Part shown: positions 1 through 64,000 of the stretch, piece by piece
Numbering within the stretch: the stretch's first letter is position 1
Layout of the letters: every line of letters starts with the position of its first letter
NCBI GenBank assembly: GCA_964017185.1
Contig: OZ024872.1
Location: 47,206,188 to 47,270,187, forward strand
Source: Rugalucina vietnamica
Taxonomy: Eukaryota > Mollusca > Bivalvia > Lucinida > Lucinidae
Reading direction: 5' to 3'
Length of the DNA stretch: 64,000 nt
Notes under the pieces: generated by a model
Databases searched by the model: none
Seen by the model: only the letters and a program-made list of their open reading frames with translations
What the model was told of the DNA's origin: nothing
Program-made: the position numbers and the translations under genes

Positions 1-1416
1 ATTTAGCTGAAAATTACAGACCTGTTTCACTCACTTCAATATGTAAACTTCTTGAACATATCCTGTGTAGTCGAATTTTAAGACATTTTGAACATTACAA
101 CGTATTAACGAAACTCAACCATGGATTCAGATCTGGGTTTTCAACTGAAACTCAACTACTAGTGACACTCCAGGACCTCCTGAAATCATTTGACAAAAAA
201 ATTCAAATGGACGTTGTAATATTGGATTTTTCCAAAGCGTTTGATACCGTACCGCATGACAAATTGTTGTATAAAATGGAGCGGTACGGTATCCAAGGAA
301 GTACACTTAAATGGTTGTCATCATTCTTGAAGGACAGAACTATGAAAGTAGTAGTTGAAGGCGAGGAGTCAAAAAGTGTTAAAGTTGAATCAGGTGTACC
401 TCAAGGAACTGTTCTCGGCCCTCTCATGTTTTTATGTCATATAAATGATTTACCTGATTCGGTACAGTCACAAGTTAGACTTTTTGCAGATGATTGTCTG
501 CTGTACAGACCAATTAAATCTTCAAAAGATCATGAACTTCTCCAAAATGACTTACGTGAATTGGAAAAATGGGCCTCAAGATGGGGAATGAGATTTAATG
601 CCAAAAAATGTTATGTCATGAGTATCAGGAACACTTCCTCTCATTTTTACGAACTGAATAATACAATCCTACAGCAAGTTGCATCAAATCCTTATCTTGG
701 ATTAACTTTATCTGAAGATCTTCAGTGGACCACTCACATTCAAAATATTACAAAAAAGGCAAATTCAACCTTAGGATTTCTCCGTCGAAACCTGAAAAAC
801 TGTCCTGAAGAATGTCGAAAATTAGCCTATATTTCATTAGTACGTTCTACGCTTGAATATGGATCTTCAATATGGGACCCCTATCTTACAAAGGACATAA
901 ACTCTCTTGAAAAAGTACAACGCCAAGCAGCGAGATTCATCAAAAAGGATTATAAATCCCGTGATGAAGGTTGTGTAACCAAGATGCTTAATGACTTAGA
1001 GCTGCCTAGTCTTCAACAACGCAGGGAATTTAACAAACTTGTGTTCCTGTTCAAAATCGCTGGGGGTATGGTGCCGGCCATTAACTCATGTGACTATCTC
1101 ACACCTCAAAAACCCAAAAGACGAATTAAAGCTAAAAATTTCAACGAATATCAGTGTACAAACTTAGTTGACAAAAACGTTACAAATAATTCTAGGTGCT
1201 TTGTGGTCGACAGTTTTGGAACATCTCAGTTCAGACATTCTTTCTTTATAGATAGTGTGATCAAGTGGAACCACATGCCAGACAGCATCGTGCATGCAGA
1301 GACAGTTGAGAGCTTTAAAGAAGCTCTCCTAGCACGCGACTAAATTTCGCGCTCTCTCTCCCGGAGTGAAATATACCAGTATTGGTCCTACTCCGAAGAA
1401 GATACAGATACAGACA
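1..1416 (+). mobile_element. Non-LTR retrotransposon (LINE), 3' part
   Basis: The 3' portion of a LINE, cut by the window edge. It contains an uninterrupted RT frame followed by a short 3' UTR ending in a GATACAGATACAGAC-type tail near 1400-1416. Beyond that point the minus strand reads as an unrelated open frame, so 1416 is taken as the insertion boundary, accurate to a few bases. The intact frame suggests a recent insertion. Target-site duplication cannot be tested because the 5' end is outside the window. Confidence 0.9.
3..1343 (+). CDS. Reverse transcriptase of a CR1/jockey-like LINE (C-terminal part)
   Basis: The frame is open from position 3, upstream of the first ATG at 162, so the true protein begins before the window. 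In order it shows YRPVSLTS (RT block 1), FRSGFSTE, VILDFSKAFDTVPHDKLL (block with the first catalytic Asp), SGVPQGTVLGPL, and the catalytic box FADDCLLY. Then come the thumb region LGLTLSEDLQW and the C-terminal LEYGSSIWDPY and KVQRQAARF segments typical of CR1/jockey-type ORF2. It ends at TAA 1341-1343. No stops or frameshifts are visible, so it could still be functional. The family assignment rests on motifs only; the clade is not resolved. Confidence 0.92.
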   Translation, partial: LAENYRPVSLTSICKLLEHILCSRILRHFEHYNVLTKLNHGFRSGFSTETQLLVTLQDLLKSFDKKIQMDVVILDFSKAFDTVPHDKLLYKMERYGIQGSTLKWLSSFLKDRTMKVVVEGEESKSVKVESGVPQGTVLGPLMFLCHINDLPDSVQSQVRLFADDCLLYRPIKSSKDHELLQNDLRELEKWASRWGMRFNAKKCYVMSIRNTSSHFYELNNTILQQVASNPYLGLTLSEDLQWTTHIQNITKKANSTLGFLRRNLKNCPEECRKLAYISLVRSTLEYGSSIWDPYLTKDINSLEKVQRQAARFIKKDYKSRDEGCVTKMLNDLELPSLQQRREFNKLVFLFKIAGGMVPAINSCDYLTPQKPKRRIKAKNFNEYQCTNLVDKNVTNNSRCFVVDSFGTSQFRHSFFIDSVIKWNHMPDSIVHAETVESFKEALLARD

Positions 1417-1836
1417 GAACGTCACTGCTGGAGGTCCCACATAGCAAGTTGCACAGAAATTTGGCGACTCAAGCACTGGCTCATCAACATCATCGTAACT
1501 GTCAATCTCCGAACAGGATGAAATATTGTCCAGCTTGGTTTTAGGTGACTCCAAAACCTCTTGACTGGATTCCAGCTGTTTGGGTTCTGGGACTAATGTC
1601 CGGGATTCTACAGGCTTGGGTGCAGAGTTCTTCTTCTGGTACCGTTTGGTCCAGCGCCTCCTGTCTCTCCTGGCACGGGCAGGTGTTTTCTTTTTCTTAG
1701 AGGTGCTCCTTTCAGGAACGGCTTTTCCGGTATCCTGCGGCCTCTGAGTAAAGTTCACCTTGTCCTGATTTGACAGACAAAGAAAATTGGCCTGCCCCAC
1801 TTCGGGATAAAGTCTACGAAACGGGTTCATTTCCAT
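1417..1836 (-). pseudogene. Open exon of an unknown basic-rich protein, truncated by the LINE
   Basis: A minus-strand frame starts at ATG 1836-1834 in a good Kozak context (AAAATGG) and stays open into the LINE. About 140 residues lie outside the LINE. The sequence begins MEMNPFRRLYPEVGQ, then has a strongly basic stretch (KKKKTPARARRDRRRW, residues near 48-63) that could be a nuclear localisation signal, then an acidic/Ser-rich part and ESPNFCATCYVGPPAVTF. The frame then runs into antisense LINE DNA and ends at 1315. I do not recognise the family. It may be a first exon disrupted by the LINE or a chance frame; the high Lys/Arg and Pro content and the start next to a divergent gene favour a real exon. 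Confidence 0.4.
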
Positions 1837-2038
1837 TTTCTAAAACAGTGATCACTTTTAAAAACACAGGTGGTAAAAAATTATGCAGGTTAAAATCCAT
1901 TTTCATAAAATTTTATAAAATCCAGCGCGCTCGACGTGAACTTTTGACCGGAATACGTTTCGGCATTCCGTGATACCCGATCTAGTTAAAGGACGACGTT
2001 CCATCAATTCATTCATACAAAATCGCCTTAAATCCAAT
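1837..2038. promoter_or_regulatory. Candidate divergent promoter between the 1836(-) ORF and MRPS10
   Basis: A 202-bp interval separates two outward-facing ATGs: 1836 on minus and 2039 on plus. It has CpG-containing segments (GCGCGCTCGACG, TACGTTTCGGCATTCCG) and no repeat of the families seen elsewhere. No TATA box at a standard spacing was recognised. The promoter role is inferred from geometry. Confidence 0.35.
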
Positions 2039-2155
2039 ATGTCAGCGCCCTTGGCTTGTAAATTATGGAATAGCAGATTTCTTAGAAATGTTCACAAATT
2101 TAGCTTTGCAAGACTAACGACATTCCGACAAAGTGCATGCAATGCACAGCCGTGT
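2039..2155 (+). CDS. MRPS10: Candidate exon 1 of MRPS10 (mitochondrial targeting peptide)
   Basis: ATG at 2039 starts MSAPLACKLWNSRFLRNV followed by HKFSFARLTTFRQSA. This is rich in Arg/Lys, Ser and hydrophobic residues and has no acidic residue in 39 positions, as expected of a mitochondrial presequence. The frame runs into a good donor, GTAAGC, at 2156. Exon 1 would end in phase 0. The next exon's best acceptor (4196|4197) needs a phase-2 donor, whereas the alternative acceptor 7 bases later (TTACAG|CCATG, exon from 4204) is phase 0. Either that acceptor is used or a small extra exon lies between. The assignment rests on position and presequence character only. Confidence 0.45.
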
Positions 2156-2489
2156 GTAAGCAATGTGATTTCTGTGTGGTCTTTCCGCGAACCTATTCCA
2201 CTGGCAATGTAACCTTGCACCCACAACTGTAGTCCGGGGACTTTTAAAAAAATAATTTTAGAGGTCAAGCCTCATATTTGGAATGCAGTTTATCTGCTAA
2301 GATTTCCAACGGTTGGGCCCAAACTACCACAACTGTTGGTTTGGAATCTGTAGTTTAACTCCAACGAGCTTTCACGAGTCTTCAAGAATCAAGTAGTGTA
2401 TTGAAGTTTCTGATCAATTCGCGACTGTCGATGATGTCATTCAATGAGGGTGACCCGACTACATCCAAGCAGGCATGTAGAATTCAATT

Positions 2490-2900
2490 ACACGTTGCAT
2501 CAGCAAACATTAAAACAGGTTCAGTCCGCTATAAAATACCTAGGTTTAACTCTCACAGATGATCTTGATTGGGGTCATTACATGCGAGGCAACTAAGACT
2601 TTGGGTTTTCTTCGGCGCAATTTGGCATTGGCACCTAGGCATCTGAATAGTTTACTGGTGACACGCCAAATGACATTATTTCATCAGGCATACTAAGGAA
2701 GTTGCATACAAAACATTGGTTCGGCCTCAACTTGAGTATGCAGCTCCTGTCTGGCATCCCTATAATGAAACTCAGACTGCTAAGGTGGAGAAGGTGCAGA
2801 GGACTGCTGCCCAATGGACCTACAGGCATCCACCCAATCTAATTCTAAATGAATGGAGCATAAACACACAATTTAATTGGACACTATAGCGTTCCAGGTT
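2490..2900 (+). mobile_element. Degenerate LINE reverse-transcriptase relic
   Basis: Conceptual translation with several frame changes and stops gives KYLGLTLTDDLDWG, LGFLRRNLALAP and LEYAAPVWHPYNETQ, followed by KVEKVQRTAAQW. These match the same C-terminal RT region as the intact LINE at 1-1416. This is an old broken copy lying inside the presumed first intron of MRPS10. Confidence 0.75.
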
Positions 2901-2910
2901 TTCTCGCAGT

Positions 2911-3286
2911 CTACACAGAGCCAAAGGCTCATGTACAAGTATAGCCTGGCCCCGAGGATATAAAAATATTTTCATGCTTATCTCGGCTGAGCATAAAATT
3001 TTAACTGCTCATTAATACTGAAATAGCCCAAATAAATTGAAATTTAAGGTTTACATAATCAAAACCTGTAATTTATTCTGCACCTGCTGACATTTTAACA
3101 TTTATGAGCAGGATAAATTTTAGTGTCAGTTGAGTTGAGCATGAAAATTTTTTTGGGGAGCTGGTTCTCTGGTTATGATAATTCAATCCTTTGTTGTAGG
3201 TCCAGAGACCACATGTTTCTACAGTCACCAGCAGCTGTATAGCTGCTTTAGAACAGCAGATTTCACATCGGTAAGACTATTGACCA
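2911..3286. other. No gene recognised
   Basis: AT-rich presumed intron DNA with no coding signal. A short stretch near 2920-2935 (GAGCCAAAGGCTC) resembles the terminal hairpin motif of the tandem-unit cassettes and may be a relic. Confidence 0.5.
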
Positions 3287-3443
3287 TTTTTGCATTATCG
3301 GCTGGTTTCCAGCTTCGAAATAATCAGTATTGGAAAAACAGGTAACCAAAACCACCATGACCTCAAGGTCAGGGTGGTTTTGGTTACCTGCATTTCCAAT
3401 ATTGATTTTTGGTGAGATGGGAACCAGCAGATAATGCAAAAAA
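3287..3443. repeat. Fold-back MITE with nearly perfect inner palindrome
   Basis: The outer inverted ends are TTTTTGCATTATC and GATAATGCAAAAAA. The inner arms, starting AGGTAACCAAAACCACC, are complementary around a centre containing TGACCTCAAGGTCA. About 157 bp, non-coding, within the presumed MRPS10 intron 1. Confidence 0.75.
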
Positions 3444-4196
3444 GGTGAATAAGCTGAATTCAGATTCAGACAAGCAATGAAACAAAATTGCAGAAAACTG
3501 GCATTGGAGTTTCTGACAAGGTCAGACACAAACATGGATTGTAGTAGGGCTTTAAATATCAGATATCAGGAAAAGGATTGTACTAAGTACTAATACAGGT
3601 CTGTACCTTCACTTTGTAATTATACAACCAGGTGACCTCATGGTGCTGCTTATAAGATGTTTATACCTTAATTTAATCATTCTTCAGTAGTCCTCCATCA
3701 AACATAGCTCTTGAATCTTGATTTTTCTGTTGGCTATCATAAATGACATACCTTAAAAAAAATTATCATATGATGTCACTGTTTTCCAGTGGATAATGTC
3801 ATGTAATACAAAGAGTTATGACAACATGTCATATATAGTAACACTTCAGCGGGAATATGTAACGTCATTGACGACGTCTGTAACAACAATGTAAATTTTC
3901 ATTAAAATATGTCCACTTTGAAGGCGATAACATCATATTTTAAAAGTCATATAATAAAACAAATCTTACACTCTTTTCATATGATATTTATCAAACTTGC
4001 TGAAAGCTCATTTATTAAATTTCAAATGAATTGGCCACTCTTAAGATCCTCTATATTTGAAAATATTAGGATTCTTATTAATTTGTTGTACTTTAGTTAA
4101 CTAAAGGCACCACCATGGAATAATGTTTCCAAAGATCATAGTATTGCTTTCCTTAATGTGATAGTTATATAAAGGTGCAGCTTTATTGTTTTTCAG
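3444..4196. other. Presumed intron 1 remainder, no feature recognised
   Basis: AT-rich sequence without coding or repeat signals that I can support. It ends in the polypyrimidine tract TTGTTTTTCAG preceding exon 2. Confidence 0.5.
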
Positions 4197-4317
4197 GTTA
4201 CAGCCATGTAGACAGTACAGTAGTGAAGTCACACACGTCCAAGACCATGAAATACAGGAAAAAGACAAAGTCACACAGGTCCAAGACCATGAAGTACAGG
4301 AAAATGACAAAGTACCG
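4197..4317 (+). CDS. MRPS10: MRPS10 exon 2, with internal 42-bp tandem duplication
   Basis: Acceptor TTTTTCAG|G at 4196/4197 and donor CCG|GTAATT at 4317/4318. It encodes [11 protein letters not shown], then two copies of a 14-residue unit: [14 protein letters not shown] (bases 4228-4269) and [14 protein letters not shown] (4270-4311). This is the poorly conserved N-terminal extension of the mature protein, upstream of the uS10 fold. An alternative acceptor lies at 4203/4204. Confidence 0.8.
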
Positions 4318-7300
4318 GTAATTACAAGCCCAAGTTGTGTCTTGGAACTCCTCAGCTTTTCTACATTGTAGATCTTACCTGTATTTTTTTTTTTTTTTTT
4401 TTTTTTTTTCAAGAGAAATCTGTTGTCCATAAAATTTAGATTAAATGGATATTATTAGAGACAGTACCATTCACTGCACACAGTTTTAAAGTCTTTGGTT
4501 TTACATAATTGAGCCTTCGCATGAGAAAACCAACAATTTGCATATTAGAAAACAAAGACGCAGATCAGCTGTGCAGTAACTGCACAGCTGATCAGCGCCT
4601 TTGTTTTTGCTACACGGATAGTATGATTCCTCTTCGCCTTATATCCAAAATTTCAAGTTTCTAGCTTCATTCTGTGGCTGTACAGCCTGGTTTATGTCGG
4701 ACCTGGTCGAAAACCCAAATTGTTGGTTTTCTCATGCACAGGCTCATATATGTACAAAAAAGGTGAGGAGTGTGTCCAAAAGATTGAAAGGACAGCACAT
4801 CAGGATAACATGTCCATTACATGTATACCCTTTTGAACCCAACTTTTATTTAGCAAAACAGGGATATGCAGGGGTATACATGTACCTATTTTTGTTATAA
4901 AACAGATTGTGGGTACTCGTTGGAACTGCCTTGGCGAGGCGGCGCCAACATATACCCACAATCATGTTTTGAGCAAAAATAATAATAATATCAAAAAATG
5001 TCTACTGAAAAATTTCAAATTTCACAACTTACGAATCTGTATATTACATGGGTGTATATTAGTAATGATCTGTGCAAACATTATACGGCAAAGTGTAAAA
5101 TTAAAGAAAATTAGGGTTCTTATTATAAAAGCTTTACAGAATGTATATGTCAAAACATTAGATACACATATATTTTCTTATCAAAAAAGACATACTCATG
5201 TAAAAACCATTTTCTCAGGAAGTGGTACCTTTATTTTTCTGTAGGTTGATGAGTTAGATGTCTTGTATCAGCGAGTGTTTGTGGAGGTGAAAGGTCATGA
5301 CCTTCAGGTGATGCAGAGCTACAGAAAGTTTGTTTATCAAACATCCAAGGAGCTTGACATCTGGCTTTACAGCTTGTGAGTAAAACCAATTTATTTTTAG
5401 TGTTATCTTGTAAAAGTCGAAACCCAGAGCTTGGTAAATCTGACACAGGGTTTTGAATTTCATGAGAAAATTCAAAATTGGTACTTTAATGTTGAACTGC
5501 GTTTGCCATTTCTCAAGTGATTTTTTATCTTCTTTGGTAGGTGGGACCAGGGTATTCTCTAGATGTGAAAAGCATTTTTGCTTTTTTTTTTTTTCGAAAT
5601 AATTAGCACAAAACTCATTGTTGATTCTCATAAGGTGACATTCAATTCAATTAAGGTACACAACAAGGGCTGAACTTTAGTTCAGATCTATAAATCTGAT
5701 CTATAAATTTGAGCCACTGCATCAGAAAACCAACAATCTGCATATGAGCCGCCTCATGGGAAAACCAACAATCTGCCTATACGAAAACAAAGACGCAGAT
5801 CAGCTTCGCGGTAACCGCGAAGCTGATCAGCGTCTTTGTTTTCACTACTCAGATAGTACAATTCCTCTTCTACTTAAATCCGAAATTTCAAGCTTCTAGC
5901 TCTTTTCTGTGCTTGTACAGGCCGGTTTGTGTCAGACCTGTTCGGAAACCACATTGTTGGTTTTCCCACGAGAAGGCTCACATGTGAAACCAAATGTGCA
6001 GTTCATCTGTACAGTAACTGCACAGCTGGTTTGCTCCTTTGTTTTTCGCTCCAAAGATAGTACCAGTATAATGCCTCTTCTTTTTAAATCTAAAAATTCA
6101 ACTTTCTAACTTTTTTATGGGTTCCCAACCTCGTATGTGTCGGACCTGGTTTGACACCCAGGGCCCAGTTGTTTAAAATTAACGACGTCGTTCGTTAACG
6201 TTTCGTTAAAATTTCAAACATTTATATTACAAATACACTGTTATTTTTTGTTGAAAAAATGTGAGAATCCTTTGCACTGCAAAGGATTCTCACATTTTTT
6301 CAACAAAAAATAACAGTGTATTTGTTACTTTAGCTGATATTTGCTTAACAAATTTATGTCTTAACGATATCGTTAAGCTAACGATGCTTTGAACAACTGG
6401 GTCCAGATTGTTGGCTTTTTTCAAGCGAAGGCTTGTTTTCTATTTTTCAGCCAGATGCCAAAGAAATATATAGAGAAAAGATCACTATTACGATCAGTCT
6501 TTATCTACAAGAAACACTTCACACAGTATGAAATGAGAACACACTACATGGTATTTGAAGTAAGTCAAAAGAAGGAAAACAAATACACTAGCAAGGCACT
6601 GACACTCAAATAAAACATGAGGAAAAGACGCCGATGTAATAAACAGACTTTTCTTAAGTTGTAAAAATTTTAAATTTTCGGTAGAAAATTTTTGACATTT
6701 TTCTTATTTTTTGCTCCAAAACATAGATTGTGGGTACTCGTTAGAACCGCCTCGGCCTTATTTTTGCTCCACTCCTTTAAACCGCCTCGCCGAGGCGGTT
6801 CTAACGAGTACCCACAATCTATGTTTTGGAGGAAAAATAAGAAAAATATGGTGAGGCAGTTCTAACGAGTACCCACAATCTATGTTTTGGAGCGAAAATT
6901 AGAAAAATATGTATACCCCTGCAAACCCCTTTTTTGCTATATAAAAGTGGGGTTTAAGGGGGTATACATTACACGGACATGTTTTCCTGATGACATTAGG
7001 AAGGAAGCCTGGGATAAAAAGTTGGTTCCCAAGAGAGCTTCAAAAGAAAGCAAGCAATCTTGAAGTTTAAAATATTACTGTGGTTTCAAAAAAAAAAGTT
7101 GTTTTTTTATTGTTTTTGTCCCTTTCAAGATTATTTCAGATCTTATGAGACAGGCCAGTTTGTAGGTGGGGCGAAAATGAGAGTACCTGAGAAAAACCAC
7201 CTGGCACCCTCTCAAGCAGAACTTGGCTTGCCTCACATGTGCCCAGTTCTGGGCTCCAACATACAATGGACACACTGGTGATACAATTAAATGAGCCATG

Positions 7301-9235
7301 TCATGAGAAAACTGCCCTTTTGCCAACCGCGAAGCTGATCAGCGCCTTTGTTTTTCGCTACACAGTACAATTCCCCTTCTTCATAAATCTGAAATTTCAA
7401 ACTTCTAGCTATTTTCTGTGACTGTACAGGCCTGTTTGTCTCGGACCTGGTCGGAAATCCTGAAAACCGGTTTTGTCATGACATGGTGCAAATGTTAAAG
7501 ATTGGTAATGAAATCAACAATCTCAACCAATCTGCCATTAAAAGATCAAAATACAATCCCCACAAGGTGTTGATGAAAATGGGGCGACTGATCTGGTTCT
7601 ACAGTGTTGTATCCAAAGACTTAAGGCAAAGTATTGATGAAAATGATCTTTTCTCATGCAGTTTAGTTTAACCCATTACTGAGGAATGGACTTTTTCATT
7701 GTTATCCTTTGGACGAGTCCACTTTCATTTTTAGGTGGATCAGAAGTGATTTTCAAAGTTTATTCAATTTTTCAATGAAATTCCACTAAGCAAACAGAAT
7801 AGCCCCAGATGGGATGCCGCATTCTGTGACGTCCCATCTTGGGCTATGCTGTTTAAAAGGAGTTAATGAAATCTGCTTTGCTTGAAGGAGTTGTTTATTC
7901 TTGGTTTCAGTTTAAGCATTTAACAGGCTCAACAGCGGACACATTTCTTGAATATATACAGAGAAATCTCCCAGAAGGCATGGCTATGAAAACTACTAAA
8001 GTAAGTCCATTTGACCTCTGATAGGGTCACATTGACAATTGCTTATTTGAGCCGAATCTCGAGAAACGTGGTCGAGGTTTCTGACTAGTTCTGACACAAA
8101 CCAGTCTGTACAGTCATAGAAAAGGGCTAGAAGCTTGAAGCTTTGGATCAAGTAGAAGAGGAAGTGTACTATCCAAGTAGCGAAAACAAAGGCGCTGATC
8201 AGCTGTGCAGTTACTGCACTGTACAGCTGATCTGTGCCTTTGTTTTTGAATAGGCAAAAATCCGGTTTTCTCATGACGTGGCACATATGATATTAAGATT
8301 GGACACTTTCAAGTATATTAACTCATATAAGCCTGGCATCCCTTTTATGGGACATAGGCAAACAGCATAGCCCCAGATGTGACGCTGCAGAACGCGGCGT
8401 CCCATCTGGGGCTATTCTATTTGCTTGGAGGAATTTCATCGAAAAATGAGATAAAAATTAAACCCCTAAAAATGAAAGTGGACTCGCCCAGTTGATAATG
8501 ATGGGAAAATCCATTTCGTCAAATATGGGTTGAAGCTTACAATAGGTACAGTGCATTTGCAATATGAGCTAGCATCAGGAAAACATGTCCGTGAAATGTG
8601 TACCCCCTCAAATCCCACTTTTATATAGCAAAACTGGGGTATGCAGGGGTATACCTATTTTTCTTATTTTTGCTCCAAAACATAGATTGTGGGTACTCAT
8701 AGCCGCCTCGGTGAGGCGGTTCTAACGTGCACCCACAATCTATGTTTTGAGCAAAAATAAGAAAAATATCAAAGTTTTTCCAATGAAATTTTCAGTTTTT
8801 CTTACTGAAAATATTCACTGTATATTGCATGGGCAAGTTTTGATAATGAGTATGTAGTTTGAATCTGTGAGGTAACATTCTCAGATATTAGCAAAAATTA
8901 CTGTATTAATCATTTTATAAAATAATTAATTGTTGTCTAACTTATTAAAAAAAGAAAATAAAAAAATAGAAAACAAAAAAACCTGTAAAACATAAACTTA
9001 AAAAATGCTGTTTTGCATTAAATCAGGATAAAGCCAAAAGTGTTTTATATCATACACAAGTAAAATATATGTTTACTTATCTTCTTGTGGAAGATTTCTA
9101 TTTTTATTGTTTAATTTAGAAGTCAACATTAGATGTAAATCAGCTCCTTTTGTTTTCCTTTCACAGCACAGACTAGAGAAGTTTCCTGAAGATATACAGA
9201 CACACATGAGTAAAAAACTACACAGTGAATCTTAG
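4197..9235 (+). CDS. MRPS10: MRPS10, mitochondrial ribosomal protein uS10m (exons 2-6)
   Basis: Joined exons 4197-4317, 5245-5375, 6451-6559, 7911-8000 and 9167-9235 keep one reading frame of about 172 residues. With the candidate exon 1 the total is near 211, against about 200 for animal MRPS10. Diagnostic segments: [18 protein letters not shown], then [20 protein letters not shown], then [18 protein letters not shown], then [20 protein letters not shown], closely following vertebrate MRPS10. The uS10 fold binds the head of the small mitoribosomal subunit (known role of the family). All introns are GT-AG. Four introns carry fold-back MITEs, two of them nested. No canonical AATAAA was seen just downstream. 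Identification is strong; only the 5' exon is uncertain. Confidence 0.93.
4384..4410. repeat. Poly-T tract in MRPS10 intron 2
   Basis: An uninterrupted run of about 25 T residues, 65 bp inside the intron. Length polymorphism is likely; no retroelement body could be attached to it. Confidence 0.8.
4511..4745. mobile_element. Family A fold-back MITE, copy 1
   Basis: Family A is about 235 bp. It begins GAGCC..GCATGAGAAAACC and ends in the inverse ..GGTTTTCTCATGCACAGGCTC. An inner palindrome is built on CAGATCAGCTTCGCGG / CCGCGAAGCTGATC flanked by AAAACAAAG and CTTTGTTTT. Several copies show a 4-bp A/T target duplication just outside GAGCC..GGCTC. This copy lies in MRPS10 intron 2. Confidence 0.88.
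4790..5070. mobile_element. Family G fold-back element, copy 1
   Basis: Family G has an outer part ACATGTCCRTRNAATGTATACCCC and an inner palindrome GATTGTGGGTACTCGTTRGA / AACGAGTACCCACAATC around CCGCCTCGGCGAGGCGG, followed by ATGTTTTGAGCAAAAATAA. This copy has lost one arm of the palindrome near 4930. Non-coding, in MRPS10 intron 2. Confidence 0.75.
5245..5375 (+). CDS. MRPS10: MRPS10 exon 3
   Basis: Acceptor TTTTTCTGTAG|GTTGAT and donor AGCTT|GTGAGT. It encodes [19 protein letters not shown] through KELDIWLYS. The last two bases start a Phe codon completed by exon 4. It covers the first beta strand and helix of the uS10 fold. Confidence 0.93.
5746..5979. mobile_element. Family A MITE, copy 2, nested in copy 3
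   Basis: A complete copy with ends GAGCCGCCTCATGGG and ACGAGAAGGCTC and a perfect inner palindrome around GCGGTAACCGC. Self-insertion into an older copy of the same family. Confidence 0.88.
6162..6404. mobile_element. Element H: MITE with GGRCCCAGTTGTT ends
   Basis: The terminal inverted repeats begin GGCCCAGTTGTTTAAA and, inverted, GGACCCAGTTGTTCAAA. The interior holds TTAACGA.. motifs and a perfect hairpin (6229-6325). It sits inside family-A copy 3. Confidence 0.85.
6229..6325. repeat. Perfect 48-bp-arm hairpin with 1-nt loop
   Basis: Arms 6229-6276 and 6278-6325 are exactly complementary with a single unpaired base at 6277. The centre reads CCTTTGCACTGCAAAGG. This is the core of element H. 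Confidence 0.95.
6451..6559 (+). CDS. MRPS10: MRPS10 exon 4
   Basis: Acceptor TATTTTTCAG|CCAGATG and donor TTTGAA|GTAAGT. It encodes [19 protein letters not shown] then [18 protein letters not shown]. The YKKH..QYEMRT segment is the most conserved signature of metazoan MRPS10. The branch/pyrimidine region is compressed against a MITE end at 6433. Confidence 0.95.
6640..6985. mobile_element. Family G element, copy 2 (internally duplicated)
   Basis: It contains three stretches of the palindromic GTGGGTACTCGTTAGAAC motif and a GTATACCCC..GGGGTATAC outer part. One arm is duplicated near 6840-6900. In MRPS10 intron 4. Confidence 0.75.
7293..7489. mobile_element. Family A MITE, copy 4 (internally deleted)
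   Basis: GAGCCATGTCATGAG to TCATGACATGGTGC, flanked by AAAT on both sides. One arm of the inner palindrome is deleted. Confidence 0.8.
7672..7866 (+). repeat. Family I repeat, forward copy
   Basis: About 195 bp. One end reads ACCCATTACTGAGG..GGACGAGTCCACTTTC; the other contains the palindromic block AGCCCCAGATGGGATGCCGC / GACGTCCCATCTTGGGCT. An inverted copy lies at 8333-8540, on the other side of MRPS10 exon 5. Confidence 0.75.
7911..8000 (+). CDS. MRPS10: MRPS10 exon 5
   Basis: Acceptor TTGGTTTCAG|TTTAAG and donor ACTAAA|GTAAGT. It encodes [19 protein letters not shown] then [11 protein letters not shown], a phase 0-0 exon of exactly 30 codons. Confidence 0.95.
8049..8284. mobile_element. 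Family A MITE, copy 5
   Basis: GAGCCGAATCTCGAG to CATGACGTGGCAC with the GGCGCTGATCAGCTGTGCAG inner palindrome arm. In MRPS10 intron 5. Confidence 0.82.
8333..8540 (-). repeat. Family I repeat, inverted copy
   Basis: Reverse-complement counterpart of 7672-7866, including CATAGCCCCAGATGTGACG / GCGTCCCATCTGGGGCTAT and GAAAGTGGACTCGCCC. The two copies face each other across exon 5. Confidence 0.75.
8580..8850. mobile_element. Family G element, copy 3
   Basis: ACATGTCCGTGAAATGTGTACCCC, the palindrome GTGGGTACTCATAGCCGCCT / CGGTGAGGCGGTTCTAACGT and the AAACATAGATTG arms are present. In MRPS10 intron 5. Confidence 0.8.
9167..9235 (+). CDS. MRPS10: MRPS10 exon 6 (terminal)
   Basis: Acceptor CTTTCACAG|CACAGA. 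It encodes [19 protein letters not shown] then SES and stops at TAG 9233-9235. This matches the C-terminal tail of animal MRPS10 in length and character. Confidence 0.93.
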   Translation, partial: HRLEKFPEDIQTHMSKKLHSES

Positions 9236-9980
9236 TGTTTAAGTGTTGGATTAAGTCTGACAACATGAGCATTGATTTCAAAGTGTTTAGTTCAAAGACC
9301 AGGCAGAATATTTGCTTAGTGTTATCAGAGCCTAAGAGTGCTCAATAAGGATTCAATTTCTTCTTCATTTGAAATGCTACTTCGTGATCAAACCATGTTC
9401 TCCAGGCGAAGCTGTCTTTGTTGGAGCTACATGTAAAATATAGTAAAAGTTGTCAGGTTTCAAAGTTCAGTTGAATGAATAAGAGAATGAGATAAAGCAT
9501 GGATTTGCCATAAGTCTAATTCTGTGCTTCTGTCATAGTCAGATTGAATCCTTTCATGTAGATAAAAGTATATTTCATAAATGTTGTTGTCCTTCTTTTA
9601 CCTCCATTAATGATGTATTTGTATATTTGATGTTGAGAGACTGTCAACTTCACAATCATGTTGAAACCAACCAGAAGATTAAGGGTTCTGTGAATGCTCA
9701 CCCAGTACTATAAGGTCTATGACAAACACAGTCCAAAATGCTATATATTAAGTAACAGTGAAATCAGTCCACTCTATAATAAGCTCACCTGAGCCAAAGG
9801 CTCATCACGTGAGATTATGAAGGTTGGGGATTGACTGCATTTAAGTTTTAGAGCAGATTGCATCAAGCTCCCCATACAATCTCTGGTTCTTATGTGTTTA
9901 GGGTTTCTACCAAATACTAGCATGGCGGCCAAAAAGTCTGGTTCATGTATGATGATGGACAAGTGCAGCATCATGCAGGT
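9236..9980. other. MRPS10 3' UTR / intergenic, no gene recognised
   Basis: No coding signal. A fragment at 9780-9815 (AGCTCACCTGAGCCAAAGGCTC) is an isolated copy of the family-B terminal hairpin. Confidence 0.5.
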
Positions 9981-9984
9981 TATC

Positions 9985-10500
9985 CATGGTCGGGGGAAAA
10001 AGTTGGGGGGGGGGGGAATATTTTTTCAAGGTCAAGGAATTTTGACATCTGTCAGGGAATTTTGCATTTTCAGCCAAAAGTTGGGGGGGAAAAAGTCAGG
10101 GAATTTTGAAAAAGACAGGTTTTGCTGTTTTATGTATTTTCTTTCCCACCAGGTGTCTATGTTGGGACTTTTAAATTAAATTTCATCAATTCCTGGTCCC
10201 TATATTTACTTTATGAATTGCAAAGATTAGCAAGAATAATGGCATTTCCTACATGTATGGATTTTAAGTATTAAGAGCATTATATTTTCATCAATAGTAA
10301 AGCATTACATGTATTAATTAAATTTCACATTATTCTTTGCGAAGAAACCAAAGAGTGGCGCCACTCGCCTCCCCATGTGTGAGAAAATTACATGCAAAAT
10401 ACACAAAGCTGAGTCAGGGAAACTTGAATAGAGTCAGGAATTGTCAGGGAATTTTGCTTTGCTCAAATTACACCCTGGCATGGGTGTAATACATCAGGGA
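9985..10500. repeat. Repeat with recurring GTCAGGGAATTTTG motifs (element J)
   Basis: The motif CAGGGAATTTTG or close variants occurs about five times (near 10050, 10095, 10440). A poly-G run lies near 10006-10017 and an ending ACCCTGGCATGGGTGTAAT near 10470. Possibly a transposon with internal motif arrays; the ends are not well defined. Confidence 0.45.
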
Positions 10501-10750
10501 GCTTTTACTTTTGAGACCAACTGCTGTAGAGCTATGACAGGCAGATACCATGAACAAGGTCTTTTTGACTGTCCAATAGTATTGCAAAGCTGAAATTTGG
10601 CCTGGCGTGAAAGTTTGGTATTTCCGATATTAGAGCATTACCCAACAATCTCATACCCACTGCATTTCTTTCAAGTTTTCTACTCTTTGCACCACTAACG
10701 CCAACATCCTCGTCTTTATGAAGGGGCAAAGTGAAATAAATGTTTTAAAT

Positions 10751-10922
10751 GAGCCACCGCTTGTGAAAACCAACAATCTGCATAGGCGAAACGCGGATAG
10801 TAACAATTCCTCTACTTTCTTAATCCCAAATTTCCAGCCTGTAACCATCATCTGTGACTACAGCCTGGTTTGTGTCGGACCTGGTCGGAACCCAAATTGT
10901 TGGTTTTCTCACGCACAGGCTC
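10751..10922. mobile_element. Family A MITE, copy 6 (inner palindrome deleted)
   Basis: GAGCCACCGCTTGTG to CTCACGCACAGGCTC, flanked by AAAT on both sides (4-bp target duplication). The central palindrome is missing. Confidence 0.85.
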
Positions 10923-11504
10923 AAATTGTAATATACAAATGGGCAAAGTATACAGCCATAGCTTGTGTAAATATTTTGACTTTACCACTCTCTTGTTCAG
11001 ACTTGCAAATTACCACTTGTAAGTGGTGATTAACTGTTTTTCAGCACCACTACACAGGAAGGCATCAAAAATGTTAATCAAAGCCTTGATAGGCTAGATC
11101 ACAGGGTCCTAAAATGATTATTTTTGTTACTTTTGCCCTTGTGTAGTGCAAAATGAACATAGAAACAAAAAAACTGATAATTGAAGGATATGAAAAAAAA
11201 ATCAGAATCATAAAATGGATTTCAGGACATTGTTACCCAGAAATTTAAAAAAAAAAAACGCAAGTCCCTGTGGGCTGGATGATGACTGTTGAAATTGACG
11301 CTTTACGTCCCAGTCAACAGCTATGGTCATGTCGGGAAGTTGCCTCAATTTTGACTTTTTCCAAGACCAAACTTTCATAAAACAATGTGTTCTCCACCTT
11401 TGGTTTTAACTAGACACCCTTCTGCACAAGCAACAAAATCCCTCAGATTGACAGAAAAGCACGAGTTCATTAAAGGTAACTAGAAGGAGTTTTCAGAGGA
11501 AAAC
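10923..11504. other. Intergenic; SINE 3' fragment only
   Basis: No gene seen. 11289-11345 (GACGCTTTACGTCCCAGTC..GTCGGGAAGTTGCCTC) matches the 3' end of the minus-strand SINE at 37143-37619, so this is a truncated copy. Confidence 0.6.
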
Positions 11505-12740
11505 ATATGTCCCCCCTCTCTGCGCCAACCCACTTTTAATTTTGTAAATTTTTACATATAACCCTAAAAATATATACCAACAGACATTTTAAATTAAAAC
11601 CAATATATAGCAACAGACATTTTAAAATATCACATGTTTCAGCTGTAAAAAGTAATGGACCACCTCGGCCCCATCCCTAAATATTTACAAAAATGCAATT
11701 TTGAACATAAATCAAGGGCCATAACTGTAAGGTCATTTGACGAAATTTACCCATCTACAATCCCAAACCAATCCTTGTCGGTATCAACTCATATGCAAAG
11801 TTTGAAGAAAATCGGTCAAAAACTACTCAAGTTAGAGAGCGGAAACGAACAAAATGCAATTTTTAACCTCAATCAAGGGCCATAACTCCAAGGTCATTTG
11901 ACGAAATTTACCCATCTACAATCCCAAACCACTCCTTGCCGGTATCAACTAATATGCAAAGTTTGAAGAAAATTGGTGAAAAAACTACTCAAGTTAGAGA
12001 GCGGAAACGAAAAAAATGCAATTTTTAACCTCAATCAAGGGCCATAACTCTAAGGTCATTAGACAAAATTTACCCATCTACAATCCTAAACCACTCCTTG
12101 CCGGTATCAAATCATATGCAAAGTTTGAAGAAAATTGGTCAAAAACTACTCAAGTTAAAGAGCGGAAACGAACAAAATGCAATTTTTAACATCAATCAAG
12201 GGCCATAACTCTAAGGTCGTTTGACGAAATTTACCCATCTACAATCCCAAACCACTCCTTGTCGATATCAACTCATAAGCAAAGTTTGAAGAAAATCGGT
12301 CAAAAACTACTCAAGTTAGAGAGCGTAAACGCACAAAATGCGATTTCTAACCTTAATCAAGGGCCATAACTCTAAGGTCGTTTTACGAAATTTACCCATC
12401 TACAATCCCAAACCACTCCTTGCTGGTATCAACTAATATGCAAAGTTTGAAGAAAATCGGTCAAAAACTACTCCAGTTAGAGAGCGGAAACGAATGGAGA
12501 CACCAGGATTTTCAAACAGTTAATTGACCTTTGTGACCTTGAAAATTAGGTCAAGGTCACCGAAATCTAATCACTCTATTCGGCTGTCCCAATGAAGTTT
12601 CTGTGCCAGTTTGGTCTAAATCCATCCAGTGGTTCAGGAGATATCGTGCAGACAAAAAGCTACGCCGCCGACGCTGACGCCGCCGACAGGATCCACACCA
12701 AAAACAATCTGTCCCCCACCCCTTTGGAGGGGGGACATAA
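11505..12740 (+). mobile_element. Family D tandem-unit cassette (five units of about 162 bp)
   Basis: The header is TATGTCCCCCCTCT; the end is a hairpin GTCCCCCACCCC..GGAGGGGGGACATAA that inverts the header. In between, five units carry CAAGGGCCATAACT (near 11714, 11875, 12035, 12198, 12358), each followed by AAGGTCRTTTGACG and AAAAACTACTCAAGTTAGAG. The core ends in TAGGTCAAGGTCACCG and a GCCGCCGACGCTGACGCCG stretch. An open frame at 11655-11885 is a by-product of the units. Confidence 0.85.
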
Positions 12741-13011
12741 TCAAAGAGTGGTTACGTAGTGGCATACTGTGGCTTCCAAATAAGTTGTTAATTGCCCTGC
12801 TGATAAGTGACATATGGCCAATACTCGGGGCATACTCGTATTAAATGCTGCTATTTCTACATTTCCAACTGTATAAATGTTTTGAAAACTTTGTAATAAA
12901 TTTTCACGTGAAATTTCGGCACGTGATGATTGGTATTTATTCATCACGTGTAAATAGCTTCATATTTCTTAGATATGAAAACTTGTTGCCAAATTTTAAC
13001 ATGCATGTATA
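12741..13011. other. Intergenic, nothing recognised
   Basis: AT-rich, with two CACGTG motifs (12905, 12944 region) and no coding signal. Confidence 0.5.
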
Positions 13012-14189
13012 CAGGCTGTCAACCAAGTCTTCTAAAAAATATAGGAGTTTATATAGGATTTTTTTCTAAGAAATATAGGAGGTTTTAGCTCATTTTGAGG
13101 AAAAATATAGGAGTTTTCTCGTGAAAATCGCTTCATTCTATGCTCTTATACTAACAATCCTTACCTTCACACTCACTTTTTCCACATTAATTAATGTCTA
13201 AAATATCTAGATAAAGTAGCCATTCAGTTCCACATCATCCAATCCAGACAGGTGACCATTCATGTGATGATGAAGTGTGCTGAAGCATTATGCAGGATGG
13301 TGATACTACACAGGCCCATTAGCTGACTCTCAGAATACAAAGGCATTCTGTTGGCATGCAAACAAAGGCTTTTTCATTAAAAAATATATATATACAGAGA
13401 ATAAAGCGAAGATTAAGGTCACCTTTTTTCTACTTCTAAACTTAGACCTACTTTTATTTTTCACTAAAAGTAACAAATATGAAAAAAAATTCATAGTGAG
13501 AGGGTGAGTTATCATATTCTTTCTCAAAGGTAAAATAAATCTACAACTCTGAATCTTTGGGGAAATTCCTAAGTCTATAATATAGAAAAGAATGTTTATT
13601 AATACATGTACTGTATGTAATAATCCTGTGAAATCAGGCAGGGGTCTGGGGGCCGCCTAGGCCCCCAGAAGCTCTAGGGTACATACCTTTGTCTCACGTG
13701 ATCTCAGCCTTTCCTGGGATCAATTGTACACTGTACAGTTGCATTAATTTACAACAAAATTAAGGCATAGGAAGAAAGAAAATAGATTAAAAAAAGATAC
13801 AATATAAAAAACATGACAACTTTGATGGAAACTAGGATATATAATTCATTAAATGTTATGAAAATGGGACATGCTTTGGACTTATAAGTAACCCTGACTA
13901 AGGAGTAAGGGGTAACATAATGACCATTTATGCACTTTATAATATACAGTATGAATACGATTTTATTTAAAAAAATAAAGAATGAAAAATAAATAGGCAG
14001 TTTCAGAGCACTACCATTTGCTATATATATGATCATTGAATTTCATCGACAACAAATTTTCCTGAAAATATAGGAAATATTTTAAAAATATAGGAGATAT
14101 TATAGGAATATAGGAGGTGCTTAAAAATATAGGATTTGGACCCAAAATATAGGAGTTTAATAGGAATATAGGAATTGGTTGACAGCCTG
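13012..14189. mobile_element. TIR element K with ATATAGGA arrays
   Basis: The ends CAGGCTGTCAACCAA and TTGGTTGACAGCCTG form exact inverted repeats. TGTATA flanks both sides (13006-13011 and 14190-14195), a 6-bp target duplication. Near each end the octamer ATATAGGA recurs, about four times on the left and about nine on the right, in the same orientation. No transposase frame is visible, so it is non-autonomous. Confidence 0.85.
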
Positions 14190-14244
14190 TGTATATAATA
14201 TGAAGAACTAGAGTCCAAATTTTAACATATCATTTTAAATATGA

Positions 14245-14980
14245 AGAACTCGAGTCGAAAGCAAAGACGCTTCAGATGATTGTTTCATTACGAAAACACG
14301 CCCATGTTATAAATAAAATTTTCTTAAGTTGTAAAAATTGAACATTTTCATTAGAAAACTTTTGATAATTTTCTTATATTTGCTCAAAACATCGAATGCG
14401 GGTACACGTTAGACTCAGACCTTCAGCTGCTGTTTACAATCTCCATGCATGTATACACAGAAACATTCCGAATGTGTCACACAGCCTCAGTGGCAAGCGT
14501 GTACTAACCGGGAAAAATGTTTTACTTTACACATCTAATTTTTCAAACACGAAATTCACTGTGATAACTAAATCCTGCTCACCCTCACTTCGCCTACTGT
14601 TCATCGAGATATTTAATTTTGTCTCCAGATTATGTTCCATAAGAAAAAAGTCTCTGATCCATAATCTGTGAGATTTACATTCAGCTAGAGCATTTGCGCC
14701 CATTTTTGGTCCGCAATGCTAAGCCAATCAGAGAGCAGCTATCCATGCTCATGTGCCAAAGCGCGCACCTAGACGTCAAGGCACCCCCATGACGTCAAGG
14801 TCGAGTTCGGATGCACTCATAACGTGTCAACTATGTGTGATCCTGTTTTATTCAGTCGGAAATTATTTTGATCAAATAGAACCATCAAGGTCCGCAACGT
14901 AAAGTAGTGGAGTGAGGTTTCGCAACTAGGTACACGTTAGAACCGCCTCGCCGATCAATGTTTTGGAGCAAAAATAATGA
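14245..14980. mobile_element. Family G remnants around an unidentified insert
   Basis: 14300-14425 and 14930-14980 hold split G sequence (CTCAAAACATCGAATGCGGG and GTTAGAACCGCCTCGCCG). Between them lies about 500 bp that I do not recognise, with CpG-containing segments and GACGTCAAG repeats near 14770-14800. The G element continues at 16925 beyond cassette B1. Confidence 0.5.
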
Positions 14981-16927
14981 CCAGAGGACCAATGGTCCTG
15001 ATATCGCTCACCTGAGATTTTGTATTTGATGAACGACCTTTGGCTAAAATGGAAACTTGACCTCAAATACTCACATAATTATTTACACTATAAACTGTCT
15101 GTATCTACTAACTTTCAGATCTTTCTGGTAATATTTGACCTTTCTGTTTAAATTAACAGTTTAATAGGTCAAGGTCAACCCAATGTCATGATTTATATAA
15201 ACTAAGAAGGGCCACTTGCCTCCAGAGCCCCCAATGCTACATATCAAGTTTCATTGAAATCGGTCTACCGATTCCAGAAAAGTTGATTTTTAAAGGATTT
15301 TACCACATATATGGGCATGGCGGCCATCTTGGTCATGTGACCTGGACCATTTATATAAACTTTGGTTCCCCCTTCCTAAGGATACCACATATAAAATTTG
15401 GCTTTTTGGTGAAGTGGTTTCTGAGAAAATTAAGTTTGAAATTTAATATGTAAATGACCTTTGGCCAATGTCAAGAGATGACCTTGACCTTGAATACTCA
15501 TAGGACTTCATTAACTCAATAAGTTATATGTACGTACCATTTTTCAGGTCACAGGCCACAATACTTCCTGAAAAATCCAATGTTTTCCATTTTTTCCATT
15601 GAGAAATCTATGTGACCAATGTTGACCTTGCCATAAAATAGGTCAAGGTCAACCCAAGGGCATGATTTATACAAACTATGATGGGCCAGAGTCCCCAATG
15701 CTACATACCAAGTTTTATTGAAATCGGTCCAGCAGTTCCAGAGAAGATTTTTTAAGGTTTTTACCATATATGGGCATGGCAGCCATCTTGGTCATGTGAC
15801 CTAGACCATTTATACAAACTTTGATTTCCCTTCCCTAAGGATACCACATATAAAATTTGGCTTTGCTTGGTGAAGTGGTTCCTGAGAAAATTAAGTTTTA
15901 AATTTAATATGTAAATGACCTTTGGCCAAGGTCAAGAGATGATCTTGACCTTGAAAACTCATAGGACTTCATTAACTCAATAAGTTGTATGTATGTACCA
16001 ACTTTCAGGTCACAGGCCACAAAACTTCCTGAAAAACCCAATGTTTTCACTTTACATTGAAAAGCCTCTGTGACCAAAGTTGACCTTGCCATAAAATATG
16101 TCAAGGTCAACCAAAGGTCATGATTTATACAAACTATGATGGGCCAGAGTCCCCAATGCTACATACGAAGTTTTATTGAAATCGGTCCAGCAGTTCCAGA
16201 GAAGATTTTTTAAGGTTTTTACCATATATTGGCATGGCAGTCATCTTGGTCATGTGACCTAGACCATTTATACAAACTTTGATTTCCCTTCCCTAAGGAT
16301 ACCACATATAAAATTTGGCTCTGCTTGGTGAAGTGGTTCCTGAGAAAATTAAGTTTTAAATTTAATATGTAAATGACCTTTGGTGGCCAAGGTCAAGAGA
16401 TGATCTTGACCTTGAAAACTCATAGGACTTCATTAACTCAATAAGTTGTACATGTATGTATGTACCAACTTTCAGGTCACAGGCCACAAAACTTCCTGAA
16501 AAATCCAATGTTTTCACTTTACATTGAAAAGCCTATGTGACCAATGTTGACCTTGCCATAAAATATGTCAAGGTCAACCAAAGGTCATGATTTATACAAA
16601 CTATGATGGGCCAAAGTCCCTAATGCTACATACCAAGTTTTATTGAAATCGGTCCAGCAGTTCCAAAGAAGATTTTTTAAGGTTTTTACCATATATGGGC
16701 ATGGCGGCCATCTTGGTCATGTGACCTGGACCATTTATACAAACTTTAGTTCCCCCTTCCTAAGGATGCTCCACATGAAGTTTGGCATTGATTGGAACAG
16801 GGGTTCCAGAGGAGAAGATCTTTGAAAAGTGTGAACAACGACAGCGACGACAACGATAACGACAACGACGGAGCATGGCCATCCTATAAGCTCACCTTTT
16901 GAGCCTTTGGCTCAGGTGAGCTAAAAA
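14981..16927 (+). mobile_element. Family B tandem-unit cassette, copy 1
   Basis: The header is CCAGAGGACCAATGGTCCTG then GCTCACCTGAG. The core has four units of about 460 bp, each with GGGCATGGCGGCCATCTTGG (near 15314, 15773, 16233, 16698) and GGTCAAGGTCAACC. Then comes an ACGACAACGATAACGACAAC stretch, GGAGCATGGCCATCC, and the terminal hairpin AGCTCACC..GGTGAGCTAAAAA. It is inserted in a family-G element: GAGCAAAAATA precedes it and GGTATACCCCTG follows. Confidence 0.88.
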
Positions 16928-17010
16928 TAGGTATACCCCTGTATACCCCATTTTTACTATATAAAATTGAGGGATAATGGGGTATATATTACACGGACAT
17001 GGTTTTGTGA
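16928..17010. mobile_element. Family G right part, displaced by cassette B1
   Basis: GGTATACCCCTGTATACCCC..GGGGTATATATTACACGGACATG is the continuation of the G sequence broken at 14975. Confidence 0.7.
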
Positions 17011-17224
17011 TGTATCAAAATGTGAAGAACAAGCATAACTGCTTCTTGAACTCGTGAAATATTGAAATGTTACGTGACGCATCGAACCCACTCAAAAAGC
17101 GAACACCCTAATCACTACACTGAGAAAACTTGACAAGTTCGTCAGTACCAGTTTTTCACACAGATGTGAAAGAAAAATGTGAAATTAGAGATTCATCAAA
17201 ACTCAACCTGACCCTTTTAGAAAA

Positions 17225-18963
17225 CCAGAGGACCAATGGTCCTGTAAATGCTCACCTGAAATCTGGGATATGCGACCTCAGCTAATCTTGCCATAAAATA
17301 GGTCAAGGTCATCCCAGGGTCATAATTTATATAAATATTGTAGAGCTCCACTCACTGATGCTTCAGGCAGTTTCAAAATCATAGGTCTTCCCGTTTAGAA
17401 GAAAAAGATTTATGAAGGTTTTTGCTATTTATAGCAATGTCGGCCATCTTGGTCACGTGACCTGGACCATTTATATTAACTTTCATTACCCTTTCCTACC
17501 GATGCTCCACATAAAGTTTGGCTTTGATCAACTAAGCGGTTTCCGTGAAGATGTTTGAATATTTTATGGTCATATGTATAGCCCTGGGGCAGGGGCAGAC
17601 ATCCTGGGGAACATAAATCTTCTGTCCATTTGCATACCCCCAGCAAGTTTCCCCCCATTTAATTACATCTTACTAATTTTCCCCATTCATCTGCATGGGC
17701 AACCTATGTTGGCCTTGCCATAAAATAGGTCAAGGCCATCCCAAGGTCATGATTTATATAAACTTTGTAGAGCTCCTCTCCTTGATGCTTCATGCCAAGT
17801 TTCAAAATCATAGGCCTTCTGGTTCTGGAGAATATTTTTAAAGGTTTTTGCTATTTGTAGTTATGGCGGCCATCTTGGTCATGTGACCTTGACCATTTAT
17901 ATAAACTTTCATTCTCCCTTCCTAAGAATGCTCCACATAAAGTTTAGCTTTGATTGGCCAAGCAGTTTCAGAGGAGAAGATCTTTGAATAATATGGTAAT
18001 ATACATGTATATTGCCCCAGGGTGGGGGCAGACCTGTCCCTGGGGTCCATTTTCTTTTCAAAAGCACAAGTTTTCAGTCCATTTGCCCATTTCCATAAAG
18101 TTTTTCTCTTCAAATGACATTTTGACAATTTTCCCCATTCAAATGCATGGGCGACCTATGTTGACCTTGCCGTAAAATAGGTCAAGGTCGTTCCAAGGTC
18201 ATGATTTATATAAACTTTGTACAGCTCCTCTCCCTGATGCTTCATGCCAAGTTTCAAAATCGAAGGCCTTCTGATTCTGGAGATGTTTAAAGGTTTTCGC
18301 TATTTATAGCCATGGCGGCCATCTTGGTCATGTGACCATGACCATTTATATAAAGTTCCGTTCCCCAATCCCAAGGATACTACATATACATGTAGTTTGG
18401 CTTTGATTGGTCGAGTGGTTACTGAGAAAATTAAATTTTACATTTAATTTGTAAATGACCTTTGGCAAAGGTCAAGAAATGACCTTGACCTTTTATACTC
18501 ACAACACTTCATTAGCTCAACATGTCTGTATCTACCAACTTTCAGGTCACAGGCTACAAAACTTCCTGAAAAATTCAATGTTTTCACTTTTTTCCAATGA
18601 AAAGCTTATGTAAGCAAAATTAAAATAGGTCAAGGTCAACCCAAGGTCATGATTTATATAAACTATGATGGGCCAGAGTCCCCAGTGCTACATATCAAGT
18701 TTCGTTGAAATCGGTCCACCGGTTCCAGAGAAGATGATTTTTTAATGGTTTTTACCATATATGGGCATGGCGGCCATCTCCATCATGTGACCTGGACCAT
18801 TCATATAAACTTTCGTTCCCCCTTCCTAAGGATGCTGCACATGAAATTTGGCTTTGATTGGCCCAGCGGTTTCAGAGGAGATCTTCGACATTGTGGACGG
18901 ACGACGGAGCATGGCCATCCTATAAGCTCACCTTGTGAGCCTTCCGCTCAGGTGAGCTAAAAA
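17225..18963 (+). mobile_element. Family B tandem-unit cassette, copy 2
   Basis: Same header and terminal hairpin as copy 1. Four units place the CGGCCATCTTGGTCA block near 17431, 17868, 18311 and 18770 (spacing 437-459). TCAAGGTCA half-sites occur near 17300, 18180 and 18630. It ends GACGGACGACGGAGCATGG and the GAGCTAAAAA hairpin. Confidence 0.88.
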
Positions 18964-19417
18964 TTAATCAACTTGACAAATCTTGAACATTGAAATGCAA
19001 GTTTTAATTTTCATTTTTCAACAGTCAGGCTCTTTCGCTTCATGCTCAAATGTTTAGTTTGGCGTGCAAATATTAGGTTCTCAGTCGACCCTCGTGTAAA
19101 AGAAAAGAAAAATACAAAATTTGAATATTGAAATACATTGTTTTCTATTCACAAAATTATCAGGGTTTAAGAAAATGCTATATTCTGAGTTATGCTAATG
19201 ACTTGTCTTTCTCAGCCACCTTTGCACAATGAGATAGCTAGGTCTTAACTGGTTGGGGTCCAGTGCCTGCTGTGTTAATGAAGTGCTGGTCCAATTATTC
19301 AATTAAACTGGAGGACCAAAAATGGTCCTCTTTTGTGTGCTTATTCACCAGAGTGTAGATGGGTAGCCACCTTGCTGGGAAGGAGCAGATCAATGAGCTC
19401 TTCATTTGGTGTTATAT
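18964..19417. other. Intergenic, nothing recognised
   Basis: No coding or RNA signal. A short palindromic GGACCAAAAATGGTCC at 19312 resembles a family-B header fragment. Confidence 0.5.
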
Positions 19418-19646
19418 GAGCCTGTGCATGAGAAAACACATTTTGGCGTTTTGACCAAGTCTGATACAATCTGGGCTGTACAGTCACAGAAGTAGGCTAG
19501 AAGCTTGAAATTTCGGATTTAAGAAGAGAAATTGTACTATCTGTGTAGCGAAAATAAAGGTGCTGATCAGCTGTGCAGTTACTGCACAGCTGATCTGCGC
19601 CTTTGTTTCCAATAGGCAATAATCCTGTTTTCTCACGACACGGCTA
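19418..19646. mobile_element. Family A MITE, copy 7
   Basis: GAGCCTGTGCATGAG to CTCACGACACGGCT with an ATAT 4-bp flank on both sides and the inner palindrome around GCAGTTACTGC. Confidence 0.85.
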
Positions 19647-20846
19647 ATATGTGATGCAACATTCCTTTTCTTTCCCGCCTGGTATGTGGATTGGGATTTT
19701 CATAATTTATCGATTTCTTATTCATCTGCAAAGGCCTCTTCTGTTAATATTTAAATGTGGTGCAAAGTGATACAAAACAGTTCAACAAATAGTTCTTTAT
19801 TCATAAATCAAGGTACATTGTATTAGACTGTAATGGTTACTAGTCAGTTGTGTCTCTTTTGAAACTTTTTTGCACCGAAATATTTAGGTGCCCTTACAGG
19901 ATAAAATTACACCTGCATCTATTTAAGTGACATCTACACCTTAAAACATGTCCCGAGACAAACAGGACAATCTCTTATTAAAATTTTATCAGAAGTAGCA
20001 CACTGCTGACCTTGGAGAAAAGCTGCTTAACTTTTGGGGCATTTTAGTTGTGGTAAAATATTGTGATGGAGAAATACAGCATTACTACAGATAAGAAGAA
20101 TAAATCACTTGAATATAAAATTGGGCAAGATCTAACCTTGAACTGTGATAGGATGTCAACAGCAGGTAACAAGGGTAATCATAAAATCTTGATAGACTGG
20201 AAGTTTGGTTAGATCACAGGTAGTGAGGCTAACTATATAATCTCGATCAAATTCTCCCATATAACTATTACATGGGAAATAAGCTGCCATTGAGCATGTG
20301 AAAAACAAGACTTTACAATGGGCAAATATTGCACCTTCATTTTTTTTTTCATTAGATCTTTCTTGATTCATGCTAACGCGATTTATCACGCCCTCTATCG
20401 GCAGGCAGAGCCTCCATGAGGGCGTGATCACCTACCTATCAAAAACCGCTTCACGTTCTTAAAAAATTTAGAGGGCCAAACAGAGAACAGGATTCCCATT
20501 TTACCCATAATGCAACGCATTGTTTACATTGTATTGGTTTTTCAAAAATATACAGGTAAAAAATGACAAGGGAGTGGGAAAATGTGTTAAGTTTATGATA
20601 TTTTGTATTTCAAATAAATAATTATTCTTAAAATATTTTGTATATAAATGTTTTTCCCATGATGCACACGTGATCTCGGGAAAATACCCTTCCAACAATG
20701 CACAGCGATGACGTCATTCATGAAGAGAAAAATTAAGTGACGGATCCAGGCGTCTAAAATTAAGTATGCAAAAAGGATTCCATCTTGCTTTAGACAAATA
20801 TTTTTCAAGACAAGTTTGTATCTGACTTGATCAAAGACTCAGAATA
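19647..20846. other. Intergenic, no gene recognised
   Basis: Several short frames only. A small inverted pair ATCACGCCCTC / GAGGGCGTGAT spans 20387-20430. TTTATT at 19797 could be a minus-strand AATAAA. Confidence 0.45.
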
Positions 20847-20936
20847 CTGAATTTATCATGACGACAGTCCCACACATATCACTTTCAGGTAGGAATGGAT
20901 GAACTCTCTGTCTCACTTCGTCAACATAGTGTGCTG
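20847..20936 (-). CDS. Possible terminal exon of an unknown minus-strand gene
   Basis: On the minus strand, TTATTTTCATTTCAG precedes an open stretch reading HYVDEVRQRVHPFLPESD then MCGTVVMINSVF and a TGA. The acceptor is good and the amino-acid mix looks coding, but no partner exon was found. Splicing it after RBM4-like exon 4 would give an immediate stop. It may be a 3' UTR exon or a chance frame. Confidence 0.2.
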
Positions 20937-22059
20937 AAATGAAAATAAAACTTTATTTTAGATTACTAGGGCCCAATTTATTTATTTTTTGTTACATAAG
21001 GTTAAAGTGTCTACAGCACAGGGATACAAGTTTTGTACAAAGCTTTTTGTTTCAATTGTTTCACCATGAATAAGAAACACTAGAACAAATTTTAGATGCT
21101 GTGTTAACCATAATGATAAGGAACATTGACGGCACCAGCTACATTATCAAAGTGGCTCATACTCAAAGACGTGCTACCAAGATTATTGAGGAGTCTTTCA
21201 AAATGTATTCCTCTACTAAATTATATCAACATACCTTCAGGCTTTATGAAGTCAGGCCTTGAACATTTAAACCTTTTCTGATTCAGCATCTTCCCCACTT
21301 TTCAGCTAGTTCTGGACACTTTCAGTCTGGATAGCCTCAGGCCAGCTGCTTTAATGATCAGTCAATTCTACAAGAAAACCATGTTGTTCTTTATATGCAA
21401 TGAAAAACTATATAGTTGTCATAGTTTTATGTCAGATCTAATTTCCTCTAAAGTAATGCTAAATTTAATGCATCTATGTAGATTTCTTTCTTAAGTAAAT
21501 TCTATCCTGCTTTATTTACAACCCTTACATGCAATAACTTTCCAACGGCAACTGTCACGCGAAATTACTTACACGTGCGATAGTTTGTACAATGAATGAT
21601 ACTATTACCTCACGATATCCTCGTTACATTACATCTTCTGCGATCATCGATTCCGATCCTTTGCTGCGTTCCGTAGAGTTACTAAAGTGACATCTACTAT
21701 TCTTGAATATAATCAATACTGAACAGCTCAAAATGTTCATGATATAGCGATGATAAAAGTACATGTAATGCTATACACGTAATCAGTGTTATTTTAATTA
21801 CACTGAAAGCATATCTCAAGCTGCCGAAATATGAATTAAAAGATGCAGCAGCATATTGATGCAACTAATATTTCATCTATGTAGTAAGCATCGAATGCAT
21901 TATGATCATCCGATCAATGTCTTTCTGGGTCAAGAGCTATGCGATGCTGATTCGGCTGTCAAAGACCCCAAAGTAGCAGCCACTTCTTTTGGGGTGAATT
22001 CAAAACAGTGATATAAGCATTTTCACATTGACTGACAAACGAGTTTTACATTCACGAAA
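20937..22059. other. Intergenic or 3' flank, nothing recognised
   Basis: Non-repetitive AT-rich DNA with no supported feature. Confidence 0.45.
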
Positions 22060-22065
22060 TTTATT
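22060..22065 (-). terminator. Candidate polyadenylation signal of the lark/RBM4-like gene
   Basis: AATAAA on the minus strand, about 520 nt after the TGA of exon 5. Position only; no transcript support. Confidence 0.3.
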
Positions 22066-22583
22066 TCTTCAATTTTGTATGATTTGCCTTGGACAATAGA
22101 TATGAAACATGATATGAATGAAAAGTAGTGTTAAACAGGAATGGTGCTTAATTGATGATAACTGACAGTTTGTCAAGGTATGTGCACATATTTAAGAGAA
22201 TTTTTACTCAGAAATAAGGAATTTTGACCCTCAATTTTGTCATCATCAAAAATGCATCGTGCCTGCTTCACGTGTTGATTTTGATGGAAATGTCATGATA
22301 GACCTTATAAAGATAGAAATCAAAAACAGATTGATTGTAAGCATCACGATATTACGCACATTTTACAATGACAAAACCGATGAAAACAAACTAAAATCAT
22401 TGCTGAGTCACTATAAGAGCGCAGAATAAACAACAGAAGTCATATTTTTAAACACGATTCTGTAACACGTTCTTCATAGACGTAAACCGTGTTTGTCCCG
22501 AATGATATATCTTCTAAGATGATAATTCTTTGTTCACGTGAGACCGTCTCCTTTTTTCCGCGCTCTATCTTCTCGGTAGCGAC

Positions 22584-22656
22584 TCAGTATGGTGCTACGC
22601 GTTGCCGTGATGGAGGTGGCGACATACGACTCGTTCCCGGAGGTGGCGGCAAGTAG
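22584..22656 (-). CDS. lark/RBM4-like exon 5 (terminal)
   Basis: Acceptor CTATTAAACAG|CTACTTG. Joined to GAT GG of exon 4 it reads [19 protein letters not shown] then RVAPY and stops at TGA 22586-22584. The Pro/Arg/Tyr composition continues that of exon 3, which supports this join over read-through of exon 4. Confidence 0.75.
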
Positions 22657-25600
22657 CTGTTTAATAGAAATAATGAATCACTGTGAATAGTAAGAAACAG
22701 TAGCAGCCACGCGATGACTCATGGAAATAATTAACAGCACAATTTTTCATTAAACCGTAAAATATAGGTAAAGGTAGCTTCTGTCCATGTGGACGCCTCA
22801 CCGATAACTTACGAAACAACTGTCATATTGTACATTACTTTGCAAACTAATTTACAGGCACTATGGTTTTCAGTGGTCATATATAGTTTAGTTTTCATTT
22901 ATTAAAGTATGAATTTACAAACACCAGCATATATAGCATGCAGTTACCACTAGCAAATTGTAATAAACATATAGTATCAGATTTGGAGAAAATTTCTTCA
23001 ACAGTAAAGCTTTTTAGGCATTAATTCATGCCCGTCTTTCTAACAATACTGTTTACGATTGTCCAGAGTACCCAGTAAGCAATTTGAAGTGTCCTTTTTA
23101 GAACAAGAACTCCGCCGAGGTCGATATCGCACCTGCATCGGGCAAAGTCAATAGACCGTGAAATATAGTTCAAGGGCGCCGGGTCAAGGTGCGTGCTTGA
23201 AGGGCATGTCAAGGACAATTACTATGCAAGGTTTCAGACTCGCAGCTATCTCTGATGTCAAGAAAACCAAACTTCGACATAAAAATTTTCAAAGTCAGTG
23301 GACCGTAAAATATAGGTCAAGGGCACCGGGTTAAGGTGCGTGCTTGAAGGGTATGTCAAGGACAATTACTATGCAAGGTTTCAGACTTGCAGCTATCTCT
23401 GATGTCGAGAAAACCAAACTTCGACGTAAAAATTTTCAAAGTCAGTGGACCGTGTAATATAGGTCAAGGGCACCAGGTTAAGGTGCGTGCTTGAAGGGTA
23501 TGTCAAGGACAATTACTATGCAAGGTTTCAGACTCGCAGCTATCACTGATGTCGAGAAAACCAAACTTTGACGTAAAATTTTTCAAAGTCAGTGGACCGT
23601 GAAATATAGGTCAAGGGCACCGGGTCAAGGTGCGTGCTTGAAGGGTATGTCAAGGACAATTACTGTGCAAGGTTTCAGACTCGCAGCTATCTCTGATGTT
23701 GAGAAAACCAAACTTCGACGTAAAATTTTTCAAAGTCAGTGGACCGAGAAATATAGGTCAAGGGCACCGAGTCAAGGTGCGTGCTTGAAGGGTATGTCAA
23801 GGACAATTACTATGCAAGGTTTCAGACTCGCAGCTATCTCTGATGTTGAGAAAACCAAACTTCGACGTAAATGTTGACAAAACTTCGACGTAAAAATTTT
23901 CAAAGTCAGTGGACCGTGAAATATAGGTCAAGGGCACCGGGTTAAGGTGCGTGCTTGAAGGGTATGTCAGGGACAATAACTATGCAAGGTTTCAGACTTG
24001 CAGCTATCTCTGATGTCGAGAAAACCAAACTTCGACGTAAATGTTGACGGACGAACGAACGAACGAACGGACGGACAGAAATTTGGACTCCTATATCGCA
24101 CCCTGCTATAAGCAGGTGCGATAAAAACTGTATCACCTTCTCACCACAATGAAGCTAAGAGCATATAACTCCAAAGAAATACATTCACTAAATGGCACAA
24201 AACGATACTTAACATCAAACTATAAAAATGTACCCCCATAAGACAAAACCAAAAGAAAAGATCTTGCAGATATAACCCAAAAATAAACAAGCAATTGACT
24301 GTAGAAAACGTGCTGAAAACATTGTGTTCCAGTTTAATATACCTAAATGAATTATTTTAAGATAATTTTTTCTTACTTTGTCTTAAGGTGGTGGTTTTTA
24401 AAGGACTAAACTAGGATAAAGAGACATAATCATTAATGTCAACATTTGAGCCACCGCATGGGAAAATCAACAATCTGCATAGGCGAAAACAAAGACGCAG
24501 ATCATCTTCACAGTAACTGCGATGCGAAGCTGATCATTGCCTTTGTTTTCGCTACATGGATAGTACAATTCCTCTACTTTCTAAATCCAACATTTCCAGC
24601 CTCTAACCTCTTCTGTGACTGTACAGCCCGGCTTACGTCAGACCTGGTCAGAACCCAAATTGCTGGTTTTCTCACGCACAGGCTAATTTGTTTCTAAAGC
24701 CTACATGGCTTACAGACAGATGAGAGCTACTGTACAGGTTTACAGGAAATATATTAGAGTAAAATGTTATACTAACCCATCTCTCCTGGCATAGTAATCA
24801 TAATATGGGTCCCTGTAAAGTAAAAGAACAAGGCTGTAAATATCACAAACTTAGATCACAGACAATAGATATTAAAAGTACAATCAAGAACATACATTAG
24901 CTTTGACATGACAAAACTACATGTAGTTACAGTTTACTTGACAAGAACATGCCAACACCTCTAAGGTGGTTCAATGGGGCAATTTAAATTATATTGTATG
25001 ACGATACTAGCAAAACCATTTGTCAATAATTATGTATAAACTGACATCTTCATTCACTTTGTAACTTACCTTCTTCCGTAATACTCTGGTGGTGGTCTTG
25101 CATAGGGGTCTCTGTCCCTGTAGTAGGGGTCCCTGGGGGGTGGGGGTCGTCTGTCATAGGGGTCTGGATATGGCCTGAATCTGTCCATAGGTGGGGGAGG
25201 GTATCTGTCCCGATAGTAGTCAGCATATGGATCTCTGGGGTAGGGATCCCTCGCACCACCACCTGGTCCTCCGAACCTGTCCCCACGGGGTCGACTTGGT
25301 CCCTTGGGACAATCTTTAGACCAATGTCCCTCTTTTCCACATCTGTAACATTCTCGCTTCCCTCCCATGCCAGGTTTTTGGCGTACTTTACTGTGAGACA
25401 GCTATACAAAAGTTAGAAAAGGGTGACATAAATCATGGAATCAACAGGAAGGAATCACTTCAGATTCACAACACAAATCAAAATGAAGTCATTCGAAACT
25501 GCGAGAAATTTAAACAAACTTTTCTCCACGTTGACATTTTCAGGCTATATAACATGAATGTCATCCTGGATTTGGTTTTTGGAACAGCTCCAAACAACTG

Positions 25601-26573
25601 TAAAATTAATCATTAAATTAATACAATTATTAGGTAGAATTTCAAATATCTTCTTTACAATATGAGCCACGTCATGAGGAAACCGGACTTTTGCATATGC
25701 GAAAACAGATCAGCTACACAGATAGTACAATACCTCTCCTTCTAAAATGTGAAATTTCAAGCGTCTAGCAATCTTCTGTGACTGTACATGTAGGTTTGTG
25801 TCAGACCTGGTCGGAAACCCCGAAGACTGGTTTTCTCGTGTTACCATTCATATGCTGATGTACATTTAGCTCCTTTCCGCATGTCTTTTAAAAACACTTT
25901 TAGAGTTCATACACATACATATATCACCTACCTCTACTTTTAAGTTGATCCCTTCAAAAGGTGCACCATCTAAATTCTCAGCAGCTTGTCTAGCTTCATC
26001 TGGGTTGGCAAAATGCTGAAAAAAGCTACATTCATCAATGTTTATATGTGTATAGCAAGTGTTTGCCACCCCAATTAGCAACAGGTTACAAAGATCATAT
26101 TCTCATTTTATTTTATAAAAAACACAACTTAAAACTAACTCTCACCAGTTGGTCAGTATCAAAATGATGCCATTCACTGTATTGAAAATCACCTTATCAA
26201 AACTTTAACATATTTTAGTACCAGTACTTGTCTTCTGGTTAAAACTTTATTTAATGCACAATAAGAATTGGAATTTCTCAAAATAATCAAAAATGTACTA
26301 AAATTTTGGTCTAGCAAAATAGCCATTGCCTTCCCATTACCCATGTCAAAATGGCAGATTATAGTTACAAATGCCGAGTATTTATCATGCCATCAATAAT
26401 ATTTTTTTTTTACTAAGATCAGAACATTAAATACTTACTACAAATCCATAATTTTTTACGATGTCGCATTCAACTACTGTGCCATACTGTTCAAACAACT
26501 TTTGGAGCTCTATCTTTCTGCATGTTTCTGGTAGATTTCCAACATACAGCTTTGTTGAGACGGTTTTCGACAT
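22584..26573 (-). CDS. lark/RBM4-like RNA-binding protein (RRM + CCHC zinc knuckle)
   Basis: Five exons (26573-26439, 26015-25932, 25401-25070, 24812-24777, 22656-22584) join in one frame to 219 residues. The RRM (about residues 8-73) has RNP2 LYVGNL and RNP1 NYGFVHF, the latter straddling the exon 1-2 junction. After PGMGGKRE comes a zinc knuckle [14 protein letters not shown] (C-x2-C-x4-H-x4-C). The tail is rich in Arg, Asp, Tyr and Pro ([14 protein letters not shown]) and ends [40 protein letters not shown] and [24 protein letters not shown] match the second RRM plus zinc finger of RBM4/lark, which act in mRNA splicing and translation (family knowledge). The usual first RRM was not found; an acceptor-like TTGTTACAG 6 bases before the ATG leaves room for an upstream exon. 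Confidence 0.88.
23121..24126 (+). mobile_element. Family E tandem-unit cassette (six units of about 150 bp)
   Basis: The header is TATCGCACCTGCATCGGGC; the end is a hairpin TATCGCACCCTGC..GCAGGTGCGATAAAAA that inverts the header. Units carry CAAGGGCACCGGGTCAAGGT, AAGGGTATGTCAAGGACAAT and GAAAACCAAACTTCGACGTA, starting near 23168, 23320, 23463, 23610, 23757 and 23927. Then comes GACGGACGAACGAACG. It lies wholly inside intron 4 of the lark/RBM4-like gene. The 23599-23877 frame is a by-product of the repeats. Confidence 0.9.
24448..24685. mobile_element. Family A MITE, copy 8
   Basis: GAGCCACCGCATGGG to CTCACGCACAGGCT with an imperfect inner palindrome. In intron 4 of the lark/RBM4-like gene. 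Confidence 0.85.
24777..24812 (-). CDS. lark/RBM4-like exon 4 (36-nt exon)
   Basis: Acceptor CTTTACAG|GGACCC and donor GATGG|GTTAGT. It adds [13 protein letters not shown] in phase. If the donor is not used the frame reads GLV and stops at TAA 24769-24767, giving a shorter 198-residue isoform. Confidence 0.8.
25070..25401 (-). CDS. lark/RBM4-like exon 3 (zinc knuckle and RDPY-rich tail)
   Basis: Acceptor TTTTGTATAG|CTGTC and donor GGAAGAAG|GTAAGT. It encodes [17 protein letters not shown], the CCHC knuckle, then the Arg/Asp/Tyr/Pro-rich segment ending PPPEYYGR. A 119-residue frame in another phase over the same bases is a shadow. Confidence 0.9.
25664..25849. mobile_element. Family A MITE, copy 9 (deleted centre)
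   Basis: GAGCCACGTCATGAG start and TTTTCTCGTG near the end, ATAT flanks on both sides. Most of the inner palindrome is missing. In intron 2 of the lark/RBM4-like gene. Confidence 0.75.
25932..26015 (-). CDS. lark/RBM4-like exon 2 (second half of RRM)
   Basis: Acceptor GCTTTTTTCAG|CATTTT and donor GTAGAG|GTAGGT. It encodes [20 protein letters not shown] then EGINLKVE, helix 2 and strand 4 of the RRM. 84 nt, phase 0-0. Confidence 0.92.
26439..26573 (-). CDS. lark/RBM4-like exon 1 (start and first half of RRM)
   Basis: ATG 26573-26571, 45 codons, donor TTTGTA|GTAAGT. It encodes [20 protein letters not shown] then [20 protein letters not shown] and NYGFV. The start is the only in-frame ATG before the RRM; GTTACAG|GTAAAG just upstream could be a splice acceptor. 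Confidence 0.88.
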
Positions 26574-28240
26574 CTTTACCTGTAACAAAGTCATCCCATA
26601 ATCTCCCAGAGTCTGTATGACTGTATGTTAAAATATTATTGAAACCATTAATTCTGTAACTTGGAATAGGTGTGACTTTGGGAAAGTAACACTTAAAAGC
26701 AGGAAATCACCATATTTGCAGCATTCTAACTGATTAGAAAAGAGCTCACTTTGCGCTCATAATCAGATAATAGTGCGCGAACTGCCAAGTAGACTTTGCA
26801 CATAAGAGACTATAAAGAGAACGTGCCAAAGTGTTGATCTCCTTAAAAAGTCAATAAAATGCAAAAATAGCCTCAGGTTTGCTTATATATTCTATACATT
26901 TTCACTTCTCCCTTAGCTGAAAGTAGGGAGAAGTTTGTTCATGTAGGGAGACTCTTTCTCCCTAGTCGCCCTGTAGGTTATTCCCTGATAATAACATTTC
27001 TTTATGATGAAATGTAGTTGTATCTTTTACTGGTGGGAGAAGTACACTTCCTGACTAACTGTTAAAGCAAGGTGCGGCTATAGATGGAGTGTGACTTGGT
27101 TTTGGGCCGAGATGACCCGGAACCAATTAACCCGTCTAACAAAAAATAAACAAAACACTGCACGTGTCAGGCGGTGTCGGGGTATCTCAAACTGGTGGTC
27201 TCAACTATGGGCTGTCCATTTTTGACAATGAAAGTGTGATTTTCTCAGGAGATTGTAGAGTACATTATTTCTGCTTTCTGTGTTTTGTAAACGGACACTA
27301 GCTTTATGAAAATGCCAAGTGGCGTGCAAATGACATTTCGTCTTGGACAAGAAAACGAAAAACCATTATTAAATCCAGGGTAAGATTCTTTCAGCAAAAA
27401 AGTGTAAAACTGTTAAAATACTGATGTTTAGTGCATTAATTGAAGGTCAGACACCAGTGCACATGGCAATGTCGCACATGCACATAGAAATGTTTCTGGG
27501 GACCACAACCTGTGTTTTGGGTGGTCTTTTTGTAAAGATTTTAATTAGACTTTCCACGCACTGTGTGGCACGATTCTGGGCTTAGATAAACATCATCTTC
27601 CAGAAACTGCATTTTTCAAAGTCTCAATTTTCTGAAATACTGCAAGAATAATATTATGCACCAGTCATTTGTAACCACTGCTCCCCCACCTATGGTGAAG
27701 GGCGGGGATTATGACTTTTCAGTTTCAGTGCCCTGCTATAAGCCCCACCCCCAGGGGGCAAACTGGAGGTCAAAACTTTGCTCTTTGCCTAGCCCGCAAT
27801 AGAAAATCTCCTTGTGATAAGGATTCGAATGTAAAACCCCCATAATTTCCCCTGAACTGCGGGGACACTCAATAAGTAATTGCCCCGCACTTTAGCCCGG
27901 CAATCCTCCTTCCTTCCCCGAAGGTTGGGGGCGTGGGGGCGATGTTTACAAATGACTGGTGCATTACCATGTTATCATTTTGCATTCCAAGTCATAAAAG
28001 CCGTAAAAAGTGCCACAAAAATTGTGAAAATTGGTTAACAAATAATAAAATTATACCAGAAAAAAAATTGAATAGGGCCTTTTCCATTGTAAAAATGTCA
28101 GCAGGGCAGTAGCTATTTTCGTGGAAAAAAATCTAAATTGGTTATTTAAAATGCATCGAAACCAAAACAAAATTGTTTTGTATGCATAGCTGAGCACCAA
28201 ACTCTTATCATTATTTTACAGATTTGCTTGATTTTAAGGT
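26574..28240. other. 5' flank of the lark/RBM4-like gene, no gene recognised
   Basis: Low-repeat DNA. A diverged inverted pair around 27655-27965 (CACCAGTCATTTGTAA and its inverse TTACAAATGACTGGTGCA) marks a roughly 310-bp element. No first-RRM exon was recognised here. Confidence 0.5.
27655..27965. mobile_element. TIR element with CACCAGTCATTTGTAA ends
   Basis: The left end TGCACCAGTCATTTGTAACC and right end GTTTACAAATGACTGGTGCA are inverted. The interior has purine/pyrimidine-rich GCCCCACCCCC and GGGGGCGTGGGGGCG stretches. Non-coding. Confidence 0.65.
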
Positions 28241-28248
28241 GTTTGGAT

Positions 28249-29019
28249 GGGTTATGGTCAACTCATACTTTTTCCAACTCGTCCCTAGTCAAGTCCTACT
28301 TTTCAATTGGTCAACTCGTACTGACGTAAACTCGTACCTTTAGTCAACTCATACTTTTTTTTTTGTCAACTCGTACTTTTGAAATAATCTTATATATTTT
28401 ATGAATATTTATTTGACAAATATGATGTTTTGCATTTTATTGTGTCTTTTCTTGAGAATTTTAGAATTAAATCTTTTTTTTATTTCTTAGAAAACGCACT
28501 TTTAATTTTTGCAAAACCATTTTAGCTAGAAACAAATTAATTTTAAAATTGTGCCCTCCAAATTGTTTTATAAAAATAAGATTATTTGTATGATTACTTG
28601 CATTACACATTTATTAGTTTGACATTTTCTTCTTATTTGTTTAAACTTCAGTAGAAAATAATGCTAATAATTAAAGCTATTGTTGTACATTTTATGAAGT
28701 TGCTTTGATCTTTGTAACCAGTTTTGCAAGAATTAAATATATGAATAAATTCTTACTTGCTTTTATGTCTGAAAAACATAGTCTAACCCCCAACAAAGAC
28801 TCACTGATTGCTCCATAATTGGATACAATTATCTACTCTAATTAACCTCAAGATAACAAAAGGGGTGCGATTTGGCAAAAGTACGACTTGACCAATTATA
28901 AAGTACGAGTTGACCAAAGTAAAAAGTACGAGTTGATTAAGGTAAAATGCGGTACGAGTTATTTTTAGTACGAGTCGACCACAGTACAAGAAAAAAAAAG
29001 TATGAGTTGACCAGCACCC
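28249..29019. mobile_element. hAT-like non-autonomous element with GTCAACTCGTACTTT arrays
   Basis: The 8-bp target duplication GTTTGGAT is at 28241-28248 and 29020-29027. The ends GGGTTATGGTCAACTCATAC and (inverted) GGGTGCTGGTCAACTCATAC are near-identical. About six copies of GTCAACTCGTACTTTT-like motifs lie inside the left end and about six inverted copies inside the right end. No transposase. Confidence 0.9.
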
Positions 29020-29669
29020 GTTTGGATTACCTCCCTTGCACATGTATGCAAAAGGCCTATTCAAGATAATTTTTGGGCATGATTATATCATTAGTGAACC
29101 GATTTTCAAAATTTTTGCAGCACTTTTTACGACTTTTGGGTTGCAAAAAGATGACATGGTCATATTTTTCTTGTGGTGTTCCAGATAGGTAAGATTTTGA
29201 AAAATGCAGTTTCTGAAACACTGCTGAAAGATCATTAGATGTAGACTCGTACACTCAGCTGATGAGTACAATCTCCATGGAGCGAAACGTCTCTTCACCA
29301 TTCCGAATGTACTTTCAGCCTCGTGTCCATCCGTAAAACAAGATGGCGAAAACAAGTGGCTTTTACACACCGATTGTTTTTCATAGAATTCCATCGTTAA
29401 TAGAAAGAAATGTCCATCGACACTTCGCGGTTTGATGAAACACATATTTAAATTTCTATCAATAAAATTTTCTCCTCAAAATTCTGCGTTTTCTTTTTCT
29501 AACAGATTCATTTTTCAGCTGTTTGTCATCGTGTTCACTCGTATGGGGCCGTTTCCGGAACGAGCCGAACACATATGCCGACGTTTACAGAAACTGACGT
29601 CTCGAACATTAATTTATTCCAGTTGAAAGGTCAGGATTTGGCCTTGTCCAATGATATGCACGTATTTCT

Positions 29670-29760
29670 ACAAATGACGTCAATAAGGTCGGCCATTTTG
29701 AATTCGGCGCGCGGCGTTTGACGTCAGCAACACGCGCTGCATTATACTAATTGGTCAATT
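29670..29760. promoter_or_regulatory. Promoter-like patch with two perfect CREs and a CCAAT box
   Basis: TGACGTCA at 29675-29682 and 29719-29726 flank GGCCATTTTG (YY1-like core CCAT) and TTCGGCGCGCGGCG. An inverted CCAAT (ATTGG) lies at 29750. No adjacent gene was identified, so the target is unknown. Confidence 0.35.
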
Positions 29761-31486
29761 AAATATTAATTGACAATTAACTTTCCATATATGGAAATGG
29801 TCGGAAGTCAATTCTCGGCGTAAACATACGAACATATACGGACGATTTAGTGCACTGAAAGAATGACAACCAGAAGTTTTTAAACGAGAATAAAACCGCT
29901 AAAACGGACAAAATATGTTGGATTTTTTCCTAAAAGCACATTAAACATGTTAGTAGTAATGCATTGGTGAAGTGTATTCTTCTTGATTTATCTAGTGACT
30001 CCAGCTGTTTTTTCAAACTCAATTTTTCTGCACAGCTTTTACAAAAATGGTGTCTCCAGTCCTCTAGAAATATAGAATTACATCACAATTCCACAAAGAA
30101 GTTCATTTAAATGAGAAATTATTGCCTTGACAACAGCCACACACCCTAAAACCTTAGTATTGTTGACAATGACTGATAGTCTCAAACCAAAAACAAGACC
30201 TTGCAATTTATTTTTACTTTTATTGTTCTATTGCAAAAAATGGCATGGAATAGTTTTTTAAGTATTCAGACAGCCAAATTAAATGCTAGAAAATTGTTCA
30301 ATTTGAAAAACAATATAAAAAAATCAAAAGGTCAAATAGTCTCTAAGCATGGGTCAAGCAGTGACCTGTAAGTGACCTCACAGGTTCCCAGCTATGCAAT
30401 GGACATGGCCATGGAGCAAGGTACCAAATCCAATATGGCCACTGAGCAAGGTATGAAAATGAAGTAAACAAAATTTATTTTGGCTTGCGCTTCATTGTGC
30501 TGCTATGTATTCATTTCAAAGTGGTCAGATATTGTTTCTAACATACACAGCTTCGTTCTGTTACATACGGATTGATTCGGAATGATAATAAGAAAATAAT
30601 AAATTTTCAATCACAGTCATCGCAACAGAGATAATCATCGAAAATGGTACTAGCTGATGCATTTATCCATTTATTGATAAGATCCACAAGAAAGAAAAAC
30701 ATCAAAATTCGGTTTTAATATCAAAACCACGCACTTCCAGTTGACACGATTTGACTAAGAAAAAACAATGGATTATGCCGCCTGATTTCCGGTTCCCGGC
30801 TTTTACTGAAGTCGCTAATTTATCTTGAAAATGTTGCAATTATCGACACTTCGTTTCACCATTGAAAAGCCAACTGGGATCGCAACGAAGGGATATGGAA
30901 CATGTGTAATATAGCGGAGTGAGATCTCGCAACTACATTAGATGGTGCAAAGACATTCATTTTCCCTGCTGTATCTCCGATCCCGTGAGGGTCGTGGTTA
31001 CAAATGACTGTTGCATCAAAACTTCGGGTAACGTTTTGCAACTTGGATTAACCGCAGGCACGATATTAAAGACATTAACTAGCAGTTTTTGTAGATAACT
31101 ACCAAACCTTTTTTTGTTCTTCTCTTCTCAAAATGGCCTCCTGCACGCTGGTCTAAAATCCAACACCCGAGAGACGTTTCGGTCCGGTCCATTGGAATAC
31201 CCCAAACATTTAACAGTTCCGCCGTTTACTTACCGGCACACCTCATTTTAATAATCACAGACAAGCCTTTTTCTTAAAAGTAGTAGACCCCAAAGAGCAG
31301 GCTAACGTGAGAAAGAAAAAAAAATCTTTGGACGGTTAAGCAGAACTCTCATCTGCCCAACAAGCAGGATTTGCTGGACCTACTGGCCACAAGATCCATG
31401 ATCATAGAAAGTGCTAATTAAATTGAAAATCACAACGGTGTTGACTTAAAACTATGTATTTACTTCATATGCATTCTCAAAAGGCC
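29761..31486. other. Intergenic, nothing recognised
   Basis: No coding signal supported. GGAGTGAGATCTCGCAACTA at 30914 recurs in diverged form at 14909, so it is repeat-derived. Confidence 0.45.
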
Positions 31487-32061
31487 TAGGGTATTTAAGG
31501 CCTGATTTCGGCCTCATGTGTTGGTAAAAAATTGAATTTTCGAATTTTGAGGAGAGAAGTATTGCAAATAGCAGAAATAGGTCCCCACTTATAAATTCTA
31601 GCACAACTATCACATTCAAAATACACATGTTGCCATGGCAACGTTCCAAAAAGCATAGAAATACCACTTTTTGCAATTTTGGGTCTATTTTTCACCATTC
31701 AACATCATTTTCAACCACCGGCCGGGCCCACGCGATGAACAATTTCTTATTATGAAATAATTAAGAAGTATCACCCAGAGATATTGTTTGCTTAGTATCA
31801 TTTTGTTCGTCATGTGGGCTGGCACTTGAAAATTAAAAAATGTGTTCAGAAATGGTCAAAACTAGACCAAAAAGTGCAAAATGTGCTCTATCTATGGTTC
31901 TTCTGCCATGGCAACGCCCGTAGGATAAATGAAGTACTTGTTCTTGTTTTTAATAGAGGAGACATATGACTGTTGTAATGAATAGTTTTCTCACCTAAAT
32001 TCCAAAATTCATTTTTTTAGCAAAATCTGAGGCCAAAATCGGGCATTAAATGCCCTAGTCC
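31487..32061. mobile_element. MITE with CTAGGGYATTTAA ends
   Basis: The left end CTAGGGTATTTAAGGCCTGA and the inverted right end CTAGGGCATTTAATGCCCGA continue into a shared TTTYGGCCTCA. The interior has a perfect X-box palindrome. Non-coding. Confidence 0.75.
31629..31642. promoter_or_regulatory. Perfect X-box (RFX site) inside a MITE
   Basis: GTTGCCATGGCAAC is the ideal inverted-repeat RFX motif. A half version, GCCATGGCAAC, occurs near 31907 in the same element. Whether it is bound is unknown. Confidence 0.5.
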
Positions 32062-32870
32062 TTTGTTTTAATGCATTACTGCCACATCCACAGTCGACAG
32101 CTAAGAGGAAGTAGGGCTTTGAAATATTGCCTAGAATGTCTGCAAGAGCGTATGGTAGTACACAGAAATAGATAAATAATAATAATGACCAAATCTTCAT
32201 GATCAATCTCAGGTCCATTTCCTTACCAATCATACACACTACCAATCGAGCTATATCAAGGCTAGTTTCTAGTCACCATCTGTAAATACTATTCAGAGCT
32301 CTGAATACTGATGCTCAATCCAATTTTACTGAGAGGCAAAAGATACACCCCACTTCTTTCAGGTCTTGTGAAGAAAATGACCAACAACAGGCACTTTTAT
32401 TATTTTGTTGTGATATCTAAATGACTTTGACATGCTGCGAGTATGGAAAGATAAAACAAATTGCCGATGGAAATGAAAATGGCAGGTAATTTTCAAAAAT
32501 TCCAACATATAAGGTAAACCGGCTGAAAATTGATTTTGGGGTTTTTAAACAAACACGTTTGGATCTGACAAACTGATGTTGAAACCACTTGATATCATAA
32601 ATTCATATTGATTTAGCTGTAAACGTTTGCAAAAATAAACAAGGAATAATGAAATATGCTTGGGGTGGGGTAAAACTTATTATGTGTAAAAAAGATAAAT
32701 TAGCATTAAACTGATTCATTTTTCAATGAATTTCATTGCATTTAATTGCTATCAATTAAATTTCATTGAATTTTATCCCAAATGTTCCCTAATGGAATTT
32801 TTTTCAAGTTCATTTTTAGAAAAATGTTGACTGAATTGTCAGCTATACAGTCGCAAAATTGTGTGATCAA
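32062..32870. other. Intergenic, nothing recognised
   Basis: AT-rich; a run of ATTTCATTGAATTT-like repeats at 32730-32790 is the only pattern. Confidence 0.45.
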
Positions 32871-32873
32871 CCA

Positions 32874-34647
32874 GAGGACCAATGGTCCTATAAACGCTCA
32901 CCTGAGATCTTGGATAAGTGACTTAAGTTGACCTTGCCATAAAATGGGTCAAGGTCATCCCAGGGTCATGATTTATATAAATTTTATAAAGCTCTATTGC
33001 CTGATGCTTCAAGCCAAGTTTCAAAATCATAGGCCTTCTGGTTCTGGAGAAAAAGATTTTTAAAGGTTTTTGCTATTTATAGCCATGGCAGCCATCTTGG
33101 TCATGTGACCTTGACCTTTTATATAAATTTTCATTCCCACTTCTACTAATTCTCCACTTAAAGTTTGGCTTTTATTGGTATAGCGGTTTCAGAGAAGTAG
33201 ATGTTTGAATATTATGGTCATATACATGTATATAGCCCTGGGGCAGGGGCAGACAACCTCCTGGGGTCAATTTTTTTTCCATAAACATAAATTTTTTGTC
33301 CATTTGCATACTCCCAGCAAGTTTCCCCCATTTAATTACATTTTACTATTTTTTTCCCATTCGAATGCATTAGCGACCCAAGTTGACCTTGCCGTAAAAT
33401 AGGTCAAGGTCATCCCAGGGTCATGATTTATACAAACTTTGTAGAGCTCCATTGCAAGGTGTGTCATGCCAAGTTTCAAAATAATAGGCCTTCTGGTTCT
33501 GGAGAAGAAGATTTTCAAAGGTTTTTGCTATTTATAGCCATGGCGGCCATCTTAGTCATGTGACCTTGACCATTTATATAAACTTTCAGGATGCTCCACA
33601 TAAAGTTTGGCTTTGATTGGCCAAGCGGTTTCAGAGAAGAAGATGTTTGAATATTATGGTCATATACATGTATATAGCCCCGGGGCAGGGGCAGACAACC
33701 CCCTGGGCCCAAAATATTTTCATAAACATAAATTTTCTGTCCATTTGCTCATTCCTAGCAAGTTTTCTGCCATTAAATGAAATTTTCCTATTTTTCCCAT
33801 TCAAATGCATGGGTGACCCAAGTTGACCTTGCCGTAAAAAAGATCAAGGTCATCCCAGGGTCATGATTTATACAAACTTTGTAGAGCTCCATTGCCTGAT
33901 GCTTCATGCCAAGTTTCAAAATCATAGGCCATCTGGTTCTGGAGAAGAAGATTTTTAAAGGTTTTTGCTATTTATAGCCATGGCGGCCATCTTGTCATGT
34001 GACCTTGACCCTTTATACAAAATTTCATTCCCTCTTTCTAAGGATGCTCCACATAAAATTTGGCTTTGATCGGCCAAGCGGTTTCAGAGAAGATGTTTGA
34101 ATATTATGGTCATATACATGTATACAGCCCCGGGGCAGGGGCAGACAACCCACTGGGCCCAAAATATTTTCATAAACATAAATTTTCTGTCCATTTGCTC
34201 ATTTCTAGGAAGTTGTCTGCCATCAAATGACATTTTCCTATTTTTCCTCATTCAAATGCATGGGTGACCCAAGTTGACCTTGCCGCAAAAAAGATCAAGG
34301 TCATCCCAGGGTCATGATTTATATAAACTTTGTAGAGCTCCATTGCCTCATGCTTCATGACAAGTTTCAAAATCATAGGCCTTCTGGTTCTGGAGAAGAA
34401 GATTTTTAAAGGTTTTTGCTATTTATAGCCATGGCAGCCATCTTGGTCATGTGACCTGGACCATTTATACAAGCTTTCGTTCCCCCTTCCTAAGGATGCT
34501 CCATATGAAGTTTGGCTTTGATTGGCCTGGCAGTTTCAGAGGAGAAGATCTTTGAAATTGTGGACGGACGGACGACGGACGGACGACGGAGCATAGGTAT
34601 CCTATAAGCTCACCTGTGAGCCTTCGGCTCAGGTGAGCTAAAAATTC
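32874..34647 (+). mobile_element. Family B tandem-unit cassette, copy 3
   Basis: Header CCAGAGGACCAATGGTCCTA. Four units place the GCCATGGCRGCCATCTT block near 33083, 33537, 33977 and 34430. Each unit has a CCGTAAAATAGGTCAAGGTC-type half-site and GCCCCGGGGCAGGGGCAGAC. It ends GACGGACGACGGACGG and the hairpin to GAGCTAAAAA. Confidence 0.9.
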
Positions 34648-35026
34648 AAAGTTGTAATATGTTGTGAATGTCATCAGAGAAATCAAATACAGATTTTCAT
34701 AAATATTTATTACTCCAATCTGGCTCATGTGCAAAATATATGCAGAATCAACATGTAGCCAGAGTATGGCTATTAAAGCGTTTCAAAAAGCAGTTGTCAC
34801 CATTGTGTTGTGTTACTGGTAAATCATGCTGTGCAAAATTTAATGTCAATATGATGAAAATTATGAAAAATATGGACAATCCAAGTGTGTATTTTCTTTT
34901 GCCTTTGAGATTATTTAAGTCATCAAACTTTGGATCTGATTTTTTTAAATATGCAACCTGGATCATTTATATGAACTTCATTCTGACCCTCTTATATACA
35001 TCCAAACACATGAAATAAGCAGGTGT

Positions 35027-35762
35027 CTGGAGCTCTACAAAGTTTGTATAAATCATGACCCTGGGATGACCTTGAACTATTTTAAGGCAAGGTCAACTTA
35101 GATGGCCCATGCATTTGAATGGGAAAAATTGTTATATTGTCATTTGAAGGATAAAACTTGCAGGAAAAGGGCAAATGGACTCAAGATTCTGAAAAAATTT
35201 GGACCCCAGGGGTTGGTCTGCCCCACCTCGGGGCAATATACATATATATATATAACCATAATATTCAAAGATCTTCTTCTCTGAAACCGCTTGGCCAATC
35301 AAAGTCTAATTTTATATGAAGCATTATAGCAAGGGGGAATCAATGTGTTTATAAATAATTCAGGACACATATCCAAGATGGCCACCATGCCCATATACGG
35401 TAAAACCCCTTCAAACTTCTTCTCTGGAACCGTTGGACTGATTTCAACGAAACTTGGCATGTAGCATCTGAGCCTGAAGTACTACAATGTGTTTATAAGT
35501 CATGAGACTCATATCCCTGTGATGACCTTGACAAATTTTAAGGCAAGGTCACCTTAGGTCACATATACAGAGAGCTGTTAAAATGTCATTGAAGGGAAAA
35601 ACTTCAGAAAAATGGGCAAATGGACAGAATATTTATGATTTTGAAAACGAAATTGACTCTTGACCCTGTCCTGGGGCTATATACATGTATATGACCATGT
35701 ATAGTCAAACAAATTCATTGGTATATAGGTGAGCATTTACAGGACCATTGGTCCTCTGGTTT
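35027..35762 (-). mobile_element. Family B cassette, copy 4, inverted and truncated
   Basis: Reads as the reverse of family B: GGAGCTCTACAAAGTTTGTA at the left, and the inverted header CAGGACCATTGGTCCTCTGG at 35740-35760. The terminal hairpin side is missing. It lies in opposite orientation to copy 3, about 380 bp away. Confidence 0.82.
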
Positions 35763-36171
35763 TAACGTTGTCGGCTGATGTACAGACAGATGACTATAAT
35801 ATAAACACACTTTGTGCTTAACCAGTAAGCAAACTAAGGCAGGCTATGTTTGGGAGCACTCGCAGTCCCCTCCCTGTACTGATATTAGTGTTTGAAACTA
35901 GAGTTAGGCCAATACCTTGCACAAAGGATAGGCCATTTACCTCAACTGTTGTTTTTCTTCTTCTTTCAGTCAAATAATGTACAACTTGCATGTAATTTAT
36001 GCTGCTCATACAAATAAATAGCAAAACCAATTAAAGTTTCAGGAATAAACACTAATTTTTGTCATGCTAAAATGTGTAGAATCTACAAATAAATGAGCAG
36101 GATAAATTTTGAACATACTTTACAATGATTTTAACATTATGATAAGAATATTTTTATGTCGGCTTTTACAT

Positions 36172-36251
36172 CACACCGTACATACGGCTCGTCAAATTCC
36201 AACTGGTACGTCAAATTCCAGATGTTTATGTCGGCGCGTGCGTTTTGGCGG
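36172..36251 (+). repeat. Left terminal inverted repeat of the 4.75-kb element
   Basis: CACACCGTACATACGG.. to ..GCGTTTTGGCGG. It pairs with 40843-40922 with one mismatch. Confidence 0.95.
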
Positions 36252-37142
36252 GTAAGTTATTTTGCTGTATTTTACACAGAATACCTAAACTTTTCATGGT
36301 ATAATCTTATTGAGGCTTATATTTTTTCAGTCTCCATCTGAAGGATCATTGATAATCAACTTTTACAGTGTATTTATCGTTTTATTCTGTCGCTAGGCGA
36401 CAAAAACAATGCGCCAAAGTACAGACGGGCGAATGCCATATGATAAGTGAAATTACAGACGGCCGATACGGAAAGTTCCAGACGGTTTATGATACGGGTC
36501 TACTAAAACACTTCTTTGTTAGGCAATAGTCAGTATATGGTTTAATTTGCATCGCTACTAACCATAAAACATTACTTGGAAAGGAAATAAAGTGAAACGA
36601 CTGTCTTTAAACGATTTTATATGCCGTTGTTTTACTCAAGATGGCCAGGCTGATTGGACTTTTGACTATATAGAAATTTGGAAAAAAAAATGAAAGCAGA
36701 TAGTGTGAACATTTGATAATATTCCACATAACTTAACTGATACATGTATGGCTACTGCAAAGCAATTGTAAATATTCAAATAGAACACTACGCGACTCAG
36801 TACACGTACATGTATAAGCGCCATGAGATGGGGAATTATTTACGAATAGCTTTAATTATATGCATACCCCTAATTTTGATTATAAATTCTGTATGGCATG
36901 GGCCGGAACTGAAAGTGCAGTCTGTGCCTGGGCATACCAGGGTTCAATCTGATTGTTGGTTTCCTTATGCGCCAATGTCCAGGGGCGTTGTTAGGCATCA
37001 GGTGTCTTCACGCATTCGCTCGGTTGAGTCTTCGCCCTAGAAACACCATGGCATAACCTGTGTTTAATTTGTTTGCCAATGTGCTTCTTTGATGGAATTT
37101 AATTTTTATACCAACGGAACAAAAACATGTGTTTTTGATTGT

Positions 37143-37619
37143 TTGAATTGACGCTTTACGTCCCAGTCAACAGATAAGGTCATGTCGGGACGTTGCCTCT
37201 ATGGAACTTTTACGCAAAATGAGGATGTCATGACATCCTACAAGTGCTTGAAATATAACCATCCAACTAAGCCAAAAATGCTTATACGTATGGATGGTAT
37301 GACTTGAACCACGTTTTGGGCAAGCTCAGACCAGAGGGGTTCCCCAGTAATCAGATGGTCGGTTAGTAGTGTATAAGCTTTACCTGGATGTACAAGCAGC
37401 CCATCTATTTCTTTAGCCCCCAATGGGTGAGTGCCCATATCGCAACCCGACCACCTTCAAATACATATACTGATGTACATATTGTGCATCCTGCATACTG
37501 CCACAGAGTACGGGGGCTCAAAAGTCATCAACATGACACGCGTATGTGTCGGTCGGGGTTCGAGCCCACAACCTCTGGAGGATGATGGGAACTAACTACC
37601 CACTAGATCACACGACCGC
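37143..37619 (-). mobile_element. tRNA-derived SINE
   Basis: On the minus strand the head reads GCGGTCGTGTGATCTAGTGG with an A-box-like TCTAGTGGGTAGTTAG and a B-box GGGCTCGAACCCC. A long unrelated body follows and the 3' end is GACTGGGACGTAAAGCGTCA. A truncated copy of the same 3' end is at 11289-11345. Confidence 0.75.
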
Positions 37620-37951
37620 ACAACAGGCCTTGGTTAAGGTCGTTGACTATCAGCGCCTTTAAAATAAAGTTAACCAATGATCAAAAATGAGACAATCTAG
37701 TGGGAATCTTTTTCTGATTATGCCTTTTCCTGATCTTTGCCTGCTTGTACCTTTTCAAACCGACCACTTTATCACTCTTAAAGTTATACTGTGTTTGAGT
37801 GGAAACAAAACAGCAAACACACAAAGTTGAAACAATTTCGAACCAATGTTGATTCAATTAACTTTGAAACAATGTTGTAGAATCAATGTTGATTCAGTGA
37901 ATCGAATTGATTCAACAATGTTTAAAGGTTGACCGAAACAACATTATTTTA

Positions 37952-38098
37952 GGGCACGAATTCATATGTGAGACAAGCCATGCACTGCTTGCGGGTGTGT
38001 CAGGGGGTTTTTCCCCGGGTACTCCGGTTTTCGCCCCACCTACCGACTGATTCGTCTCGATATGAGTGAAAAAGCTTGGAAGGGACGTAAAACTGAAT

Positions 38099-38129
<31 letters not shown>
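37952..38129 (+). mobile_element. Short SINE with poly-A tail and 11-bp target duplication
   Basis: Body with CCCGGGTACTCCGGTTTTCG and GGAAGGGACGTAAAACTGAA, then a run of about 30 A. Target duplication ACATTATTTTA at 37941-37951 and 38130-38140. The host sequence is an AACAATGTTGATTC-type repeat. Confidence 0.85.
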
Positions 38130-38131
<2 letters not shown>

Positions 38132-38303
38132 ATTATTTTAACATTATTTCAACAATGTGTGTCTTAAAGTTGATTCTACGGTTTCAACATTTTGTGCAAA
38201 TGTTGATATAGTGAATCAATGTCGTGTGTCTTTAAGGTGGCCATTTTCTCTTTACCCATCTATAACTGTATGACATCCATAACATTTCCAATTCAAGAAA
38301 TAC

Positions 38304-40276
38304 TAGGGATGTCATTCGGTGTCAGATTTTAGGTTCGGACGTTCGGAAACAAACATCCGGATGGTTCGAACGTTCGCATTTTTTTTTGGATCACATCACA
38401 GTATTACATGTATGTTAAGCGAGTGTTCCCTTTTTAGAGCATTCATAATCAAGATTAACTGAGCTTGGCGTTGTTTCCGTTGATGTGACGCACTCCTACA
38501 TCCATCGCCAGTTTTCAGAGTTTTTTGTTGTTTTTTCTAATCTTTAAGGCTGTCACAATAAATTCTTATAAAGAAGATAATTGCTTTACTGCAGTAAGAA
38601 AACGAGATAAAGTGCTTGAATCTGGCCACCTGTTTGTTTCAAGAATTAGATGAAATATGCCATTAACTTCTAATTTGCTCTTTGTCTCAATATTAGACAA
38701 TGGACATAGTGTCTGCTCAGACTAAATGAAACACTGATCTGTGTCTATAAAGATATTAAGGTGGCATTTTTCCCATATTTAGAATTTCAGTTTATATGCA
38801 TGTGCATACTTTCTGCATTTTTACCAAACTATTTTTGGTACCCACATGTTGAGTACCCACTGGCAATTACTGAGCACACAGAGTGTGAAATTCTTTAATT
38901 TATGAATACACATTGTACATACAAATAACTTGAACACCAACGATTCCATGAGAACCCCAAGACCACACCAGTTTCATACGAACAGTTTCAGTCTTGACTC
39001 ATACTTATTCTGAATACCCACAATTTTGTGTGATTGAATTTTGTGAACATTCTTACAGTGAAGACCAACACAACTTCTTGTAACAACTATATAGTTCTAA
39101 CATTTTCAAGACCCCAAAATATTTACATGCACTTTTGAATACCCACTTATTTTGAATACACTCAAATTTGAAGACTCATAAATATTTTGAGTGCCGCAAC
39201 TTTATGTAATAACATCTTGCTAAAATATCTATATCTTCTAATTGCCACCAATTTTCAGGGCCTACAAAATTTGATCATCCACACTTTTGAATACCCACAT
39301 ATTTTGAGTACCATTAAAGTTGAAGACCACAAAATTTACTGCCCAAAATTTGAGAAAATAAAGTAAAATTTAAAAGAGCTCCCAAATTTTAAATACCCAC
39401 AATTGTGAGTAACCATATAAATTAGTACCCACAGACTTGAAATTTGAAATTTCTAACACAAAATGGTCCAAGAGAAAAGAAAAAAATCTGAAACCTCTAG
39501 AAACCTGATATCGTACACCTGGAGACTGTTGCTCTTGTTATTTTCACAGTTTACTGATAATGATGATAAAAGCTGAAAGCTACAAGATATTTTCTGAGAT
39601 TTATTGCCCAATTGTGCCAGCTCCATTGGAGCTATATTTTGGCGATGGATGTAGGAGTGGACGCAGGTTTAAGAAATTTATTTACATTCACAAAAGTAAC
39701 AAACATCATAATAAAACAGCGTCACTCAGTGCAAAGTTATTTCAATATAAAAAAAATCACGAACATTCACTCACTGAGTTCCCATTTTGTCGAACTGGTG
39801 CGTCAGCAAACAAAATTAATTAAATTACATAATACATGTAGAAACTCTAACTCTAGGTGTTTCTTCTCTGCATAAACGGGTCAGCTCAAGAATCCGCCTA
39901 CTTGATTTGTCAAATTAAGATCATAAAACATGTAAGCAAACTTTTGTTTAATCCCAAAACCTATCGATTATTCATCTATCATGTAGTTTTACTGTGCGGC
40001 GATCTGTACAATTATCATATTAAAACTTTATAAGTGTGAATTAACGTTTTCAAAAGAAAACAACAGACCAATTATCACTTCTAACCCTGTCTGTGTTTAT
40101 TGTCGCTTCCCCGTGACCTGCATTGTCGTAGATATTGTGTATTTTTGTCATAATGGAAATTTACATAAATATTGGACATTTTGATTTTTTAGCGAACGTC
40201 CGGATGCTAAAATTTGGATCCGAACTTCGGTACGAGATCCGAAGTCCGAACGTTCGGACTCCGGTTGACATCCCTA
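38304..40276. mobile_element. hAT-like non-autonomous element nested in the 4.75-kb element
   Basis: Perfect 8-bp target duplication AGAAATAC at 38296-38303 and 40277-40284. The ends are TAGGGATGTCA and TGACATCCCTA. CGAACGTTCGG motifs recur just inside both ends. 1973 bp, no transposase frame seen. Confidence 0.92.
38770..39480. repeat. Degenerate short-period repeat (TTTTGAATACCCACA)
   Basis: About fifteen diverged copies of TTGAATACCCACAA / TTTGAGTACCCA at irregular 20-60-bp spacing inside the hAT-like element. Non-coding. Confidence 0.6.
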
Positions 40277-40842
40277 AGAAATACAATTTATTTTTTGAAC
40301 GTATACTTCCAAATTGACCGCTTAAGAAGGCCAAACAATGCCAGGGTGCCATGGGTATTTGATATAATCGCACTCAACACGTCTGATGCGACACGTATCC
40401 AAAGTCGTGTCTACGTCTGTTATTTGACGTATCAAAAGCTATTGTCCGTCTGGTCTTTCAAGTATAAAGCGACTGTCGTGGTTCGTATCATGTAAAATCA
40501 CACATGGTTCAAAAGAATGAGCTGCGCTATCAATAGTAGTAATTAATTTGAATAAAAGCTTAAACCAGGCTTTTAAATAGATACTAAGCTATATATATTC
40601 GAGCATGCGACTTTCAATTATTTCTAGTTATGGAGATATTCGGCAAAAAGTATGGATGGTTTCTGAAAACGTGCCATTTTAAGACTTTCGTGCAATGTTT
40701 TCGCCAATCCACGGATAAGCTGACCATGACACCTGTATGTACAGATGCGTGGAGGTCCACACAAGACTGCTGATTATTATTTTCTTTTGAAACCATTAGC
40801 TAAAGTATAATAAAACAAGAAAAAACAACAAAAACAATTTAG

Positions 40843-40922
40843 CCGCCAAAACGCACGCGCTGACATAAACATCTGGAATTTGACGTACCAGTTGGAATTT
40901 GACGAGCCGTATGTACGGTGTG
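40843..40922 (-). repeat. Right terminal inverted repeat of the 4.75-kb element
   Basis: Inverse of 36172-36251; ends ..CCGTATGTACGGTGTG. Confidence 0.95.
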
Positions 40923-41387
40923 TACATTTTTGTTGTAAAAAAAATATATATTACAAACTGACAGAAATGGTATAGACAATTTTTGCACTGATGAAACATT
41001 AAATTTTGATAATCTCAAGGTCTAGTCAGCTGGCTATATGCAATATGTGGGATCAAAACAAGGTTTCTACAATTCATAACAATGGCACTTGATCAATCAA
41101 TCCATTTTTATTCATATTATGAAATTACAATCAAAACTTATTTTGTAAAATCACCAGAAAACCATGTTTAACATGTAACAATGTATACAACAAACACACT
41201 GTCCAGAAAGGATTTTCTGTGTAAACTATGATATACATGATAAAATGGAGGGTAAACTATAACAGAATGTAGCTTACATCAAATATTTGTGCCTTTTTTT
41301 TCAAAACTGTAGCCAACGTCTTAAATCTTTCATGACTGCATAGGTGGTCTGTTTGTTTTGAGGTCAACAATCTTTAATAAGTCACGT

Positions 41388-41525
41388 TGGGACAGAGCCA
41401 CTGCTTCCTGGGTATCGAGATCTACGAAGAGTTAATGTGTCTTGCTCAAGGACTTGGCACCAGCACATATAAAACCCAGGACCTCTCAATCAGGAGTCTG
41501 ACACTCTACCACAGTACCACCACTC
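41388..41525 (-). mobile_element. tRNA-derived SINE head and core
   Basis: The minus strand gives GTGGTAGAGTGTCAGACTCC (A box) and GAGAGGTCCTGGGTTTTAT (B box), followed by CCTTGAGCAAGACACATTAA, a core common to animal SINEs. The length and downstream core rule out a tRNA gene. Confidence 0.75.
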
Positions 41526-42176
41526 TCCTCCTGCATAAGTGGATCAATCACTAAGAGATATCCAGTCTATCAAGAAGATTCAGTATATATCATTAAGCTC
41601 TCTGAAGTAACGATAAAGACTTCACTGTGAAATCTTAGCTTCAGCCTCAGGGTTTTTCAAACAGTTCTGTTAGTTATAAAACAGCATGATTGTATAACAT
41701 GTATAAGTCTTCATCTGTTACAAACATGAAAAATATGGATTTATAACAGAGATTAATGTATTTCTGGAGAGTAGCAAAATCACAGGGCTGATCAGCTTTG
41801 CAGTTATGATACAGCTAATCTGCACTTTCATTTACACATGTATGTATATAAAAATCGGGACTGACGAAACCATGTCTTCAGAGTTTCTGATCAGGTCTAA
41901 CACAATTGAAAGTTTCTAATAGAGAATAAAAGGGGGATTGCATGATCAATGGTGTGAAACCAATGCTGCCGATTAGCTGTGTAATTTATGTGCAGCTGAT
42001 TTGCCCCTTTTCCAGGTGTTCATGAAGGAAAAAAAAAAAAGAATTTTAGCATTCTCTCAGTCTTCAAATGTAACACCGGTGTACAGAAGAAACCCACATA
42101 CATGTACATAATTATTATAACTGTACAATGCAAAATTAATGTTTTCAATTTACTTTTTATGAATCTGAAATGAAAT
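41526..42176. other. Intergenic with diverged family-A relics
   Basis: GGGCTGATCAGCTTTGCAGT near 41785 and GCCGATTAGCTGTGTAATTT near 41970 are old family-A palindromes. No gene. Confidence 0.6.
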
Positions 42177-42410
42177 GAGCCGCCCCATGGGAAAACCAAC
42201 AATCTGCATAGGCGAAAACAAAGGCGCAGATCAGCTTCGCGGTAACCGCGAAGCTGATCAGCGCCTTTGTTTTCGCTACACGGATAGTATAATTCCTCTA
42301 CTTCCTAAATACAAAATTTCATGCTTCTAGCTGTCTTCTGTGCTTGTACAGCCTGGTTTGTGTCGGACCTGTTCGGAAACCACATTGTTGGTTTTTCCGG
42401 GAGGCGGCTC
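42177..42410. mobile_element. Family A MITE, copy 10
   Basis: Complete: GAGCCGCCCCATGGG to GGGAGGCGGCTC. Perfect inner palindrome across GCTTCGCGGTAACCGCGAAG. AAAT on both sides. Confidence 0.93.
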
Positions 42411-42611
42411 AAATATTCCAATCTGGAGCCCCTAGTATCATTATAAAACAATGAAAATATATTCTATACCACTAAAAATATATTTATAACCTATTTTACA
42501 GAAAACAATGGAAACAGAACATCTAAAAGCTAAGCTTTATCCAACATTTTAATGGTTGCGACTTTCAGACTGAGCTTAGCCTTCACTGTTATTCTTTGTT
42601 TAATTTTGTGA

Positions 42612-42825
42612 TACTGTAAATCCAAAAATTTTCATGAGAACTTAATTTTCGCTAATATTTGCAAATTCGTTGCCTCACCAAAAATAATATTCTCGCTAAT
42701 AAAGAATTATAATAAGCTTTATAGACTGCACCAGTAATCGTTCACGAATTCAAAGACTCGCTAATAATTCAGAAATCGAAAATTTACGAAATAAATGTTA
42801 CACGAAAATATTCAAATTCACAGTA
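42612..42825. mobile_element. MITE with TACTGTAAAT ends
   Basis: TACTGTAAATCCAAAAATTTTC and, inverted from the right, TACTGTGAATTTGAATATTT. The interior repeats CTCGCTAATAA. 214 bp, non-coding. Confidence 0.75.
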
Positions 42826-43219
42826 CATCATGGAGATTTTCATGACAATCGTTTTTTCAAGAATTCATCTTCCTTATGACAATAAAATTTGTAATTTTTA
42901 TAAAAAAGGAGTCAAAAAATGGGTGTAACCCAACAATTTAGAAAGACTAATTCTTAATATTTATCTTAATTCTATCAAATCTCAAAGGAGTTTGAAAATA
43001 TGGGATTATTACCCTGAATATTTGTGATGTTATCTGACATTTTGGGTTTTGTGGAGGCAAAATTCAGAAATTCATTTTTATATCATTTTACAATTTTATA
43101 AAAGATTTCGAAATAGCATTAAAGATAAACGCAACACTAGACAAAACATACATCAGCCTAAATTTGTATCTTGGGTTTCTTTAATTAATTAAAATATAAA
43201 TGGCAGTGAAAAAAACATT
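42826..43219. other. Intergenic, nothing recognised
   Basis: AT-rich, no supported feature. Confidence 0.5.
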
Positions 43220-43490
43220 TGTCATCAGGAAAACGTGTCCCTGCAATGTAAAAATTAAACCCCACTTTTATAAAGTAAAACTGGGGTTTGCAGGGGTATA
43301 CCTATTTCTCTTATTTTTGACCCAAAAAATAGACTGTGGGTACTCATGTACCCACAATCGTGGGTACTCATGTACCCACAATCATGAGTACCCACAATCT
43401 ATGTTTTGAGCAAAAATAAGAAAAATATCAGAAAATTTTCAATTTTTAAAACTTAAGAAATCTGTATATAACATGGGCATGTTTTCATAA
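43220..43490. mobile_element. Family G element, copy 4
   Basis: AAAACGTGTCCCTGCAATG, AACCCCACTTTTATAAAG, then a rearranged inner part in which GTACCCACAATC and GTGGGTACTCAT recur four times. Confidence 0.75.
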
Positions 43491-43536
43491 CAAACAACAA
43501 AAATTAGGAGTCATTGTCAATTAATGTTCAATATTT

Positions 43537-43771
43537 GAGCCGCCTCGTAGGAAAACCAACAATGTGGTTTCCGAACAGGTCCGACACAAGCCGGCCTGTA
43601 AAAGCATATAAAACAGCTAGAAGCTTGAAATTTCGGATTTAAGTAGAAGAGGAATCGTACTATCCGAGTAGCAAAAACAAAGGCGCTGATCAGCTTCGCG
43701 GTTTACCGCGAAGCTGATCTGTGTCTTTGTATTCGCATATGCAGATTGTTGGTTTTTTCACGAGGTGGCTC
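43537..43771. mobile_element. Family A MITE, copy 11
   Basis: GAGCCGCCTCGTAGG to CACGAGGTGGCTC, ATTT on both sides (4-bp target duplication), intact inner palindrome. Confidence 0.93.
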
Positions 43772-43932
43772 ATTTCTTGTTAGACAGCGCTGTGAAAAAA
43801 AAACTTGTGACCCAGTGCGCAAAAATCCAATTAATGTTGCATGCAATTTCATGATGTCACTTTCACCCCCATTTTGTGATGTCATCTTGGTACCCCCACA
43901 AGACTCAAAATCGCAGAGAATGTCACATATAA

Positions 43933-44870
43933 TGAACTGTGTCATGAGAAAACCTGAATTTAGCATAATTATGCAATAAGAGCTGTCGCAGGACAGCGTA
44001 GCTCGCCTGACTTGTGCTTTGCCAGTAAATCTATTAAAATCTATGACCCCTGACATTGACCTCAAGGTCACTCAAGTGGATCGTGATGGTACAGAGTAAA
44101 ACTTCAGACCAATATTTACCAACATGCAAAGTATCAACTTGATTCATCTACATATTTGATATAGACTAATAACATAAAATTTCTAAGTCTGTGACCTTGA
44201 CCACAGGTGAGTTTAGATGCTACAGCATAAAACTTAAGAATAATATCTAACAGCAAAGTATCAACTAGATCCATCCATCTGTTCCAACAATATATTCAAA
44301 ACACTTTAAGCAAAAGCTTTAAAAAAAATTTCACAGTCTGTGACCTTGAACTCAAGGTTACCCAGGTGGGTCATGATGGTACAGCATAAAACTGTATCAA
44401 GAGATACAGACATATGAAAAAATAACCAAAAACTTTAACACAAAATTTCTAAGTCCGTGACCTTGACCTCAAGGTCACCCAGGTGGGTTGTGATGGTACA
44501 GCATAAAACTTCAGATCAATATCTATCTACATGCAAAGTATCAACTTGATCCATCAACACGTTAAAGAGATATAGACTCATAAAAACTTTAACCAAAAAC
44601 TTTAACATTTGAGCAACGCCAATGCCGACACCGGGGTGACTGCAATAGCTCTTCCTGTACTTTTGTACAGGCGAGCTAAAAACAAAGCTGCCGATCAGCT
44701 TTAAGGTAACTACACAGTTGATTGGTTGAACAGTAACTGCACAGCTGATCAGTACCTTTATTTCTATACTTTTTAAATACAAATTTCATAATATTCATCT
44801 TCTGTGGCTGTACAGAGAATGGTTTGTGCCAAGCATGGTTGTAATCAAAAGAATGTTTCCTTATGAAGCA
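43933..44870. mobile_element. Family A MITE, copy 12, split by cassette C1
   Basis: The left end GAACTGTGTCATGAGAAAAC is at 43933. The body resumes after the cassette with AACAAAGCTGCCGATCAGCT at 44681 and ends GAAGCAGCTC near 44870. Diverged, so older than copy 11. Confidence 0.65.
43976..44680 (+). mobile_element. Family C tandem-unit cassette, copy 1
   Basis: The header is ATAAGAGCTGTCGCAGGACA then GCGTAGCTCGCCTGAC. Units of about 170 bp carry GACCTTGACCTCAAGGTCAC, GGTACAGCATAAAACTTCAG and TATCAACTTGATCCATC. The end is GCCGACACCGGGGTGACTGC, AATAGCTCTTCC and the hairpin GTACTTTTGTACAGGCGAGC then TAAAA. Confidence 0.88.
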
Positions 44871-44886
44871 GCTCATGTAACAAAAT

Positions 44887-45121
44887 GAGCCTGTGCGTGA
44901 GAAAACCAACAATTTGGGTTCCGACCAGGTCCGACACAAACCGGCCTGTACAGCCACAGAAGATGGTTAGAAGCTTAAGATTTTGGATTTAAGAAGAAGA
45001 GGGATTGTACTATCTGTGTAGCTAAAACAAAGGCACTGATCAGCTTCGCGGTTACTGGGAAGCTGATCTGCGCCTTTTGTTTTCGCATATGCAAATTGTT
45101 GGTTTTCTCATGCGGCGGCTC
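44887..45121. mobile_element. Family A MITE, copy 13
   Basis: GAGCCTGTGCGTGAG to CATGCGGCGGCTC with AAAT on both sides. Confidence 0.92.
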
Positions 45122-45449
45122 AAATGTCATTGTTTCCATTGTGAAGCCATGCATTCATTCTTATCAATGTGTTTACATTTTGCAAGTACAAGTACACAGT
45201 TTCTTTAATAAGTCATAAAAAACAATTATATTCAAACTAACTAATTAAGTCATTATAACTTGTGATCATCGATAAGAGCTATTGCAGGACAACGCGCTTG
45301 ACTGCTTCTGACCTTTGTGAAATGTAAGGACAAACTCGACCTGTCATCCAAAGCATTATGCTCATATACCTTTTTGCCTAGATGCTATAAGGAAAAATCA
45401 CTGAACCATGACTCTTAACTATAACAATGCGTGCATTCGTAGTTCTTTC

Positions 45450-45552
45450 CAATGGTAAAAATGGTACCATTGGTAGACAAATTCCGTTCAAGGTTTTACC
45501 AATAGTACCATTGGTAATGCCATTGGTACCAATGGTACCAATGTTACCAACA
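45450..45552. repeat. ACCATTGGT palindrome array, left block
   Basis: Repeated CCAATGGTA / TACCATTGG words, including GGTACCATTGGTAGAC and CATTGGTACCAATGGTACC. The inverted counterpart is at 46893-47012. Confidence 0.75.
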
Positions 45553-45770
45553 TACGGCAGCAAATGATGCAGACAGACTACAGCGTGGGTAATTCTACCA
45601 ACGCAGGAAAAGTCACGTGATTCAATATGGCGAGCCTAAAATATATCATGAATTTCGTAAATAAGCAATATTTTTGTCATACATGCAAATGTAAATGTTA
45701 TAAACAACACGATATACATGAAGTAAATGAGAAAGACAAAAACAAGTGAGGTATATTGATCAATATGATA

Positions 45771-46878
45771 ATAAGAGCTGTCGCAGGACAGCGTAGCTCG
45801 CCTGCCTTGTGCTTTGCCACTAAATCTATAAAATCTATGACCAAAGACATTGACCTCAATGTCACTCAGGTGTGTCGTGATACTTCAGACCAATATCTAC
45901 CAACATGCTAAGTTCAACTTGATCCATCTACATATTTGATATAGACTTATAACATAAAATCTAAGTCTGTGACCTTGACCACAGGTGAGTCAAGATGCTA
46001 CAGCATAATAAAAGAATAATATCTAACAGCAAAGTATCGACTAGATCCATCCATCTGCTCCAGCAATATACAGTTCAAAACACTTTAAGCAAAAGCTTTA
46101 ACATAAAATTTCAAAGTCTGTGACCTTGAACTCAAGGTCACCCAGATGGGTCATGATGGTATAGCATAAAACTTCAGACCAATATCTACCAACATGCAAA
46201 GTATCAACTTGATCCATCTACATATCCAAGAGATATAGACTTATAAAAACTTTAACCAAAAACTCTAACACAAAATTTCTAAGACTGTAACCTTGACCTC
46301 AAGGTCACCCAGGTGGGTCATGATGGTACAGCATAAAACTTTAGACCAATATCTACCAAGATGCCAAGTATCAACTTGATCCATCAACAACTTCAAGAGA
46401 TATAGACTTATAAAAACCTTAACCAAAAAACTTAAACACAAAATTTCTAAGTCCGTGACCTTGACCTCAGGGTCACCCAGGTGGGTCATGATGGTACAGC
46501 ATAAAACTTCAGACCAATATCTACCAACATACAAAGTATCAACTTGATCCATCAACAACTTCAAGAGATATAAACTTATAAAAACTTTAACCAAAAACTT
46601 TAACACAAAATTTCTAAGTCCGTGACCTTGACCTCAAGGTCACCCAGGTGGGTCATGATGGGACAGCATAAAACTTCAGACCAATATCTACCAGCATGCA
46701 AAGTATCAACTTGATCCATCCACAACTTCAAGAGATATAGACTCATAAAAACTTTAACCAAAAACTTTAACATTTTGAGCAACGCCGACGCCGACGCTAA
46801 CGCCGACGCTAATGCCGACGCCGACGCTGGGGTGACTGCAATAGCTCTTCCTGTACTTTCGTACAGGCGAGCTAAAAA
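45771..46878 (+). mobile_element. Family C tandem-unit cassette, copy 2
   Basis: The same header and tail as C1, with about five to six units of about 170 bp. The half-site pair TGACCTTGACCTCAAGGTCA recurs near 46290 and 46625, with variants elsewhere. Before the tail is a GCCGACGCTAACGCCGACGC microsatellite. Minus-strand frames at 46265-46926 are by-products of the units. Confidence 0.9.
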
Positions 46879-46892
46879 TGCCACCATGTGAT

Positions 46893-47012
46893 CTACCAAT
46901 GGTAACATTGGTACCAATGGTACCATTGGCAGCAGAAATCGTTCAGGGTTTTCTGGTTACCATTGGTAAAAATGGTACCAACATTACCATTGGTAGATTT
47001 ACAGATTTTTCC
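46893..47012. repeat. ACCATTGGT palindrome array, right block
   Basis: CTACCAATGGTAACATTGG, TACCAATGGTACCATTGG and related words. Together with 45450-45552 it forms an inverted pair separated by cassette C2. Confidence 0.75.
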
Positions 47013-47039
47013 ATTGGGAGAACCCCGAACGTAGCCAGG

Positions 47040-48120
47040 CTAAGGTTTAAAGGTCTCACTCATATTGTGAAAGAGTTACATGTATATATTCATATACCAT
47101 TTGAGTGCCGAGATACAACAAAAAATCACTGAACCGTGAAATAAGGTCACACTGACCTATAAGGACTTTAGGGTCAAAGGTCTCGTCATTTTTACTCAAT
47201 GTGAAAGAAATATTATTTGAGTGTTGAGATATAAAGCAAAATCACTGAGCCACGTAATTAGGTCATAGTGACCTATCAGTATGTTTGGGTCATACTCATT
47301 CATAATCTGAAAGAAGTATGTAAAAATACCAACTGAGTGTCGAGATGTAAGGCTAAATCACTGAACCATGAAATTAGATCACAGTTACCCAAGAAAACTT
47401 GAAGGTCAAAGGTCTTGTCATAAACAAACATACCATGAAAGGAGCATGTTCACATACCAATTGGGTGCCGAGATATAAGGCAAAAATCACTGAACCGTGA
47501 AATTAGGTCACAGTGACCTATAAGTACTTTAGGGTCAAAAGTCTGGTCATACTCATTCATAATCTGAAAGAAGTATGAAAATATACCAACTGAGTGTCAA
47601 GATATAATGCAAAATCATTGAACCATGAAATTAGGTCACAGTGACCTAGGACTACTTTAGGGTCAAAGGTCTTGTCATACACAAACATACTGTGAAAGAT
47701 ATATGTTCATAGTGCTGAGATATAAGGCAAAATCACTGAACCGTAAAATTAGGTCACAAGGGTCAAAGTTCTTGTCATAAGCAAAAATAGTGTGAAAGAA
47801 GTATTTTCATAAACCAATTGAGTGCCGAGATATAAGGCAAACTCACTGAACCATGAAATTAGGTCACAGTGACCTATAAGAATGTTGGGGTCAAAGGTCT
47901 GGTCATACTCACTCATAATATGAAAGAAGTATGAAAATATACTAATTGAGAGTTAAGATAGATGGCAAAATCACTGAAATGTGAAATTAGGTCACAGTGA
48001 CCTATAAGTATATTGGGGCCAAAGGTCTGGTCATACTCATAATCTGAAAGAAGTACGAAAATATGCTAATAGAGTGTCATGATATAAGGCAAAATCACTG
48101 GACCATGGAAAGTAGGTCAA
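47040..48120 (+). repeat. Tandem array of about 120-bp units with perfect ERE palindromes
   Basis: Eight to nine units with the shared words GTGCCGAGATATAAGGC, AAATCACTGAACC and GGTCATACTCATTCATAATC. Six carry AGGTCA-nnn-TGACCT with perfect half-sites, at 47144-47158, 47260-47274, 47505-47519, 47633-47647, 47861-47875 and 47989-48003. Units near 47376, 47748 and 48107 have decayed or deleted sites. Confidence 0.92.
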
Positions 48121-48545
48121 CCCAATCTTACCGTCATGACACACAAGTCAGTGTCACAAAGATAAAAGATGAAGGACCAACCATCTTCCTAAGTTGTTTC
48201 TATTTAGAAATAAAAAGAAAAAACATTTCAAGAAGTTCTAGATTTTGACCTCTAGCCCCACCCCCCTGACTCCGACTCTGAGGTCCGATGTCATGGAACA
48301 GAAAGTGTATGAAGAATGAATGCTTTATGATAAGTTGTTGTCAAGATATGGACTCTTTGTCAAAGTAACACAACAGCACATCCATTTTTTTTACAGTGTT
48401 CTAGTTTTTAACCTCTAGCCCCACTCACCAGGCATGGATCCAGGAATCCGATGCCATGAAATGAAACTCTACCCTACAGGGTACCTATGCTCCAAGTATG
48501 AAAGCCCTCTGATAAAAGGTTTTCAAGATATAGACTTCTAGAATA

Positions 48546-49773
48546 TGTATGTGGGGTTATTCTTTACTACGCAACATGGTAGCTGAGCTCAGTGTTAAAG
48601 GGAAGCGGATACTTATATCTATACTGTCATCCTTACATACATATGGTGTCCTATCAAAGGAATGTTTTTTCAAAATATTTGATGTGAAAATAAGTTCACA
48701 GCTTCTATATGGTGCTGAAGTTTGGGGGCTAAAAGGCTATGACTGTCTAGAGCGAATACAGAACTACGCGTGTAAGCGGTATATGAATATTGGCCAAAAT
48801 GCATGTAACGCAGCTGTGCTAGGAGACTGTAACAGGTTCCCAATGTACATTACAACAGCTTAGTGGGCTTTCAAATATTGGTTCAAGATATTAAATACGG
48901 TATGTCTTCAGATAGATTTGTGAAAAAATGTTAATTAATGATGGTTAATGAAGATCGATTAGGCCATACAAACTGGGTAAGTGAATTAAAGGACTTGTTG
49001 TGTTCGAGCGATTTTGGTTATGTATGGAATAACCAAGGTGTTACTGACGTTAGCGTTTTCATGGCAGCGTTTGAGCAACGGCTAAAAGACATATATATAC
49101 AGAACTGGCATGATTCGATAGACAATAATCAAAAGTTATTATTTTATAAACAATATAAAACTATATATACACCAGCCAAATATCTTGACATTTTGAAAGT
49201 TAGAAAATATAGACATTATGTTTCAAGTTTTAGAAGCAGTTGTCATAGTTTAGAAATCGAGAGAGGTCAGCATATGAAAACAGCGAGATCCATTAGACTG
49301 TGTGGACTTTGTGGTGAAGCAGTTGAGGATGAATTTCATTTCTTATTAGTCTGTAAAGCTTACAGTGATCTCAGGAATGAACATTTACCGAGGAAATATA
49401 TTATTCACCCTAATCATAATAAATTCAATATACTGATGGCATCTGAAAATGAATCTATCATAATTTCGTTAGCAACATATTTGTACCGTGCCTTCAAATT
49501 AAGACAGGACCTGTTATCTACATAAACTGGAACATAGAAATAAGTAGAAACTAAACAATGTTACACTATTGCTTGAATACATACAAACCAAAATGCTTAC
49601 ACATTGATTGGTTTATGCTCATTTATATGGCTCAATTTAGAGGTATAGTAATTGTGCTATATAATTCAGATTCTATATGTTGCATGATTATGATTATTGG
49701 ATGTACTTGAAGTGGGCCGGTGGCCTACATCAATAAAGCTATGTTATGTTATGTTATGTTATGAATACTATAC
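48546..49773 (+). mobile_element. 5'-truncated LINE with (TTATG)n tail
   Basis: It starts inside ORF2 at 48549 and ends GGCCTACATCAATAAAGC followed by TATGTTATGTTATGTTATG. It interrupts a family-F unit: GACTTCTAGAATA on the left is continued by AATACTATACCACAG on the right. The apparent target duplication is 4-5 bp. Confidence 0.88.
48549..49525 (+). pseudogene. LINE ORF2 C-terminal remnant
   Basis: The first segment (48549-48863) reads SSQLLYGAEVWGLKGYDCLE then RIQNYACKRYMNI, the post-RT region. An in-frame TAG follows YITTA, with WAFKYWFKILNT beyond it, then a frame change. The second segment (48938-49525) includes LGHTNWVSELKDLLCSS, a Cys/His finger CGLCGEAVEDEFHFLLVC, and ends LRQDLLST at TAA. 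Broken, hence a pseudogene; clade not determined. Confidence 0.85.
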
Positions 49774-50398
49774 CACAGAAAAGCCACTATCAGTGATGTT
49801 CTATGAATGAAAGAATGAATGAAAGCCAACCCTACAGGGTATCAATGGCCCAAGTATCAATGTTTTCTGATGAGTGGTTGTCAAGATATGGACTTCTAGA
49901 AAACTATACTACAGAAAAGCCATTTTTGAAGGTGTTCTTGATTTTAACCTCCAGCCCCACCCCCTGGCCTGGACCCAGAGGCCCGATGCCATGGAATGAA
50001 AGCTAACCTTACAGGGTATCTATAGTCCAAGTATGAATGCTTTGTGATGAGTGGTTGTCAAGATATAGACTTCTAGAAAACTATACCGCAAGTGTGACAC
50101 GCACGGGAACGGGAACATGGACACCCGGGTGACTGCAATAGGTCTCTGCAATTCGTGTAGTAGATAAGCACATTTTTTGTGGAAGAATTAGGGCAGGCAT
50201 TACAATCTTAAGGAAATATATGCCCGAATACAGGATTCCTCAAGAAGATGAACAGATAATAATCCCATTTAAGTTCAAATTTAACGTCCCACTAACAAAT
50301 ACATTATGGAGACGGAAATCTAATGCTGGATTTCATTACTGGTTTTATATCAGTCAAGCCACACTTATGCACAAATTTCATTCAAGGAGTTCCGAGTA

Positions 50399-50530
50399 TG
50401 GTGACCTGATAGTGGGTAAAGTGTAATGTTTCCAGAGGTCCTAGCTTCAAACCGTACCCCGCCAGGTTGTGCCACTGAGCAAGGAATATTTGCTTCCCAA
50501 GGTTCCGGCAATACCCAGAAAGCATAGGAT
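50399..50530 (+). mobile_element. tRNA-derived SINE fragment
   Basis: The A-box-like GATAGTGGGTAAAGTG and B-box-like GGTCCTAGCTTCAAACC are 30 bp apart. A CACTGAGCAAGGAATATTTG core follows, similar to the SINE at 41388-41525. Confidence 0.65.
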
Positions 50531-50815
50531 CCAAACATACTAGATTGAAAAATTGTTGACTGGGACTATAGGAATCATTTTCATGGAAATTCTTATGGGC
50601 TGCATCCAAAGAAAACTTAACTTTCTTTGAGCAGGGCTTTGAGAAACCAGTTCTTTGCATAAACAAAAACAAAGGGTTAGTGTGTCATATTTTGTTACGT
50701 TCTTGTAAGGCAACAAGTTAACAAGTTAACATGTTTTCCTAAAATGATAATAGATAGACACAAGCTAAATGCATAGCTTGCCAGAGCAACTAAAACCGCT
50801 ACAATTACGTCATAA
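50531..50815. other. Intergenic, nothing recognised
   Basis: No supported feature. Confidence 0.45.
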
Positions 50816-50819
50816 ATGC

Positions 50820-51005
50820 AGCAAAACATAGATTCTGGGTACTTGTTACAACCGCCTCGGTGAGGCAGTTCTAATATGCACCCACAATAAATGTTTGAGC
50901 AAAAATATGGAAAACATTGATTTTTTTTCTAATGATAGTTACCATATGATTTTTCACAGATGAAAAAGTACTGCATATTGCATGGGCAAGTTTTTGTAAT
51001 GTCCT
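50820..51005. mobile_element. Family G element, copy 5 (diverged)
   Basis: AAACATAGATTCTGGGTACT, ACCGCCTCGGTGAGGCAGTT and CACCCACAATAAATGTTTGA. About 160 bp downstream of the NAA30 stop. Confidence 0.7.
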
Positions 51006-51162
51006 AATGGTAAGCAGGGCCTAACTGCTTACCATTCTGCCTGCATATCTTATAGTCATCATTTCATTCAAATGCAACATTCTGTTTATCGAAAAATAAG
51101 CTTTTTCATGATTCTAAAATTTTAAACAATTAACAATATAGTGCTAATAGTGTTAATATTTG

Positions 51163-51300
51163 TTATCGCAGCCAGAGCTTGAGCCTCAGTGCATCCACAC
51201 CGTTGAGATAATAGCGGAAGAGCCGTTTATCACGCACAAAGCCGAGATTTTCGTACAGTCTTAAAGCAGGCTGGTTTGTGATTTCTGTCTCCAGGACAAC
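51163..51300 (-). CDS. NAA30: NAA30 terminal exon
   Basis: Acceptor CTGATCTTTTCAG|GTTGTC. It encodes [40 protein letters not shown] and KLWLR, then TAA 51165-51163. This is the GNAT beta5-alpha4-beta7 region, including LYENLGF that shapes the acetyl-CoA pocket. Confidence 0.96.
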
Positions 51301-54300
51301 CTGAAAAGATCAGAAAATGTTTATTATGATGACAATATAATTGAGCCACCTCCTGGGAAAACCAACAATGTGGTTTCCAAACAGGTCTGACACAAATCAG
51401 GCTGCACAGTCACAGAAGCAGGCTAGAAGCTTGAAATTTCGGAGTTAAGAAGAAGAGGAAGTGTACTATCCGTGCAGCGAAAACAAAGGCGCTGATCAGC
51501 TTCGCGGTTACCGGGAAGCTGATCTGCGTCTTTGTTTTCGCATATGCAGATTGTTGGTCTTTCCACGAGGTGGCTCATATCACAGGAAGTTCTATACATG
51601 TTTTTTTTTTTTCTACTATCTAAAATACTTCTCCTTTCTTTTCCCTACATGCAATCACTCTAATTTCAAGGCTCTATCCATCTTTGTAGTTTTACAGCAT
51701 TTTTTCAGTATGTTTTGTGATCTGGTCAGAAACCATGTTAGCAGATTTGTTCATGAAACTGCTCATTTTATGCATTATCGCATAGCAGATGCAGATTATC
51801 ACTTTCACCATATACCTTCCAATCAAATAAGCACTGAGTTATAGCATAGAGTATTGTCACTGGATATTCAAGCTCAAGAATATTTTATGTGCTTCTTGCT
51901 GATCAAGACATGCTATTAAACAAAATACTTTTCATTTATAGTGATCAGAACTATTTTTTTTTTCGCCATCATGCTGTATACGTGGCTTGTCCCAAAAGTC
52001 CCGTTACACATGCATTTTATTCTGAACGCATAGCAGGAACCGACAACAGTTACTCATGAAGAATAATTGGCCATATTGGAACTTATTTTACTGTTCAAAA
52101 TGATACTCACTTCAATGACCTCACTGCTACAGTTACCTTGGTTACCATAAGTAGGCATGACCGGAGCAAGTCAAATTATGCAAAATGTTTACTTAATTTC
52201 TATTTTTCACAATCTGCTAAATCAACATAGGTATAATGTGATCATTTAGAAAAATATACCAGCCTAAATACTATTTTATGAGCATCATTTAGTGATAATT
52301 TTATGAAATTTGAGATTGATTTGATAGTTTGGGAGACAAATAAAGAAGCTTACCTATAAAAATTCAACGACAAAATTACGACGTCGGCAAAAACATGCGG
52401 AGCAAAAATACAGGGTCGCTATATTTAAACATCTAAAATATGTTCTTTAATGGAAACCAAGCAAATATTTAGCTTGATATTAGTTGGTGACTTCACTACT
52501 AGAACACAACACCTACTTTTATAACGATATATCAGCGAACAGTAATATTACTTGACCTAACGAAACATGGGCAGCAGTTAACAGTGGTAAGCATTTCGTT
52601 AATTATTCTAATTATGCATGGCTGATCTTTATAACTTTATTTTGACGATTTGCTTATAAATATATTACTCAGATTTCCAAATATATCCTACGGCATCGTT
52701 TAGCTAAATAAAAACCTAATTTTGAAATAGATTTTTTTGTTTGTTGTGTATTTATCCGAACGGCAAAATATTAAGAAAAAATGAAAATTAACGGCAACGT
52801 CATTAGACCTGCTCCGCTGCAGTAGGGAAGCAACGGTTCAAATCTCCACTGCAGTTTAACAAATGCACGTAGCAGTACGAAAACTTGCCCCCAAAGACCT
52901 TAGATATAGTACTTGGTGATCATAGGTGTTGTAAGCTCTGACGAGTTGTTATCAAGGCAAAACAGTGAGTGTAATGGAACTTTTGGGACAACCCTCGTAC
53001 TTGAACAAAATACTTATCCCCATAAATTTATAGTATATAATGTCAAGTACACAGCACACATTGTATAATTCTTAAAGTGTATGATAAATTGAGCCACAAC
53101 ACAAGAAAACCTGTCTTCAGGGTTTTCAACAAGGTCTGACACAAACCGGCCTGTGCAGCTACAGCAGATGGCTGGAAGATTGAAATTTCTGATTAAAGTT
53201 CAGGGTGTTGTAAACGTCGTTATGCAGCGTTAGTGCGACGTTGCTTTGCGGCGCCAGCGGAACAAGAATCGACGCTCTTATGTCGCGCCTTTTTGAACCG
53301 GAGAAAGTTGTAGTGTTTACGTCATTCAGTACGAATTTCACATTTTTCTCCATTAAAGACTGCGACAAATTTACCAAATTTTCACCAAAACATTGAAAAT
53401 GAGATTTTCTGCCGTAAAAGGCATTTATTGTAATTGTTACGTCAGTGGCACATTAAAATAAGACGCAGGTTCGCGTCACGTTACGTCGCGGAAAATACCA
53501 AACCAGAGGACCAATGGTCCTGTAAACGCTCACCTGAGATCTGCTACATATGCAAATAAACATGTTTGAATATTATGGTATTTAGCTCCAGTGCAGGGGC
53601 AGATGAAGCCCTTGGGCCATTTGTTTTCAGAATAATCAATATCCTGTCCATTTGCCAATTTCTATTTTATTTATTCCCTTCAAATGACATGTTTACAGTT
53701 TTCCCCATTCTAATGCATTGGCAACATATGTTGACCTTGTCGTCAAATAGGTCAAGGTCTCCACAGGGTCATGATTTATATATACATTGTAGTACTTTAG
53801 CCATCCATGCTTCATGCCAAGTTTCTTTGAAATCGGTCCACCGGTTCCGGAGAAGAAGATTTTTGAAGGGTTTTTACCATATATGGGCATGGCCGCCATC
53901 TTGGTCATGTGACCTGGATTATTTATATACACATTGGTTACCCCATCCTATAGATGCTGCACATAAAATTTGGCTTTGATTGGCCAAGCGGTTTCAGAGG
54001 AGATGATGTTTGAATATGATGGTAATGTACAGGTATATTGCCCCGGGGTGGGGGCAGATGAGCCCCTGGGGTCAAAATTTTTCAGAATCATCAATATTCA
54101 GTCCTACTGCCCATTTCCTGCAAGATTTCCACTTTAAATGACATTTTAAAATTTTTCCCCATTCAAATGCATTGGAGACCTATGTTGACCTTGCCGTAAA
54201 GAAGTTCAAGGTCATCACAGGGTCACGATTTATATACACAATGTAGTGCTTGAGCCATCGATGCTTCATGCCAAGTTTTGTTGAAATCGGTCAATCGGTT

Positions 54301-56541
54301 CTGGAGAAGAAGATTTTTGAAGGGTTTTTACCATATATGGGCATGGCGGCCATCTTGGTCATGTGACCTGGATTATTTATATACACATTGGTTCTCCCTT
54401 CCCATAGATGCTTCATGTAAAATTTGGCTTTGATTGGCCAAGCGGTTTCAGAGAAGAAGATGTTTGAATATTATGATAATATACATGTATATTGCCCCGG
54501 GGTGGGGGCGGATGAGCCCCTGGTGCCCAATTTTTTTCAGAATCATTAATATTCAGTCCTACTGCTCATTTTCTGCAAGATTTTTCCTTTAAATGACAAT
54601 TTAACAATTTTTCCCATTCAAATGCAAAGGCGACCTATGTTGACCTTGCCGTAAAATAGGTCAAGGTCACCGCAAGGTCATGATTTATATACACATTGTA
54701 GTACTTGAGTCATCGATGCTTCATGCCATATATGGGCATGGCGGCCATCTTGGTCATGTGACCTGGATTATTTATATACACATTGGTTCCCCCTTCCCAT
54801 AGATGCTTCATGTAAAATTTGGCTTTGATTGGCCAAGCTGTTTCAGAGTAGAAGATCTTTGAAAATTGTGGACGACGGACGGACGGACGACGGACGGACG
54901 GACGGACGACGGAGCATGGGTATACTAAAAGCTCACCTTGTGAGCCTGACGGCTCAGGTGAGCTAAAAAGCACTACCATACATAGCAAAACGTCAAATAG
55001 CACAAAAACGAGCATGGTTGTGAAGGACTTTTTTGTCAAGCAACCTGTTCCAAATTGATTCAAGCAGATAATATCAGTTTTTAAAAGAATTTCATTGTGG
55101 AATTTAAGATAAAAATATGTTTATGTGCGAAATCCGACATCTTTTTCCCTTTTCGCCATTGAGTTCAATGGCAAAAATGTTTTTTTTGGACTGCAGCCAT
55201 GTAGCTCAAAAACTAATCCAGTAGTCAAGGAATATTTTTGCATATTCGGCTGGGGGAGCATTTAATACATTGATATGCAAAAAAAAAAAAAAAAATCCAT
55301 CGTGGCGTTTTTTACAACACCCTGACCTTAAGAAGAAAAGGAATTGTACTATCCATGTAGCGGAAACAAAGGCGCTGAGCGGTTACCGCGAAGCTGATCT
55401 GCGCCTTTGTTTTCGCCTATGCAAAATCTGGTTTTCTCATGATGCGGCGCAAATGTTAACCGTGATCTTGGTGTTCCTTAAACGACAACAAATGCCACTT
55501 ATTCTTACCTCATCACAGTCATCAGCTATCATGGCCTTTATTGCTTTTAACACCAAGTGAGAGCCTGAAATCAAATGAACACAGAATTAAACCTTTATGC
55601 AATGCTACGAAGGCATTCTACAACCTAGATAAAACAGATATCATAATAATTTATTATTATGGGGATTTAATACAGCACTTTTTCTAACATGCCTTAAAGT
55701 AATATTAAGCCTGTTTTACAGCAAAATTACTTTCATCTGTACATGCGTATATCTTTTTTACCAAAAATTAAAATATGGTTTTAGGTGGTTAAGTTATATT
55801 TACCTGTTTTACTATTACAAAGATGTTAACTGCTTGGCAGGAAGAACTACTTACAGTATAATTGAGCGGCTTGAGCCGCCACATGGGAAAACCCAACAAT
55901 CAGCATGGGCGAAAACAAAGGCACAGATCAGCATCGCAGTTACTGTGAGCTGCTCAGTGCCTTTGTTTTCGCTACATGGATAGTACAATTCCTCTATTTT
56001 CTAAATCCAAAATTTCCTGCTTCTAACCATCTTCTGTGACTGTACAGTCTGGTTTGAGTCGGACCTGGTCGGAACCCCAAATTGTTGGTTTTCTCATGCA
56101 CAGGCTCAATAGAACCTTTCTCTTCCTGTTGATTCAGTTTTTCAGCTATTACAGACTAAACAATTATTTACTGCATGTTTTATCCGTCTTAGTTAAGAGT
56201 TGATAGAATATGACCTTGACAACCATCTTATGATAATTTTCATTGAGATTAATATGTCAAATTGGAAATTTTGTCCAAGCTTAGGGTTTTGATACTGAAG
56301 AAAGTGATATCTATTTTCTACTTCCATAAAGATCATAGAGCATTGCACTAGAGAATATTGCTTGCTGCTGTACTCACTTGAGAATATCAATATGCAAGCT
56401 TGCATAGTCATACTTGCCTATTTTCTTGCGTCTGTACTCAGAGTCAATTGCTAACATAGCTATGTAGCCTCTTCGCACCATCTTTTTGTGCATATCTAAC
56501 TTGCAAACAATAGCTCCTACACATTTATCGCCACTCATTGC
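51163..56541 (-). CDS. NAA30: NAA30, catalytic subunit of N-terminal acetyltransferase C (C-terminal half)
   Basis: Three minus-strand exons (56541-56418, 55564-55509, 51300-51163) join in frame to about 105 residues and a TAA. They read [100 protein letters not shown] and KLWLR. This follows animal NAA30 almost residue for residue. NatC acetylates N-terminal Met followed by hydrophobic residues in the cytoplasm (family knowledge). The GNAT acetyl-CoA loop is YRRKKIGS, with Lys where RxxGxG expects the first Gly. The upstream exon with the SEPYSIY-type motif and the N-terminus were not found in the window. Intron 51301-55508 holds several transposons. Confidence 0.93.
51343..51576. mobile_element. 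Family A MITE, copy 14
   Basis: GAGCCACCTCCTGGG to CACGAGGTGGCTC, inner palindrome GCTTCGCGGTTACCGGGAAG. In the NAA30 intron, 43 bp upstream of the terminal exon. Confidence 0.9.
51577..51980. other. NAA30 intron; diverged family-A end
   Basis: TTTTGTGATCTGGTCAGAAACC..CATGAAACTGCTC at 51712-51763 is an old family-A right end. Otherwise nothing. Confidence 0.5.
51981..52997. mobile_element. Non-autonomous mariner-like element
   Basis: The ends CGTGGCTTGTCCCAAAAGTC and, inverted, CGAGGGTTGTCCCAAAAGTT are mariner-type TIRs. TA dinucleotides flank both sides (51979-51980, 52998-52999). 1017 bp with no transposase frame. Confidence 0.8.
53197..55327. mobile_element. 2.1-kb TTAA-type element carrying a nested family-B cassette
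   Basis: TTAA at 53193-53196 and 55328-55331. The inverted ends are AGTTCAGGGTGTTGTAAA and TTTACAACACCCTGACC. TTAA targeting suggests piggyBac or Kolobok relatives. The flanks of the nested cassette are CpG-rich on the left (ACGTCGTTATGCAGCGTTAG) with no transposase frame. Confidence 0.88.
53503..54968 (+). mobile_element. Family B tandem-unit cassette, copy 5
   Basis: Header CCAGAGGACCAATGGTCCTG. The GGCCATCTTGGTCATGTGAC block is near 53890, 54350 and 54741; the last unit is shortened by about 70 bp. Then GGACGACGGACGGACGGACG and the GAGCTAAAAA hairpin. Inside the TTAA element. Confidence 0.9.
55509..55564 (-). CDS. NAA30: NAA30 internal exon
   Basis: Acceptor TGATTTCAG|GCTCT and donor GATGAG|GTAAGA. 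It completes Gly from the previous exon and encodes [18 protein letters not shown]. Confidence 0.94.
55565..55872. other. NAA30 intron, nothing else recognised
   Basis: AT-rich intron sequence between the exon and family-A copy 16. Confidence 0.6.
55873..56107. mobile_element. Family A MITE, copy 16
   Basis: GAGCCGCCACATGGG to CTCATGCACAGGCTC. A stray GAGCGGCTT directly precedes the left end, possibly from an older copy. Confidence 0.88.
56418..56541 (-). CDS. NAA30: NAA30 internal exon, followed by a GC-AG intron
   Basis: Acceptor ATTCTTTCAG|GCAATG. It encodes [40 protein letters not shown] and I plus the first base of a Gly codon. The donor is AAAATAG|GCAAGT, a GC donor in the strong AG|GCAAGT context typical of GC-AG introns. 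No GT donor fits the frame. Confidence 0.92.
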
Positions 56542-56591
56542 CTGAAAGAATGAATCACAATTAAAGTCTTAGCTTTATAATTCATGTCTCA

Positions 56592-57105
56592 ATAAGAGCT
56601 GTCACAGGACAACGTAGCTCGCCTGACTAGTGCTTTGCCACTAAATCTATCAAAATCTATGACCCAAGACCTTGACCTCAAGGTCACCAAGGGTGAGTCA
56701 TGATGGTACTGCATAAAACTTCAGACCAATATCTATAAGCATGCAAAGTATCAACTTGATACATGTACATGTTCAAGACAGGTAGACTTATAAAAAGTTT
56801 AACCAAAAACTTAAAACACAAAATTTCCAAGTCTGTGACCTTGACCTCAAGGTCACCCAGGCTAAGTCATGATGGTACTGCATAAAACTTCAGACCAATA
56901 TCTACCAACATGCAAAGTATCAACTTGATCCATCATTATGTTCAAGAGATATAGACTTATAAAAACTTAAACCAAAAACTTAACACAAAAGGTCACCCAG
57001 GGTAGGTCATGATGGTACAGCATAAAACTTCAGACCAATATCTACCAACATGCAAAGTATCAACTTGATCCATCAACATGTTCAAGAGATATAGACTTGA
57101 TTCTT
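56592..57105 (+). mobile_element. Family C tandem-unit cassette, copy 3 (truncated)
   Basis: Header AATAAGAGCTGTCACAGGAC and about three units with GACCTTGACCTCAAGGTCAC and AAACTTCAGACCAATATCTA. It ends abruptly near TATAGACTTG without the terminal hairpin. Confidence 0.85.
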
Positions 57106-57611
57106 CTCATGACAAAATGTGCTTGTAGCAGGTATCTATGTCTTATACATGTTTTTTCTTATACACGTTTGTCGAAATATAAAAGCCTCACAGGGCTTAT
57201 GTTATACAGGTGGCTCGCGCTACCTCGACAACACATACCTTGATACTCAGAGTTCTCACTAGGATTTTGAAAATTGGAGTTAAAAATGAGGTATTTTCTA
57301 AAATGTTGGACTCTTCCTATACTTTACTACTGGGGCTTTCCAAAAAGTTGGGAGTCAGAATAAAAAAGTTGGAGTTTAAAACTCCAATAAACTACAATAT
57401 TGGAGTTAAGGAGAACTCTGATGCAACCGTTTACGTGGAATCTTAAAGACCCGTCCCGATTGTTTGCCCTATATACATATATTCTTTGTATTTCAACAAC
57501 ACATAATCAAACTATGCCTAAATCTACAAAACAGGTAATTTGACACAAGTTTCTTGTCCATGTCATGTAAATTTAGTTCTGTCGCTTAACTTGTCCGCAA
57601 CATCTCAACAC
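57106..57611. other. Intergenic, nothing recognised
   Basis: A 78-residue frame at 57210-57446 contains repeated GGAGTTAAAA words (ILKIGVKNE, KLEFKT, YNIGVKE) and looks repeat-derived rather than genic. Confidence 0.45.
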
Positions 57612-59352
57612 CAGAGGACCAATGGTCCTGTAAACGCTCACCTGAGTCTGCTGCATATACCAATAAACATGTTTGAATATTATGGTATTTAACCCCAGTG
57701 CAGGGGCAGATGAAGCCCTTGGGCCGTTTTCTTTTTTCAGACTAATCAATATTCTGTCCATGGATGCTTCACGCCAAGTTTCATTAAAATCAATCTATTG
57801 GTTTCAGAGAAGAAGATATTTGAAGGGTTTTTACCATATATGGGCATGGTGGCCATCTTGGTCATGTGACTTAGATTATTAATATACACATTGGTTCTCC
57901 CATCCTATAGATGCTTCACATAAAATTTGGCTTCAATTGGCCAAGTGGTTTAAGAGGAGAAGATGTTTGAATATTATGGTAATATACATGTATATTGCCC
58001 CGGGGTGTGGACATATGAGTCCTTATGTCCATTTTTTTTTCAGAATCATTAATATTTAGTCCTACTACCCATTTCCTGCAAGATTTTCACCTCAAATGAC
58101 TTTTTAAAAGTTTTCCCCATTCCAATGCATTGGCGACCTATGTTGACCTTGTCGTAAAATAGGTCAAGGTCACTACAGGGTCATGATTTATATATACATT
58201 GTAGTACTTCAGCCATTGGTGATTCATACCAAATTTCTATGAAATCGGTCCTCAAAATTCGGAGAAGAAGATTTTTGAAGGGTTTTTACCATATATGGGC
58301 ATGGCAGCCATCTTGGTTATGTGAACTAGATAATTTATATATACATTAATTCCCCTATTCCATAGATGCTTCACATACAATTTGGCTTTGATTTGCCAAG
58401 CAGTTTCAGAGGAGAAGATGTTTGAATATTATGGTAATATACATGTATATTGCCCCGGGGTGGGGGCAGATGAGCCCCTGGGGTCCAATTTTTTTCAGAA
58501 TCATTAATATTCAGTCCTACTGCCCATTTCCTGCAAGACTTTCACTTTAAATGACATTTTAAAAGTTTTCCCTATTCAAATCGTTGGCGACCTATGTTGA
58601 CCTTGCCGTAAAAAATGGTCAAGGTCATCACAGGGTCATGATTTATATATACATTGTAGCACTTCAGCCATCGATGCTTCATGCCAAGTTTCTTTGAAAT
58701 CGATCCACCTGTTCTGGAGAAGAAGATTTTTGAAGGGTTTTTCCCATATATGGGCATCACGGCCATCTTGGTCATGTGACCTGGATTATTTATATACACA
58801 TTGATTACCCCTTCCTATTGATGCTTCACATAAAATTTGGCTTTGATTGGCCAAGCGGTTTCAGAGGAGATGATGTTTGAATATTATGGTAATATACATG
58901 TATATTGCCCCGGGGTGGGGGCATATGAGGCCCTGGGGTCCAATTTTTTTTCAGAATCATTAATATTCAGTCCTACTGCCCATTTCCTGCAAGACTTTTA
59001 CTTTAAATGACTTTAAATGACATTTTAAAAGTTTTCAACATTCAAATGCATTGGCGACCTATGTTGACCTTGCCGTAAAATAAGTCAAGGTCATCACAGG
59101 GTCATGATTTATATATACATTGTAGTGCTTGAGCCATCAATGCTTCATGCCAAGTTTCTTTGAAATTGATCCAACTGTTCTGGAGAAGAAGATTTTTGAA
59201 GGGTTTTTACCATATATGGGCATCACGGCCATCTTGGTCATGTGACCTGGATTATTTATATACACATTGATAACCCCTTCCTATTGATGCTTCACATAAA
59301 ATTTGGCTTTGATTGGCCAAGCGGTTTCAGAGGAGATGATGTTTGAATATTA
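57612..59352 (+). mobile_element. Family B tandem-unit cassette, copy 6 (right end missing)
   Basis: Header CCAGAGGACCAATGGTCCTG. The GGGCATnnnGGCCATCTTGG block is near 57840, 58298, 58751 and 59217. The sequence breaks off after TTTGAATATTAT at 59352 with no terminal hairpin, and CpG-rich unique sequence begins. Confidence 0.88.
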
Positions 59353-59480
59353 TCACCGTGTCCATTCGAAACGCATGAAAAGAGGTCGTAACGCATGATC
59401 GGCGGCATTTTCACGTATGATTGCGGTAGTTTCCTTCGGATTCGCCGCCATTTTCGGAGGAAACTTTAGCGGTAAGTTTT
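59353..59480. promoter_or_regulatory. CpG-rich candidate promoter / first exon
   Basis: Unique, CpG-containing sequence. On plus, GCCGCCATTTTCGGAGG (YY1-like) precedes TTTAGCG|GTAAGT, a good donor at 59472. On minus, ATG at 59452-59450 in a strong Kozak context (AAAATGGCG) opens MAANPKETTAIIRENAADHA, LRPLFMRFEWTR and a stop at the cassette edge. It could be the NAA30 5' exon region or the start of a plus-strand gene; neither is confirmed. Confidence 0.3.
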
Positions 59481-62288
59481 TACAAACTTTTATTTGAATT
59501 ATTTAAATAGACCTTTCCAACGAACGATCTAGCCTATCCGGATCTACATACATGCCTCTAATTGCCGAGTGTTCTACTGATGCATAGGCTTCGATAGGAC
59601 TCGCAAACATTCGAGGAGATTATTGTTTTGCAAGTTCGGCCATACACGAAAATAACATTCGCCCAAAAACGTTTCGTACTTTTCTCATTTTCTTCAAAGT
59701 TTTGACTAACTGTTGGATGATTTTGCTTTTTGACATCACACTTTAACTTAAGAAGCCAATTTCTCATGATTTTTTTCCCGAACAAGCACGGGTTAAAACA
59801 AAATACGTCAAAATTAAAGTAACGCACGATAATACGGCAGCCTGGTCTTTCGAACTTTGCAAGTACTTACAATGAATAACATATTTTAAGGGGTAAAAGC
59901 AAGCCAAATGCTCATTTGTTGTCAAGTCCCGTTGTAGTTTGAAGTAAGGTACAGGTTACTTCATTTCCAGGTGTAATATCTTACTGAAGTTGCATTCCAT
60001 CCCTTGTCCATAAACAGCATATAAAAGGGCTTCAACAATTTATGAATGTTGACTTTGTGCGACGTCTTATTTATTTTAACATTAATTAACATTCCATAGT
60101 TTAATCTTAAATAAAACGTATCATGTGCTTCTGGACTATGAGGGCATCAAGGTCTGAGGTCGGTAGCCAATAGAACAAAAGCCAATCTTTGTAAGAGGCA
60201 TGCGCGTAAATTTTGTTTGTCCTCGTTTTCGTCAATTAATGAGATAAACATAGGTCATATTAACATAGTGTGTTCATGTGCCAGGTGCATGTGCGAGTTG
60301 GTTATGGACCCCTGGTCTAGAGCGCATTGCATAAATAGTCACGCCGCATATACGCTCAATCATCTTTGCACAATGTATATTCAACAAAGGTTAAGCTTTT
60401 CCAAGAGATGCTCGCAATCTCACATCGCTATCTTAAGTGTATGATCATGTGTCAACCATCATCAATAGCAGAATAGTCAAAGATCAGGAAAGGCTCGGGC
60501 AGATCTCTCGGCATGCGCGTATGGCCTACTGCAATTGCATGGTCCAATCAAGATGACCAGAAGTCGGTGGTCGTTTAACCACAAATTGTGAATACTGTAT
60601 TCTATTTATGCCCAAATAATAAAACAGTTTCAGATTTGTTTCAATGTTTCTTTCACGCAGCCAGGATGGTGTATTATAAGGGGGGGGGGGGGGGTACCAC
60701 CTATACATACATGCTACAGCCTTATCTAGAAGTGTTATGCGGCGAGTCAACAGCGGCAATCGATTAAAAGAATCCACAATCGATAGTCAGTAAGTCAGTA
60801 TATATAGTAAGAAAGAAAGAAAAGAGAAAAAAGACGATTTTCATGAAAACGAAAGTAGCACACTTCTGTGTAAATACTGATATATTGAGCAATGATTAAA
60901 TCCCTCCCAAGTACAATTGATTGACTGATGGTTTAATTTGAGTTGAGTTTTTACAGGTTTTACTATTCGGATACCATTTGATTTATATCAGTCTTTTGAT
61001 TGACTGCATTGCTGAAGCCTGAAATTACTGTACATATTTTATCTGTTCATTGCCAGTTTATTCAGGGTCACTGAGGAGAATTTATTACTCGAAACAGATC
61101 TGTCTGGTCCAACCTCTTCTTTTGAATTTTTGCATAGCTCAAGGGAACTCAATTTTAGATCATTATTGGTATTCATCATGGTATTTCCGTATCTACGGCA
61201 CCGTAGAACATAACTATTTTTAGAGCTATTTATAGCAGTGCCGAGCCGAGCTGCAAGAGTCCTTTTGGTCACGGTATACGTGGTCATACACTGAAAAAAG
61301 TGCTGAGAGATCGCAAGCTTTTTTGAAAAGCTTATACTTGGTATATATTAGAGTCATGCTGCTTAGGTAGCAGGGGATAGTTTAGTACTTTGACCCCCTT
61401 CGATTTTTTTTAACTATTTTACTACCTACTATTTTACTACTTGGCTTGGAAATGGCATTGTTGACTCTAGAAAAAGAAGTCTTATAATTGTTTATTGTCT
61501 TTTCCTGTTTGTAGAGTGTTATAATATAGTACCTCAACACGCGGATTTGTGCTCAAGAGCAGGTCCACAGATTGTTGGACGGTTCAAGGTCATGTCGGCA
61601 CCTCTAAATTTCTCTGTTACCGCCGTGCTTGAAAAGGTGGTATAATTTCAAGACTGAATGCTGGAAAAGTATACTAGTCGTGACACCATTTACTTTCTAC
61701 TTTTGAAATTGCCTTCTGTTGCTGTATAAATGTAAGGCGGTGTGAATGTCCAGGTGTTTGCAAGTAACTCTCCACATTAGGGGCAACCTGTGTAGGGTCG
61801 GTCTGATTTTCGTACGGAAAATTGGAGGTCTGGTGTACTAATACCTGGTAGCTGACAGCTAGCAATGCATTCCAGAGTGTGTCTCTCTATCATTTTCAGC
61901 AGTACTGCATGTACATAAGAGTTTGAATTGGGAACAGTGTGTATGTGCAGACTCTGGGCCTGTTTATAGGATTTCTAGGAGGGCAGGTGGCATTGACTAG
62001 AAAATAGTCCAAAATAATTGTCCCCTGCTACCATACTGAGCTTGTAGTGGAATTAGGCTATTGGCACTTATATCGTGCAACATTCCTGGTCTTTCCGATC
62101 CCTTTTTTGATGGGCCCGTGAGATTACCTTGGCTAACTGGAAATATTAAAGAATTCAAGCCTGACCAGAACGTAAAAAACACATAGCTTTAGCTAAACGT
62201 TGACCAGCTTTATGAAAAGCTAATACTTGTTTAATATCTCTGAGATCAATCATTCACTTGGATTCTGTTGAAAACGAAAGTAGAAATC
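59481..62288. other. Long stretch without a recognised gene
   Basis: Low-repeat DNA with many short frames but no supported exon. A run of 15 G is at 60680-60694. GAAAAGCTTATACTTG (61328) and GAAAAGCTAATACTTG (62214) are diverged direct repeats about 890 bp apart. Confidence 0.45.
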
Positions 62289-62721
62289 CGGAAGTTACAG
62301 ATACGATGATTAATATGCGTCTGGCTACAACAATGTGTTCTTACAATGGAGCCGAAACCAATAATGTCAATCAGATAATGAGGGGGATGGGGAAGGGTTT
62401 CCTTCTTTTCCAATATTAATTGTTTGCAAGTTGCCGGTTTGTTCAATATCCAAAACAAGATTGTTGTAACATTGTGCATCATGAGAGTAATTTATAACCA
62501 TGGGTGTCATGGTTATAAATTACTCTCATGATGCACAATGTTACAACAATCTTGTTTTGGATATTGAACAAACCGGCAACTTGCAAACAATTAATATTGG
62601 AAAAGAAGGAAACCCTTCCCCATCCCTCTCATTATCTGATTGACATTATTGGTTTCGGCTCCATTGTAAGAACACATTGTTGTAGCCAGACGCATATTAA
62701 TCATCGTATCTGTAACTTCCG
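62289..62721. repeat. 214-bp inverted repeat with 5-bp spacer
   Basis: Arms 62289-62502 and 62508-62721 are complementary with a single mismatch seen (GGGGATGG versus CCATCCCT side). The spacer is GGTGT. Both arms give the same 64-residue frame on opposite strands, which is why two mirror frames appear. No TIR or target duplication was found. Confidence 0.93.
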
Positions 62722-64000
62722 TTGCCAAGCCCAAGGTGAGAGCAGGGAGCCATTAAGGCGTAATCTTTATGTTACATACTGAAGGGCAACTATAGGGTAT
62801 TGCAATAACATGCATGATAGAGCAGACAAGGGGAGAACTGAACAAAGTTTTGCCTAAAGTAATACTGGGATTTCTGATGATTAATCATTCGATAATCAAT
62901 CGGTACTAGCATTCCGATAATAGATGGCTACTAAATCTGATTTGTTTTCTTTTCAGGGACCACGTAAAGCCTTAACGCTCCTGTCTTAAAGAAGGCGAAC
63001 AGTTATAAATTCATGTTACATGTATATACGCAGGTAACACACAGTTACATTTTAGCAACATTGTGTCAACCCTATTACGTTAATTCTTAAGCTCATAGCA
63101 TGTCTAGACCAGCCTTCAGATGTTCGAGGGCTGGATTCATGAAGTTTTAGTCGAGTCATACAGAAAATGTTTGGACCTGGTTGATGACTTTTGTGAAAAA
63201 ATACAATTTAGAGTAGTGTGAGCTTTAATTTGTAGGCGATCATTTATATAGTTAGTGTGGAGTGGAATTGAGTGGTTGTAAATGTAAAGATCTTGTATGC
63301 ACTCTAAAGCAAGGGGTGTAGGTGGTCATCTTAATTGTGTAGAGAGCACAAGATTTGAGACACTCCATAAAACGCCTGTTTTATACTTCCCTATTAATCC
63401 TGTCAGCACCATTGTTTTGAGTACTTCAATCAGTGTAATGGATTATATCATGTCTAGCATATATATCAAGACTGCATAGCTCGGTTTTGACATTTGATGG
63501 ATCAAAGATTGGGCAAGTCTAATTAGTTGCACGTAAAAGGTTATTCGAGTTATAACAGTTTGCTGTTGAGGCTAATATCTCTGTTGTCTATATGGAAGTG
63601 CAACGGATTACTCGAAATATCTTGAGGGAGTATTTCATTCAGATTTACCTTTCACGTGCAACTCCATAAACTCGTACGACTTTTGATCTGCCAGAGGTCA
63701 AAATCGAGCTAGAACTGTTCTCATGCTAGATCATAAGGTATAGCTCCAATTTGGCCTCAGACGGACCAACTATTAGACAAGTATTTATAATAGCACGTGA
63801 AAGGTTATTCAGATTGTAACAGTCTATTTCTGAAGCAAATCGCTACTGGTGGCGCTAGAGAAGTGCAACATATTAACCGAACATTTTTTTGTTATTGAAA
63901 CACAGTTTTGACCTCCTATAAATTGTTTACTGACCGTTCTTAGGCTACTTTATGCACTCATCTGATGTTTGACCTGTCTAATGTCAAAATCGGACTATAG
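62722..64000. other. Intergenic to window end; diverged 265-bp repeat pair
   Basis: GCACGTAAAAGGTTATTCGA at 63530 and GCACGTGAAAGGTTATTCAG at 63795 begin two diverged direct copies. TTTACCTTTCACGTGCAACT at 63646 is an inverted fragment of the same motif. No gene recognised. Confidence 0.5.

Follow-up and report, generated by a model that had tools for sequence, protein, structure and literature searches.

Arrays of estrogen response element palindromes in a candidate rolling-circle element of Rugalucina vietnamica seem to be preserved while the element spreads

Introduction

The Cg_HINE/pearl elements of the oyster are described as non-autonomous Helentrons with satellite-like central repeats (PMC7492417). 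In Caenorhabditis, Helitrons are reported to carry heat-shock elements, with 86 of these upstream of col-52 in one example, and the authors of that study speculate about selfish co-option (PMC6927752).

Here we describe a tandem array in the bivalve Rugalucina vietnamica, in which most units carry a palindrome of the estrogen response element (ERE) type, AGGTCA and its inverse separated by three nucleotides (IR3). It lies in a stretch of 64,000 nucleotides, hereafter the window (contig OZ024872.1, positions 47,206,188 to 47,270,187). The element in which the array is found resembles the oyster elements in having inverted subterminal repeats, a terminal palindrome, a microsatellite and thousands of dispersed arrays. 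As in the oyster, one or two consecutive arrays are present, the oyster consensus monomers being 138-181 bp (PMC7492417), and the parts of the window element also fit the description of HINEs in PMC4067079. The main text of the oyster paper describes no nuclear-receptor sites and is without the terms 'ggtca', 'response element' and 'transcription factor' (PMC7492417). A combined query of the open-licence literature that tied repeats to receptor sites returned no paper.

Results

The array and the element copy around it were found to comprise the following features (window coordinates, strand where one is assigned, description).

45272-45425: one element end, with terminal subTIR/hairpin ATAAGAGCTATTGCAGGACAACG, flank and start of the leader unit; 85-86% identity to bases 1-154 of the young elements L007, L047 and L054
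45426-47039: later insertion, foreign to the element, TACCAATGG-rich and TIR-like, holding a second HINE; alignment gap relative to young elements, inverted TACCAATGG arms
47040-47121, plus strand: remainder of the leader unit, a unit type without ERE
47122-48090, plus strand: eight full units of 110-129 bp, opening in family order (CAC, TAG, ...CCC, then units with CAG spacer)
47144-47158: ERE-type IR3, perfect, spacer CAC
47260-47274: IR3, perfect, spacer TAG
47376-47390: IR3, decayed, AGATCACAGTTACCC
47505-47519: IR3, perfect, spacer CAG
47633-47647: IR3, perfect, spacer CAG
47751-47758: IR3 cut by a deletion, AGGTCACA
47861-47875: IR3, perfect, spacer CAG
47989-48003: IR3, perfect, spacer CAG
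48091-48119, plus strand: partial end unit with a single half-site
48120-48546, plus strand: common flank and start of the element's second array (units of about 178 bp; TRF of young L047 and L007)
48547-49816: second insertion, foreign to the element; alignment gap
49817-50164, plus strand: what remains of the second array, together with a short microsatellite rich in GC and the decayed opposite terminus, GGGTGACTGCAATAGGTCTCTGCAATTCGTGTAG; 89% identity to bases 1799-2160 of the L007 element

All six perfect AGGTCAnnnTGACCT palindromes of the original prediction were located (47144, 47260, 47505, 47633, 47861, and 47989), and the spacers were as stated there, with CAG in four of the six, CAC at 47144 and TAG at 47260. 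When up to two mismatches were allowed the window contained 15 palindrome matches, compared to 2.14 on average and at most 6 in 100 shuffles. The palindromes occupy the same offset across the eight full units. Repeat units were found as predicted, although their length ranged from 110 to 129 bp instead of 116-128 bp. Neighboring units had been described as decayed, which is correct for units 3 and 6 and incorrect for the flanking pieces, i.e., the leader and the right-end partial unit. The palindrome of unit 3 differs from the AGGTCACAGTGACCC that its unit type has elsewhere, and that of unit 6 has lost its second half. The leader unit was without ERE in all 27 clusters listing a leader (32 array clusters fetched), and the right-end partial unit had one half-site in those fetched elements that extend to this junction.

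Within the eight window units the ERE does not stand out as the most conserved stretch, as 23 of 114 windows of 15 columns matched the consensus equally well or better. In this old copy the palindrome arms had diverged less than the remaining columns (2/90 vs 88/938, p = 0.0097), a difference that fails to isolate selection after insertion because the divergence includes older subfamily history.

In the genome (1,089,854,562 bases counted in 47 contigs) we found 22,978 perfect IR3 palindromes and 20 matches to the reversed pattern. With a spacer of 4 bp (IR4) the numbers were 260 and 25, respectively; comparing the IR3 and IR4 counts, the spacing is strict at 3 bp. The perfect IR3 sites, among those listed, were mostly located in arrays with a spacing of about 128 bp. 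A 30-base stretch of the element start had 1,662 exact matches, with 0 for the control, a count that misses diverged copies because mismatches were barred. No exact unit matches were present in the viral-contig and genome-contig collections.

Relatives of the array were fetched at 11 loci by means of the palindrome (L005-L015) and at 30 loci by means of a 25-base probe located elsewhere in the unit (L046-L075), all within the first 22 Mb of contig C1 and thus from one chromosome. One locus (L013) was without unit and one (L009) repeats L008; the other 39 carry units of the ERE-array family. They gave 44 clusters, four loci having more than one, and some of these clusters are pieces of one split copy.

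The array had been claimed to be mobile, and its unit was indeed found to be the core of a dispersed element of HINE/Helentron type. In the window, a single old element (45272-50164) has been broken up by two insertions, and young elements align to it in three blocks (45272-45425, 47040-48546, and 49817-50164), the second having 83% identity to bases 158-1706 of the L007 element. The subterminal repeats are inverted: AAGAGCTATTGCAG at 45274 and CTGCAATAGCTCTT, which lies at the opposite end of a window HINE, are exact reverse complements, and young family members terminate in AGAGCTGTCGCAG and CTGCAATAGCTCT. By eye, one end has a terminal palindrome or stem-loop, GCTGTCGCAGGACAGC, while for the other young terminus a fold of -13.8 kcal/mol was predicted with RNA parameters and no shuffle control. 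Microsatellite repeats of ACGCGC/ACGGGA precede the GTGACTGCAATAG terminus. The central satellite-like arrays are that of about 128-bp units and a second one of about 178-bp units. In the oyster elements the left flank is, by convention, the one beside the microsatellite; with the same convention applied here, the element probably runs along the minus strand of the window.

Related elements have both termini and the ordered series of unit types in common, and their flanks are distinct. The order of unit types, read in the 32 larger clusters from the first 31 loci, was largely fixed: leader, CAC, TAG or TAT, CAG with ...CCC, TAT, and then CAG units. The insertion sites were independent: a left flank was readable in 28 of the 32 clusters and was common only to L008 and L009, while the left flanks of L048 and L059 were 70% alike, through poly-A. 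The left terminus was readable in 28 clusters (exact motif) and the right in 27 of 32 rows, with none in four rows and a match in L062 that looks spurious. The 17 cleanly bounded elements measured 2,166-2,687 bp (median 2,417) and carried 5-10 copies of GGTCAnnnTGACC each (median 8); 20 bounded elements were listed, of which L008, L009, and L059 were set aside, as they ended at the terminus of a neighboring element.

Some further observations were made on these loci. The element copies of L008 and L009 (C1:1875300-1886500) lie about 6.3 kb apart, and because their left flank is identical they probably represent a duplicated larger segment. The TACCAATGG-rich inverted-repeat insertion in the window copy (45426-47039) holds a complete HINE (45771-46878), which therefore lies inside an older HINE. 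In the second insertion, the frame at 48678-48857 resembles a retrotransposon protein by eye; Pfam matched 0 families for the one 60-amino-acid frame searched.

To compare mutations in the palindrome arms with those in the rest of the unit, units were typed by similarity. A variant present in a single element only was termed private and read as post-insertion. A variant present in at least two elements (shared), or a difference between type consensuses (fixed), was termed inherited and read as coming from transposing lineages. Forty loci entered the analysis and 39 yielded 399 units in the 44 clusters; the test covered 347 units of six types, after 22 from small groups and 30 of the leader type had been set aside. 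The arms make up 12 columns, and the rest is the 88 columns untouched by the probe.

In the 44 clusters the arms had 24 private, 5 shared and 1 fixed event, and the rest had 198, 109, and 49, respectively. Inherited relative to private events were therefore 6/24 in the arms and 158/198 in the rest (odds ratio 0.31, p = 0.0066; several tests were run, and all p-values are per test and uncorrected). When the arm shape was placed at 113 other positions, the number of inherited events was higher every time. For the loci fetched with the ERE-free probe only, the corresponding numbers were 2/26 and 125/190 (p = 0.0002), and a bootstrap over clusters for all loci gave a median odds ratio of 0.28 (95% 0.13-0.57). 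With type thresholds of 0.06, 0.10, and 0.12 the p-values were 0.0070, 0.057, and 0.055 for all loci and 0.0014, 0.0052, and 0.0078 for the ERE-free loci; at the two looser thresholds, all loci included, one other placement equaled the arms in having few events. Shared variants without the fixed differences gave p = 0.044, 0.033, 0.154, and 0.145 across thresholds from 0.06 to 0.12. When CpG columns were dropped the values were 0.0125 (all loci) and 0.0006 (ERE-free), and for transversions only 0.023 and 0.0037. Recurrent mutation could mimic inheritance, and the transversion test answers this only in part.

The ratio of inherited to private events was 0.25 in the arms, 1.00 in the 3-base spacer and 1.69 in the upstream core. 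It was 0.45 in a DR1-like box, GGGTCAAAGGTC, 0.57 in the tail of this box, and 0.74 and 0.84 in two other segments. At the unit level, private rates in the ERE-free loci were 0.0079 in the arms and 0.0082 in the rest, while the rates for all mismatches were 0.0094 and 0.0252. The 12 arm columns contained a single fixed change, at the outermost position and not within the GGTCAnnnTGACC core, compared to 49 fixed changes in the 88 other columns, and the core was intact in 329 of 368 ERE-type units. A first Fisher table, which set fixed differences against all within-type mismatches and thereby pooled shared with private ones, gave no contrast (1/25 vs 49/681, p = 0.48; p = 0.77 with the leader type included).

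The expected excess of conservation in the ERE over other parts of the unit thus applies to variants spreading along with the element and to differences between unit types, and not to private mutations. Because inherited variants are depleted in the arms and private ones are not, the arms seem to be kept in transposing lineages and not after insertion. Judged from these sequences, they would be preserved while the element spreads and decay freely once a copy has landed.

AGGTCA is also abundant outside the array. By the score used it ranks first among the 6-mers of the window for over-representation (171 vs 29.8 expected), and it is found in five tandem-repeat families with units otherwise unlike by blastn, although family A has just 0.6 per unit. 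A core, CCGTGAAAT(AT)AGGTCA, links family C to family F and to family BDGI (0/300 shuffles each). The link between EH and BDGI was weaker (5/300), and a direct comparison of F and BDGI gave no link (67/300). The geometries in the window were DR0 (17), DR5 (15), ER2 (8), and IR3 (6), the last confined to the ERE array. Within the window alone, the half-site columns were more conserved in BDGI (shift p = 0.002) and, by substitutions, in the ERE-array family (shift p = 0.008, but 0.156 with gaps); in three of the five families, A, C, and EH, they were not.

In a 455-bp family (15235-18667, 33002-34341, 53802-54708, and 57758-59131) no placement was conserved better than the half-site columns (0.952 vs 0.824, shift p = 0.002). 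The DR0 sequence AGGTCAAGGTCA occurs 136,183 times in the genome and its reversed pattern 122 times. In the window it is located in BDGI (15222-18885, 32915-34563, 53559-54871, and 57666-59364) and EH (44054-46771 and 56670-57099), outside the ERE-array family. Among the places listed in the genome its spacings were near 143-152, 168, and 454-465 bp, and it is therefore assigned to other repeat families.

A search of the genome for zf-C4 domains gave 75 exon matches, of which 20 pieces were read. An ER-type DNA-binding domain, known from two exon pieces alone (C4:6684950 and 6684082), has the P-box CEGCKA, and its best PDB match was AncSR1 (4oln), followed by ER (4aa6, 1hcp, and 1hcq). An ERR-type domain, likewise in two pieces (C4:58458112 and 58448690), has the P-box CEACKA and was most similar to ERR gamma (8ifo). 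We take CEGCKA to mark ER and CEACKA to mark ERR. A dimeric receptor of the ER kind is likely to bind the arms. A gastropod (snail) ER is reported to bind GGTCAnnnTGACC without ligand (PMC3778743), and the oyster TR to bind DR0 to DR5 in gel shifts (PMC4692385).

Elsewhere on the same contig (C4:30355688-30356251 and 30361368-30361521) nine zf-C4 matches cover profile positions 2-25 with a spacing of 82 bp within each group. They look as if a receptor exon had turned into a tandem repeat.

Discussion

The best reading of these data appears to be a selfish element that exploits receptor-type sites. It has two parts, which we hold jointly with a rough probability of 0.55: that the tandem repeats of the array form the inner part of an old rolling-circle element of about 2.4 kb that is non-autonomous (Helentron/HINE, pearl-type), and that selection on the element's own success keeps the palindrome arms. 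Copies with intact arms would parent further copies, and after insertion the arms would decay like the rest. The host ER-type receptor, or possibly ERR or another AGGTCA-binding receptor, may bind the array in germ line-forming cells. Such binding would open the chromatin at the element and thereby aid its copying by Helentron proteins. We infer all four of these: selection as the cause, receptor binding at the elements, the tissue, and the link to mobilization.

Alternatively, the palindrome may have arisen once in an AGGTCA-rich unit and become common only by hitch-hiking with the element, the apparent constraint being due to chance or sampling. The location of most listed sites in arrays, the similar private rates in arms and rest, the borderline p-values at two clustering settings and the pooled table without contrast all agree with this. 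We nevertheless find it unlikely, since inherited variants were depleted in the arms to the lowest level of 114 placements while the spacer and most flanks were undepleted, and since fixed changes were so rare in the arm columns relative to the others. An equally small probability is given to a different binder, such as the Helentron Rep/endonuclease or a host zinc-finger factor, or to a hairpin, with the likeness to an ERE being incidental. The CCGTGAAAT(AT)AGGTCA core common to families C/F and C/BDGI speaks for a different binder, and because this core extends past the half-site in several families the site could be longer and element-specific. However, the upstream part of the core was undepleted, and a longer conserved core is therefore not favored as the target. 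The position of the sole fixed arm change outside the GGTCAnnnTGACC core also argues against another binder, as does the finding that DR0, a geometry reported to be bound by the oyster TR (PMC4692385), is the commonest close arrangement of AGGTCA in the window, in families other than the ERE array. Perfect palindromes are able to form hairpins, but among 2,203 arm pairs 85 were broken (one unit type contributing with its fixed outer mismatch) and 0 were compensated, for which reason a hairpin is not favored.

The original prediction had proposed a regulatory or decoy platform, where copies are kept for regulating host genes or titrating receptors. Receptor-type domains are present in the genome, and the arms of the old window copy are less diverged than its other columns. 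The latter divergence, however, mixes in older subfamily history, and private mutations were undepleted in the arms of the sampled young copies, so that host exaptation is not favored as a general reason for conservation. The prediction was to be refuted by equally fast mutation of ERE bases and other bases of the unit; this is what we found for private mutations, and the opposite for inherited ones. The split points to use by the element instead of a general host platform, which we consider highly improbable.

Selection on the element's own success could extend beyond this family. It is conceivable, though we hold it only tentatively, that a rolling-circle class in this lineage lives off host nuclear receptors, and that unlike families (IR3 on the one hand, DR0/DR5 on the other) keep their half-sites as occupancy in the germ line licenses copying. 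If true, the genome would be a side-effect reservoir of about 23,000 IR3 and 136,000 DR0 sites in an animal with disputed steroid-receptor biology. For the ER-type receptor, perfect ERE palindromes in the tens of thousands would either belong to its binding landscape or weigh heavily on it, which bears on the function of ER-type receptors in invertebrates. The element would also swamp any genome-wide ERE scan in R. vietnamica. More generally, comparing inherited and private mutations offers a way to tell from sequence alone whether a transposon-borne site serves the transposon or the host.

Other transposons are known to distribute sites for host factors. The Alu family is reported to have spread about 100,000 nuclear-receptor sites, but these are DR2 retinoic-acid response elements and not IR3, they arose largely via CpG deamination, and they lie in Alu repeats and not in rolling-circle tandem arrays (PMC1785376). 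The ISX element of Drosophila miranda likewise scatters binding sites for a host complex; there, selection in the host population favors better sites for dosage compensation (PMC4384637), whereas private mutations show no constraint on the arms here. Response elements for p53 in fuzzy tandem repeats resemble our array in being repeats with factor sites and are described as intronic (PMC3386156). The nearest precedent is the Caenorhabditis Helitrons with heat-shock elements, which are also rolling-circle elements with many sites for one host factor. In that case the factor is HSF-1 and not a nuclear receptor, and function was deduced from ChIP and expression instead of from a contrast between inherited and private mutations (PMC6927752).
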